This document shows positions 1 to 40,156 of a stretch of 40,156 bases of DNA, piece by piece. Each line of letters begins with the position of its first letter. Within the stretch, counting starts at the first letter, position 1. Position numbers and translations under genes: made by a program. The stretch lies in assembly GCA_945865565.1 (NCBI GenBank), contig CAMBEK010000015.1, positions 1 to 40,156 of the forward strand. The letters run 5' to 3'. The DNA is from Pseudobacteriovorax antillogorgiicola. GTDB lineage: Bacteria > Bdellovibrionota_B > Oligoflexia > Oligoflexales > RGVZ01. The notes under the pieces are model-generated. The model was not told the origin of the DNA. It was given only the letters and a program-made list of their open reading frames with translations, and did no database searches.

Positions 1-1
1 C

Positions 2-2428
2 GATGAGTTTCAAGACACCAGCTGGCCGCAGTGGAGTATTTTCAACGAGATTGCCAACGAGGTCCTCTCCGGTGCTGACGAAGTGATTCCTGGCACGGTG
101 TTTCTCGTTGGTGACGAGAAACAGTCCATCTACGGATTTCGCAATAGCGACGCAGAAATCATGGGCATGGCCGCTGCCGAACTGGCGCACCAGGGCGTCC
201 TTGAATCACCGCTTAACCATAGTTTCCGTACGTGCCAAACCGTCTTGGATTTTGTGAATCGAGCCTGCGCTGAAATGCCAGACTTCCCAGATCACGGTGC
301 CGCGATGCTAAAGGGCAAGCCGGTCAATCCTGACATCGGCCGGGTTACGGTTTTGCCGGTTGCGGAAAACGACCCGCCGTTAAAACCAAAGGATTTGGAA
401 ATCATCGAGGCCAGCGCGCTTGCCTGTTGGTTGCGCGATGCCCTGAAGGGAACTGTTGCCCACCCCGTTTTTGACAAGGCCTCTGGAAGTTGGCGATCCC
501 TCGAACCGCGTGACTGTGCGATTTTGTTTCGCGCCAAAGAACGCATGTGGACCGTTGAACGTGCCCTTCAAAAAGAGGGAATTCCGTCGATCCGCGAAGA
601 GTCAGGAAATATTTTCAGCCACCAGGAAGTCGCAGACTGCATGGAACTGATGCGCTTTCTGGCGCGCCCTGGCGACCTGACCGCTTTGCTTGGCGTTGCA
701 AAAAGTCCCTTTATTGGATTACCGGACGAGGTTCTGGCGGACGCCCTCGCTGCTTCAAACGAGGCGCAGCGGAATTCACCCCTGCGCGCGCTCAATGTTC
801 TCCGTGAATTTGAGAATGGAAAATACCGGTCGCGGGTCGATTGGCTTTCGGAAAATTTGAAGAACGTGGGCGTCATCAGGCCTTCGGTCCTCATGGAATC
901 TTGTTTGGTCGCCAGCGATTATCGCGCCAAGGCGAGGGCCGGCCTTACGGTCGTTGAATCCGAGGTTCTGCACAAAAATCTCTCTGATTTTTTAAATTTC
1001 ATCCGCAGCCTCGAGTCTAACTGCGACGATAACCTCCACGCGGTCGGCGCAACCCTGAGGCAAATGGCGGACATGGAAAAGTTGACAACCCCAGGCGGCG
1101 AAAGTCCCCAAGAGGTCAATGCCGTGCGCCTAATGACGGTCCACAAATCCAAAGGCCTTGAATTTCCATTGGTGGCGATCGTGGACACGGCAGCGCCTTG
1201 GGTCTCTGAGCCAAAAGGCTGGCTGAAGATTTCTGATCCAAGCGATTCCCGCGATTCAGGTATGATCTACCTCGGCTCAAAAAAAATGCGTCCCGTAAAC
1301 GACCCCGAAACTGGAATGTTTCTTGAGGTGGCTTTATCCAACGAGGTCGCCGAGGCAAACCGGGTCTGGTATGTCGCCCTGACGCGGGCACGACAATACC
1401 TGATCCTGAGTGGAACAAAGCGCAAAGGCAATCAGCCCCTTGCAGATGCCCTGCAACGGCTGCCTGGAGCGCCACTGATTTCACACGACCGCTGTTCACT
1501 GGCTGTCCAATCTTTCGACCAAACGACGTCCACGCCTTTCACAGTGCGAATTCAGATGCCGCTGCAAAGTGGTGTCATCAACGACAGTGCGACTCCAACG
1601 CTTGATATGCATGCCCTTGTCCTTGAAAGTGAAGGGCTGCGGGAGTTTGAAAGAAAGGATCCTTCGCTGGCGCTCAGGATGACGGGGAAGGCTAAGGATG
1701 ACGAGGCGCGGCAGGATGACGGGCTGGCTAATGACGACGGGATTGGCGAAGCCGCATTTGTTGCAGCGAGCCCCCTACCCCTGCCCTTTGGCGTAAAAAT
1801 TCTTGTTGCCAGCAGGTTCTCCGACAAAAAATCAAAGCCTGAAACTCCGCCAACACCAGCAGATGAAACCAGCGCCCAGGGGAAACGCGATCGCTCAAGC
1901 GCCCTCGAAGGCCGCCTGGCAGCAGCCGTCGGCACCATGGTCCATGCGGGCCTCGAATATGCCGTACGTGGGATTCCGTTCAATCCAGATGCCGTCTGGC
2001 AGGAGATTTGCGACAAGAGCATGCTCGCGGATCGTGACGCAAACGTTCGTGAAGGCATGCGCCAGGCTACCAAACAGCTTGCAGCTGTTCTTACATCCTC
2101 CGTCTGGAAGGATCTTTTGGAACGCTTCCCGCGCCGGCGTGCCGAAGTCCCAGTCGTTTTGCTCGATGCAAAACGAAATTTGAACTCGGGCACCATCGAC
2201 CTTTTGCTCGATGACGGGACGGACGAAAGGGCCCCGGCAAAGGTTATGGTCGTTGATTTCAAAACATCCCACGTCGAAGGCGATCCCGCCCAACACGCGC
2301 GCGAAAGCGGATACTTTGACCAAGTGCGTTCTTACACGGGAACACTGCAGCAGGCTTTTCCGGGCGCAAAAATAGCCGGATGTATTTTCTACACCCGGCT
2401 TTTGCAAACGGTTGCGGTCCCGATTTGA
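2..2428 (+). CDS. AddA/UvrD-type helicase-nuclease, 5' end outside window
   Basis: This is the 3' part (808 codons visible) of a superfamily 1A DNA helicase with a C-terminal nuclease, of the AddA/RecB type used for end resection in recombinational repair. The frame is open from base 2, so the real start lies upstream. Visible motifs, in order, are DEFQDTS (Walker B, motif II) at the very edge, GDEKQSIYGFR (motif III), LNHSFRT (motif IV), VRLMTVHKSKGLEFP (motif V) and VWYVALTRARQ (motif VI). A RecB/AddA-like PD-(D/E)XK nuclease follows, with GTMVHAGLEYA, then GTIDLLL and VVDFKTS in the last quarter. Between the helicase and nuclease parts (about 1653-1743) the frame runs through a copy of the dispersed GGATCCTTCGC/CAGGATGACG repeat, giving a charged, low-complexity linker. 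An AddB partner could lie upstream. Family assignment is firm; AddA versus another UvrD-nuclease subfamily is less sure. Confidence 0.88.
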   Translation, partial: DEFQDTSWPQWSIFNEIANEVLSGADEVIPGTVFLVGDEKQSIYGFRNSDAEIMGMAAAELAHQGVLESPLNHSFRTCQTVLDFVNRACAEMPDFPDHGAAMLKGKPVNPDIGRVTVLPVAENDPPLKPKDLEIIEASALACWLRDALKGTVAHPVFDKASGSWRSLEPRDCAILFRAKERMWTVERALQKEGIPSIREESGNIFSHQEVADCMELMRFLARPGDLTALLGVAKSPFIGLPDEVLADALAASNEAQRNSPLRALNVLREFENGKYRSRVDWLSENLKNVGVIRPSVLMESCLVASDYRAKARAGLTVVESEVLHKNLSDFLNFIRSLESNCDDNLHAVGATLRQMADMEKLTTPGGESPQEVNAVRLMTVHKSKGLEFPLVAIVDTAAPWVSEPKGWLKISDPSDSRDSGMIYLGSKKMRPVNDPETGMFLEVALSNEVAEANRVWYVALTRARQYLILSGTKRKGNQPLADALQRLPGAPLISHDRCSLAVQSFDQTTSTPFTVRIQMPLQSGVINDSATPTLDMHALVLESEGLREFERKDPSLALRMTGKAKDDEARQDDGLANDDGIGEAAFVAASPLPLPFGVKILVASRFSDKKSKPETPPTPADETSAQGKRDRSSALEGRLAAAVGTMVHAGLEYAVRGIPFNPDAVWQEICDKSMLADRDANVREGMRQATKQLAAVLTSSVWKDLLERFPRRRAEVPVVLLDAKRNLNSGTIDLLLDDGTDERAPAKVMVVDFKTSHVEGDPAQHARESGYFDQVRSYTGTLQQAFPGAKIAGCIFYTRLLQTVAVPI
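1653..1743 (+). repeat. Dispersed repeat copy inside the helicase-nuclease CDS
   Basis: The stretch begins AAAGGATCCTTCGCTGG and continues GCGCTCAGGATGACG. It is followed by diverged GATGACG units at about 1695, 1717 and 1731. The same words occur at 18826-18877 and 30466-30591. The reading frame stays open through it, so the repeat is translated into a linker rich in Asp, Lys and Arg between helicase motif VI and the nuclease domain. Confidence 0.7.
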
Positions 2429-2430
2429 TG

Positions 2431-2472
2431 CCTCTGCCTCTACCTCTACCTCTACCTCTACCTCTACCTCTC
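2431..2472. repeat. CCTCTA hexanucleotide microsatellite
   Basis: Seven tandem six-base units (CCTCTG, five CCTCTA, CCTCTC) begin two bases after the stop codon of the helicase-nuclease gene and end 14 bases before the stop codon of the convergent exported-protein gene. The tract lies outside both coding regions. It is the only microsatellite of this kind noticed in the window. Confidence 0.9.
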
Positions 2473-2486
2473 ACACACTTCTTGTT

Positions 2487-3452
2487 TTAGAGCAGCGTGT
2501 AGCTCAAACGGGCCACGTTTTCCCAACGCTTGCCATCAACGCGCTTCTCGTAAATGCCGTCGATGTATTGAAGCGTATCGTTGATAAACAGGACGCGGTC
2601 ATTGACGGCCCAGGTCAGGCGGACCCGGTTGAATGAATTGTTGGAAACGCTGTAACCGGCTTTGCGAACATCCACTCCGGACTCGCTTTCTGCCGATGCC
2701 ACCGCCTCATACTTGGGCATCCACTCCGTATCCACAAAACCACTCAGTGACGCCGTCAGACCCGAGAAACGTGCTGGCTTGAATGTGATCGCAGCAACCG
2801 TCTCATTGCTCATGTTAGGTTCGCGCTTGGTCGTCTGTTCGGTCTGGGTCTTCTCGTCAAACACGAGTCCAAAATCATTTCCAGGGCGTCCAACTTGATT
2901 GTCAACCGGAGCAAATCCAGAACGGCTCGCCGTCTCAATTCCCGGCTCGACGCTCGCCGTCAAGGTCACCGATCCCGCAGGCATTGAAAATTCGCGGCTC
3001 TTGACCTCAGTGTTCAGGGCCATCTTCCCGGTGGTTCCTTTTCCAGCAAACGGAGTGAACACGTCGAGGAAAGGTGTCAGGGAGAAATTGTTGCTGCTAA
3101 ATGCGCTGAGTTCCGCAATGATTTCAGGATTACGCTGCTTGAATTCTGCAGTTTTCGAATCCTTGATCGCGCCAAATGTGACGTTTAAATCCAAGCGGCC
3201 GTTGGCAAGGCGAGTGCCGACTGTCGGGCGAACTTCCATCCGCGGGCTCATGCTGCCAACGGACTCACCATTCATATTCAGATTGAGTCCATGACGGACT
3301 TCGACTCTGGTGTAGGCATTCGTTATGACATCTTGAGCAGATGCACGTTTTTCTGACGTTACATCTGGGGCAGTTTGAGCCGAGGCATTGGTTGCCAACA
3401 GCAAAAGGAAGGCATTGGCGGAAACGGCAAGCGATGTGGCAACGATACGCAT
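2487..3452 (-). CDS. Exported protein, probable outer-membrane beta-barrel
   Basis: A 321-residue protein of unknown function. The N-terminus is a clear Sec signal peptide: basic MR, a hydrophobic run with LLLLA, then NASA before a likely cleavage site at Q-T-A-P. The mature part is rich in Ser, Thr, Asn and alternating hydrophobic residues, with phrases such as VRLTWAVNDRVLF and a C-terminal RLSYTLL strand, which fits a beta-barrel or periplasmic beta protein. The start ATG is preceded by a G-rich run (GGGGGG) about ten bases upstream that may act as the ribosome site. It converges on the helicase-nuclease gene across the CCTCTA repeat. No family was recognised; the barrel reading is inference from composition. 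Confidence 0.75.
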   Translation of the reverse strand: MRIVATSLAVSANAFLLLLATNASAQTAPDVTSEKRASAQDVITNAYTRVEVRHGLNLNMNGESVGSMSPRMEVRPTVGTRLANGRLDLNVTFGAIKDSKTAEFKQRNPEIIAELSAFSSNNFSLTPFLDVFTPFAGKGTTGKMALNTEVKSREFSMPAGSVTLTASVEPGIETASRSGFAPVDNQVGRPGNDFGLVFDEKTQTEQTTKREPNMSNETVAAITFKPARFSGLTASLSGFVDTEWMPKYEAVASAESESGVDVRKAGYSVSNNSFNRVRLTWAVNDRVLFINDTLQYIDGIYEKRVDGKRWENVARLSYTLL

Positions 3453-3563
3453 AAGCTAACCCCCCGAAAACATTAAATAAAAAACGAAATATCCGCGTGC
3501 TGATTGGGCAAAACATAGAGTTGCTTCATTTATCATTTATTCTATGATTTTGAAAGAATTATT
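3453..3563. other. AT-rich intergenic strip with short direct repeats
   Basis: This short AT-rich spacer lies between the exported-protein gene and the end of dusB. It holds two near-copies of TTATTCTATGA (about 3537-3547 and 3559-3569); the second runs into the dusB stop region, followed by a diverged ATTGTATGAT. It is the likely promoter region of the exported-protein gene. No clear -35/-10 pair was assigned. Confidence 0.35.
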
Positions 3564-4685
3564 CTATGAATTGTATGATTGAGGGCCATCGTCACCAACA
3601 CCGCGGTCGAGCTGGCGATCCATGTCATACTTCGGATCCCAAACAAAGCGCTGGCCGCCTGAAGCCGCACCTTCTTCGTCACCACCGCCGGCAACCGGAA
3701 AGCGCTGCGTGATTCCACTGGCCAGAAGTTCCTCGTGGAACTCCTGAACCATGCTCAAGCAATCATGAATCAATTCTGACGTATTGATGCGCTCGCGAAG
3801 TTTTTTTGCGCCGGGCCAGCCTTTGGCGTACCACAGCAGGTGCTTGCGCATGCACAAAGCCCCGGCTCCACCAGCCCCATAAGCTTCTTTTTGCCACGTC
3901 AAATGATCGGTCACGGCCTGAAGCCACTCGTCGGGACCGACTTCTGTTTTACCCGATAGGATCTCGCGGAAAATCCACGGATTCCCCAAGGCGCCGCGGC
4001 TGACCATCACGCCATCGACTCCCGTGCGTTCGCGCATCTGCAGGGCATCGGCACGGCAGAAGATGTTGCCGTTGCCAAAAACAGGTATCGTCAGGCGCCG
4101 CTTTACGGCGGCCATGGTTACCAAATCAACCGGATAGCTGTAATCCTCGCTGCGCAGGCGGCCGTGGACGGTAATCCAATGCGCCCCACCTTTTTCGGCC
4201 GCATCGGCGACTTCAAAAATCGTGACCTGCGACCGGTCCCAACCCAAACGGACCTTCACCGACAGTGGCTTGTCGGTCGCCTGGCGCGCCAAGCGGACCG
4301 TCTCATAAACCCGGTCAGGTTCCTTGAGGATCGCGCTCCCGCTGCCTGATTTGACCACTTTGGGCACCGGGCAGCCCATGTTGATATCGATCGTGTCAAA
4401 AGGCTGCTTGTCTAAAATCTCAATGGCCCGCGCCACATCATCGGCGGAACCGCCAGTGATCTGTACGCCGAGGATTGCTTCGTCGGCATGACGAGCCATC
4501 ATCTCGAAAGTACGCTTGCTCGTATAAAGTATCGCCTTGGCGGACAGCATTTCCACATAAGTAAGGGATGCCCCATCGCGCGCACAAACCCGGCGGAACG
4601 GATGGTCCGACACTCCGGCCAGGGGGGCCAGAAGTACCGGAAATTCCGGAAATCCAAGTTTATCGAAAGCGGGGATGCGGGCCAT
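3564..4685 (-). CDS. dusB: tRNA-dihydrouridine synthase (DusB-like)
   Basis: A 373-residue flavoenzyme that reduces uridine to dihydrouridine in tRNA, using FMN and NADPH in the cytoplasm. The TIM-barrel opens with FPVLLAPLAGVSDHPFRR, the usual Dus N-terminal strand. The signature DINMGCPVPKVVKSGSGSA contains the expected catalytic Cys. Downstream are VKVRLGW, ITVHGR, IPVFGNGNI and GVMVSRGALGNPWIFRE, the FMN-phosphate-binding end of the barrel. Length and motif wording fit the DusB/NifR3 branch. The C-terminal 40 residues are Gly-rich and not recognisable. The ribosome site before the ATG is weak. The gene follows the CPBP protease gene on the same strand with a gap of about 40 bases, so the two may be co-transcribed. 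Confidence 0.93.
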   Translation of the reverse strand: MARIPAFDKLGFPEFPVLLAPLAGVSDHPFRRVCARDGASLTYVEMLSAKAILYTSKRTFEMMARHADEAILGVQITGGSADDVARAIEILDKQPFDTIDINMGCPVPKVVKSGSGSAILKEPDRVYETVRLARQATDKPLSVKVRLGWDRSQVTIFEVADAAEKGGAHWITVHGRLRSEDYSYPVDLVTMAAVKRRLTIPVFGNGNIFCRADALQMRERTGVDGVMVSRGALGNPWIFREILSGKTEVGPDEWLQAVTDHLTWQKEAYGAGGAGALCMRKHLLWYAKGWPGAKKLRERINTSELIHDCLSMVQEFHEELLASGITQRFPVAGGGDEEGAASGGQRFVWDPKYDMDRQLDRGVGDDGPQSYNS

Positions 4686-4726
4686 TTAAATATTCTTGTC
4701 TGAAAAAGCTTCGTTAAAACATTCGA

Positions 4727-5674
4727 TCAAAATACGAGCGAAATAGGAGGCAGGTTGAGGGCCGGGGTTTTGAGTACCGTTCGCCCTGCGCGCTGGCTTG
4801 CATTCAGGTCGACTTCGCGCCGGGAATATAGAGCCAGGAAATTGAAAACATCCCACCACGTATGGATGAAAGCGGCTTCGCCCAAACTCCAACCGTTTCG
4901 CTGCGTCACATAGCCCAGGTGGTAACCCAAAAGCAACTGTGGAATCGGAATGGAGTTGGATCCCAAATGAGCCAGGGCAAAAAGCAATGATTGCGAGGCG
5001 TTGGACATCACGTCTCCGCCAACATATTCCCGCATCAGCGGCATCATCCAGCCGCGAAACAAGGCCTCCTCGTGGGTTCCAGCCAAATGGGAAAAAGCAC
5101 CGCCAAAGGCGTAGTCGCTGCCACGCAAGGCCACTTTTTGATAGCCCTCGACATCCAATCGCACTGAGGCCACGGCAACAGCGCCCATGAGTCCGAGTGG
5201 GATATAAGTCGTCGGGCGGGCCAGATAACCGAAATCGAACGGCGCAAGTACCGTGTTCTGAACCGTAACTTTCTCCCTGAGAAACTCATATTGGCCGTCC
5301 TCGCGCCGTGAATCGGCAGCGCCGCGAAAGGCATGCAACGCACTGTAACTTCCCGCCGCAAAGGAAAGCTGTCCGCCCAGGAGGTAACGCCGCTCGGTGT
5401 CGTCTCGACTATCAATCCCTGTCTTTGTGGCACCCTCTTCTGGGACGCCACGGGCCTCGATGGCTTTTTTGGCGGAAGAGGCAAGCAGCCCACCACCCAG
5501 CCAAATTCCTGAATAGGCCGCTGCCGCGCCATATTCTTCCTGCCTCCACTGCTCAAAGCCGGGCAAAAGAAGACTCACGGCCGGTGCCCAGATGTCGCTC
5601 CTGGGTTCTGCGCAAACGGGCGTTGAGGCAAGTCCCACGGCGATCAAAATCTGGCCAATCAGAATACGGGGCAT
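4727..5674 (-). CDS. CPBP-family intramembrane metalloprotease with signal peptide
   Basis: A 315-residue membrane protein with the three conserved motifs of the CPBP (CAAX protease and bacteriocin-processing, formerly Abi) family: EEALFR (EExxxR) near residue 200, FALAH (FxxxH) near 235, and HTWWD (HxxxD/N) near 275. These residues bind zinc and cleave within the membrane in known members. The start chosen (MPRILIGQ) opens a hydrophobic signal-like segment ending VCAEP. The longer open frame upstream runs antisense into serS and is rejected. Hydrophobic segments such as YIPLGLMGAVAVASV flank the motifs. The gene diverges from serS with 100 bases between starts. The substrate is unknown; peptide or prenyl-protein processing is only a family-level expectation. 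Confidence 0.82.
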   Translation of the reverse strand: MPRILIGQILIAVGLASTPVCAEPRSDIWAPAVSLLLPGFEQWRQEEYGAAAAYSGIWLGGGLLASSAKKAIEARGVPEEGATKTGIDSRDDTERRYLLGGQLSFAAGSYSALHAFRGAADSRREDGQYEFLREKVTVQNTVLAPFDFGYLARPTTYIPLGLMGAVAVASVRLDVEGYQKVALRGSDYAFGGAFSHLAGTHEEALFRGWMMPLMREYVGGDVMSNASQSLLFALAHLGSNSIPIPQLLLGYHLGYVTQRNGWSLGEAAFIHTWWDVFNFLALYSRREVDLNASQRAGRTVLKTPALNLPPISLVF

Positions 5675-5774
5675 GAAGTTCACTGAAGGTCTCCAGTTTG
5701 CGACAGAACAATTTGCCGATATAGTAGCCGTTCGAGGACGTCTATTCAGCCTTAATTTCAGACCGGTGGCCAGC

Positions 5775-7052
5775 ATGCTTGACATCAAATTCATTCGTGA
5801 AAATCCAGACCTGGTCGCCAAGGGCGCAAAAGACAAGAACCTCAAGATCGACATTGCAAAACTCCTGGAGCTGGACGCGACAGTCCGCAGCATGCAGGCC
5901 GAAACGGAAACCTTGCAGTCCGAACGCAACCGCCTCTCAAAAACCATAGCCCAGGCTGCGGCGACCGAGCGCGAAACTTTGAAAGCTCAAGTCCAAGGCC
6001 TCAAAGCACGCATGGACGAAATCGCGCCAAATCTAGACGCCTCACGCAGCGAATTCAACGCCATGATGCTCCTTGTTCCCGCGCCGGCCCGGGCCGATGT
6101 CCCAATCGGTCGCGACGACACGGAAAATGTTGAAGTGAAACGCTCGGGCACCATCCCGAAATTTGATTTCGAGCCGCTTGATCACGCGATCGTGGGGGAA
6201 AAACTTGGGATCGTTGATTTTGCACGCGGCGTGAAACTTGCGGGCAGCCGGTCTTACATCCTGAAGGGCGACGGCGCGCGGCTGGAGCAAGCCGTGTTGC
6301 GTTTCACGTTCGACAAGTTGTGCGAGCGTGGCTACACGCCACTGACGGTGCCTGTTCTCGTTAAAGAAGAGGCCATGATTGGCACCGGGTATTTTCCAAC
6401 CGGACGCGACCAGGCCTACTACGTTGAAAAAGACGAACGTGCTTTAGTTGGCACCGCTGAAGTCAGTCTGACCAGCTACTACAGCGGGGAAATCCTGCAG
6501 GAATCTGAACTCCCTTGCCGCATCATGGCGTGGAGTTCTTGTTTCCGTCGCGAAGCCGGGACGTATGGCAAAGACACCAAGGGGCTTTACCGCGTTCACC
6601 AGTTCCAAAAAATCGAACAAGTGATCATCGCCCCCGCCGACAATGAAGCGTCAGAAAAACTTCACGATGAACTATTGAAAAACGCCGAGGATGTCTTGCA
6701 GGCATTGGGTCTCGCCTACCGCGTCGTCTATGTCTGCACCGGTGATTTGGGCCAAGGCCAGGTCCGCAAGCACGACATCGAAACCTGGATGCCTTCGCGC
6801 AAGGCCTACAGCGAGACTCACAGTTGTTCCACCTTTCATGACTTCCAAGCGCGTCGCTTGCAGATGCGTTACCGGACGAAGTCGGGCGAAGTCAAAACCT
6901 GTTACACCCTGAACAACACGGCAATCGCAACGCCGCGCGTTTTGATTCCACTCCTTGAGTGTTATCAGCAAGCCGACGGCAGCGTAAAAATCCCCGACGT
7001 CCTCGTGCCCTACATGCAGGGACAAAAAATTATCGCCCTCCAGCGCGGCTAA
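5775..7052 (+). CDS. serS: Seryl-tRNA synthetase
   Basis: A 425-residue class II aminoacyl-tRNA synthetase that charges tRNA-Ser. The chosen ATG begins MLDIKFIRENPDLVAKG, the standard SerRS N-terminus. A long charged alpha-helical region follows (roughly residues 30-100, the tRNA-binding coiled-coil arm). Motif 2 is CFRREAGTYGKDTKGLYRVHQF. Motif 3 falls in the C-terminal LNNTAIATPRVLIPLLE. Length is normal. The open frame extends 61 codons further upstream, but that extension overlaps the divergent CPBP gene and lacks SerRS features. The stop is ten bases from the end of the convergent lipoprotein gene, with no obvious terminator between. Confidence 0.97.
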   Translation: MLDIKFIRENPDLVAKGAKDKNLKIDIAKLLELDATVRSMQAETETLQSERNRLSKTIAQAAATERETLKAQVQGLKARMDEIAPNLDASRSEFNAMMLLVPAPARADVPIGRDDTENVEVKRSGTIPKFDFEPLDHAIVGEKLGIVDFARGVKLAGSRSYILKGDGARLEQAVLRFTFDKLCERGYTPLTVPVLVKEEAMIGTGYFPTGRDQAYYVEKDERALVGTAEVSLTSYYSGEILQESELPCRIMAWSSCFRREAGTYGKDTKGLYRVHQFQKIEQVIIAPADNEASEKLHDELLKNAEDVLQALGLAYRVVYVCTGDLGQGQVRKHDIETWMPSRKAYSETHSCSTFHDFQARRLQMRYRTKSGEVKTCYTLNNTAIATPRVLIPLLECYQQADGSVKIPDVLVPYMQGQKIIALQRG

Positions 7053-7061
7053 TGACGAGCA

Positions 7062-8093
7062 TCACTGACCTGTGGTCCGGCAGACGTTGGGCAGGATCTG
7101 TGCCCACTGCGGGTTATACATGCTGACTGGGGTGCGACCATTGTCACCGCAACCAGCAACAGGGTTATAGATGACTTCGAGCGTCGAACCGGCCTTGAAT
7201 GGCATTTCGTAGGTCGGTTGCTGGCTGATACGCAGATGAGTAACCCACGAGTAAGATCCAGGGCCAGTGATGCGAATGGTCATGTCTGCGTCACAAGCAC
7301 TTCGCTGCGTGATAACACCGGCGATGGTCTGGTCCACAAGGGAAACGACCGATCCTGGGCTGACGGCAACCTTGCCAGTGAAACACAAAACAGCATCATT
7401 GAAGTCCTTGTCACCGCTGAACGGATGATCTTCGAAATTAACCCCGACGCGTACCGCTGCGACTCCCGGGACAACCTGAACTGGAATGACCTTTGTGTCA
7501 TCTCCAGTCGACACGATGACTTGAGTCTGACCCGGATTGCCACCGACGATAACGATCTGGTTGGGTTGGCTTCCGTTGTTGGGGTTCGCGACCCAAGGGT
7601 TGTTGCTGCTCGAAGTTACCTCGCCCGCCTGCGGCTGACGTGCGCCACTGCCATCATCGACAGAAACTGTGATGACACGCGACTCCCCCTCCGTCACGAC
7701 TACCGGGGACGTATCAACAATGACACGAACCGGGCTTGGAACGGGGGTTGGAACGGGGGTTGGAACCGGAGTCGGGACGGGAGTTGGATTGGGCACGACA
7801 ACAACCGGGTCCACAGGCGGCACAAAAGGATCGATATCAGCCGCTCCATGATCAAGGCCGTTGTCCACGGAAGGCTCAGCTGGTGATTCCACAACCGGAC
7901 CGGCTTGGAACTCTGTAGGTTCAAAGGATGGGTAGGACTCTGCCACCAAGGCATCGGCCTCTTGGTCGATACCTACTCGCGCAGCCGCGGTTTCCTTATT
8001 TACGAACGCTGACTCGTCGCCACAGGAAACAATATACACGGCGAGTACAACTGGACCTAGCCGCATCAGGCGGCGGTGGACGCGGGACAACAT
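7062..8093 (-). CDS. Lipoprotein with proline repeat linker and DUF4114-like domain
   Basis: A 343-residue predicted lipoprotein. The start at MLSRVHRR is supported by TTGGAGGAACGAATC just upstream; an in-frame start ten codons earlier has no such site. The signal peptide ends in a lipobox-like IVSC, so Cys would be lipidated. An acidic region follows, then a PT/PV repeat linker encoded by a 12-base tandem repeat. The next part resembles an Ig-like domain (VVVTEGESRVITVSV). The C-terminal domain contains NFEDHPFSGDKDFNDAVL, the acidic, probably calcium-binding motif of DUF4114-type domains. It is likely tethered to the membrane and displayed in the periplasm or at the surface. The role is unknown. 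Confidence 0.78.
   Translation of the reverse strand: MLSRVHRRLMRLGPVVLAVYIVSCGDESAFVNKETAAARVGIDQEADALVAESYPSFEPTEFQAGPVVESPAEPSVDNGLDHGAADIDPFVPPVDPVVVVPNPTPVPTPVPTPVPTPVPSPVRVIVDTSPVVVTEGESRVITVSVDDGSGARQPQAGEVTSSSNNPWVANPNNGSQPNQIVIVGGNPGQTQVIVSTGDDTKVIPVQVVPGVAAVRVGVNFEDHPFSGDKDFNDAVLCFTGKVAVSPGSVVSLVDQTIAGVITQRSACDADMTIRITGPGSYSWVTHLRISQQPTYEMPFKAGSTLEVIYNPVAGCGDNGRTPVSMYNPQWAQILPNVCRTTGQ
7736..7793. repeat. 12-base tandem repeat coding a PTPV linker
   Basis: Nearly five units of TTGGAACGGGGG, the last ones diverged, encode the Pro-Thr-Pro-Val repeat of the lipoprotein on the minus strand. The unit is a multiple of three, so copy number change would alter only linker length. Confidence 0.85.
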
Positions 8094-8547
8094 GATTCGT
8101 TCCTCCAAGACGTCCGGTCGCAACGACGACCGGCGCGATGGGAATATCGGATTCCCGGAATATTCTTTAGAGATTTTTGAAATACAAGATTAAACCCCAT
8201 CGCTTTCGATTGGTTACGCAACACAAACCAGACCGGACAGTTGGCGTTACGGGTACCGGCCTGCAGGCGGAGGGGATTTCTCTATTAACTGTTCCCATTT
8301 AAGGCAACGGAATCACCCTGTCAGCATCGTCCATCAACCAATCAAATCAACAACAGGACACGGTCATCACGCTAACCATACCCATAGTTTCCCGACTCCA
8401 ATACACTTTCACACGCCGCAACCCACGGAACCCACACCTTTATCGCGGATTTTGTTGATTTACCCCTAAAGCCTGGCCCGTCGCATCCGAAACTCCTGAT
8501 GCCAGCCAAGGCCATGTGGCCACTTGGCATTTAGAGGAGAACGCATC
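8094..8547. other. Divergent intergenic region with two hairpins
   Basis: This 454-base spacer separates two divergent lipoprotein genes and should carry both promoters. A perfect seven-pair hairpin (CCGGTCG/CGACCGG, six-base loop) lies at 8114-8133 in the leader of the minus-strand gene. A second hairpin lies at 8499-8530 before the plus-strand gene. No tRNA-like fold or extra gene was seen. Confidence 0.5.
8499..8530 (+). promoter_or_regulatory. Hairpin next to the ribosome site of the small lipoprotein gene
   Basis: The arms ATGCCA...GGCCA and TGGCC...TGGCAT can pair around a short loop, with an internal asymmetric loop. The right arm ends two or three bases before AGAGGAG, the ribosome site of the gene starting at 8548. 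It could modulate translation or protect the mRNA 5' end. It is inferred from sequence only. Confidence 0.4.
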
Positions 8548-8808
8548 ATGAAAGTATTTTTGAAGGCCGCAATTGCGGCAGTTGTTATTGCGTCCGCGGC
8601 AGGCTGTGCATCAACTTCTAAAGACGCGGAACTCGTTGCACCCGTCGGCGCCGAGTACGTAAAAACCGGGTCACGTGCACATGACGTGCGCATGGTTGCC
8701 AAAATGGACGATGTCGGTGACTACTCGCTGGACGGAGCCCCAGCGCAAAAAAAACCAGTGAAGAAAAACACTCCGAAAAATAAAATCACGACAACTTTTG
8801 GTTACTAG
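8548..8808 (+). CDS. Small lipoprotein
   Basis: An 86-residue predicted lipoprotein: MKVFLKAAIAAVVIASAAGC ends in a canonical lipobox (SAAGC). The mature part is short, polar and Lys-rich near the end (KKPVKKNTPKNK). The start is set by AGAGGAG about nine bases upstream and by the signal peptide; an earlier in-frame ATG at 8524 lies within the leader hairpin and is less likely. No domain was recognised. It stands alone between divergent and downstream genes. A role in the cell envelope is plausible but not shown. Confidence 0.75.
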   Translation: MKVFLKAAIAAVVIASAAGCASTSKDAELVAPVGAEYVKTGSRAHDVRMVAKMDDVGDYSLDGAPAQKKPVKKNTPKNKITTTFGY

Positions 8809-8913
8809 ACACCGAGATCCTCGGCTCCGTTTGTCGTTGTCTTGTTCAGGCTCTTGCCCCCGCCGATGATTTAGCCCACCCGCTTTCATTGAGTTTCGGG
8901 GTATGATTTCCTC

Positions 8914-9636
8914 ATGAAGCAGTCCCTTGAAAACCTACGATTGTCACTGGCAAGCCACCCAATTCTCCAGATAGCAACCGTCTTTGGTTCATTTGGAAGC
9001 CCGCGCGAAAACCCACAAAGCGACGTCGACATGATTGATTTGCTCACGGCCACAGGCACCGTGTTCAAAGAGGCCATGCCCACGGGACGTATTATAGTCA
9101 ACCACAACCGCGACTTGATGGGCCGCATCCTGATCCGATTGCTGTCCGAAGAAGAAGATTTTCAAAAGCGCAAACGCGCATTGGCCGCAGAGGTCCCCCC
9201 TCGATCAGGGAAAGGATTTTCCGTGTCCAAGGAGGTTCGCAGCCAAAAACTTGATTCCATTGCCCGTTGCCTGCAACGAATCGAAACTCACATGCCGGCG
9301 TCGGCCAAGGATCTCGCCCAAGACGTCGACTGCCAGGATATCTTAATCCTCAACCTTGAACGCCTCATCCAAACTTCGGTAGACTGCGCGTCTGTTCTGA
9401 TCGCCGATCGCAATTGGGTTCCCATGCCAGATTCCATGGCCTTAGCCTTCGCTGTGCTGGCCACTAAGAAGGTCATTCCTGACGCCCTTGCAGACCGCCT
9501 CGCCAAAGCCGTCGGTTTCCGCAACCTCTGCGTTCACGAATATGACAAGATCCATTGGGAAATCGTCTACGCCATCGTGACCAGGCATTTAGATGAATTC
9601 CGTCAATTCGCCGGGATGATTGACCGAGAGCCTTAA
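8914..9636 (+). CDS. Single-chain MNT nucleotidyltransferase-HEPT protein
   Basis: A 240-residue protein that appears to join both halves of an MNT-HEPT toxin-antitoxin pair. The N-terminal third has GS at residues 25-26, then D37-V-D39, exactly the GSX10DXD signature of minimal nucleotidyltransferases. The C-terminal half is helical and carries R203-X4-H208-X-Y210, the HEPT RX4HXY motif, in which the Tyr is AMPylated by MntA in the two-protein system. The nucleotidyltransferase part looks short: the region expected to supply the third acidic residue reads RIIVNHN, so activity is uncertain. No partner gene lies next to it. It could be a self-neutralised module, a degenerate remnant, or an enzyme with a HEPT substrate domain. 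Domain calls are from motifs only. Confidence 0.72.
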   Translation: MKQSLENLRLSLASHPILQIATVFGSFGSPRENPQSDVDMIDLLTATGTVFKEAMPTGRIIVNHNRDLMGRILIRLLSEEEDFQKRKRALAAEVPPRSGKGFSVSKEVRSQKLDSIARCLQRIETHMPASAKDLAQDVDCQDILILNLERLIQTSVDCASVLIADRNWVPMPDSMALAFAVLATKKVIPDALADRLAKAVGFRNLCVHEYDKIHWEIVYAIVTRHLDEFRQFAGMIDREP

Positions 9637-9682
9637 TCGCCTGTCGTTTATCCCCCCGTAACTACTGAACTTTAAAACAACG

Positions 9683-10905
9683 TTCAAAAAATCTTAAAGC
9701 GATCAGAACCCGTACCGAGATCTTCTATTTAGAGGGTCTTAATTTTGGCAAGTCTCTTGACTCCGCTGTCGTCCGTTCAAGTCGCAGGCAGAGCAATTGC
9801 CCCTAGGCACACTTTTGCCCTTTTCTTAGCCGTCACCTTTACCCTAACTCTCACCGTCTTCGTCACTTCCTGCAAAAGCGACTCGTCCGGCGCCGGTGGC
9901 GCAGGTTCAGACAGCGGAGACGTTTCGGTGGATGCCTACGGCAAGTCCGATAAGGAAGACGATTTTAAAATCGTAGGCGGAATAGCGTTGGCAGTTGTTG
10001 CCATGCCTAACTCCGAGTCCAACTTCGCAATTAATTCCAACCTACAGCCTCTAAGGCCCCTACTTCAATTAAACGGCAGTTATTCGTGCACGATGACCCT
10101 ACAAAAAGTCGACCGCGATGTTTTCACTCTGGTCGATGTTGAGGCAAATACCTCTTGTGCATTGGCCCCTGCCCCCTCGTCTGGTTTGTACTTCAGGATG
10201 ACTCAGCTGGAATCCGACACGCTGTATATTGCAACTGTGCGGGCCGTCGATCCAGTAACCAACACAGACAAAATCTTTAAGATCACCATGCCGCCGATGA
10301 GTGACGCCTGTCGTGCAGGCGAGATACAATTCACGATGATTGCCGACACCCTGACCACACGCGTCGCCAATATTGTCCTAGAACTGGTCACGCAGGCAGA
10401 TGTTGTATCGGCTCCTCCTATTGGGGGCGATGCTAACGCACAAAAAACGTTGCGTAATTTGATGCTGCCGGACCTGGGCCATTTTGCCGCAGCAAGTCGG
10501 CAAAAATTTTCGGATGCTGCCCGAACGTATTCCGAAACCTTTAGTCGCATTTATGACGCGCACTATGCGAAGCAAGGCGACCGGTACGAGACAGCAGTCT
10601 GCCAGGCTTTATTGGGCACGCTTATAAAGACAGGCAGTATCACGGACAATACTAACGTATCGAGTCAATCGAGTGCCGTGCAATCATGGCTTGCCATTTC
10701 GAAACTCGCGGATACGTTTAACGAAGAAGTGAAGACCGTTTACACCGTGACCAACGTGACCGCTTCTTTTGATGGTTTTTTTAGTTACCTTGCGGCTGTC
10801 ATCAAGGCAGCAGACGCTGGCAATCAAGTGAGTGCCGTCGTTGAAATTGCACCGGCAAATCAAAATGCGACGATCGCAACGATTTCTGAATCGATCGGCG
10901 ACACC
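9683..10905 (+). repeat. Tandem duplication, copy 1
   Basis: The leader (from about AAATCTTAAAGCGATCA) and roughly the first 385 codons of the gene at 9745 are repeated at about 11503-12765, with high identity especially after the GSYSCTMTLQKVDRD codons. The similarity fades in the Gly/Ser/Thr-rich linker, where the two genes take different C-terminal modules. Confidence 0.8.
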
Positions 10906-11184
10906 GATTCACCCGCCGGGGACGGAACGACCTCAGGCGGCGGAACCGCATCCGGCGGGAATACGAATTTGACTCTTTCGGCCGCATTCTCAGCAAACTG
11001 CGCGCGATGCCATGGTGCCACGGGAGCCGGAGGTTCGGGTATTAACTTGCGAGGTTATCCCCGCGCAAAAGCCTCCTTTGAATCTAAGGTCCGAAGTGGC
11101 GCAGGCAGCATGCCGGTATTCGCCACAACTAATTACAGCGACGTTGATCTGACGGCGGACTACACGTATTTAATTTCAAGGTGA
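9745..11184 (+). CDS. Lipoprotein with C-terminal cytochrome c-like domain
   Basis: A 479-residue predicted lipoprotein. The TTG start is chosen because AGAGGG lies eight bases upstream. A hydrophobic segment ends VTSC, a likely lipobox. Residues about 50-385 form a conserved helical/beta scaffold of unknown function, shared with the next gene. After a Gly/Ser/Thr linker, residues about 405-479 resemble a small c-type cytochrome: CARCH at 419-423 for covalent haem, and SMPVF, whose Met456 would be the distal ligand. It may therefore be an exported haem protein anchored by lipid. The electron partner is unknown. The clear paralogue downstream lacks the haem domain and carries a Kelch propeller instead. 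Confidence 0.82.
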   Translation: MASLLTPLSSVQVAGRAIAPRHTFALFLAVTFTLTLTVFVTSCKSDSSGAGGAGSDSGDVSVDAYGKSDKEDDFKIVGGIALAVVAMPNSESNFAINSNLQPLRPLLQLNGSYSCTMTLQKVDRDVFTLVDVEANTSCALAPAPSSGLYFRMTQLESDTLYIATVRAVDPVTNTDKIFKITMPPMSDACRAGEIQFTMIADTLTTRVANIVLELVTQADVVSAPPIGGDANAQKTLRNLMLPDLGHFAAASRQKFSDAARTYSETFSRIYDAHYAKQGDRYETAVCQALLGTLIKTGSITDNTNVSSQSSAVQSWLAISKLADTFNEEVKTVYTVTNVTASFDGFFSYLAAVIKAADAGNQVSAVVEIAPANQNATIATISESIGDTDSPAGDGTTSGGGTASGGNTNLTLSAAFSANCARCHGATGAGGSGINLRGYPRAKASFESKVRSGAGSMPVFATTNYSDVDLTADYTYLISR

Positions 11185-11560
11185 CGGAAAGCAGCCAGTA
11201 ATCATCGTCTCGAAAAAAGTTGAGGTTCGTACGATGTTTCTGAACAAGATTGAAAAACCAAGAATCGCAAAAGTTTTCCAGCCGTCGTAACTTTCTTGTT
11301 TTTTGCAGCCGCGTCGTCTACCGCGGCTCGCACCTTCTTCGAGACCGTCTGACGCAGTAATGCCAGTCAAACTGAAAATTATTTTAACGGCGACAACTCC
11401 CCAGTTGTCACAACCCGAACGTAACGCTGGTCGCAAGACCAGCCTTTCAACCGTCTTAGTTTGCCGCATATCATCCCGTAAGTACTGCTTTTTTAAACAT
11501 TCGCACAAAATCACTTTAAGCGATCAAAACCAATGCCGATATTGCCCATGGAGGCACAGC
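11185..11560. other. Intergenic region between duplicated lipoprotein genes
   Basis: No convincing gene is visible. A short frame near 11280-11350 reads like a broken hydrophobic signal segment (FLFFAAASS) that stops at once, perhaps a remnant. The last 60 bases resemble the leader of the first paralogue, so the duplication included the upstream control region. GGAGG at 11550-11554 is the ribosome site for the next gene. Confidence 0.4.
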
Positions 11561-12765
11561 GTGGCTGATCTACGGACGCTATTTTCGCACATTCGAGTCG
11601 CAGGAACCGCCTGTGGCGTTGCCGTTACATTTACCCACTGCATATTCCTTTTCGCTTTCTACTTCTCCTTCTCCTTCTCCGTCATTTCATGCAAAAGCGG
11701 CTCATCCGGCGGCGCGGGTGCGGACGGCGGAGAAGTTTCGGTAGATGCATACGGCAAGTCCGACGACGAGGACGATTTCAAAATCGCCGGTCAGCCAACG
11801 GCCATCACCGGTGGTGGATTGGCGTTGGCATTGGCAGGAAATCCAATTCCCAACTTCACGCCAAACTCCACAGCCAAATTCGCGTCCGATTCCAATTACA
11901 ATTCTAACCTGCGGCCCATGCGCCTTGACGGCAGTTATTCATGCACCATGACGCTGCAAAAAGTCGACCGCGATGCCTTCACCCTTGTTGATGTTGGGGC
12001 CACTGCATCATGCGCGTTGGCCCCCGCCCCCGCGTCTGGATTGTACTTCAGGATGACCCGACTAGAATCGGACGCGCTTTATGTCGCAACCGTGCGGGCG
12101 ATTGATCCGGTATCCAACGCAGACAAAGTCTACAAAGTCGCCATACCACCGATGAACAGCGCCTGCCGCGCGGGCGCGACGCAGTTCACGATGATTGCCG
12201 ATACCCTGACCACACGCGTCGCCAATGTTGTTTTGGAACTGGTGGCACAAGCCAATGCCGCCGGCGCAATGACAGGCGGGGCCGATGTAAATGCCCAGAA
12301 AACCTTGCGCAATTTAATCCTGCCCGACCTGGAGCATTTTGCCGCAGCAAGCCGGCAAGAATTTTCCGTTGCTGCCCGCACGTATTCCGAAACTTTCAGC
12401 CGCATTTATGACGAGCATTATGCGATTCAAGGTGATCAGTACGGAACGGCAGTTTGCCAGGCATTGATTGGCACGGTGTTAAAAACAGGCAGTATCGCGG
12501 AAAATACCAGTTTACCGAGTCAGTCGAGCGCCGTGCAATCATGGCTCGCCATTGCGAAAATTGCGGATGCCTTTAACGAAGAAGTGAAGACCGTTTATAC
12601 CGTGACCAATGTGACAGCTTCCTTTGATGGTTTTTTTGGTTACCTCGCCGCCGTCATCAAGGCCGCAGACACGGCCGATCAGGTGAGTGCCGTCATTGAA
12701 ATTGCTCCGGCAAATCAGAATGCAACCGTTACAACAATTTCGGAATTGACCGGCGATACCAGTTC
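11503..12765 (+). repeat. Tandem duplication, copy 2
   Basis: Second copy of the leader and N-terminal scaffold described for 9683-10905. It differs by many substitutions and by small insertions near the N-terminus (for example around PNFTPNSTAK). Confidence 0.8.
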
Positions 12766-13885
12766 ATCCAGTGGGGGCGGAACGACGGGCACTTCAGGTG
12801 GAGGGTCGTCGCAGTCGCCAAATACCTGGCTTACGATGAATAATACCGGGGCACCTGACGCTCGCCGCAATCATTCGGCAGTCTGGACCGGGACATCGAT
12901 GATCGTTTGGGGCGGCCAGTCTGATAGCACCCTGTGGAACACCGGTGCTATCTACAGCCCACTAACCGATTCGTGGAGCACGACGACAACCACCGGCGCT
13001 CCGGGGGCGCGTTATCGGCACACTGCCGTTTGGACTGGCTCCAAGATGATTGTGTGGGGCGGATCTGGCACATCGTTTTCTGACGATAATACTGGGGGAA
13101 TTTATGATCCTTCAAACAATACGTGGACATCTACCACCACAGTCCTTGCTCCTGCGCCGCGCCATGACCACACTGCCGTTTGGACTGAGTCCAAGATGAT
13201 CGTTTGGGGCGGCATTGTTCCGGGCGAAGTAGGTTTATATGGCACCGGTGGAATTTTTGACCCCAACGATGGCAGCGAAGGTTCGTGGACACCGACCGAT
13301 GCCTCGCCTTCCGCACCCAAGGTGCGATCCCTGCACACTGCTGTGTGGGCGAGCTCTCAAATGATTATTTGGGGTGGATATGTCACAGGCATTGCTGACG
13401 AAAATACTGGCGGAATTTATGATCCTTCGAGCAACCTGTGGACGCCAACGACAACCACCAACGCGCCCTCGGCGCGCCAAGACCATACTGCCGTTTGGAC
13501 TGGCTCCAAGATGATTGTTTGGGGAGGCTCCTCAGCCTCATATTTCAACGATGGTGGAATATTCGATCCGGCGGGTGGTGCTGGTGCGTGGACGCCAACG
13601 AACAATGCCGGCGCTCCCGCAGCACGCAACTATCACACCGCAGTCTGGACTGGAACCAAGATGATTGTTTGGGGCGGAAGCGACAGCACAACCGCCACCT
13701 TCAATTCCGGAGGGATCTACGACCTTGCAAACGACAGCTGGTCCGCGACTCCATCGACGGACGCCCCCTCGGCACGCTGGCTGCATTCAGCCTTTTGGAC
13801 TGGAACGAAAATGCTGATCTGGGGTGGTGCAACAGCACAAGCTGCACCGTCAGACATAAACACCGGCAGCCTCTACGCGCCTTGA
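11561..13885 (+). CDS. Lipoprotein with seven-repeat Kelch-type propeller
   Basis: A 774-residue predicted lipoprotein, paralogue of the preceding gene. The GTG start at 11561 is chosen over the longer open frame because GGAGG lies six bases upstream and VADLRTLFS aligns with the start of the paralogue. The signal segment ends VISC. The shared scaffold runs to about residue 400. After a Gly/Ser linker there are seven repeats of about 45-50 residues built on HTAVWTGSKMIVWGG with a following GGIYDP and W-T strand, the pattern of a Kelch-like beta-propeller. The segment before repeat 1 (NTWLTMNNTGAP) could supply the closing strand. Exported propellers of this type usually bind proteins or glycans; the ligand here is unknown. 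Confidence 0.85.
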   Translation: MADLRTLFSHIRVAGTACGVAVTFTHCIFLFAFYFSFSFSVISCKSGSSGGAGADGGEVSVDAYGKSDDEDDFKIAGQPTAITGGGLALALAGNPIPNFTPNSTAKFASDSNYNSNLRPMRLDGSYSCTMTLQKVDRDAFTLVDVGATASCALAPAPASGLYFRMTRLESDALYVATVRAIDPVSNADKVYKVAIPPMNSACRAGATQFTMIADTLTTRVANVVLELVAQANAAGAMTGGADVNAQKTLRNLILPDLEHFAAASRQEFSVAARTYSETFSRIYDEHYAIQGDQYGTAVCQALIGTVLKTGSIAENTSLPSQSSAVQSWLAIAKIADAFNEEVKTVYTVTNVTASFDGFFGYLAAVIKAADTADQVSAVIEIAPANQNATVTTISELTGDTSSSSGGGTTGTSGGGSSQSPNTWLTMNNTGAPDARRNHSAVWTGTSMIVWGGQSDSTLWNTGAIYSPLTDSWSTTTTTGAPGARYRHTAVWTGSKMIVWGGSGTSFSDDNTGGIYDPSNNTWTSTTTVLAPAPRHDHTAVWTESKMIVWGGIVPGEVGLYGTGGIFDPNDGSEGSWTPTDASPSAPKVRSLHTAVWASSQMIIWGGYVTGIADENTGGIYDPSSNLWTPTTTTNAPSARQDHTAVWTGSKMIVWGGSSASYFNDGGIFDPAGGAGAWTPTNNAGAPAARNYHTAVWTGTKMIVWGGSDSTTATFNSGGIYDLANDSWSATPSTDAPSARWLHSAFWTGTKMLIWGGATAQAAPSDINTGSLYAP

Positions 13886-13903
13886 TGTGGTTCCTGATCT
13901 AAA

Positions 13904-15352
13904 TCACTGCAGTCGCGCGATCACTTCCGCTATTGGCATACCGCGGGTTTCTTCGCCCGACGTCATGTCTTTGAGGTTGGCAGTGCGGGTGGCCATCTCC
14001 GAACCACCGACAGTGACCGTGTGGGCGTAGCCAAGGCGGCTCGCATACTTGAACTGATTGGCGACCTTGCCTTCGGTCACACCAATGTCGGCATGGACGC
14101 CGGCATTGCGCAGCAACGACACCACATCAAAGGCATAGGGCAACGCGTCTTGTGAGGCCACAGCCACCATCACGCCGCCCACGGCCGAGGTATCCGCCAG
14201 GCCAAGCTCTTCAATTCCTGCCACCAAACGGTCCAGGCCGACGGAACCGCCAACCCCCGGGAGCTCGCGGTTGCTAAATCGCGAGGCCAGATCATTGTAG
14301 CGGCCACCAGAACTAACCGAACCAAAGCCCGGCAAACGGTCCAAAGCCGTCTCAAACACGACGCCTGTGTAATAACCGAGGCCTCGGGCAATGCTGAGGT
14401 CCAATTTAAAAGTGACGCCAACGGGAGGCGCTGCGCGTTTCAGCAGCTCGAGGATTGTGGTCACGCGCAACAAATGAGGCTCGAGGGCCGCAAGGGCCGC
14501 CGGATTATCCATGTTCACAAGGTCGCGGAGGCGCATCAGATCGGCATTTCCATCAGCACCTTTTGCGGAAATTGCCTTTAAAACAAACGAAGCAGCCTCT
14601 TCAGAAGATCGACCGTGGGCGGGAATCGCCGCGAGAAGGCGCACGACTTCGCCCTCGCCCGCTTTTGCCAGCTTATCGATGGCAATCAGAGCCTTCGTTT
14701 CATCTGCCGCAGAGATCTCACTGCCGTATGCAGCCGCCAGGATGCCTGAAAGCAAACCACGGTGGTTGATGTGCATCGTCACGCCGCCGCAAGGCACGCG
14801 ACTCAAGACGGTGGCCAATGCCAGCATCACTTCAACATCCGCCGCCACGGAATCGACACCAATGATGTCAAAATCGCACTGGCCGAATTCGCGGTAACGC
14901 CCTTTTTGGGTATTTTCACCGCGCCAAACGTCGCCAATTTGAAGTTTCTTGAACGGGAAAACGAGTTCGCCCTGGTGTTCCGCGACAAATCGCGCGAACG
15001 GAATCGTCAGATCAAAACGAAGGGCAACCCTACGTCCCCCATGATCTTCAAAACGGTAGACTTGCTTGTCGGTTTCTTCGCCGCCCTGCCCGAGAAGAGT
15101 CTCTTCGTATTCAAGGGCTGGCGTGGCAATTTCCTGGAAGGCAGCGCGGCGCGCCACGGTCCGGATCTCTGCCAGAACCAACTGACGAATGCGCATGGGA
15201 GCAGGCAGATAATCCCTGAAGCCCTTTAGCTTGCGAGGATCAATCCGCGGTCGGACTATTTTGTGAGGCGTCCCTGCGTTCGGTGCGTCGGACGGATTTG
15301 AGGCGCTTGGCGCCGCCTGATTCTTGTTTTGATTCAGAGGATTCTTGTCCAC
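13904..15352 (-). CDS. hisS: Histidyl-tRNA synthetase
   Basis: A 482-residue class II enzyme that charges tRNA-His. Core motifs are GFRDYLP near the start, RFDLTIPFARFVAEH, GDVWRGENTQKGRYREFGQCDFD (motif 2 region), ARGLGYYTGVVFE (HisA box), GGRYNDL and GGSVGLDRL (motif 3). The C-terminal anticodon-binding domain begins near VMVAVASQD. The first 39 residues are a low-complexity Asn/Ser/Pro/Ala extension starting from GTG. They coincide with an overlap of 113 bases with the upstream small gene, and the conserved core begins almost exactly where that gene stops. The true start is therefore uncertain: no ATG, GTG or TTG occurs in frame between 15352 and the core. The assignment itself is secure. 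Confidence 0.95.
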   Translation of the reverse strand: MDKNPLNQNKNQAAPSASNPSDAPNAGTPHKIVRPRIDPRKLKGFRDYLPAPMRIRQLVLAEIRTVARRAAFQEIATPALEYEETLLGQGGEETDKQVYRFEDHGGRRVALRFDLTIPFARFVAEHQGELVFPFKKLQIGDVWRGENTQKGRYREFGQCDFDIIGVDSVAADVEVMLALATVLSRVPCGGVTMHINHRGLLSGILAAAYGSEISAADETKALIAIDKLAKAGEGEVVRLLAAIPAHGRSSEEAASFVLKAISAKGADGNADLMRLRDLVNMDNPAALAALEPHLLRVTTILELLKRAAPPVGVTFKLDLSIARGLGYYTGVVFETALDRLPGFGSVSSGGRYNDLASRFSNRELPGVGGSVGLDRLVAGIEELGLADTSAVGGVMVAVASQDALPYAFDVVSLLRNAGVHADIGVTEGKVANQFKYASRLGYAHTVTVGGSEMATRTANLKDMTSGEETRGMPIAEVIARLQ

Positions 15353-15569
15353 GACCAGATGACTCCACCTTCAGCTGTGTTCCGTTTACCCCAGTCCCGT
15401 AGAGCTGTCCAATGGCCTTGGGGTCCTTTTCGATCGTGGGTCGCGGCGGGAACCAGCTGGATTTGCTGTCAAATGCCCAGAGAGGCTCGCCCGAGTTCAT
15501 GCGGTCGATGATACCGCGATTGTGGTCGAGGCGGCGCTTGGCCTTTTTATTGTCAATCTCTTGAGTCAT
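15240..15569 (-). CDS. Small hydrophilic protein overlapping hisS
   Basis: A 109-residue, highly charged protein of unknown function. The start MTQEIDNKKAK is supported by GGAG seven bases upstream; an upstream in-frame TTG is less likely. The central part contains GEPLWAFDSKSSWFPPRPTI and GQLYGTGVNGTQLK; the C-terminal third is rich in Ser, Glu, Gly and Arg. There is no signal peptide or membrane segment. Its 3' 113 bases overlap the 5' end of hisS in another frame, so the two would be co-transcribed. The first 75 residues look like a real protein; the tail inside the overlap may be less constrained. No family was recognised. Confidence 0.6.
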   Translation of the reverse strand: MTQEIDNKKAKRRLDHNRGIIDRMNSGEPLWAFDSKSSWFPPRPTIEKDPKAIGQLYGTGVNGTQLKVESSGRGQESSESKQESGGAKRLKSVRRTERRDASQNSPTAD

Positions 15570-15686
15570 CTCAGAACTCCATCGCTGCTGGACTTGCAAG
15601 CCTTGCTTACAGACTACCAGAACCGTGCCAATGGCGTAACGTTTCGCCAGGTTTTGTCAGGTTTCGTTATGTTGTGGCATGCCCCG

Positions 15687-17465
15687 TCAGAGGATCGCCT
15701 TCCAGCCCCACAAGAAAAAGCGAACTGATGGGGTCCAGTTATCATAAGAACGGGGAAACGAAACCTTCGAAATCCGGCACGACTCAAATACGCCATCGCG
15801 AACTCCACCGGACGCATCAATCACGGTGCTGGTCATGGCACTCGCACGTTCGACCAACGCAGAAAGGCTCATGCTGCAGCTCGCTGGGGCAAACGTCGTC
15901 GTGGTCAGCGCGTAAGCCGCAAAGTCGGCCTGATTTCCCACCGTTTCCGTGCGATTGCGATCCGACTTGAAGGCGTCCCAGGTGAAATAGCGCGGCAAAA
16001 CACTGCTTCCAGCTGCTTTTGATTGCGACTGGAAATAATCCCGTGGTCCCGACACCACAAATTCGACCCGCGACCCGCCGTTGGTCATGCCGACCAATGC
16101 AAGCCAGCGCGCCATGAACTGGCCCTCAAGTTCTGATTCCACCACTTCATGAAAACCGTGGGTCCAGACCCGGTCCACGTGAAGCACTTTAAAGTCGGCG
16201 ATGGAAACCCGGTTCACCGAAAAGCTGGCGTGGTAGGCGCCACCAGTGAAGGCCTGGTCAAATTCATAATCCAGCAGGATGCCGTCCAGGGCGGAGCTGT
16301 ACCAATTGTATTTCTGGCGCTGGGCAAAGGGCGAGGCCGAGGAAAGTGCTGCCGTCATGTCATCGGTGGTCTTGCTGCGAGTGCCCTCGTCCAGATTGAA
16401 TCCATAATTGCCCGAGGTCACAAAAAGGGTGTCGGCCGAACCATCGGGACGCCGACCCTGGACTTTGGCCACCCAATAGTTTTTCGAGTTTGGAAGGTCG
16501 AAATTGCGACGGTCCAGGCATTTTTGACGCGCTCCGTCGTAATTCATGCACTCCGCCGGACCGTTCGTCTGGCCGTTGCCTTGAGCGTCCTCGACACCAA
16601 CAGGAAAAAGGTCAAACTGACGCGGAAAACGAATCACTTCGGCGCGAGCGGGGCTGGAAAAGTTCAGGATGCTGGGGTCTAGATTTCCCTCAAACACGGC
16701 GACATTGTCTTGAAGGACGGTCAGGCGGTCGCAACTGGTTCCCATGGCCCTTGTGGTTTCTATGGCGAACTGGAACGTACCGACATCGGCAGTGCCGCCC
16801 TGCCGGTACTGGTCCGTCGCAAAATTTCCCGCCAAACAATGCATCGATGCCGTCATGCGAGACGGATCCGGCAGCATTGGTGCGTTAGTCGACGTTGATG
16901 ATGACGACGGGGACAAACTGCCCTCGTTGGGTTTGAACACCACATCCACCATTGCGGCAAAGGTGTCTCCACCGGTGCGGGCGTAGAGTTTGTAGATGGT
17001 GAGGGCGAGCTTGCGGGTCTTGTCCACGGCCTGAACCCGGCCTTTGCTGGATCCATAAAGCAGACCGACGGCCTGGTCGGCGGGCTTGGACAGCCATTTG
17101 AAAAATGCTGCCGATTCCGGCGGAATTTCGGCGCGGACTTCAAGGGCGCAGACGTCGCCATCTTGAATTGATTCTCCCGGAAACGAGACGCGATTCCCAG
17201 CGGATGTCCCGGAACTGCCGCCCGGCGTCGCTCCTGGAGTTGCTGCCGCGGGTCGACCAATGACCGTATTCCCGCGATCACAAATCAATTTATAGGAAAG
17301 CCCCGGCAAATCCAGATCCGATGGGTCGACCCCGTCGATGGATGCCAAAATACTGCGGGCACCCAGTCCGACTTGAGACCTGGTCCGGCAGGCTGCGGTC
17401 CCGGTCAGGACTGCTGCGGCTAAAAAGCCAACACTTGCTGTTTTGGAAGCAGCTGAAGCACGCAT
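15687..17465 (-). CDS. Large lipoprotein of unknown function
   Basis: A 592-residue predicted lipoprotein. The start MRASAASKTAS is chosen because GGGGTGATC precedes the ATG and a signal peptide with lipobox-like TAAC follows; the longer open frame adds a hydrophilic 29-residue tail that overlaps the divergent glycosyltransferase leader. Next to the Cys is a region with IDGVDPSDLDLPGL, then a Gly/Ser/Thr-Pro linker. The rest is a large mixed alpha/beta region with several Cys (CLAGNF, CMNYDGARQKCLDRRNFD) that may form disulfides, and aromatic-rich beta segments near the end. No known domain was recognised. It probably resides in the periplasm or outer membrane. Confidence 0.75.
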   Translation of the reverse strand: MRASAASKTASVGFLAAAVLTGTAACRTRSQVGLGARSILASIDGVDPSDLDLPGLSYKLICDRGNTVIGRPAAATPGATPGGSSGTSAGNRVSFPGESIQDGDVCALEVRAEIPPESAAFFKWLSKPADQAVGLLYGSSKGRVQAVDKTRKLALTIYKLYARTGGDTFAAMVDVVFKPNEGSLSPSSSSTSTNAPMLPDPSRMTASMHCLAGNFATDQYRQGGTADVGTFQFAIETTRAMGTSCDRLTVLQDNVAVFEGNLDPSILNFSSPARAEVIRFPRQFDLFPVGVEDAQGNGQTNGPAECMNYDGARQKCLDRRNFDLPNSKNYWVAKVQGRRPDGSADTLFVTSGNYGFNLDEGTRSKTTDDMTAALSSASPFAQRQKYNWYSSALDGILLDYEFDQAFTGGAYHASFSVNRVSIADFKVLHVDRVWTHGFHEVVESELEGQFMARWLALVGMTNGGSRVEFVVSGPRDYFQSQSKAAGSSVLPRYFTWDAFKSDRNRTETVGNQADFAAYALTTTTFAPASCSMSLSALVERASAMTSTVIDASGGVRDGVFESCRISKVSFPRSYDNWTPSVRFFLWGWKAIL

Positions 17466-17568
17466 GATCACCCCGGAATTCTTGTTTCCCTTATTGTCGC
17501 CGCCACGGGGCATTTTGACAATTCTTTCTGATTGGCTATGCTCACGCCTCATACCCGGAGAATCCCCG

Positions 17569-18678
17569 TTGACCGATCAGCCAAAGCCCTTGAAAGTCTT
17601 GCACTTGGCGTCAGAAAAAACCTGGCGTGGCGGAGAAAACCAAATCAGGCTGCTCATGGAAGGCATGCGCGCCAAGGGCCACGAGCCGTTCTTGGCCGCA
17701 GACCCGGACAGTGAAATCCTGCTTCGTTTGGGGCAGAAATTTCCATCGATTGCGGTTCCCATGGGGCGCCTGGCTTGGATTGCCGCCGTGGTGAAGCTCG
17801 ACCGATTTTGTCGGCGCAACGGCATCACTACGATCGATGCTCATAGTTCCAAGGCCCATGACCTCGGCCTCGGCCTTGTGGCCCTTGACCGGCAACGCAA
17901 ACTGGTCGTCCATCGCCGCGTTGATTATCCCGTTGGCAAACCAAACGCCCCGTTCAAATACCGGTCGGCCATGGTCGCAAAATATGTGGCGATCTCGCGG
18001 GCCATTGCAAAGGTTTTAGAGTCCGCCGGCATCGCCCCAGAGCGCATTGTTACGGTGCGTAGCGCGGTGGAGGCCACGCCCCACGAAAACGTAAACCGTG
18101 AGGAAGCCCGCAAGGCCATGCGCAACCTTCTAGGGTTGAAACCGGGGGCGCTACTTTTCGGTAACACTGCAGCCCTGTCCGAGCAGAAGGGTTATGGTTA
18201 CTTGATGGAGGCATGCAGCCTGCTTCGTGATCAAGGAGTTGATTTTCATTGCGTCATCGCCGGTGACGGACCCCTGCGCGACCGCCTGGAAGCCCAGCGG
18301 ATCACCCTGCAACTGGATCACCACGTCAGCTTCCTTGGCTTCATCAAAGAAGTCCCCGAGTTTCTTGCTGCACTGGATGTTTTTGTCATGCCGTCGATCG
18401 ACGAAGGCCTGGGGACCGCAGCCCTTGACGCCTGTCACTCAGGATGCGCCATGATCGTATCGGATGTCGGGGGACTCCCGGAAATCATCACTCACGAACA
18501 GTCGGGACTCCTCGTCCCGCCCCGCAATCCTGCTGCACTCGCCGCTGCAATGGCGCGCATGGCAAGGGATCCGGCCCTGCGCGAGCGCCTTGCCCTGGCC
18601 GCGACAGCCCATGTCCGGAAAGAATTTTCCGTTGGAGCCATGGTGGATGGAAACTTGGCTGTGTACCAAGCGTTATAA
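17569..18678 (+). CDS. GT4-like glycosyltransferase
   Basis: A 369-residue GT-B glycosyltransferase, probably transferring a sugar from a nucleotide-sugar in envelope polysaccharide or LPS synthesis. The N-terminal domain opens LKVLHLASEKTWRGGENQIRLL, with the Gly-rich acceptor-side loop typical of group 1 transferases. The C-terminal domain has FGNTAALSEQKGYGYLMEA, HCVIAGDGPLRDRLE, and MPSIDEGLGTAALDACHSGC, the donor-binding region. The second acidic position of the usual EX7E is Asp here. A TTG start at 17569 is preferred because GGAG lies nine to ten bases upstream; the open frame continues to 17443 across the divergent lipoprotein start. It stands alone and is followed by the 18.7-19.2 kb hairpin island. 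The sugar and acceptor are unknown. Confidence 0.85.
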   Translation: MTDQPKPLKVLHLASEKTWRGGENQIRLLMEGMRAKGHEPFLAADPDSEILLRLGQKFPSIAVPMGRLAWIAAVVKLDRFCRRNGITTIDAHSSKAHDLGLGLVALDRQRKLVVHRRVDYPVGKPNAPFKYRSAMVAKYVAISRAIAKVLESAGIAPERIVTVRSAVEATPHENVNREEARKAMRNLLGLKPGALLFGNTAALSEQKGYGYLMEACSLLRDQGVDFHCVIAGDGPLRDRLEAQRITLQLDHHVSFLGFIKEVPEFLAALDVFVMPSIDEGLGTAALDACHSGCAMIVSDVGGLPEIITHEQSGLLVPPRNPAALAAAMARMARDPALRERLALAATAHVRKEFSVGAMVDGNLAVYQAL

Positions 18679-18766
18679 CGAGCGTGGTTATGGTTAGTTC
18701 AGCCCTACCGTCACCGAGTCCGTCATTCGTGAACTGATGCCGATACTTTTTTCTTTTTCAAACTGC

Positions 18767-18803
18767 CTATTTTTTTACCGTCGCTGTGACGGTGAAAAAA
18801 TAG
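18767..18803. terminator. Long A/T-armed hairpin after the glycosyltransferase
   Basis: CTATTTTTTTACCGTC pairs with GACGGTGAAAAAATAG around the loop GCTGT, 16 pairs with one G-T wobble. The T and A tracts form part of the stem and could serve as a U-tract in either direction, so it may terminate transcription both ways. The stop of the glycosyltransferase is 88 bases upstream. Confidence 0.7.
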
Positions 18804-18825
18804 ACAGGTGCAAAAAATTTTAAGA

Positions 18826-18877
18826 GAGGATCCTTCGCCTTCGGCTCAGGATGACGAATGAGACATCAGGATGACGG
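18826..18877. repeat. Dispersed repeat copy in intergenic island
   Basis: GAGGATCCTTCGCCTTCGG then CTCAGGATGACGAA, followed by CATCAGGATGACGG. It matches the elements at 1653-1743 and 30466-30591, here with an extra CTTCG hairpin (CGCCTTCGGC). Confidence 0.75.
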
Positions 18878-18991
18878 CGTGCGGCTGAGGCCATACGACT
18901 CGGATGATCCCATCGCATCAACACGACTTTCCGCGGAAAGTGTTTCCGAGCGCGTTCCCATCACTTTCGCGGCCGAAGGCGCGCAGATACC

Positions 18992-19153
18992 CCAGGGCGA
19001 ATGATCCATTGGGGCAGCCGGCCATGGGAGGCCCCGCAGAGCGGTCATGCGTTACGTCGAACTTGGTGTAAAAAAACCAAGAGCCCCTGACGCGTGACGC
19101 GACTGCGGGGGGCACCATGGGCGAGCGCCGGCCCAATGAAGCGTTCGCTCAGG
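18992..19153. repeat. Large composite inverted repeat
   Basis: Nested arms face each other: CCATTGGG-type bases near 19007-19013 with CCCAATG at 19132-19138; CCATGG with CCATGG; CCCCGCAG (19032-19039) with CTGCGGGG (19103-19110); TCATGCGTTACGTCG partly with TGACGCGTGACGCGA; and CTTGGT (19062-19067) with ACCAAG (19076-19081) at the tip. Outer bases such as GCGAA near 18997 also match GTTCGC near 19143. The whole could fold into one long interrupted stem. It may be a remnant mobile element, a structured RNA or a cruciform. Confidence 0.6.
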
Positions 19154-19165
19154 ATGACGAAAAAT

Positions 19166-19200
19166 AACGAGGCCCCGCTTCAAGAAGACGGGGCCCCGTT
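19166..19200 (-). terminator. Intrinsic terminator of ahcY
   Basis: On the minus strand AACGGGGCCCCG pairs with CGGGGCCTCGTT (one mismatch) around an 11-base loop, followed by TTATTTTT. It lies about 40 bases after the ahcY stop codon. Confidence 0.85.
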
Positions 19201-19241
19201 TGGAATAACTTGATCTCTAAAGAATCAATAAAGACCAGAAA

Positions 19242-20552
19242 CTAGTAACGATAATGCTCTGGCTTGTACGGACCTTCGGCCTTGATGCCGAGGTATTCCG
19301 ACTGCTCTTTCGACAGGGTGCTGAGTTTCACGCCAAGTTTGTCCAGGTGCAAGCGGGCCACCTTTTCATCCAAAAGCTTCGGCAAAACATGCACGCCGAG
19401 GGGATATTTTTCGCCCTCAGTCCACAACGCAATCTGCGCCAGAACCTGATTGGTAAACGACGTCGACATAACGAAACTTGGATGTCCCGTCGCGCAACCG
19501 AGGTTCACCAGGCGACCACGGGCCAAGACCACAATGGCACGGCCGTTTGGCAGAACGAACTTGTCCACCTGAGGCTTGATGTTGATTTCTTTGACGCCTG
19601 GGGCTTTTTCAAGCCATGCGATTTTGATTTCGCTGTCAAAGTGACCGATGTTGCACAAGATGGCCTCGTCCTTCATCTGGACGAAGTGTTTCTCGGTAAT
19701 AATATCCATGCACCCTGTTGCGGTAACAAAAATATCTGCAACCGGAGCCGCAAGTTCCATCGTGGTCACTTCGAAACCTTCCATTGCGGCCTGAAGGGCG
19801 CAAATCGGGTCAATTTCGGTGATCAAAACGCGTGCGCCGAGGCTTCGCATGCTGTGGGCAGAGCCTTTGCCCACATCGCCGTAACCAGCAACCACGACCA
19901 CTTTTCCAGCGATCATGACGTCCGTTGCCCGCTTGATTCCATCTGCAAGGGATTCGCGGCAACCGTACAAGTTGTCAAATTTTGCTTTGGTGACCGAGTC
20001 ATTGACGTTGATTGCAGGAATTTTCAGGGTTCCAGCCTCGAACATCTGAACCAGGCGGTGAACGCCTGTTGTTGTCTCTTCCGAGATGCCTTTGATGCCC
20101 TTCAACATCTCAGGGTAGTGGTCATGAACCAGCTTGGTTAAGTCGCCACCATCGTCGAGGATCATGTTGAGCGGCTTGTCGCCGAACATGACGGTCTGGC
20201 GAATGCACCATTCGTATTCTTCTTCGGTCTCGCCCTTCCAGGCGAAAACGGGAACGCCCACAGCAGCAATGGCGGCGGCAGCGTGGTCCTGGGTCGAGAA
20301 GATGTTGCAGCTGGACCAGCGAACTTCAGCGCCGAGTTCGATCAACGTCTCGATCAAAACAGCGGTTTGAATGGTCATGTGGAGGCAACCGGCAATCCGG
20401 GTCCCCTTGAGGATCTTCTTTGGGCCGAACTCAGCGCGCAGGGCCATCAGACCCGGCATTTCCTTTTCGGCGATCTCAATCTCCTTGCGACCCCAGTCGG
20501 CAAGGCTCATGTCTTTAACTTTGAAGTCGTTTTTACCGGATTTAGTCGCCAT
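19242..20552 (-). CDS. ahcY: Adenosylhomocysteinase (SAH hydrolase)
   Basis: A 436-residue NAD-dependent enzyme that splits S-adenosylhomocysteine into adenosine and homocysteine, recycling the by-product of methylation. Family motifs include [48 protein letters not shown], the NAD site [28 protein letters not shown], and the C-terminal [11 protein letters not shown]...PYKPEHYRY. The start MATKSGKND matches the family N-terminus and has GGGGA upstream. An in-frame ATG at 20600 with GAGGGG before it would add 16 residues ([16 protein letters not shown]) and cannot be excluded. It diverges from glyS. No SAH riboswitch was recognised in the leader. Confidence 0.97.
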
Positions 20553-20688
20553 TTGGTCCCCGCTGCCCTGGTTGTAACCGAAAAGTTCGTCCTTCAGCAT
20601 TGAAACACCCCTCTGGAGTTGTGGATCACACGCCTCTGGAATACCATGCGGAACGATTTGGTCAAACCTAAAACCAGCGGGACCACTG

Positions 20689-22206
20689 ATGGAATCTCTT
20701 GATTTGATGACGAAAATCGTTTCCCTGTGCAAACGCCGGGGTTTTATCTTCCAGAGCAGCGAAATCTACGGCGGGCTCAAGTCCTGCTATGATTACGGCC
20801 CTCTCGGGGTTGAACTGAAGCGCAACATCGCCGCAGAGTGGTGGCGCAGCATGGTTTACAAACGGGAAGACGTGGTCGGAATCGACGCCTCAATCATGAT
20901 GCACCCCAAGGTCTGGCAGACTTCGGGCCACCTGTCGGGGTTCTCGGACCCACTGGTCGACTGCCTCAATTGCAAAGAACGTTTTCGCGCCGACAAGGCT
21001 CCAAAAGTCGCTGCCGGGACCTCCGTCACCTTTAAAAAAGGTGGCAAGGCAAATGGCGATGCCCTCACGGGTGCCGTCCCTGCCCACGGTTACGTTTGTC
21101 CTGTCTGCGGATCACCGCAACTCAGCGACGAGCGCCAGTTCAACCTGATGTTCCGGACCAACATGGGACCGGTTGACCCCCTCAGTGAATTTGTTCGCGA
21201 TGCCCATGGCAAGGACATGACCCGGGAAGAATTCCGCACGAAACTGGACGAGGCCGTCCGCAGCACCGCCGTTTACTTGAGGCCAGAAACAGCCCAGGCC
21301 ATGTTTGTGCAGTTCTTGAACGTCCAGCAAAGCCAATCCATGAAAATCCCGTTTGGCATTGCCCAAACCGGCAAGTCCTTCCGCAACGAGATCGTGACCG
21401 AGCACTTTATTTTCAGGTCTTGCGAATTCGAACAGATGGAAATGGAATTCTTCATCGAGCCGGGAACACAAAATGAATGGCTGAAGTACTGGTGCGATGA
21501 ACGCATGAACTGGTACGCAAATTTTGCCAATAAAAAAGAAGATTTCATGCTGCGTCGCCATGACAGCGACGAATTGGCCCACTATTCCGACGATTGCTAT
21601 GACATTGAATACCGTTATCCGTGGGGTTGGGGCGAACTCGAAGGCGTCGCCTCGCGCACGGATTATGACTTGTCACGCCACGCCGAAGCCTCGGGCGTGA
21701 AACTAAGTTACTTTGATCAACAAAAAGTCGATCCAGCGACTGGTAAACCGGGCTGGAGGTATACGCCATATGTGATCGAACCAGCCGCTGGTTTGACCAG
21801 AACCGTGCTCTGTTTTCTTCTGGACGCTTACTCTGAAGAAAAAGGAGTCGATCACGAAGGGAAAGAAAAAACCCGCGTCGTGTTGAAGCTGCATCCGCGT
21901 CTGGCTCCAGTGAAAGCCGCCGTCTTGCCTCTCGTCAAAAAAGACGGACAACCCGAAAAAGCACGGGCAATCGTCGCAGAACTTCGCCGCCACGGCCTCA
22001 ACGTCAGCTATGACGAACAGCAATCAATCGGCAAGCGCTACGCCAAACACGATGAGATCGGAACGCCGTTTTGCATCACGATCGACCCCGAGACGATCAC
22101 GTCCGACACGGTAACAATCAGAGACCGTGACTCTGCGACACAAGTGCGCGTCCCGACGGCGAAAGCCATTGAAATCGTGCGCGAACGCCTTGAATCCCTG
22201 GCTTGA
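20689..22206 (+). CDS. glyS: Glycyl-tRNA synthetase, alpha2 (single-chain) type
   Basis: A 505-residue class II enzyme that charges tRNA-Gly as a homodimer, of the kind found in archaea, eukaryotes and many bacteria, rather than the two-subunit GlyQ/GlyS. Diagnostic segments are [48 protein letters not shown], a CxxC pair (DCLNCKERF) with YVCPVCGSP that would bind zinc, [23 protein letters not shown] (motif 2), and [14 protein letters not shown] (motif 3). The anticodon-binding domain begins near [11 protein letters not shown]. The gene is followed after 16 bases by the phosphofructokinase gene, so the two are probably co-transcribed. It would be written glyQS in some schemes. Confidence 0.96.
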
Positions 22207-22222
22207 TGGAGGCCGTCACACC

Positions 22223-23863
22223 ATGTCTGAATTCCTGATCGCACGGCGGCAATACGAACCAAGGGGACCTTTGTCCTTAATGGAACTTGATGCCAGTGCC
22301 GTAACCAGCGTGACGGGGGTCGCGGATACAGAATCAGGCATCGCCGAATTATTTCCGAAAACGGCGCGGCAAGGTCTGCTCAAAATTGCAGCCGGTGGCA
22401 CAAACGATTTGACCAGGACAACACCGCTTCGTGTCGGCGCCGTGTTTTCTGGAGGTCAAGCCCCCGGTGGACACAATGTTGTGGGTGGACTTTTTGAAGG
22501 GATCCGAAAACTCCATCCAGATTCAACCCTGATTGGATTTACTGGTGGGCCTTCAGGAATCCTGAAAAACCTGGCGCTGCCTGTCACCCAAGAATTGATG
22601 GATGCCTACCGCAACACTGGCGGATTTGACCTCTTTGGAACGGGACGAAGGAAACTCGAGAGCAAAGAGGACTTTGCAACCTGCGCCAGAATTTTTGCCC
22701 AACATGATCTCGATGCTTTTGTCGTCGTCGGCGGCGATGATTCGAACACAAATGCCGCCTTCCTTGCAGAATATCTGCTGGACACCGGTTCAAAAACCAG
22801 GATTGTCGGCGTCCCCAAAACCATAGATAGCGACCTGCGCGGTCCATTCACCGAAACTTCATTTGGCTTCGACACGGCCGTTCGCGTCTATGCAGAACTG
22901 ATCGCCAATATCGCGAAAGATGCACTAAGCGGAAAAAAATACTACCACTTCATCCGGTTGATGGGCCGCAGTGCCAGTCACATCACCCTGGAAGCCGCCT
23001 TGCAAACCCGTCCCAATATTGCCCTGATTTCAGAGGAAATGGCACGCGATGGAAAGACCATGCGGCAGATCGTGGAAGGTTTGGCGCAAGTTGTTGTGGA
23101 ACGCGCAGCCGCGGGGAAAAACTACGGCGTAATCCTGGTGCCAGAAGGGTTGATTGAGTTTATTCCCGAAATGAGTTCTCTCATCGCTGACTTGAACGAA
23201 GTCATCGCAGGCCACAAGGATTACATTGAATCCCTCCGGGGCTTCACCGCGCAGATTGAATACCTTGCGGGCCGCTTGCCACGGGAATCGGCCGCAACCA
23301 TGGCAGGCCTACCCATCGACATCCAACGCCAGCTGATCATGGACCGCGATTCACACGGCAACGTGGCCCTGTCGCGGATCGAAACAGAAAAACTGCTCCT
23401 GGAATTGTTGGCCAGCCATCTTGGTGAGATGAAATCCGAAGGGCATTATCACGGCAAGTTTTCCTCGCAGACCCATTTTCTTGGTTACGAGGGACGCTGT
23501 GCTGCCCCAACCAACTTTGACGCGAACTATGCTTGGAGTTTGGGCCTCACTGCAGCAGCTTTGGCGGCCAGCGGCCAGACTGGCTACCTCGCGGCAGTAC
23601 ACGGATTGACGACGCCACCAGATCAATGGCAGGCCTGGGGTGTCCCACTCGTATCCATGCTGACCATGGAGCGCCGCAAGGGCAAAGACAAAGCGGTCAT
23701 TCGCAAGACGCTGGTAGACTTGAATGGACCGGCCTTTCGCTGTTTCGAAGATGCCAGAAGCGCCTGGGCCGCGGGTGACGATTATCGTTTCGCTGGTCCG
23801 ATCCAGTACTTTGGTCCGGCTGATCTGGTGGACCGCGTTCCCGTTAGCCTCACGGTGCAGTAG
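22223..23863 (+). CDS. pfp: Pyrophosphate-dependent 6-phosphofructokinase, long form
   Basis: A 546-residue enzyme that interconverts fructose 6-phosphate and fructose 1,6-bisphosphate using pyrophosphate, allowing reversible glycolytic flow. The start MSEFLIARRQYEPRG has GGAGG about ten bases upstream; the open frame before it overlaps glyS. Motifs are GGQAPGGHNVV (phosphate loop), GFTGGPSG, VVVGGDDSNTNAA near residue 170 (the second Asp of GGDD marks PPi rather than ATP use), GVPKTIDSDL (catalytic Asp), ETSFGFDTA, and LMGRSASHITLEAA. Length and wording fit the long plant-beta/bacterial group II PFK family. It lies directly downstream of glyS. Confidence 0.94.
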   Translation: MSEFLIARRQYEPRGPLSLMELDASAVTSVTGVADTESGIAELFPKTARQGLLKIAAGGTNDLTRTTPLRVGAVFSGGQAPGGHNVVGGLFEGIRKLHPDSTLIGFTGGPSGILKNLALPVTQELMDAYRNTGGFDLFGTGRRKLESKEDFATCARIFAQHDLDAFVVVGGDDSNTNAAFLAEYLLDTGSKTRIVGVPKTIDSDLRGPFTETSFGFDTAVRVYAELIANIAKDALSGKKYYHFIRLMGRSASHITLEAALQTRPNIALISEEMARDGKTMRQIVEGLAQVVVERAAAGKNYGVILVPEGLIEFIPEMSSLIADLNEVIAGHKDYIESLRGFTAQIEYLAGRLPRESAATMAGLPIDIQRQLIMDRDSHGNVALSRIETEKLLLELLASHLGEMKSEGHYHGKFSSQTHFLGYEGRCAAPTNFDANYAWSLGLTAAALAASGQTGYLAAVHGLTTPPDQWQAWGVPLVSMLTMERRKGKDKAVIRKTLVDLNGPAFRCFEDARSAWAAGDDYRFAGPIQYFGPADLVDRVPVSLTVQ

Positions 23864-23887
23864 AATAGAAACCAAAGGAAACGTTTG

Positions 23888-24400
23888 ATGCAAAACAGTA
23901 GAAGATCCAGTGGCGGCAAGGACCGCCCCAACCGAGGCGGCGGACCTGGCAGAGCTCAGCCGAATCGCGGCGGCAGCACTGCCGGAGGAAGCAACGGAGG
24001 TCAAGGCAATCGTCGTGACCGCCCTGGCCAGAATCGCCCATCAGGAAAAGGCAAGGCATCGCCGGCTGTTCCTGCACCATCTCAACCCAGATCAACCTTG
24101 ATCGATGCCCCAATTAAATTCGTGCCGGACAAACTCCAGCATTCTCAGCCGGAGCTGGCCAAAGTCGCAAAGCGCAGATATGGGATCGTATTTTTCGACA
24201 CCCTCGCCGCCGCAAAAAATGACTTGCAGCGCCTTCTGGAAATGGCACGCGGTTACGACCAGTTGAATATTGTAATCCGGGCGGAAGCCTCCATGGATGA
24301 TCCAGAACTGGCGGCCATTGGTAAAGTGTTTGCCGGGGCGGCCTGGGCTTTAATTCACGATCGTCGCGTTACAGATGGGTGGTACAATGAAACTCACTAA
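23888..24400 (+). CDS. Basic RG-rich protein of unknown function
   Basis: A 170-residue protein in two parts. Residues 1-70 are disordered, rich in Arg, Gly, Asn and Ser, with RGGG, NRGG and GGQGNRRDR phrases resembling RGG-box RNA-binding tails. Residues about 75-170 look folded (KRRYGIVFFDTLAAAKNDL, GYDQLNIVIRAEASMDDPEL, GKVFAGAAWALIHDRRV). There is no signal peptide. A, AAGGAAAC sequence precedes the ATG; a TTG codon sits just before it. The 3' end overlaps the next gene's start by 14 bases, implying translational coupling. It may bind nucleic acid, but this rests only on composition. No family was recognised. Confidence 0.7.
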   Translation: MQNSRRSSGGKDRPNRGGGPGRAQPNRGGSTAGGSNGGQGNRRDRPGQNRPSGKGKASPAVPAPSQPRSTLIDAPIKFVPDKLQHSQPELAKVAKRRYGIVFFDTLAAAKNDLQRLLEMARGYDQLNIVIRAEASMDDPELAAIGKVFAGAAWALIHDRRVTDGWYNETH

Positions 24401-25037
24401 ATTATTTGTCCTCGTAACTTTCTTCGCTGCGTTGACTGCGACATCTGCACTTGCAGAAACCACCAGCGATTCACTGGATGGCAAAAAATCAGGCACCAGT
24501 TCCAGCGACAGGGCCGGAAAAAAACCTGCACAGAAAAAAGCAGCAGGCCCCAAACTGCGAGTCGACGGCATCGGGGTGCTGGCCATGGGGATGAAAGATG
24601 CTCCATCCCCAGGTGTTTTTGGCTTCGGTGGCGCGGTTGCCTACCGCTTGCGGCGCAACATTGAAGTAGAGGGTTCGCTCATCTCGTTCGGATATATCCT
24701 CGATTATGCCGACGCAAACACGACCGTCGAAATTTCCGACATGGCCATCAACGCGGATGGAATTTACCGCATGCCCTTGTCGTCCACTTTTGCGGTGCGG
24801 GGGCGTGGCGGCGCAGGCATGAATATCGTTTCCGTGAAGGCCGCCGGAGACTTTGCCGATGAGTTTACCTCTCCCTCAAAAAATTTATTCGCATTAAATC
24901 TTGGCGGCGGCGTTGAGATGAATTTCGGAAAATTCTTCATTGCCGCGGAAATTCGCAAACCAATCCTGCTGACGAGCATTGAGGCCATGGGAAACATTTC
25001 CATCCTCTTGTGTGGCGAAGCCGGCATGCGTTTCTGA
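24387..25037 (+). CDS. Exported beta-barrel-like protein, paralogue 1
   Basis: A 216-residue predicted outer-membrane or periplasmic beta protein. A signal peptide (MKLTKLFVLVTFFAAL...ALA) is followed by a Lys/Ser linker with KKPAQKKAAGPK, then alternating strands: GFGGAVAYRLRRNIEVEGSL, GRGGAGMNIVSV, LGGGVEMNFG, ending in GEAGMRF. The C-terminal Phe is typical of barrels inserted by BamA. The start at 24387 follows GGGTGG; an ATG four codons earlier is less likely. It overlaps the RG-rich gene and precedes a paralogue by 14 bases. Both paralogues share the phrase AE-RKP followed by a final strand. The function is unknown. Confidence 0.78.
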   Translation: MKLTKLFVLVTFFAALTATSALAETTSDSLDGKKSGTSSSDRAGKKPAQKKAAGPKLRVDGIGVLAMGMKDAPSPGVFGFGGAVAYRLRRNIEVEGSLISFGYILDYADANTTVEISDMAINADGIYRMPLSSTFAVRGRGGAGMNIVSVKAAGDFADEFTSPSKNLFALNLGGGVEMNFGKFFIAAEIRKPILLTSIEAMGNISILLCGEAGMRF

Positions 25038-25051
25038 CCTGAGGAGTCATC

Positions 25052-25759
25052 ATGCTTCAAAAATTGACCAAATGGTTGTGCGTGGGCGGCATCTTGCCAG
25101 GAATTCTCTTGGCCGGATTTTTAGGCACCAATGCCATCGCGGCGCCGAAGCCAAATTCCAAGGCAAAGGCAAAAAAACAAAAGGTATCTGAACCCATTTT
25201 TCCTTCCTCCCGGAACGAACCTGCTCCGGACTTGGCCACTAAACCACCGGACTCCAAAGATGTTCAAAAGGCACAAAAACAAGGCTATGCCCGCGGCCTA
25301 TTTGGATTTGTCTCGGGCCTTGGACACGTCAGTTCTGCGGTGTTTGTTTTTGGCGGCGATTACGTCCGCAGCTTTCGTCCAAACCTGGATCTCACTGCCG
25401 GCCTGCTCCGCTGGAACAACGTCTACAGCGATTCAACCTATAGCATTGATTTCGCAATGACCTCGATCGACGGCGGGGCGGAATACAGGTTTCCCATCGT
25501 CGATAAAGTCGACTTCAAGGGCACCGGACGACTCGGCCTCGGCATTGCGTCTGCTGCGGTCAGGGATGTCGTGATTGGCTTGCCTACCAGCGAAAACACG
25601 ACAGTCACCGCCCTTTCGGCGACCTTGGGTGGATCCATCATTTACACGACGGGACGAATGCAGCTCGGTGCAGAACTGAGAAAACCAATGTTCTTTTCCA
25701 CGTTGCAAGACGGAGGCACCTTTGTCTACCTGATGGCGACGGGCACTTACGCCCTGTAA
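25052..25759 (+). CDS. Exported beta-barrel-like protein, paralogue 2
   Basis: A 235-residue relative of the preceding protein. The signal peptide has hydrophobic GGILPGILLAGFLG and ends near AIAA. A Lys-rich, Pro-rich linker follows, then barrel-like strands (SSAVFVFGGDYVRSFRPNLDLTAGLLRW, YSIDFAMTSIDGGAEYRF, LGAELRKPMFF). The last strand reads FVYLMATGTYAL. GAGGAG lies about seven bases before the ATG. The three genes from 23888 to 25759 form a tight operon-like block, perhaps continuing from glyS and the phosphofructokinase gene. It is convergent with lysS; no strong terminator was seen in the 23-base gap. The role is unknown. Confidence 0.78.
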   Translation: MLQKLTKWLCVGGILPGILLAGFLGTNAIAAPKPNSKAKAKKQKVSEPIFPSSRNEPAPDLATKPPDSKDVQKAQKQGYARGLFGFVSGLGHVSSAVFVFGGDYVRSFRPNLDLTAGLLRWNNVYSDSTYSIDFAMTSIDGGAEYRFPIVDKVDFKGTGRLGLGIASAAVRDVVIGLPTSENTTVTALSATLGGSIIYTTGRMQLGAELRKPMFFSTLQDGGTFVYLMATGTYAL

Positions 25760-25782
25760 TCAGGTCATCAGGACCCTTAAAT

Positions 25783-27414
25783 TCAGTTCCAAGCCCCGAG
25801 TAGCTCATTCAGACGCTCGCGGCCGAGCTCCTTGATAAATCCAGGCAACCTCGGCCCCTGATCGCGCCCAATCAATTTTTGATAGACGCCCTTGAATGCC
25901 TCTTTTGGATCGCACCCCGTGCCATGGACAACCTTGTCGTAAATCAGCTGATTGAGGTCCTTCGGCTCGATCACTTCCAAGTCCACCTCATTCACAAGAT
26001 GGACGAGAGCCTCGATTGCCGCGAGTTGTGCGCCAGTAAAATCAGACTTATTCCGTAAGCCATCCTCGAGCGAATAGCGAAATTCCTCCGGAGCAAAACC
26101 CTGCAACCAGTTCCAGGCACGAGCCGCCCGGTCCATGAATGCCGCCCGATCAAAATCATCTTTAACGAGATCGCCGTAATAGCGTTCCATGGTCCGGCGC
26201 GCATCACCGCTGCAAATCTGCAAGCGCCCACAGAGTTCCCGGAAAGGTGCGCGGTACGGCACTTTCAGGGGCAGCACTCCGTCCACCGTGGACAATTCGT
26301 AAACCCGACGCGTCATTGCCCATTTTTTGTCGGTCGCCGCTTGGGTCGGATCGAGAGCCACAGCCTCTGCGCGGTCAAACTCATCGTGGGTCTTGATCAC
26401 GTCGGCATCAAACGCCAGCGAGAAATCATGATTCGGGCGATGCCCCGCAAAGATCCAACGCAAGATTTGCGGTGGATAAACTTCCAGAGCCTGTTCCACG
26501 GTGAACAGCTCGCCACTCGATGACGACATTTTGCCCGTGCCACCCTTGATCATCACAAAGTCATATTGCTGATACACGGGCGGCTCCCGCCCCCAGATCT
26601 CCTTGACGATCTTTTTACCAGTGTCAAAAGACCCGCCTTCGCTTGAATGATCTTTGCCTCCCGGCTCGAAGTCGATCTTTTCAAAGGCCCAACGCATCGG
26701 CCAATCCGTACGCCAGTTCAGCTTGAGGTTACGCGTCTTACGGATGTCCGTGACGGTTTCATGGCCACAGCTGGCGCATTTGTAGGCATAGTCCCAACCC
26801 CCCGGATAACGTTCGTACTCCATGGTGTCGCGATCGCATTTTTCGCAGTAGATCGCCGTTGGCAACCATGTCGCAGGCAAAGGCTCGCTGCGGTGTTCGT
26901 TCAAAATCGCGGCGATTTTTTCTTTATTTTCCAAAACAAACTTGATCTGTTCCGCGTAAGCGCCGCTCGAATAGCGCTCATGCTGGTAGATAAACTCCGG
27001 GTCGATACCGACCGCAGCCAATTCCTTTTCAAAGGTCATGATGCCGAAGCCAGAATAGCTTTTGGCAACCCCGCGCGGATCCGGCACGCGACTGATCGGA
27101 CGCCGCAGCTGCTCCGTCAGCATCTCCTGATTCGGTAAATTTTTCGGAACCTTTCGGAACGTATCGAAGTCGTCCCAGCTATAAATAAACCGGACGTTAT
27201 GACCAAGTCCACGCAGAGCCCGTGCCACCAGATCAACGGTGATCACTTCACGAAAATTGCCAATATGAACTGTGCCACTTGGAGTGATTCCGCTGGCTAC
27301 GGTGTAGGAATCGCGGGGTCCCCAGAATGAAACAACCCGCCTTGCCGCGTGGTCAGCCCAGTGGGGTGACGATGCCAAGTCGATGTGTGATGTGAAATTT
27401 CGCGTGTATGCCAT
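25783..27414 (-). CDS. lysS: Lysyl-tRNA synthetase, class I
   Basis: A 543-residue enzyme that charges tRNA-Lys, of the class I type common in archaea and found in spirochaetes, alphaproteobacteria and some other bacteria, not the class II type of E. coli. It shows GITPSGTVHIGNFRE (HIGH equivalent) near residue 30, YSWDDFDTFRKVP, two CxxC pairs (CEKCDRD and CASCGHE) that likely bind zinc, DHSSEGGSFDTG, and GKMSSSSGELF (KMSKS equivalent). A C-terminal alpha-helical anticodon-binding part follows. The start MAYTRNF is supported by AAGAGG upstream; the frame extends 13 codons further without that support. It follows the unknown gene at 27493 by 78 bases on the same strand. Confidence 0.96.
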   Translation of the reverse strand: MAYTRNFTSHIDLASSPHWADHAARRVVSFWGPRDSYTVASGITPSGTVHIGNFREVITVDLVARALRGLGHNVRFIYSWDDFDTFRKVPKNLPNQEMLTEQLRRPISRVPDPRGVAKSYSGFGIMTFEKELAAVGIDPEFIYQHERYSSGAYAEQIKFVLENKEKIAAILNEHRSEPLPATWLPTAIYCEKCDRDTMEYERYPGGWDYAYKCASCGHETVTDIRKTRNLKLNWRTDWPMRWAFEKIDFEPGGKDHSSEGGSFDTGKKIVKEIWGREPPVYQQYDFVMIKGGTGKMSSSSGELFTVEQALEVYPPQILRWIFAGHRPNHDFSLAFDADVIKTHDEFDRAEAVALDPTQAATDKKWAMTRRVYELSTVDGVLPLKVPYRAPFRELCGRLQICSGDARRTMERYYGDLVKDDFDRAAFMDRAARAWNWLQGFAPEEFRYSLEDGLRNKSDFTGAQLAAIEALVHLVNEVDLEVIEPKDLNQLIYDKVVHGTGCDPKEAFKGVYQKLIGRDQGPRLPGFIKELGRERLNELLGAWN

Positions 27415-27492
27415 GATCGGGTACCTCTTGCTGCTGCGCATGCGGATGCACATGAAAGTGCATCGCTGAGACGCATTTTTGCGATGCTTGTT

Positions 27493-28266
27493 CTATTTGT
27501 CAAACTTTGCATTGGCTTCGCAAACTTCGAGCAGGCGCGATTTCGCCTGAGTCGACAGCCAACCCGTCCAATGGCGTTCCCGGGCTTTTGCGACGCGGGC
27601 CGCGACCTGACGTGAAACCCTTCCCCAACCTGCCTTTTCGGGTGTTGATGTGGAGTTAATGGGCATGTCCGGCGCCGAAACCCAAAGGGCTGACCCGGCA
27701 CGTTGGCACCAGCTGATCCATTGCTCCATGGCTTCGGCTGTCCCTTGCTGCCACGCCTTGCCATCAAGATGCACAAAAACCAATTCGGGAGCCCCCGGCG
27801 GATTCGCCGCAGCAATTTCATCGCTGGCCAGAAAAACCCCAGCCTTGGCCCCAAAAATCCAAGCCGCGCGGGCCGCCAGTGCCACGGGCGGAATATTAAC
27901 GGAGAACGACGCGCCAGTTCGATGAAGAACGGACGCGTGCAAGCGTTCAACAAGCGCCGGCGAAAGGGTTACCGATGAAGCCTGCTGCAAAACCGAAGAT
28001 GGATTCTCGGGTGCCAAAGTTGCCAAAAGCAGCTTAAGGCGTGCCACACGCATCGCCATGGGACAGGGGGTCATGGACCTCGCCTCGCGATTTTCCATCG
28101 CACAACTGCCGGAACAGATGGCACACGAGTCGGGTGGCAGGGTGAGGCGAATTTGTGATCCGCGATCATCGTGCTCTATTTTTGCAGAAAGTGAAGAAAA
28201 CACCTGTTGAAGCCTTCGCGGTTCATCCGCAAGGCATACTCGTGATTCCATTGGCTGGCGAATCAC
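27493..28266 (-). CDS. Unknown protein coupled to a DnaC-like ATPase
   Basis: A 257-residue cytoplasmic-looking protein of unknown function. It has no signal peptide. A Cys cluster, CAICSGSCAMENREARSMTPC, sits near residues 48-68 and might bind a metal. The middle has VNIPPVALAARAAWIFGAKAG and PELVFVHLDGKAWQQG; the C-terminus is helical and Arg/Lys/Ala-rich. It begins with GTG overlapping the TGA of the upstream ATPase gene by four bases (GTGA), a sign of translational coupling; an ATG five codons later is an alternative. Its fixed position behind a helicase-loader-like ATPase hints at a shared DNA-related task, but nothing in the sequence proves that. Confidence 0.7.
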   Translation of the reverse strand: MIRQPMESRVCLADEPRRLQQVFSSLSAKIEHDDRGSQIRLTLPPDSCAICSGSCAMENREARSMTPCPMAMRVARLKLLLATLAPENPSSVLQQASSVTLSPALVERLHASVLHRTGASFSVNIPPVALAARAAWIFGAKAGVFLASDEIAAANPPGAPELVFVHLDGKAWQQGTAEAMEQWISWCQRAGSALWVSAPDMPINSTSTPEKAGWGRVSRQVAARVAKARERHWTGWLSTQAKSRLLEVCEANAKFDK

Positions 28267-29240
28267 CCACGGGCCCCGCGACGACGGAAATCATCGCCGG
28301 TCACTTCAGTGAATTCCATGGTCTCACGCAACCGTGAAAAAACCCGGCTGCCAAGGCGCGATTCAAGGGAACCAAAAACCTCGGGGCTGAAATCACTGCG
28401 GTTCGACAGGGAACGTTCAAGATCAATGTTGAAGCTGACGGCCTGCGTCGCATCTGCAGTGAGGCCATAATTGGTTGACGCAACGACCGGGCGCTTTTGA
28501 TTGTAACGTCCGGCGATCAGTGTATCGGCAATGGTTTTCTCCCATTCCGTGTTACGCCCCTTGCCGAGCTCATCAATGAAGAGAACGTCACAGGACATGA
28601 GTGGGGCCATCATGTGAGGATCGGCCTTGCCATCGCTGTAGCCTGCCTTCAGTTCACTGAGGAGCTGAAAGAAGTCGGCAAAACAAACCGAAAATCCACG
28701 CGCGGCCAAAGCCTTTGCGAGGGCGACCAACAAAAATGTCTTGCCCACACCGACGCTGCCGCCAATCAACAAGCCAGTCGATGCATTTGGTGAAAAGGTC
28801 TGTGCCCATTTCTGCATGCGGGCCGCAACTTGCCTGCCATTGCCACTGTGGTTCGTAAAGGTGTCAAATCCTGCGTTCAAATACCGGGCGGGCAACTGGG
28901 CATTGGTCATGATTCCGGCGATCTTGCGTGGCGAAGGCTCGACGCAGGAGCGGGCTGTGCCGTCGATCACCATCCTGGTCTGCCCCTGGCAGACGAGACA
29001 ATTTTTTATGCAGTCGCACACACGGGCTGAAAGCGTCGCATTCTCTGCAAACAGGACATAACCGGTGCCGCCGCAACACGATTGCGGAAACTTCATCTGG
29101 CAGATACCCGATCTGGAAATGGAGCCGGACAAACCGTCACTGGTCGAGATCGAGCCGGAATTGCTCGCTGGCAAATTCGAGAACCGGTCGATCAACCTGC
29201 TGACGCGATGCTTTGAATTATCTTGCGAATCCCCGACCAT
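28263..29240 (-). CDS. DnaC/IstB-like AAA+ ATPase with N-terminal Cys cluster
   Basis: A 325-residue ATPase of the DnaC/DnaI/IstB group, which load replicative helicase or help transposases. The ATP site is LIGGSVGVGKTFLL (Walker A), followed by DVLFIDELGKG (Walker B) and VVASTNYG (sensor 1). An Arg-rich stretch, LESRLGSRVFSRL, near the C-terminus matches the DnaC/IstB ending. Before the ATPase core lies SCCGGTGYVLF then CDCIKNCLVCQG, a zinc-binding-like cluster as in DnaI-type loaders. The start MVGDSQDNSK is preceded by GGAGG. There is no transposase or IS end next to it, so a chromosomal helicase loader is more likely than an IS21 helper. It leads an operon with the 257-residue unknown and perhaps lysS. 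Confidence 0.82.
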   Translation of the reverse strand: MVGDSQDNSKHRVSRLIDRFSNLPASNSGSISTSDGLSGSISRSGICQMKFPQSCCGGTGYVLFAENATLSARVCDCIKNCLVCQGQTRMVIDGTARSCVEPSPRKIAGIMTNAQLPARYLNAGFDTFTNHSGNGRQVAARMQKWAQTFSPNASTGLLIGGSVGVGKTFLLVALAKALAARGFSVCFADFFQLLSELKAGYSDGKADPHMMAPLMSCDVLFIDELGKGRNTEWEKTIADTLIAGRYNQKRPVVASTNYGLTADATQAVSFNIDLERSLSNRSDFSPEVFGSLESRLGSRVFSRLRETMEFTEVTGDDFRRRGARG

Positions 29241-29498
29241 AAAGGCCTCCAGAGGAACGGGAGCATCTAAACCTGGACATCTCAAATGGACGCCATAAGG
29301 AACTAACTGGTACGAATAAAAAAATCACCTGCCAAAAAGATGTTGACCGCCCAGCCAGTTTTATGGTGATCTCTCCAATAACAAAGTTTTCGTTAATTTT
29401 TTCAAAATGTTGGACACACCCAAGGCAAGGATCGCCATGGGTTGCCTATCGTAGCCAAACCGGCCCTTGCCGCTGGTTTACGGATGGAAGGGAGCACC
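29241..29498. other. Divergent intergenic region
   Basis: This 258-base spacer lies between the ATPase gene and the exported protease gene and should hold promoters for both. It includes an AT-rich stretch (about 29310-29410). No extra gene or strong hairpin was seen. Confidence 0.4.
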
Positions 29499-30407
29499 AT
29501 GGCGGGCATCATTTCAAGGACGAACGTCTTCTTCTCGAGCAAAATACGCGCGGCGTTTGCTGTCGCGGTCCTATCAGGTCTGACTGGCATGGATCCAGTG
29601 GCCCTTGCATCTCCTGATTCAGACATCATCGAACAACCGGCCAACATGCCTGGCTGGTTCTTTGAGCGCCGCATTGTCGGCGACAACAATCTGGAAAAAA
29701 TCGAAGCCGCGAAGGCTTCCAAGTACTACGATATGACGCGCCCGGTTGCGATTGTTAAAGACCTGACCGGCGAGGGTTTTTGCACTGGCTGGCGGGTCGC
29801 TGAAGACTTGTTCGTCACCAATTACCATTGCTATGAATTTGCAGGATGCAAGCTTGTTTTCGAACTCGATTATGAGACCGCCCGCTCTGGCGAAAAACAC
29901 CCGCAATTCACCTGTGTGGAAGCCCTGGCGCAAAATGAGACGTTCGATTACGCCATTTACAAAGTGAAGCCAGCAAAAGTTGCGATCAAAACCCCGAAAC
30001 CAGCGAAAAAACCAAAGGCTTTGATGTCTGACCTCAATGAGAGTGCCGATGACAGTGGCGTAATCACCATGTGGGGCGGCGCAATCACCGTTGGACAACC
30101 TTTGATCGTTTCTGGGCATCCAGCAGCCCGCACCAAAGAAATCGATCGTTCGAAAGACTGCAAAATCAACACGATCGTCCCCGAAGAAATGGGTGGGCGC
30201 ATGACGATCCGTCACACCTGTGACACCGAAGGCGGATCCAGCGGTTCACCAGTACTTGACCGGAAAACCGGTTACGCCGTTGCCCTCCATTGGGGCGGCG
30301 AAGATGGTTACAACATGGCAATCCCGATGAATCTGGTTGTCGATGACATCGAGAAGAATGTCGATGCCGAAACCTTCGCAAAACTGACGATCGCCGGCAG
30401 AAAATAA
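29499..30407 (+). CDS. Exported trypsin-like serine protease
   Basis: A 302-residue predicted secreted protease of the chymotrypsin/trypsin fold (S1-type or V8-like). The signal peptide includes AAFAVAVLSGL and ends near ALASP. The catalytic triad can be read as His in VTNYHCYE, Asp in FDYAIYK, and Ser in GGSSGSPVL. GEGFCTGWRVAEDLFVTNYHC gives the usual beta strand before the His, with Cys residues that could pair. A Lys/Pro-rich insert (KTPKPAKKPK) lies between the Asp and the Ser halves. The start at 29499 follows GGGAG; earlier in-frame starts lack a signal peptide directly after them. A strong terminator follows. Targets are unknown. Confidence 0.87.
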   Translation: MAGIISRTNVFFSSKIRAAFAVAVLSGLTGMDPVALASPDSDIIEQPANMPGWFFERRIVGDNNLEKIEAAKASKYYDMTRPVAIVKDLTGEGFCTGWRVAEDLFVTNYHCYEFAGCKLVFELDYETARSGEKHPQFTCVEALAQNETFDYAIYKVKPAKVAIKTPKPAKKPKALMSDLNESADDSGVITMWGGAITVGQPLIVSGHPAARTKEIDRSKDCKINTIVPEEMGGRMTIRHTCDTEGGSSGSPVLDRKTGYAVALHWGGEDGYNMAIPMNLVVDDIEKNVDAETFAKLTIAGRK

Positions 30408-30431
30408 AGATTGGTTCAACATAAGATTCGC

Positions 30432-30463
30432 AAAAGCGGCCGGGAAACTGGCCGCTTTTTTTT
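30432..30463 (+). terminator. Intrinsic terminator after the protease gene
   Basis: AAAAGCGGCC pairs with GGCCGCTTTT around the loop GGGAAACT, followed by a run of T through 30463. The T run continues the stem, giving a strong Rho-independent signal 24 bases after the stop codon. Confidence 0.93.
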
Positions 30464-30465
30464 CC

Positions 30466-30591
30466 GTCATCCTGAGCGCAGCGAAGGATCCTTTCTTAAT
30501 CCGTCATCCTGAGCGCAGCGAAGGATGACGGGTTGAGGCTCAGGATGACGAGACGCAGCTCATGATGACGGAGTGTGTAGCCCAGGATGAT
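30466..30591. repeat. Dispersed repeat array
   Basis: Two near-identical units of GTCATCCTGAGCGCAGCG + AAGGAT (30466-30495 and 30502-30528) are followed by inverted or diverged units CAGGATGACG (30541), CATGATGACG (30561) and CAGGATGATGGG (about 30583). The first units are the reverse complement of the element in the helicase-nuclease gene. They begin immediately after the protease terminator and end before the HIT gene. Confidence 0.85.
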
Positions 30592-30607
30592 GGGTTACAA
30601 CAAAGTG

Positions 30608-31045
30608 TCATAAATATTTTTGCAAGGCAGCCGCCACTCGCCGGGCTGCCTCGGGTGTGGTCTTGTGGTTTTGAAAATCTGCGGCCTCAGCCCAGGGATG
30701 AGACTTTGGGTCAGCTTCGTCTGAATAACGTGGGATGACATGCCAATGGAGATGTTCCACCACGTTGCCAAGTGAAGCATAATTGATCTTCAGGGGCTGA
30801 TAGACTTCTCCCACAGCTCGCCCCAAACGCATCAAATCCGCGAATATCGCCTGTTGAACCGCATGCGGTAAATCGTGCATCTCACGCACGTGAGTCCGGG
30901 CCACGAGCATGGAATAGCCATTAAAAAATTGATGCTCACCGACCAGAAGGATCGAATGTTCGTTCACGGCGATGATGCGGTCATGATTGGCTTCGGTGGC
31001 GGCTTTTACATCGCCGCACAGGGGACACGTTGCAAAATGGTCCAT
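30608..31045 (-). CDS. HIT-family protein
   Basis: A 145-residue histidine-triad protein, a family of nucleotide hydrolases or transferases such as Ap4A or AMP-lysine hydrolases. The triad is HLHWHVIPRY (HxHxH), near the C-terminal third. FATCPLCGDV at the N-terminus has a CxxC typical of zinc-containing HIT proteins. The start MDHFATC has AAGGA ten or more bases upstream; a longer frame to 31075 overlaps the upstream CAP gene and lacks a ribosome site. It lies 19 bases after the CAP-domain lipoprotein gene on the same strand and may be co-transcribed. The substrate is not predictable from sequence. Confidence 0.92.
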   Translation of the reverse strand: MDHFATCPLCGDVKAATEANHDRIIAVNEHSILLVGEHQFFNGYSMLVARTHVREMHDLPHAVQQAIFADLMRLGRAVGEVYQPLKINYASLGNVVEHLHWHVIPRYSDEADPKSHPWAEAADFQNHKTTPEAARRVAAALQKYL

Positions 31046-31064
31046 GATTGAAACGTCCTTGTTT

Positions 31065-31697
31065 TTACCATCCAAATTGCTGGCACCAGTATGGCCCGTT
31101 GGAACTGACCATGCTCACACCAATACTACGAAAACCGGTGCGCAGGATATTGGCCCTGTGGCCCGGGGAATTCATCCACGACGTGACGACTTCCTCTGGG
31201 CTCGACTGGTTCCACGCGATGTTTTCGCCACCAAAATCCATATTGCTATGGATCAAGCTGCGACGGGAAGCCATATTAGCAGACCATTGCCGGCAATTGT
31301 TCAAAAGGTGCGCATTGACGGTGAGGATCGAAAGCCCGCGTTTCTGACGTTCGGCATTGGTCAATTCAATGACGCGCCGTTCGAAATCCTTCATCGCCGC
31401 ATTTTGCGGATTCGGAGCCAAAGCAGTGCTGGATGTTTCCGGGTTTGAGGGCACCGGATTCGCTGGCTGAATGGGAGTCGGATTGATCGGTTGCACCGGC
31501 GCTGCTTCACCAACGGGATCCGGAATCCGAACTGGCTCGTCGCCCGGCTCGGGAAAGGAAACTGCGGCTTCACCAACAGAAGATGCATCGGCCACGGTGT
31601 CCATGCGACCGCAAGCACCCGTTACAAGTGATGTCGCTGACAACATCAAAAGCAAAATTTGGGCAGATGGCAGCGTCCATTTAGCGCATTGGCTCAT
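31065..31697 (-). CDS. CAP-domain (SCP/PR-1) lipoprotein
   Basis: A 210-residue predicted lipoprotein. The signal segment ILLLMLSATSLVTGAC ends in a lipobox (VTGAC). A Pro/Asn/Ala linker (PINPTPIQPANPVP) leads to a C-terminal CAP domain: ELTNAERQKRGL, LLNNCRQWSANMA, HSNMDFGGENIAW (His and Glu of the CAP cavity), and SWMNSPGHRANIL. Secreted bacterial CAP proteins of this YkwD-like type have poorly known roles in the envelope. The start MSQCAKW follows AAGGAAA; the longer frame is not supported. It sits between pntB and the HIT gene on the same strand. Confidence 0.9.
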   Translation of the reverse strand: MSQCAKWTLPSAQILLLMLSATSLVTGACGRMDTVADASSVGEAAVSFPEPGDEPVRIPDPVGEAAPVQPINPTPIQPANPVPSNPETSSTALAPNPQNAAMKDFERRVIELTNAERQKRGLSILTVNAHLLNNCRQWSANMASRRSLIHSNMDFGGENIAWNQSSPEEVVTSWMNSPGHRANILRTGFRSIGVSMVSSNGPYWCQQFGW

Positions 31698-31817
31698 GGT
31701 GGTTTTCCTTGTTTCCAGATTATGTCTGGAATTATGCAAGGACAAAGCCAGCGACGAGGCCAGCATAAGCCATCAAAATCACTAGTGATTTAACAAAAAT
31801 CCAACCCCTGAAAATGC

Positions 31818-33335
31818 TCAAGGATTGGACAGTGCCCTCAAAACCGAATCAATGCTCTTCTTGGCATCACCAAAAAGCATGCGCGTGTTGCTGTTGTAGA
31901 AAAGCGGATTATCAACCCCCGCGTAACCCGAAGCCATGCCGCGCTTCAGGACCACACAGGTTTTGGCCTTCCACACTTCGAGCACCGGCATGCCAAAGAT
32001 TGGACTGGATTCATCCGTCTGTGCGGCCGGATTCACCACATCGTTTGCGCCAACGACAATCACCACATCGGTATCGGGAAAGTCATCGTTGATCTCGTCC
32101 ATCTCAAAAACGATGTCATACGGAACATTGGCCTCGGCCAGAAGGACGTTCATGTGGCCGGGCAGTCGACCAGCCACAGGATGGATGGCAAACCGCACGT
32201 TGACACCCTTTTTGCGCAGGATGTCCGTGATCTCGCGGATCGGATGCTGGGCCTGGGCCACGGCCATGCCGTATCCTGGCACAAAAATCACACTTTTCGA
32301 TGACTCCAACATTTCCGCGACTTCAGCCGCCTCGACAGAAATCACTTCACCGACGGGACCTTTAGCGGCCGCCGATGCCGCAGGCTTCCCGCCGCCAGTG
32401 CCAAACCCACCGAGGATCACACTGATGAAACTACGGTTCATCGCGCGGCACATGATGTAACTGAGGATCGCGCCGCTGCTGCCGACCAACGCACCGGTCA
32501 CAATGAGCAAATCGTTTGCCAGCATGAAGCCCGCGGCAGCCGCAGCCCATCCTGAATAGCTATTGAGCATCGACACCACGACGGGCATATCGGCACCACC
32601 AATGGCCATCACCATATGAACCCCAATGACACAGGCAATTGCCGTCATGACCAAAAGAGGGACCAGACCTGGCGCAACTTCAAACGCAAACATTTCAGCA
32701 AAAGGATCAACGCCCGTTGCAGCCGATTCAACAAACAAGAATCCAAGCCAAAGGGCGGCTGCGACCATACCCAGATTTAGCCAATGCCGCCCCGGCAGCA
32801 TCAAAGGGTTTCCCGAGATGGAACCACGCAATTTGCCGAAGGCCATGATGGACCCCGTCAAAGTGACGGCCCCGATAAACACGCCGATAAAAATCTCAAC
32901 ATCGTGAATAACCGTCATCGCACTAAATGCGCTGGCATGGACATCCGAAACAGCGCCCGTACTAGCGGCTCCAACGGCTCCTCCAACGGCTCCAACGACT
33001 CCGTGTGGCGCCTGCAAAAAGTTGCCGATACCCACCAGCACCGCGGAAAGGCCGACAAAACTGTGCAACACGGCCACCAGTTCCGGCATGGACGTCATGG
33101 CAACCCTGGCGGCAAGCATCGCACCGATGATCGTTCCAATGAGCACTGCAGGCATGAGCAGGGAAAAATCTTTCACGACCGGACTCAAGGAGGTCACGAT
33201 CACCGCGATCAAGATTCCAACCGCACCGTAGAGGTTTCCGCGACGGGCCGTCTCCTGGGTCGACAATCCGCCAAGGCTCAAAATGAAGAGCATGCTGGCA
33301 AGGAGATAGCTGACCGTTAAAATGGTTTGTGGCAT
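31818..33335 (-). CDS. pntB: NAD(P) transhydrogenase subunit beta
   Basis: A 505-residue inner-membrane protein that, with PntA, moves hydride between NADH and NADP+ driven by the proton gradient. It begins with several transmembrane helices ([42 protein letters not shown]) and ends with the cytosolic NADP-binding domain III ([84 protein letters not shown]). One inter-helix segment after [11 protein letters not shown] carries a small Gly/Ala/Val-rich insertion encoded by GGCTCCAAC repeats. It starts 12 bases after the pntA stop, so the two form an operon. Confidence 0.96.
32967..33002. repeat. GGCTCCAAC short repeats in pntB
   Basis: Three GGCTCC(TCC)AAC-like units followed by GACTCC encode a [10 protein letters not shown] segment on the minus strand. 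All spacings are multiples of three, so the frame is kept. Confidence 0.7.
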
Positions 33336-33347
33336 GAAACGTCTCCC

Positions 33348-35018
33348 TTAGCGTCTAAACATTTTGAGCATGCGTTGCGTTACGAGAAACCCGCCGCTGA
33401 TATTGATCGTCGCAACAAGAACGGCGACTGCCGAAAGCCACGTGCTGATATGCTCCACCGGACCTGATATCTGCAACATGGCACCGACAACGATAATGCC
33501 GCTGATGGCATTCGTGACGCTCATCAACGGCGTGTGCAGGGCCGGGCTGACATTCCACACCACCTGCCAACCGATGAAGCACGCCAAAATAAATACCGTC
33601 AGATGGTTCAAAAATTCTGCCGGGGCTACCGTGCCAAGCCACCACAAAATTCCGCTGGCAATCAGCCAGAAAACGGCAACTTTGCTGCCTTTGGCCGGGC
33701 CTGATTTGGCGCCGTGTCCCGATTTAGACTTTGCCGCATGGGGTGCGGAGGTCGCCGCGGCAACCGTTGCTTTGGGCGCTGGCTTGTCCACTCCAGCTGG
33801 CACAGGTTTTTTCGGGGGTGGCCAAGTCACATCGCTGCCATGGGTGACCAGGGCCGGGCGAACGATGTCGTCCTCAAGGTCAATATGAAACGCTTTAACC
33901 TCGTCCTTTGGCTTGCCGCACATGGACTCGATCAAATTATACATATTATTGCCCAGGAGCTGGCTGGCCTGGGATGCCATGCGAGACGCAAGGTCGGTAA
34001 ACCCGATGATCGAAACACCGTGGACAACCGCAACCTGGCCGGGGCGGGTCAACTCACAATTCCCGCCTTGCTCTGCCGCCATGTCAACAATCACGCTGCC
34101 GCGGCGCATCGACTCCACCATCGCGGCAGTGATTAAAACCGGCGCCTTGATGCCCGGAATCAGCGCCGTCGTGATGATGATGTCGACTTCCTTGGCCTGA
34201 TTGGCGAAGAGTTCCATTTCGGCCTTGATGAATTCCGGCGACATGACTTTGGCATAGCCGCCTTCACCAGTGCCATCTTCGTGGAAGTTGAGTTCCAAAA
34301 ATTCAGCGCCCATGCTGGTGATCTGATCTTTGACTTCCGGGCGCGTATCAAAGGCCCGGACAATGGCACCAAGGGCCCGTCCGGCGCCAATGGCAGCAAG
34401 TCCCGCGACGCCGGCACCGATGATCATGATTTTCGCCGGCGGCATTTTTCCAGCCGCCGTAATTTGACCCGTGAAAGGCCGGCTGAATGCCGCTGCGGCT
34501 TCGACCACGGCGCGATATCCCGCCAGATTGGCCATGGAACTCAAAACGTCCATCTTCTGTGCGCGCGTCGTCCGCGGGATCGCATCCAAAGCCAGCGTCG
34601 AAACCTTTGCCCCAGCCAGTTGCTTCAGGAGTTCCGGGTTTTGGGCTGGCATGACAAAGCTGACCAAAAAAGCCCCGGCCTTCAGCATGGCAATTTCGCC
34701 CGGCGACGGCGCGCGAACTTTCAAGACGACATCGGCAGACGACAGTAAAGCCTTCGCCTCAGGCACGATCAGGGCGCCTGCCTTGACGTATTCTGCGTCA
34801 TCGAAGCCAGCAGCCAGTCCGGCCTCGCTCTGCACGGCGACTTCAAAACCAAGTTTCTTGAATTTTTCAACGTTACCCGGCGTGATCGCAACGCGGCGTT
34901 CCCCGGGAAACACTTCCCGTGGAATTCCCAATCGCAAATTTGCCGGGGGATTGATTGTTTTTTCGCCCGGCTTTTCGCCTGGCTTGTCACCCGCAGGTGC
35001 GCCGACCGTCTCGTGCAT
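33348..35018 (-). CDS. pntA: NAD(P) transhydrogenase subunit alpha, fused form
   Basis: A 556-residue subunit carrying the NAD-binding domain I and the first membrane helices of domain II in one chain, as in E. coli PntA. Landmarks are [61 protein letters not shown] (dinucleotide fold), [25 protein letters not shown] and [16 protein letters not shown] low-complexity Pro/Ala/Lys linker ([17 protein letters not shown] and onward) about 50 residues long joins it to helices in [20 protein letters not shown] and [13 protein letters not shown]. The start MHETVGAP follows GGGGA about ten bases upstream. A Lys/Gly/Pro-rich N-terminal tail precedes the conserved core. Confidence 0.95.
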
Positions 35019-35135
35019 GACATCGTCCCCAAAAAAAGTGGGAATCAATAATGGATTCAGCCATTAAGAGTACGTGTTAATTGCACAAAACGGAATATCT
35101 GTTCGCAACCGGATTTATCTAATGCGCGTTTAACG

Positions 35136-36509
35136 CTAAAAATGCTCTGCTTCATCCAAGAGGCGCGGTATTTCCGAGCACATGTAAAACGGAACGGACA
35201 AAATGCCGTCGTGCAGCGACAAGCCGTGCTGGGAAATTCTCACTGCCAGCCGTCGACCTTTCTCTTTCATGAATAGCCGGGCCGAACGCAGGCTTCCTGT
35301 CTTTCCGGCCTTTACCTCAACCGGCGTGATCACACCGTTTCGAGCGATGACAAAATCAACCTCTGCCTCGGAGCTTTTCACTCCTCGATGCCAATAATGG
35401 AGTCCAGGAGCAATGTCAGGCGTTGCATTCGCGAGGAACTCTTGCCCCACAAATTGTTCTGCCAGCGCACCCTCATTAGCAAACAATGCCTCGTTGATCG
35501 ATTGAACACCCAGGTCCAGCCCGAGCATGTTGAGCATTAAACCAATATCCAGCATCAGAGGCTTATAGACCCCGTCCCGCTCTTCTGCGCTCAGGGGCGC
35601 ACCGTTGGCTGACGTTGCCCGCACAAGGCGAATAAGCCCCGACTTTTCAAGATCAAACAAAGGCGCCTTAAGGTCCCTTGCCCGAACGTTATCGGCGATT
35701 TGGGAGAACTTGAGTGGTTTGCCCACCAGTCGTGGAATGGCACTCAGGATGGTCTGAAGCTTTCGGTAATCGTAGTGGCGACCATACTTTACAAAGTCCG
35801 CCACATATCCAAGGGCCAGTCTGGTCTGGACTTGCCGGGCATCGATGTAGCTTCGCGTTTCCCGGTAGACATCGACTACTTCGGGCAACCCACCAACGAC
35901 AAAATAGACGCGAACCCATTCCAATAGCTGGTTATGGATGGCGGCAGAAAAGCCCGTCGCGCTCGCCCCGTTAGCCCCCTCTGTCAAGGAAGCCTTTGTC
36001 AGGGTAGCCTTTGATAGAATATCCAGTAGCCCATCTTCCCCCATGGCCCGCAGGAACTCCGTAAAGGACATGGGATGCATCCATGCGAAACTTACCCGGC
36101 CAACCGGAAATGATCTGATCGTGGTGTCATCCAGAGCGAATTCAAGAAGAGACCCAGCGGCGATGACGTCCAGTCCCGGTCGTTGTTCCTTGAATGCACG
36201 CAGGGAAAGAATCGCTTCCGGGCAGTCTTGAATTTCATCGATGAAGAGCAGGGATTTGCCGTCGGTCAGTTTTTTCTTACAGAGAACTTCAAGATCCCGG
36301 CAGATGCGCGTTGGGTCCAACGACTCAAAACAGTTTTTGTAAGATGGATTAAGCTCCAGGTTAACCTCAACCAGGTGCTCAAAGGACGTTGCACCATACT
36401 GGTTGATCGTATGACTTTTACCCACCTGCCTTGCCCCCCGCACCATCAGAGGGACTCTGCGACTTCGGGGACTTCGGCTTTGAAGAAAATCCAGAAACTT
36501 CCTGTCCAT
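35136..36509 (-). CDS. AAA ATPase with DUF4143 C-terminal domain
   Basis: A 457-residue ATPase of the AAA_14/DUF4143 family, widespread in bacteria and of unclear role, sometimes linked with mobile or defence contexts. The start MDRKFLDF is preceded by AAGGAGG, a strong ribosome site. Walker A is GARQVGKSH at about residues 25-33; Walker B is LLFIDEIQDCPEAI near 98. VIAAGSLLEFAL and VSFAWMHPMSFTEFLRAMG are typical of the family. The DUF4143 part includes FVVGGLPEVVDVY and ends with HRGVKSSEAEVDFVIARNGVITPVEVKAG, the nuclease-like fold with E-V-D and E-V-K. It stands alone. Confidence 0.93.
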   Translation of the reverse strand: MDRKFLDFLQSRSPRSRRVPLMVRGARQVGKSHTINQYGATSFEHLVEVNLELNPSYKNCFESLDPTRICRDLEVLCKKKLTDGKSLLFIDEIQDCPEAILSLRAFKEQRPGLDVIAAGSLLEFALDDTTIRSFPVGRVSFAWMHPMSFTEFLRAMGEDGLLDILSKATLTKASLTEGANGASATGFSAAIHNQLLEWVRVYFVVGGLPEVVDVYRETRSYIDARQVQTRLALGYVADFVKYGRHYDYRKLQTILSAIPRLVGKPLKFSQIADNVRARDLKAPLFDLEKSGLIRLVRATSANGAPLSAEERDGVYKPLMLDIGLMLNMLGLDLGVQSINEALFANEGALAEQFVGQEFLANATPDIAPGLHYWHRGVKSSEAEVDFVIARNGVITPVEVKAGKTGSLRSARLFMKEKGRRLAVRISQHGLSLHDGILSVPFYMCSEIPRLLDEAEHF

Positions 36510-36613
36510 GACGCCTCCTTGGAAGGCTATCGGGGACAAAGTCCTTAAAAAAGCCACCCATGGCTATTATAGCCGGTAATTGTCGCCATGTCTTGGTTTA
36601 TAATACACCATGA

Positions 36614-37336
36614 CTACTGAACACAAACAATCGATCTGGGAAGTTCGGTGGAGCTCGCGGCGTTCGGGTCGCCGTTTGCCAAAGTTACGAACCAAATAAA
36701 AATGGGATAGAGCTCGTACGGGGTGGACGAATAAAATCCCTGCATCATGTCGGTCCCTGTCAGCCAATTCGGCCGTGCTGCCGTGTTTATCCCGTTGGTG
36801 TATGCCGCCAACAGCTCGTCTTTCGTAGGCAAACGCCATCCCCCGGCCCTTTGTTGACCATTATGAGTGGAGGCGGCGCATGCAGCAACTCCGTCCGACT
36901 GGAGCATGCTCGCTGATATCAACTTGCTCCATTTCAATCCGTTGATTGGGTCTCGCATCGTACAGTTGGCGGGGGTCGCATTACATGTCGAAGGCGTGGT
37001 CCCGTTCGTCGTCGTCACATCCACCCAATTCGACGGAACAACTGGCCGCGTCCCCATAGTTGCAACCGTCGTTGTCCCCGTTGTTGTCGTACCACCAGTA
37101 TTGCCTGTCACTATCGTCGTTGTTCCAGCCGTTGTTCCCGTTGTTGTCGTAATCGTTGCCCCGGTTGACGGCACGCCACTTGGATTAGCATCCGGCGTGG
37201 TTTGAATCGCAGCCCCCGGACTCGCTGCCGGCGCTTCCGTCGCAGGCATTGTCCTGCCGGCGAACTTGCTTTCGTTCGAACACCCGTACATCCCGCAAGA
37301 AATTCCAAAAATTGCAGCAGCGATCAAAACTTTCAT
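36614..37336 (-). CDS. Lipoprotein with Thr-rich linker and DUF1566-like domain
   Basis: A 240-residue predicted lipoprotein. MKVLIAAAIFGISCGMYGC has a lipobox-like MYGC (an earlier Cys lies in the hydrophobic part). A long low-complexity linker of Thr, Gly, Ala and Val (TTTTGTTAGTTT and onward) covers residues about 55-100. The C-terminal part contains RDPINGLKWSKL and AGGWRLPTKDELLAAY, the signature of DUF1566/Lcl-type domains, ending near SIVCVQ. Such domains occur in secreted adhesin-like proteins. GAGGTG lies about five bases before the ATG. The promoter region is the short gap to 37391. Confidence 0.83.
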   Translation of the reverse strand: MKVLIAAAIFGISCGMYGCSNESKFAGRTMPATEAPAASPGAAIQTTPDANPSGVPSTGATITTTTGTTAGTTTIVTGNTGGTTTTGTTTVATMGTRPVVPSNWVDVTTTNGTTPSTCNATPANCTMRDPINGLKWSKLISASMLQSDGVAACAASTHNGQQRAGGWRLPTKDELLAAYTNGINTAARPNWLTGTDMMQGFYSSTPYELYPIFIWFVTLANGDPNAASSTELPRSIVCVQ

Positions 37337-37391
37337 TCGGCACCTCGTTTGAGGAATATCGGCTGCATTCCGTCATCTCTTTAGGCGTTTT

Positions 37392-37645
37392 TTATGGCTG
37401 GTTTACGGACGAACCTGCAACGACGGTCAAGGCAGCCATTTGCCCAATCCAAACCGCGAGATGAAGGGATTTCGCCCGCAAATCAAGGCCAGCCTCCCCC
37501 GCCAAAGTCGCAAGCGGATAGAGCGCCACGTCGGCCAAGGTCGGATGGTCGCCAGCCAAAAACGGACTAACTCGCAGGCGTGCTGGCTGACGCACTCCAA
37601 CCACCGGTCTGCCACCGCACGTCCGAGCAGATCTTGCGGATACCA
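37392..37645 (-). pseudogene. Glutathione S-transferase C-terminal remnant, frameshifted
   Basis: Two frames on the minus strand each carry part of a GST C-terminal domain. One (from about 37645) reads WYPQDLLGRAVADRWLECVS, the usual helix after the thioredoxin domain. The other, ending at 37392, reads PFLAGDHPTLADVALYPLATLAG, then LDLRAKSLHLAVWIGQM, the hallmark GST C-terminal helices. Between them about 30 residues expected in intact proteins are missing and the frame shifts. The thioredoxin-like N-terminal half is absent; the DUF2442 gene begins where it should lie. It is a decayed gene, not a working transferase. Confidence 0.72.
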
Positions 37646-37681
37646 ATTCCAATTTTGGGGGTGTGATTGCCCCTGTTATTT

Positions 37682-37975
37682 TTAAGCGCGGCGCCGTTTT
37701 TGGGCGGGGCGGCCTGAAGCTTTTTCTTCAGCCCACATCCGCATCGCGTCCGGACAAAACTCCAAACCATTAGGCCAAGCGAGCGCGCCGGACTCGACGA
37801 AGCATTTAGCGAACATGCCGCCGCGCAGTATCTCCGCTGCAAGTCCCTTTGGCTTCTCGAATATATGGCTCATAGGAATATCGATCACGGCACCATCATC
37901 AAACTCAACCTTTACAGAAAAGGATTCTGAGTCAGCTTTTACGATTTTAATTATTTCATTTCCAAACTTGGCCAT
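37682..37975 (-). CDS. DUF2442-like protein
   Basis: A 97-residue protein with the DUF2442 pattern: KIVKADSESFSVKVEFDDGAVIDIPMSHIFEKP, then FVESGALAWPNGLEFCPDAMRMW. DUF2442 proteins are often encoded right after a DUF4160 gene in pairs proposed to be toxin-antitoxin modules. Here the upstream DUF4160 frame ends four bases before this ATG but is truncated at its own 5' end. The C-terminus is a basic tail (KASGRPAQKRRRA). The frame is intact, so the protein may still be made; its regulation by a partner would be lost. Confidence 0.85.
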   Translation of the reverse strand: MAKFGNEIIKIVKADSESFSVKVEFDDGAVIDIPMSHIFEKPKGLAAEILRGGMFAKCFVESGALAWPNGLEFCPDAMRMWAEEKASGRPAQKRRRA

Positions 37976-37978
37976 GAT

Positions 37979-38119
37979 TTACTCCAAAGGCTTGATGCGC
38001 TTAGGTGTGCCGAAATGTTCCGCTATATCCCAAGCCTTCAAAACATCTTCTCGCCTCAATTTCAGCCATTCTTTGACGAGTTTGTGTGAGCGTGGGGGAA
38101 GTTCGCCAGCAATGATTCG
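37979..38119 (-). pseudogene. DUF4160 gene, 5'-truncated remnant
   Basis: Upstream of the DUF2442 gene a 46-codon minus-strand frame reads RIIAGELPPRSHKLVKEWLK, then REDVLKAWDIAEHFGTPKRIKPLE and stop. This matches the C-terminal half of DUF4160 proteins (Pro-Pro-Arg, L-V-x-E-W, L-x-x-W, K-I-x-P-L-E). An in-frame TGA at 38120-38122 closes it at the 5' side, and no ATG, GTG or early TTG follows that stop. The N-terminal half, normally with a PPHxH motif, is not visible beyond. The partner of DUF2442 therefore appears broken. Confidence 0.7.
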
Positions 38120-38255
38120 TCATATGTGACGCAGTCGTGCCTCTTGAGTGTAATTATCACAAAATATTGAGGAAAGTCTCCCCCTCGGTCAGGGAAGTTG
38201 ACGCATAGAAATTCAGAATATTCCGGAAAACAGGGGGCGAGTTAGAAATCCCGTA

Positions 38256-38585
38256 ATGCCTCATTATTCCAGTGAGATGAAGCAAACCATGGTGACGAAG
38301 CTATGTTCCCCGGGGGGGCCTTCGGTATACCAATTAGCCAAGAAGTCCGGTATATCGCTGAGCAGTTTGCACAAATGGGTGCACGCACTTGGTGGTGGAG
38401 GACGAAGGGCCTACATAGCTCTCAGATCGCTGAGTGCGACGACGTATAATTTTACTAACTATTATAACCTGCGATTACGGGTCTGGGCGGAATACGGCTA
38501 CCGGACAGTAGATCACTTCGGTGACTGCGATGGCCTTTGCGTTGAAGTCCCCACAAGCTATTCGGATTACATTTATTCACAATAA
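38256..38585 (+). pseudogene. Transposase OrfA-like remnant (HTH part)
   Basis: The first 45 codons read YSSEMKQTMVTKLCSPGGPS, then VYQLAKKSGISLSSLHKWV, the helix-turn-helix N-terminus of IS3-type or related transposase subunit A proteins. After HKWVHALGGGG the frame loses all similarity and becomes Tyr-rich (SATTYNFTNYYNLRLRVW). No subunit B or catalytic DDE frame follows and no IS ends were identified. It is most likely a truncated insertion-sequence fragment. Confidence 0.65.
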
Positions 38586-39078
38586 TTTTTATAAAATGCT
38601 CTATATTGTCCGGCGCTTTTCGGTACTCCTGTCGGCTACGAAAATCACTGAAAAAACAGTATTGATTGTGAACTAATAGATTCTTCAAAATATAATTATT
38701 TTCGGAGGGTTTCAGCCTCACGATCTCCGGCTCTGTCAATCAATATATCTCCGCTCTTTGGAAACGATTTGGAAAATCTCAGGCGTCGCCTGATTACTCG
38801 GCGTAGCGCAGGTAGATTAATCATCACGCAAGTGCCCCTCAAAAATTTTTGCGATCACTCAACATGCGGCGTTTATTGCACAGTGGACACTGTGGCCCAA
38901 GCCGTCGAGTGCTGTCCGGATCCCTGACAAGAATCCGTCGCGTTATTGCAAACGACTGCATTGAACCGTATTACAGAAACCTTGATGACAAAGTCTTGTA
39001 AACTGCTTTAGCCCGGTAACTTTTATCCATTACACCTATCGTATGACACCTTTCAACCGATAGGAATGGCTCTTCTTT
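38586..39078. other. Intergenic region with two palindromes
   Basis: No gene or tRNA was seen in this 493-base stretch, which follows the transposase remnant. It contains two perfect palindromes: TCAGGCG-T-CGCCTGA (38779-38793) and CACAGTG-GA-CACTGTG (38879-38894). The promoter of the LtaS-like gene should lie towards the end. Composition is more AT-rich than the flanking core genes, which fits an acquired or decayed segment. Confidence 0.5.
38879..38894. promoter_or_regulatory. Perfect inverted repeat, operator-like
   Basis: CACAGTG and CACTGTG are separated by GA. The seven-base half-sites with a two-base spacer resemble a dimeric repressor site. It lies about 185 bases before the LtaS-like gene. 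It could equally be chance or part of a decayed element. Confidence 0.3.
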
Positions 39079-39136
39079 ATGACAATGGAAAAATTGATTC
39101 GACGACTAGAAAGATTGAATATTCGCTGGGTAAACC

Positions 39137-40156
39137 GTGATAAAAAAAATTTTGAAAAGCTTTTATGGACATCCCGTATCACGCTTTATTGCGATCGACG
39201 CAGTTTTGCGCTTCGTACCGCTTGCGTTTGTCCACCGTGGCTTTTTTTGGGCCCCATGGGTTGTCTTTGATTCTCCTGGTTTCGTTCTCGCATTGTTATC
39301 GGATGCAGGACTTGGGCTGGCCGTATGGTATGGGTTCGTGGCGGTAAGGCCCAGTACGGTCTTGGGTAGGATGCTACGTGTCCCAGTCGCGGTAGTCATC
39401 GAATGTATCGTTTTCACGGGACTTTTGTTGATCGTTGCAGATGGAATTGTATACGCGATATCGGCGCGTCACCTTCACCAGATCCCGGCGAACAATCTGA
39501 CATTCGACGCCTTTGTTTATATTTTGAAAGTGCCGCAATACGCGAAGGCCCTGGCCGTGTGCGTACTAGTGGTGCTGGTCATTCAGGGATGGCTAATCAG
39601 GCGCTCGTTGAGTGATGGGACGCCGGCGGGCCGCACCTTGGTTGGCACCGGGTGGCGCGCAGCGGTCGTGTTGTTATCCGTTTCTGGCGCTGCGTGGACA
39701 TCGGAACTGGCGACAATGAAAATGTCGGACGCCAAAGGCGGTTCTAACGCGGGTTCAACCCGCCCCGTGCTGGCAATCACGTCGTCCCTGATGCGGAACT
39801 ACAATAGTATTTCCTTGCCAGTGCACACGGCAAAAAGATCCGTGGTAATGACCAGCGACGAACTAGACTTGGTCGCAAGTATCGGCTTGCCGGCACGCCC
39901 GCGCGATATGGAGTCAAATCCGGCCGTGTCGCGCCTGCGCGAGTTGCCGCCGAAAGTCATCCTGATCACAGTCGAATCGCTCGGTCGTAATTTTGTCCGG
40001 AAGTTGCATATCCCTCATCCTGAATTCACCTTGCCGGAATGGGTGACGCCCAGCCTCGACAAACTGGCAGTGGATAGCGTCTCGTTCAACGCCCACGGCA
40101 CGACGATGCAGCCGACCCAGCCAGGTTTGTACACAACATTACTTTCACGTTGTGTG
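39137..40156 (+). CDS. LtaS-like membrane sulfatase/phosphoglycerol transferase, 3' end outside window
   Basis: This open frame runs 340 codons to the window edge without a stop. The N-terminal ~200 residues hold several hydrophobic segments (for example FVLALLSDAGLGLAVWYGFVA, VVIECIVFTGLLLIVADGIVYA, ALAVCVLVVLVIQGWL, AAVVLLSVSGAAW), as in LtaS- or OpgB-type enzymes with an exported catalytic domain. The catalytic part begins VILITVESLGRNFV (metal-binding Glu) and continues TPSLDKLAVDSVSF and TTMQPTQPGLYTTLLS, where Thr is the expected nucleophile. In the frame that holds these domains the first usable start is GTG at 39137. A frame beginning ATG at 39079 after AGGAATGG joins it only if one A is lost from an A8 tract at 39142-39149. 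Confidence 0.75.
   Translation, partial: MIKKILKSFYGHPVSRFIAIDAVLRFVPLAFVHRGFFWAPWVVFDSPGFVLALLSDAGLGLAVWYGFVAVRPSTVLGRMLRVPVAVVIECIVFTGLLLIVADGIVYAISARHLHQIPANNLTFDAFVYILKVPQYAKALAVCVLVVLVIQGWLIRRSLSDGTPAGRTLVGTGWRAAVVLLSVSGAAWTSELATMKMSDAKGGSNAGSTRPVLAITSSLMRNYNSISLPVHTAKRSVVMTSDELDLVASIGLPARPRDMESNPAVSRLRELPPKVILITVESLGRNFVRKLHIPHPEFTLPEWVTPSLDKLAVDSVSFNAHGTTMQPTQPGLYTTLLSRCV
39142..39149 (+). repeat. A8 homopolymer at frame junction
   Basis: Eight consecutive A lie where the frame starting at ATG 39079 (MTMEKLIRRLERLNIRW...) meets the LtaS-like frame. With seven A the protein would read on as RDKKILKSFYGHPVSR. The tract may be a sequencing error, a slippage site or a phase-variable switch. 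Confidence 0.5.

Follow-up and report, generated by a model that had tools for sequence, protein, structure and literature searches.

Lipoproteins that pair a constant N-terminal part with a changing C-terminal part have a described precedent in the modular SitA proteins of myxobacteria (PMC8546572). Two further known kinds of lipoprotein bear on the present work: the small monohaem c-type cytochrome lipoproteins (PF13442-like) and the bacterial Kelch-repeat lipoproteins (PF24681, PF07646, PF01344). Here we describe two adjacent genes for predicted lipoproteins from an uncultured Oligoflexales genus. As with the SitA type, a constant lipoprotein N-terminus carries a changing C-terminus; unlike SitA (PMC8546572), the two genes hold no toxin domain, come in two variants only and give no evidence for cell-to-cell transfer. 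In gene 1 the linker and cytochrome domain have the layout of the small cytochrome lipoproteins, from which the protein differs by a scaffold of about 345 residues between lipid anchor and linker. Gene 2 ends in a seven-repeat block like those on the TIG, RCC1 and Ig-like lipoproteins of the family, but its N-terminal part is the new scaffold and not a TIG, RCC1, Ig-like or CHB_HEX domain.

The tandem pair is ordinary, known lipoprotein modularity on a scaffold family that is new, undescribed and restricted to one genus; it is a clear, small-scale case of bacterial domain shuffling, so far from that genus alone. It offers a clean natural example of how lipoproteins gain functions through a changed end domain behind a low-complexity linker, and the separate parts survive in relatives: the scaffold alone, the cytochrome alone, and Kelch repeats on other proteins. 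Its wider importance is modest because the distribution is narrow.

Organization of the locus

The window, by which we mean the whole 40,156-nucleotide stretch analysed, is contig C15 of a 2.5 Mb genome in 44 contigs (G000). The features of the pair are as follows:

9650–9744, forward strand: gene 1 upstream region, duplicated with the gene (63 bp, 78% to the upstream region of the sister-species orthologue)
9745–11184, forward strand: gene 1, lipoprotein with scaffold and monohaem cytochrome c domain (TTG start, 479 aa)
9871–10905, forward strand: gene 1 mature scaffold, from lipobox Cys43 (SC-K) to GDT
10906–10968, forward strand: gene 1 linker, DSPAGDGTTSGGGTASGGNTN, the stretch in which homology to gene 2 is lost
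10969–11181, forward strand: gene 1 cytochrome c module (CARCH at 10999–11013; conserved Met of SMPVF at 11110–11112)
11468–11560, forward strand: gene 2 upstream region, homologous to that of gene 1
11561–13885, forward strand: gene 2, lipoprotein with scaffold and Kelch repeats (GTG start, 774 aa)
11690–12760, forward strand: gene 2 mature scaffold, from lipobox Cys44 to GDT
12761–12826, forward strand: gene 2 linker, SSSSGGGTTGTSGGGSSQSPNT
12827–13882, forward strand: gene 2 Kelch module, seven repeats

An earlier note on this DNA had the pair begin at 9683; that position falls in the duplicated upstream region, and gene 1 starts at TTG 9745. The gene 2 frame is open back to 11303, and its start is probably GTG 11561, because this codon lines up with the start codons of gene 1 and the orthologue in the sister species. 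Gene 2 is followed by a convergent hisS, and an immunity-type small gene is absent. Scans for promoters and terminators gave nothing clearly above shuffled sequence. A search of the host genome with the gene 1 upstream region returned no other significant copy, so there is no evidence of a regulon; the same search also left the diverged gene 2 copy unreported. Directly upstream of gene 1, a single gene (8914–9636) joins a nucleotidyltransferase-like start to a HepT-like ribonuclease domain (PF01934, E = 6e-23), and is a possible fused MntA/HepT toxin-antitoxin unit.

Related scaffolds with unrelated ends

The two proteins align at 66% over 409 residues (BLASTP, E = 9e-171). They share a mature scaffold of about 345 residues, with 77.3% amino acid and 79.2% nucleotide identity over 339 codons, and their end modules are unrelated (best E = 0.71, BLASTP). 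The earlier note's central observation, that adjacent genes with a common scaffold, lipobox and linker carry different C-terminal modules, is thereby borne out. Its description of a shared leader holds from the lipobox SCKS onwards, where identity is strong; the signal-peptide sequence itself is only weakly conserved between the genes.

The breakpoint was mapped on a three-way DNA alignment of gene 1, gene 2 and the sister-species orthologue. The start codons lie about 95 bp inside the homologous stretch, and the duplicated unit therefore took in the upstream region; homology continues through the scaffold into the opening part of the Gly/Ser/Thr linker and fades there, at about position 10,960 (gene 1) and 12,820 (gene 2), in agreement with the earlier proposal that similarity stops in the linker. 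As read from this alignment, the gene ends are joined behind a common linker; linker similarity can also come from convergence in low-complexity sequence. We found no intermediate or donor sequence that would pin down the recombination event, and paper searches did not find the scaffold with these end modules.

The cytochrome and Kelch modules

Both ends are what the earlier note had taken them for. Residues 413–476 of gene 1, which include the CARCH motif, match Cytochrome_CBB3 (PF13442) with E = 1.3e-9 and 38.6 bits (cut-off 27) over profile positions 8–68 of 68. The CxxCHG motif and the Met of SMPVF are conserved in all nine aligned cytochrome modules (9/9), and this Met is a candidate distal ligand. 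The host genome encodes cytochrome assembly proteins (three matches to Cytochrom_C_asm, PF01578, above cut-off), so haem attachment to the gene 1 module is plausible. Across the phylum, the module occurs mostly in small proteins in which a lipobox leads into a Ser/Gly/Pro/Thr linker and then the cytochrome; gene 1 thus looks like one of these with a scaffold set between anchor and linker. The linker and cytochrome of gene 1 are 35–53% identical to those of the phylum's cytochrome lipoproteins, which share its CxxCHG and Met and, for the most part, its YSDxD motif; a congener (G002) encodes a stand-alone lipoprotein cytochrome of 109 aa that is 53% identical to the gene 1 module.

At the C-terminus of gene 2, the Kelch models PF24681 (E = 1.4e-53), PF07646 and PF01344 all score above their cut-offs, and the translation shows seven HxAxW-xxMxxWGG motifs. 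The Kelch part has an omega of 0.32. Elsewhere in the genus and family, Kelch blocks are found on unrelated lipoproteins with TIG, RCC1, Ig-like, CHB_HEX and Lcl_C domains. Orthologues aside, the gene 2 block is matched best by that of a lipoprotein that adjoins the gene 2 orthologue in the sister species (G001), at 310 bits versus about 270 for the next; this is suggestive, though not proof, of a local source in a neighbouring lipoprotein. Two long proteins with Kelch and TIG domains, at L060:640-3990 and L062:2236-4605 (in G000 and G001), have repeats far beyond one propeller, which suggests an expansion of Kelch blocks in the genus.

An undescribed scaffold family

The scaffold is an undescribed protein family without a database entry. 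In a Pfam scan of six members, none scored above a curated cut-off (there were four stray matches, with best E values of 0.022 to 3.4), and a PDB profile search found nothing significant. A hydrophobic segment followed by VTSC-K or VISC-K can be read by eye, and SCK is invariant in six family members. Four cysteines beyond the lipobox Cys are invariant in the scaffold alignment, so two disulfides are possible. Both genes bear the mark of purifying selection over the scaffold (omega 0.15–0.17).

Structure prediction, which the earlier note had proposed as a check, gave the scaffold a beta-rich first part, with pLDDT of 70–80 in places, and a helical remainder of very low confidence (pLDDT 36 when modelled alone), at a mean pLDDT of 45 for the scaffold model. 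The first ~150 residues resemble the general fold of Ig/Fn3-like beta-sandwich domains, with a best structural match at Z 6.7, rmsd 3.6 and 97 aligned residues on a low-confidence model (VIA-align). Z is under 8, identity is 5–15% and there is no sequence family match. We set aside copper proteins of the CopC/PcoC/CrdA type and FetP as relatives, since theirs is a common beta-sandwich resemblance, too weak to use (VIA-align). Foldseek found nothing for the scaffold model at E <= 0.001.

Profile searches of 115 relatives, 43 genomes of the order and 58 of the phylum placed the scaffold within a single genus, in three of its four species. A pattern-based scan across 84,980 species genomes, a method that can miss distant relatives, returned only two congeneric MAGs, Oligoflexales bacterium RH-26jul17-204 and 'Pseudobacteriovorax antillogorgiicola' MsH-01oct19-222; these came from a six-row version of the profile, a two-row version having found nothing. 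Searches of plasmids and viral contigs also found nothing. Listing the C-terminal partners of the scaffold, again a check suggested beforehand, yielded cytochrome and Kelch, two types within one genus. Counting the module-less form there are three states: with cytochrome (one gene), with Kelch (one orthologous pair) and with no module (a third gene, in three species). This third member (contig C6 in G000; its orthologues are in G001 and G003) terminates right behind the scaffold in all three species, and keeps the same gene neighbourhood in each, with a CHASE2-SpoIIE phosphatase on one side and an acyl-CoA dehydrogenase on the other.

Age of the duplication

In the sister species, the interval between serS and hisS contains a scaffold gene; at the protein level its identity is 95.5% with gene 2 and 76% with gene 1. 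Its contig (C50) stops inside the scaffold; another (C55) begins inside Kelch repeats that are 83% identical to those of gene 2, and runs on into hisS, the arrangement also seen in the window. The simplest reading would be one gene broken by assembly, and we join the two halves because of their identity and synteny; the gap between the contigs may hide an extra copy. In the place of gene 1, the sister species has instead a 1345-aa lipoprotein that ends in Kelch repeats.

Synonymous divergence between genes 1 and 2 (dS) is 0.75 over the scaffold and 0.84 over the shorter common part, and that between gene 1 and the sister-species scaffold gene is 0.93. Gene 1 is approximately equidistant from both gene 2 orthologues, and the duplication is therefore older than the species split. 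Gene 2 and its orthologue differ by a dS of 0.16, roughly one-fifth of the value between genes 1 and 2; hisS gives 0.06 and serS 0.10. The grouping of gene 2 with its orthologue has a support of 92 in the protein tree and 43 in the nucleotide tree. The Kelch end most likely predates the split of the two species.

Origin of the pair

The reading that we consider reasonably probable is a tandem duplication that included the upstream region, followed by replacement or addition of the 3' module through the linker, so that gene 1 would encode an electron carrier and gene 2 a binding propeller, both tethered. The ancestor would have been module-less or single-module, and would have duplicated before the two species of the genus separated. 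Recombination through the Gly/Ser/Thr-rich linker DNA would then have replaced or extended the 3' end: one copy would have gained its cytochrome from a small lipoprotein of the lipobox-linker-cytochrome type, which is common in the phylum, and the other a Kelch block of the kind that these genomes carry on several further lipoproteins. For both proteins we predict Sec-dependent secretion, lipidation at the Cys and tethering to a membrane, probably the outer one (Lys at position +2). In this scheme the gene 1 product may carry electrons on its single haem while tethered, the gene 2 product may bind or adhere through its tethered propeller, and the scaffold would be a spacer or docking part. We regard as doubtful the bolder view that the scaffold is a lineage-specific docking platform of the Oligoflexales envelope, with the linker as a standing recombination site through which species of the genus swap redox, recognition or other modules at a conserved position in the envelope.

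The earlier note had inferred duplication followed by module exchange. That a lipoprotein gene was duplicated, and that different modules were joined via the linker, stands, whether by replacement or by addition. It is possible, although we lean against it, that nothing was exchanged, and that an ancestor with a bare Ser/Gly-rich tail gave rise to duplicates that each acquired a module of its own. Such a tail is seen in G003, where the paralogue ends in SGSSSSAGSSSSAGP with no module, and all three known members at the third locus (3/3) are without one. Against this, the gene 1 and gene 2 linkers can be aligned as DNA, so the ancestor had the linker in full, and this makes more sense if a module was already attached to it; the point is not decisive.

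The further claims that the duplication was recent, and that the scaffold is a general anchor for many exported domains, together make an improbable account. The tandem arrangement, the common upstream region and the abrupt loss of similarity in the linker would all suit it, but a dS of 0.75–0.9 between the copies against 0.16 between species contradicts a recent event. As to a general anchor, there are indeed two module types, but the idea is overstated: across 58 genomes of the phylum, 115 relatives, plasmids and viral contigs, as well as the pattern scan over 84,980 species genomes, the scaffold came up in one genus only, with these two types and a module-less form. A polymorphic lipoprotein set like myxobacterial SitA, with a constant delivery N-terminus, a variable C-terminal effector and a variable locus, is very improbable: a constant N-terminal part does precede a variable C-terminal part, and the serS-hisS interval does vary between the four species, but the modules are a cytochrome and Kelch repeats rather than toxin domains, gene 1 and gene 2 run on to convergent hisS with no immunity-type small gene, and two variants only are known.

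Variation around the pair

Returning to the serS-hisS interval (7050–13904 in the window), we noted that its gene content differs in all four species compared: besides the host, a histidine kinase and a Kelch lipoprotein are present in G001, an ATPase_2/DUF234 gene in G002, and an unrelated gene with an RCC1-repeat lipoprotein on the hisS side in G003. No tRNA or Rfam RNA was found that could account for the variable locus. G000, G001 and G002 all retain a small gene for a lipoprotein following serS. Elsewhere in the window there are short dispersed repeats around CGTCATCCTGAGCGCAGCGAAGGATGACG, at 18843–18881 and 30450–30575 and also near 1651–1704, in both direct and inverted orientation; the sister species has them too.
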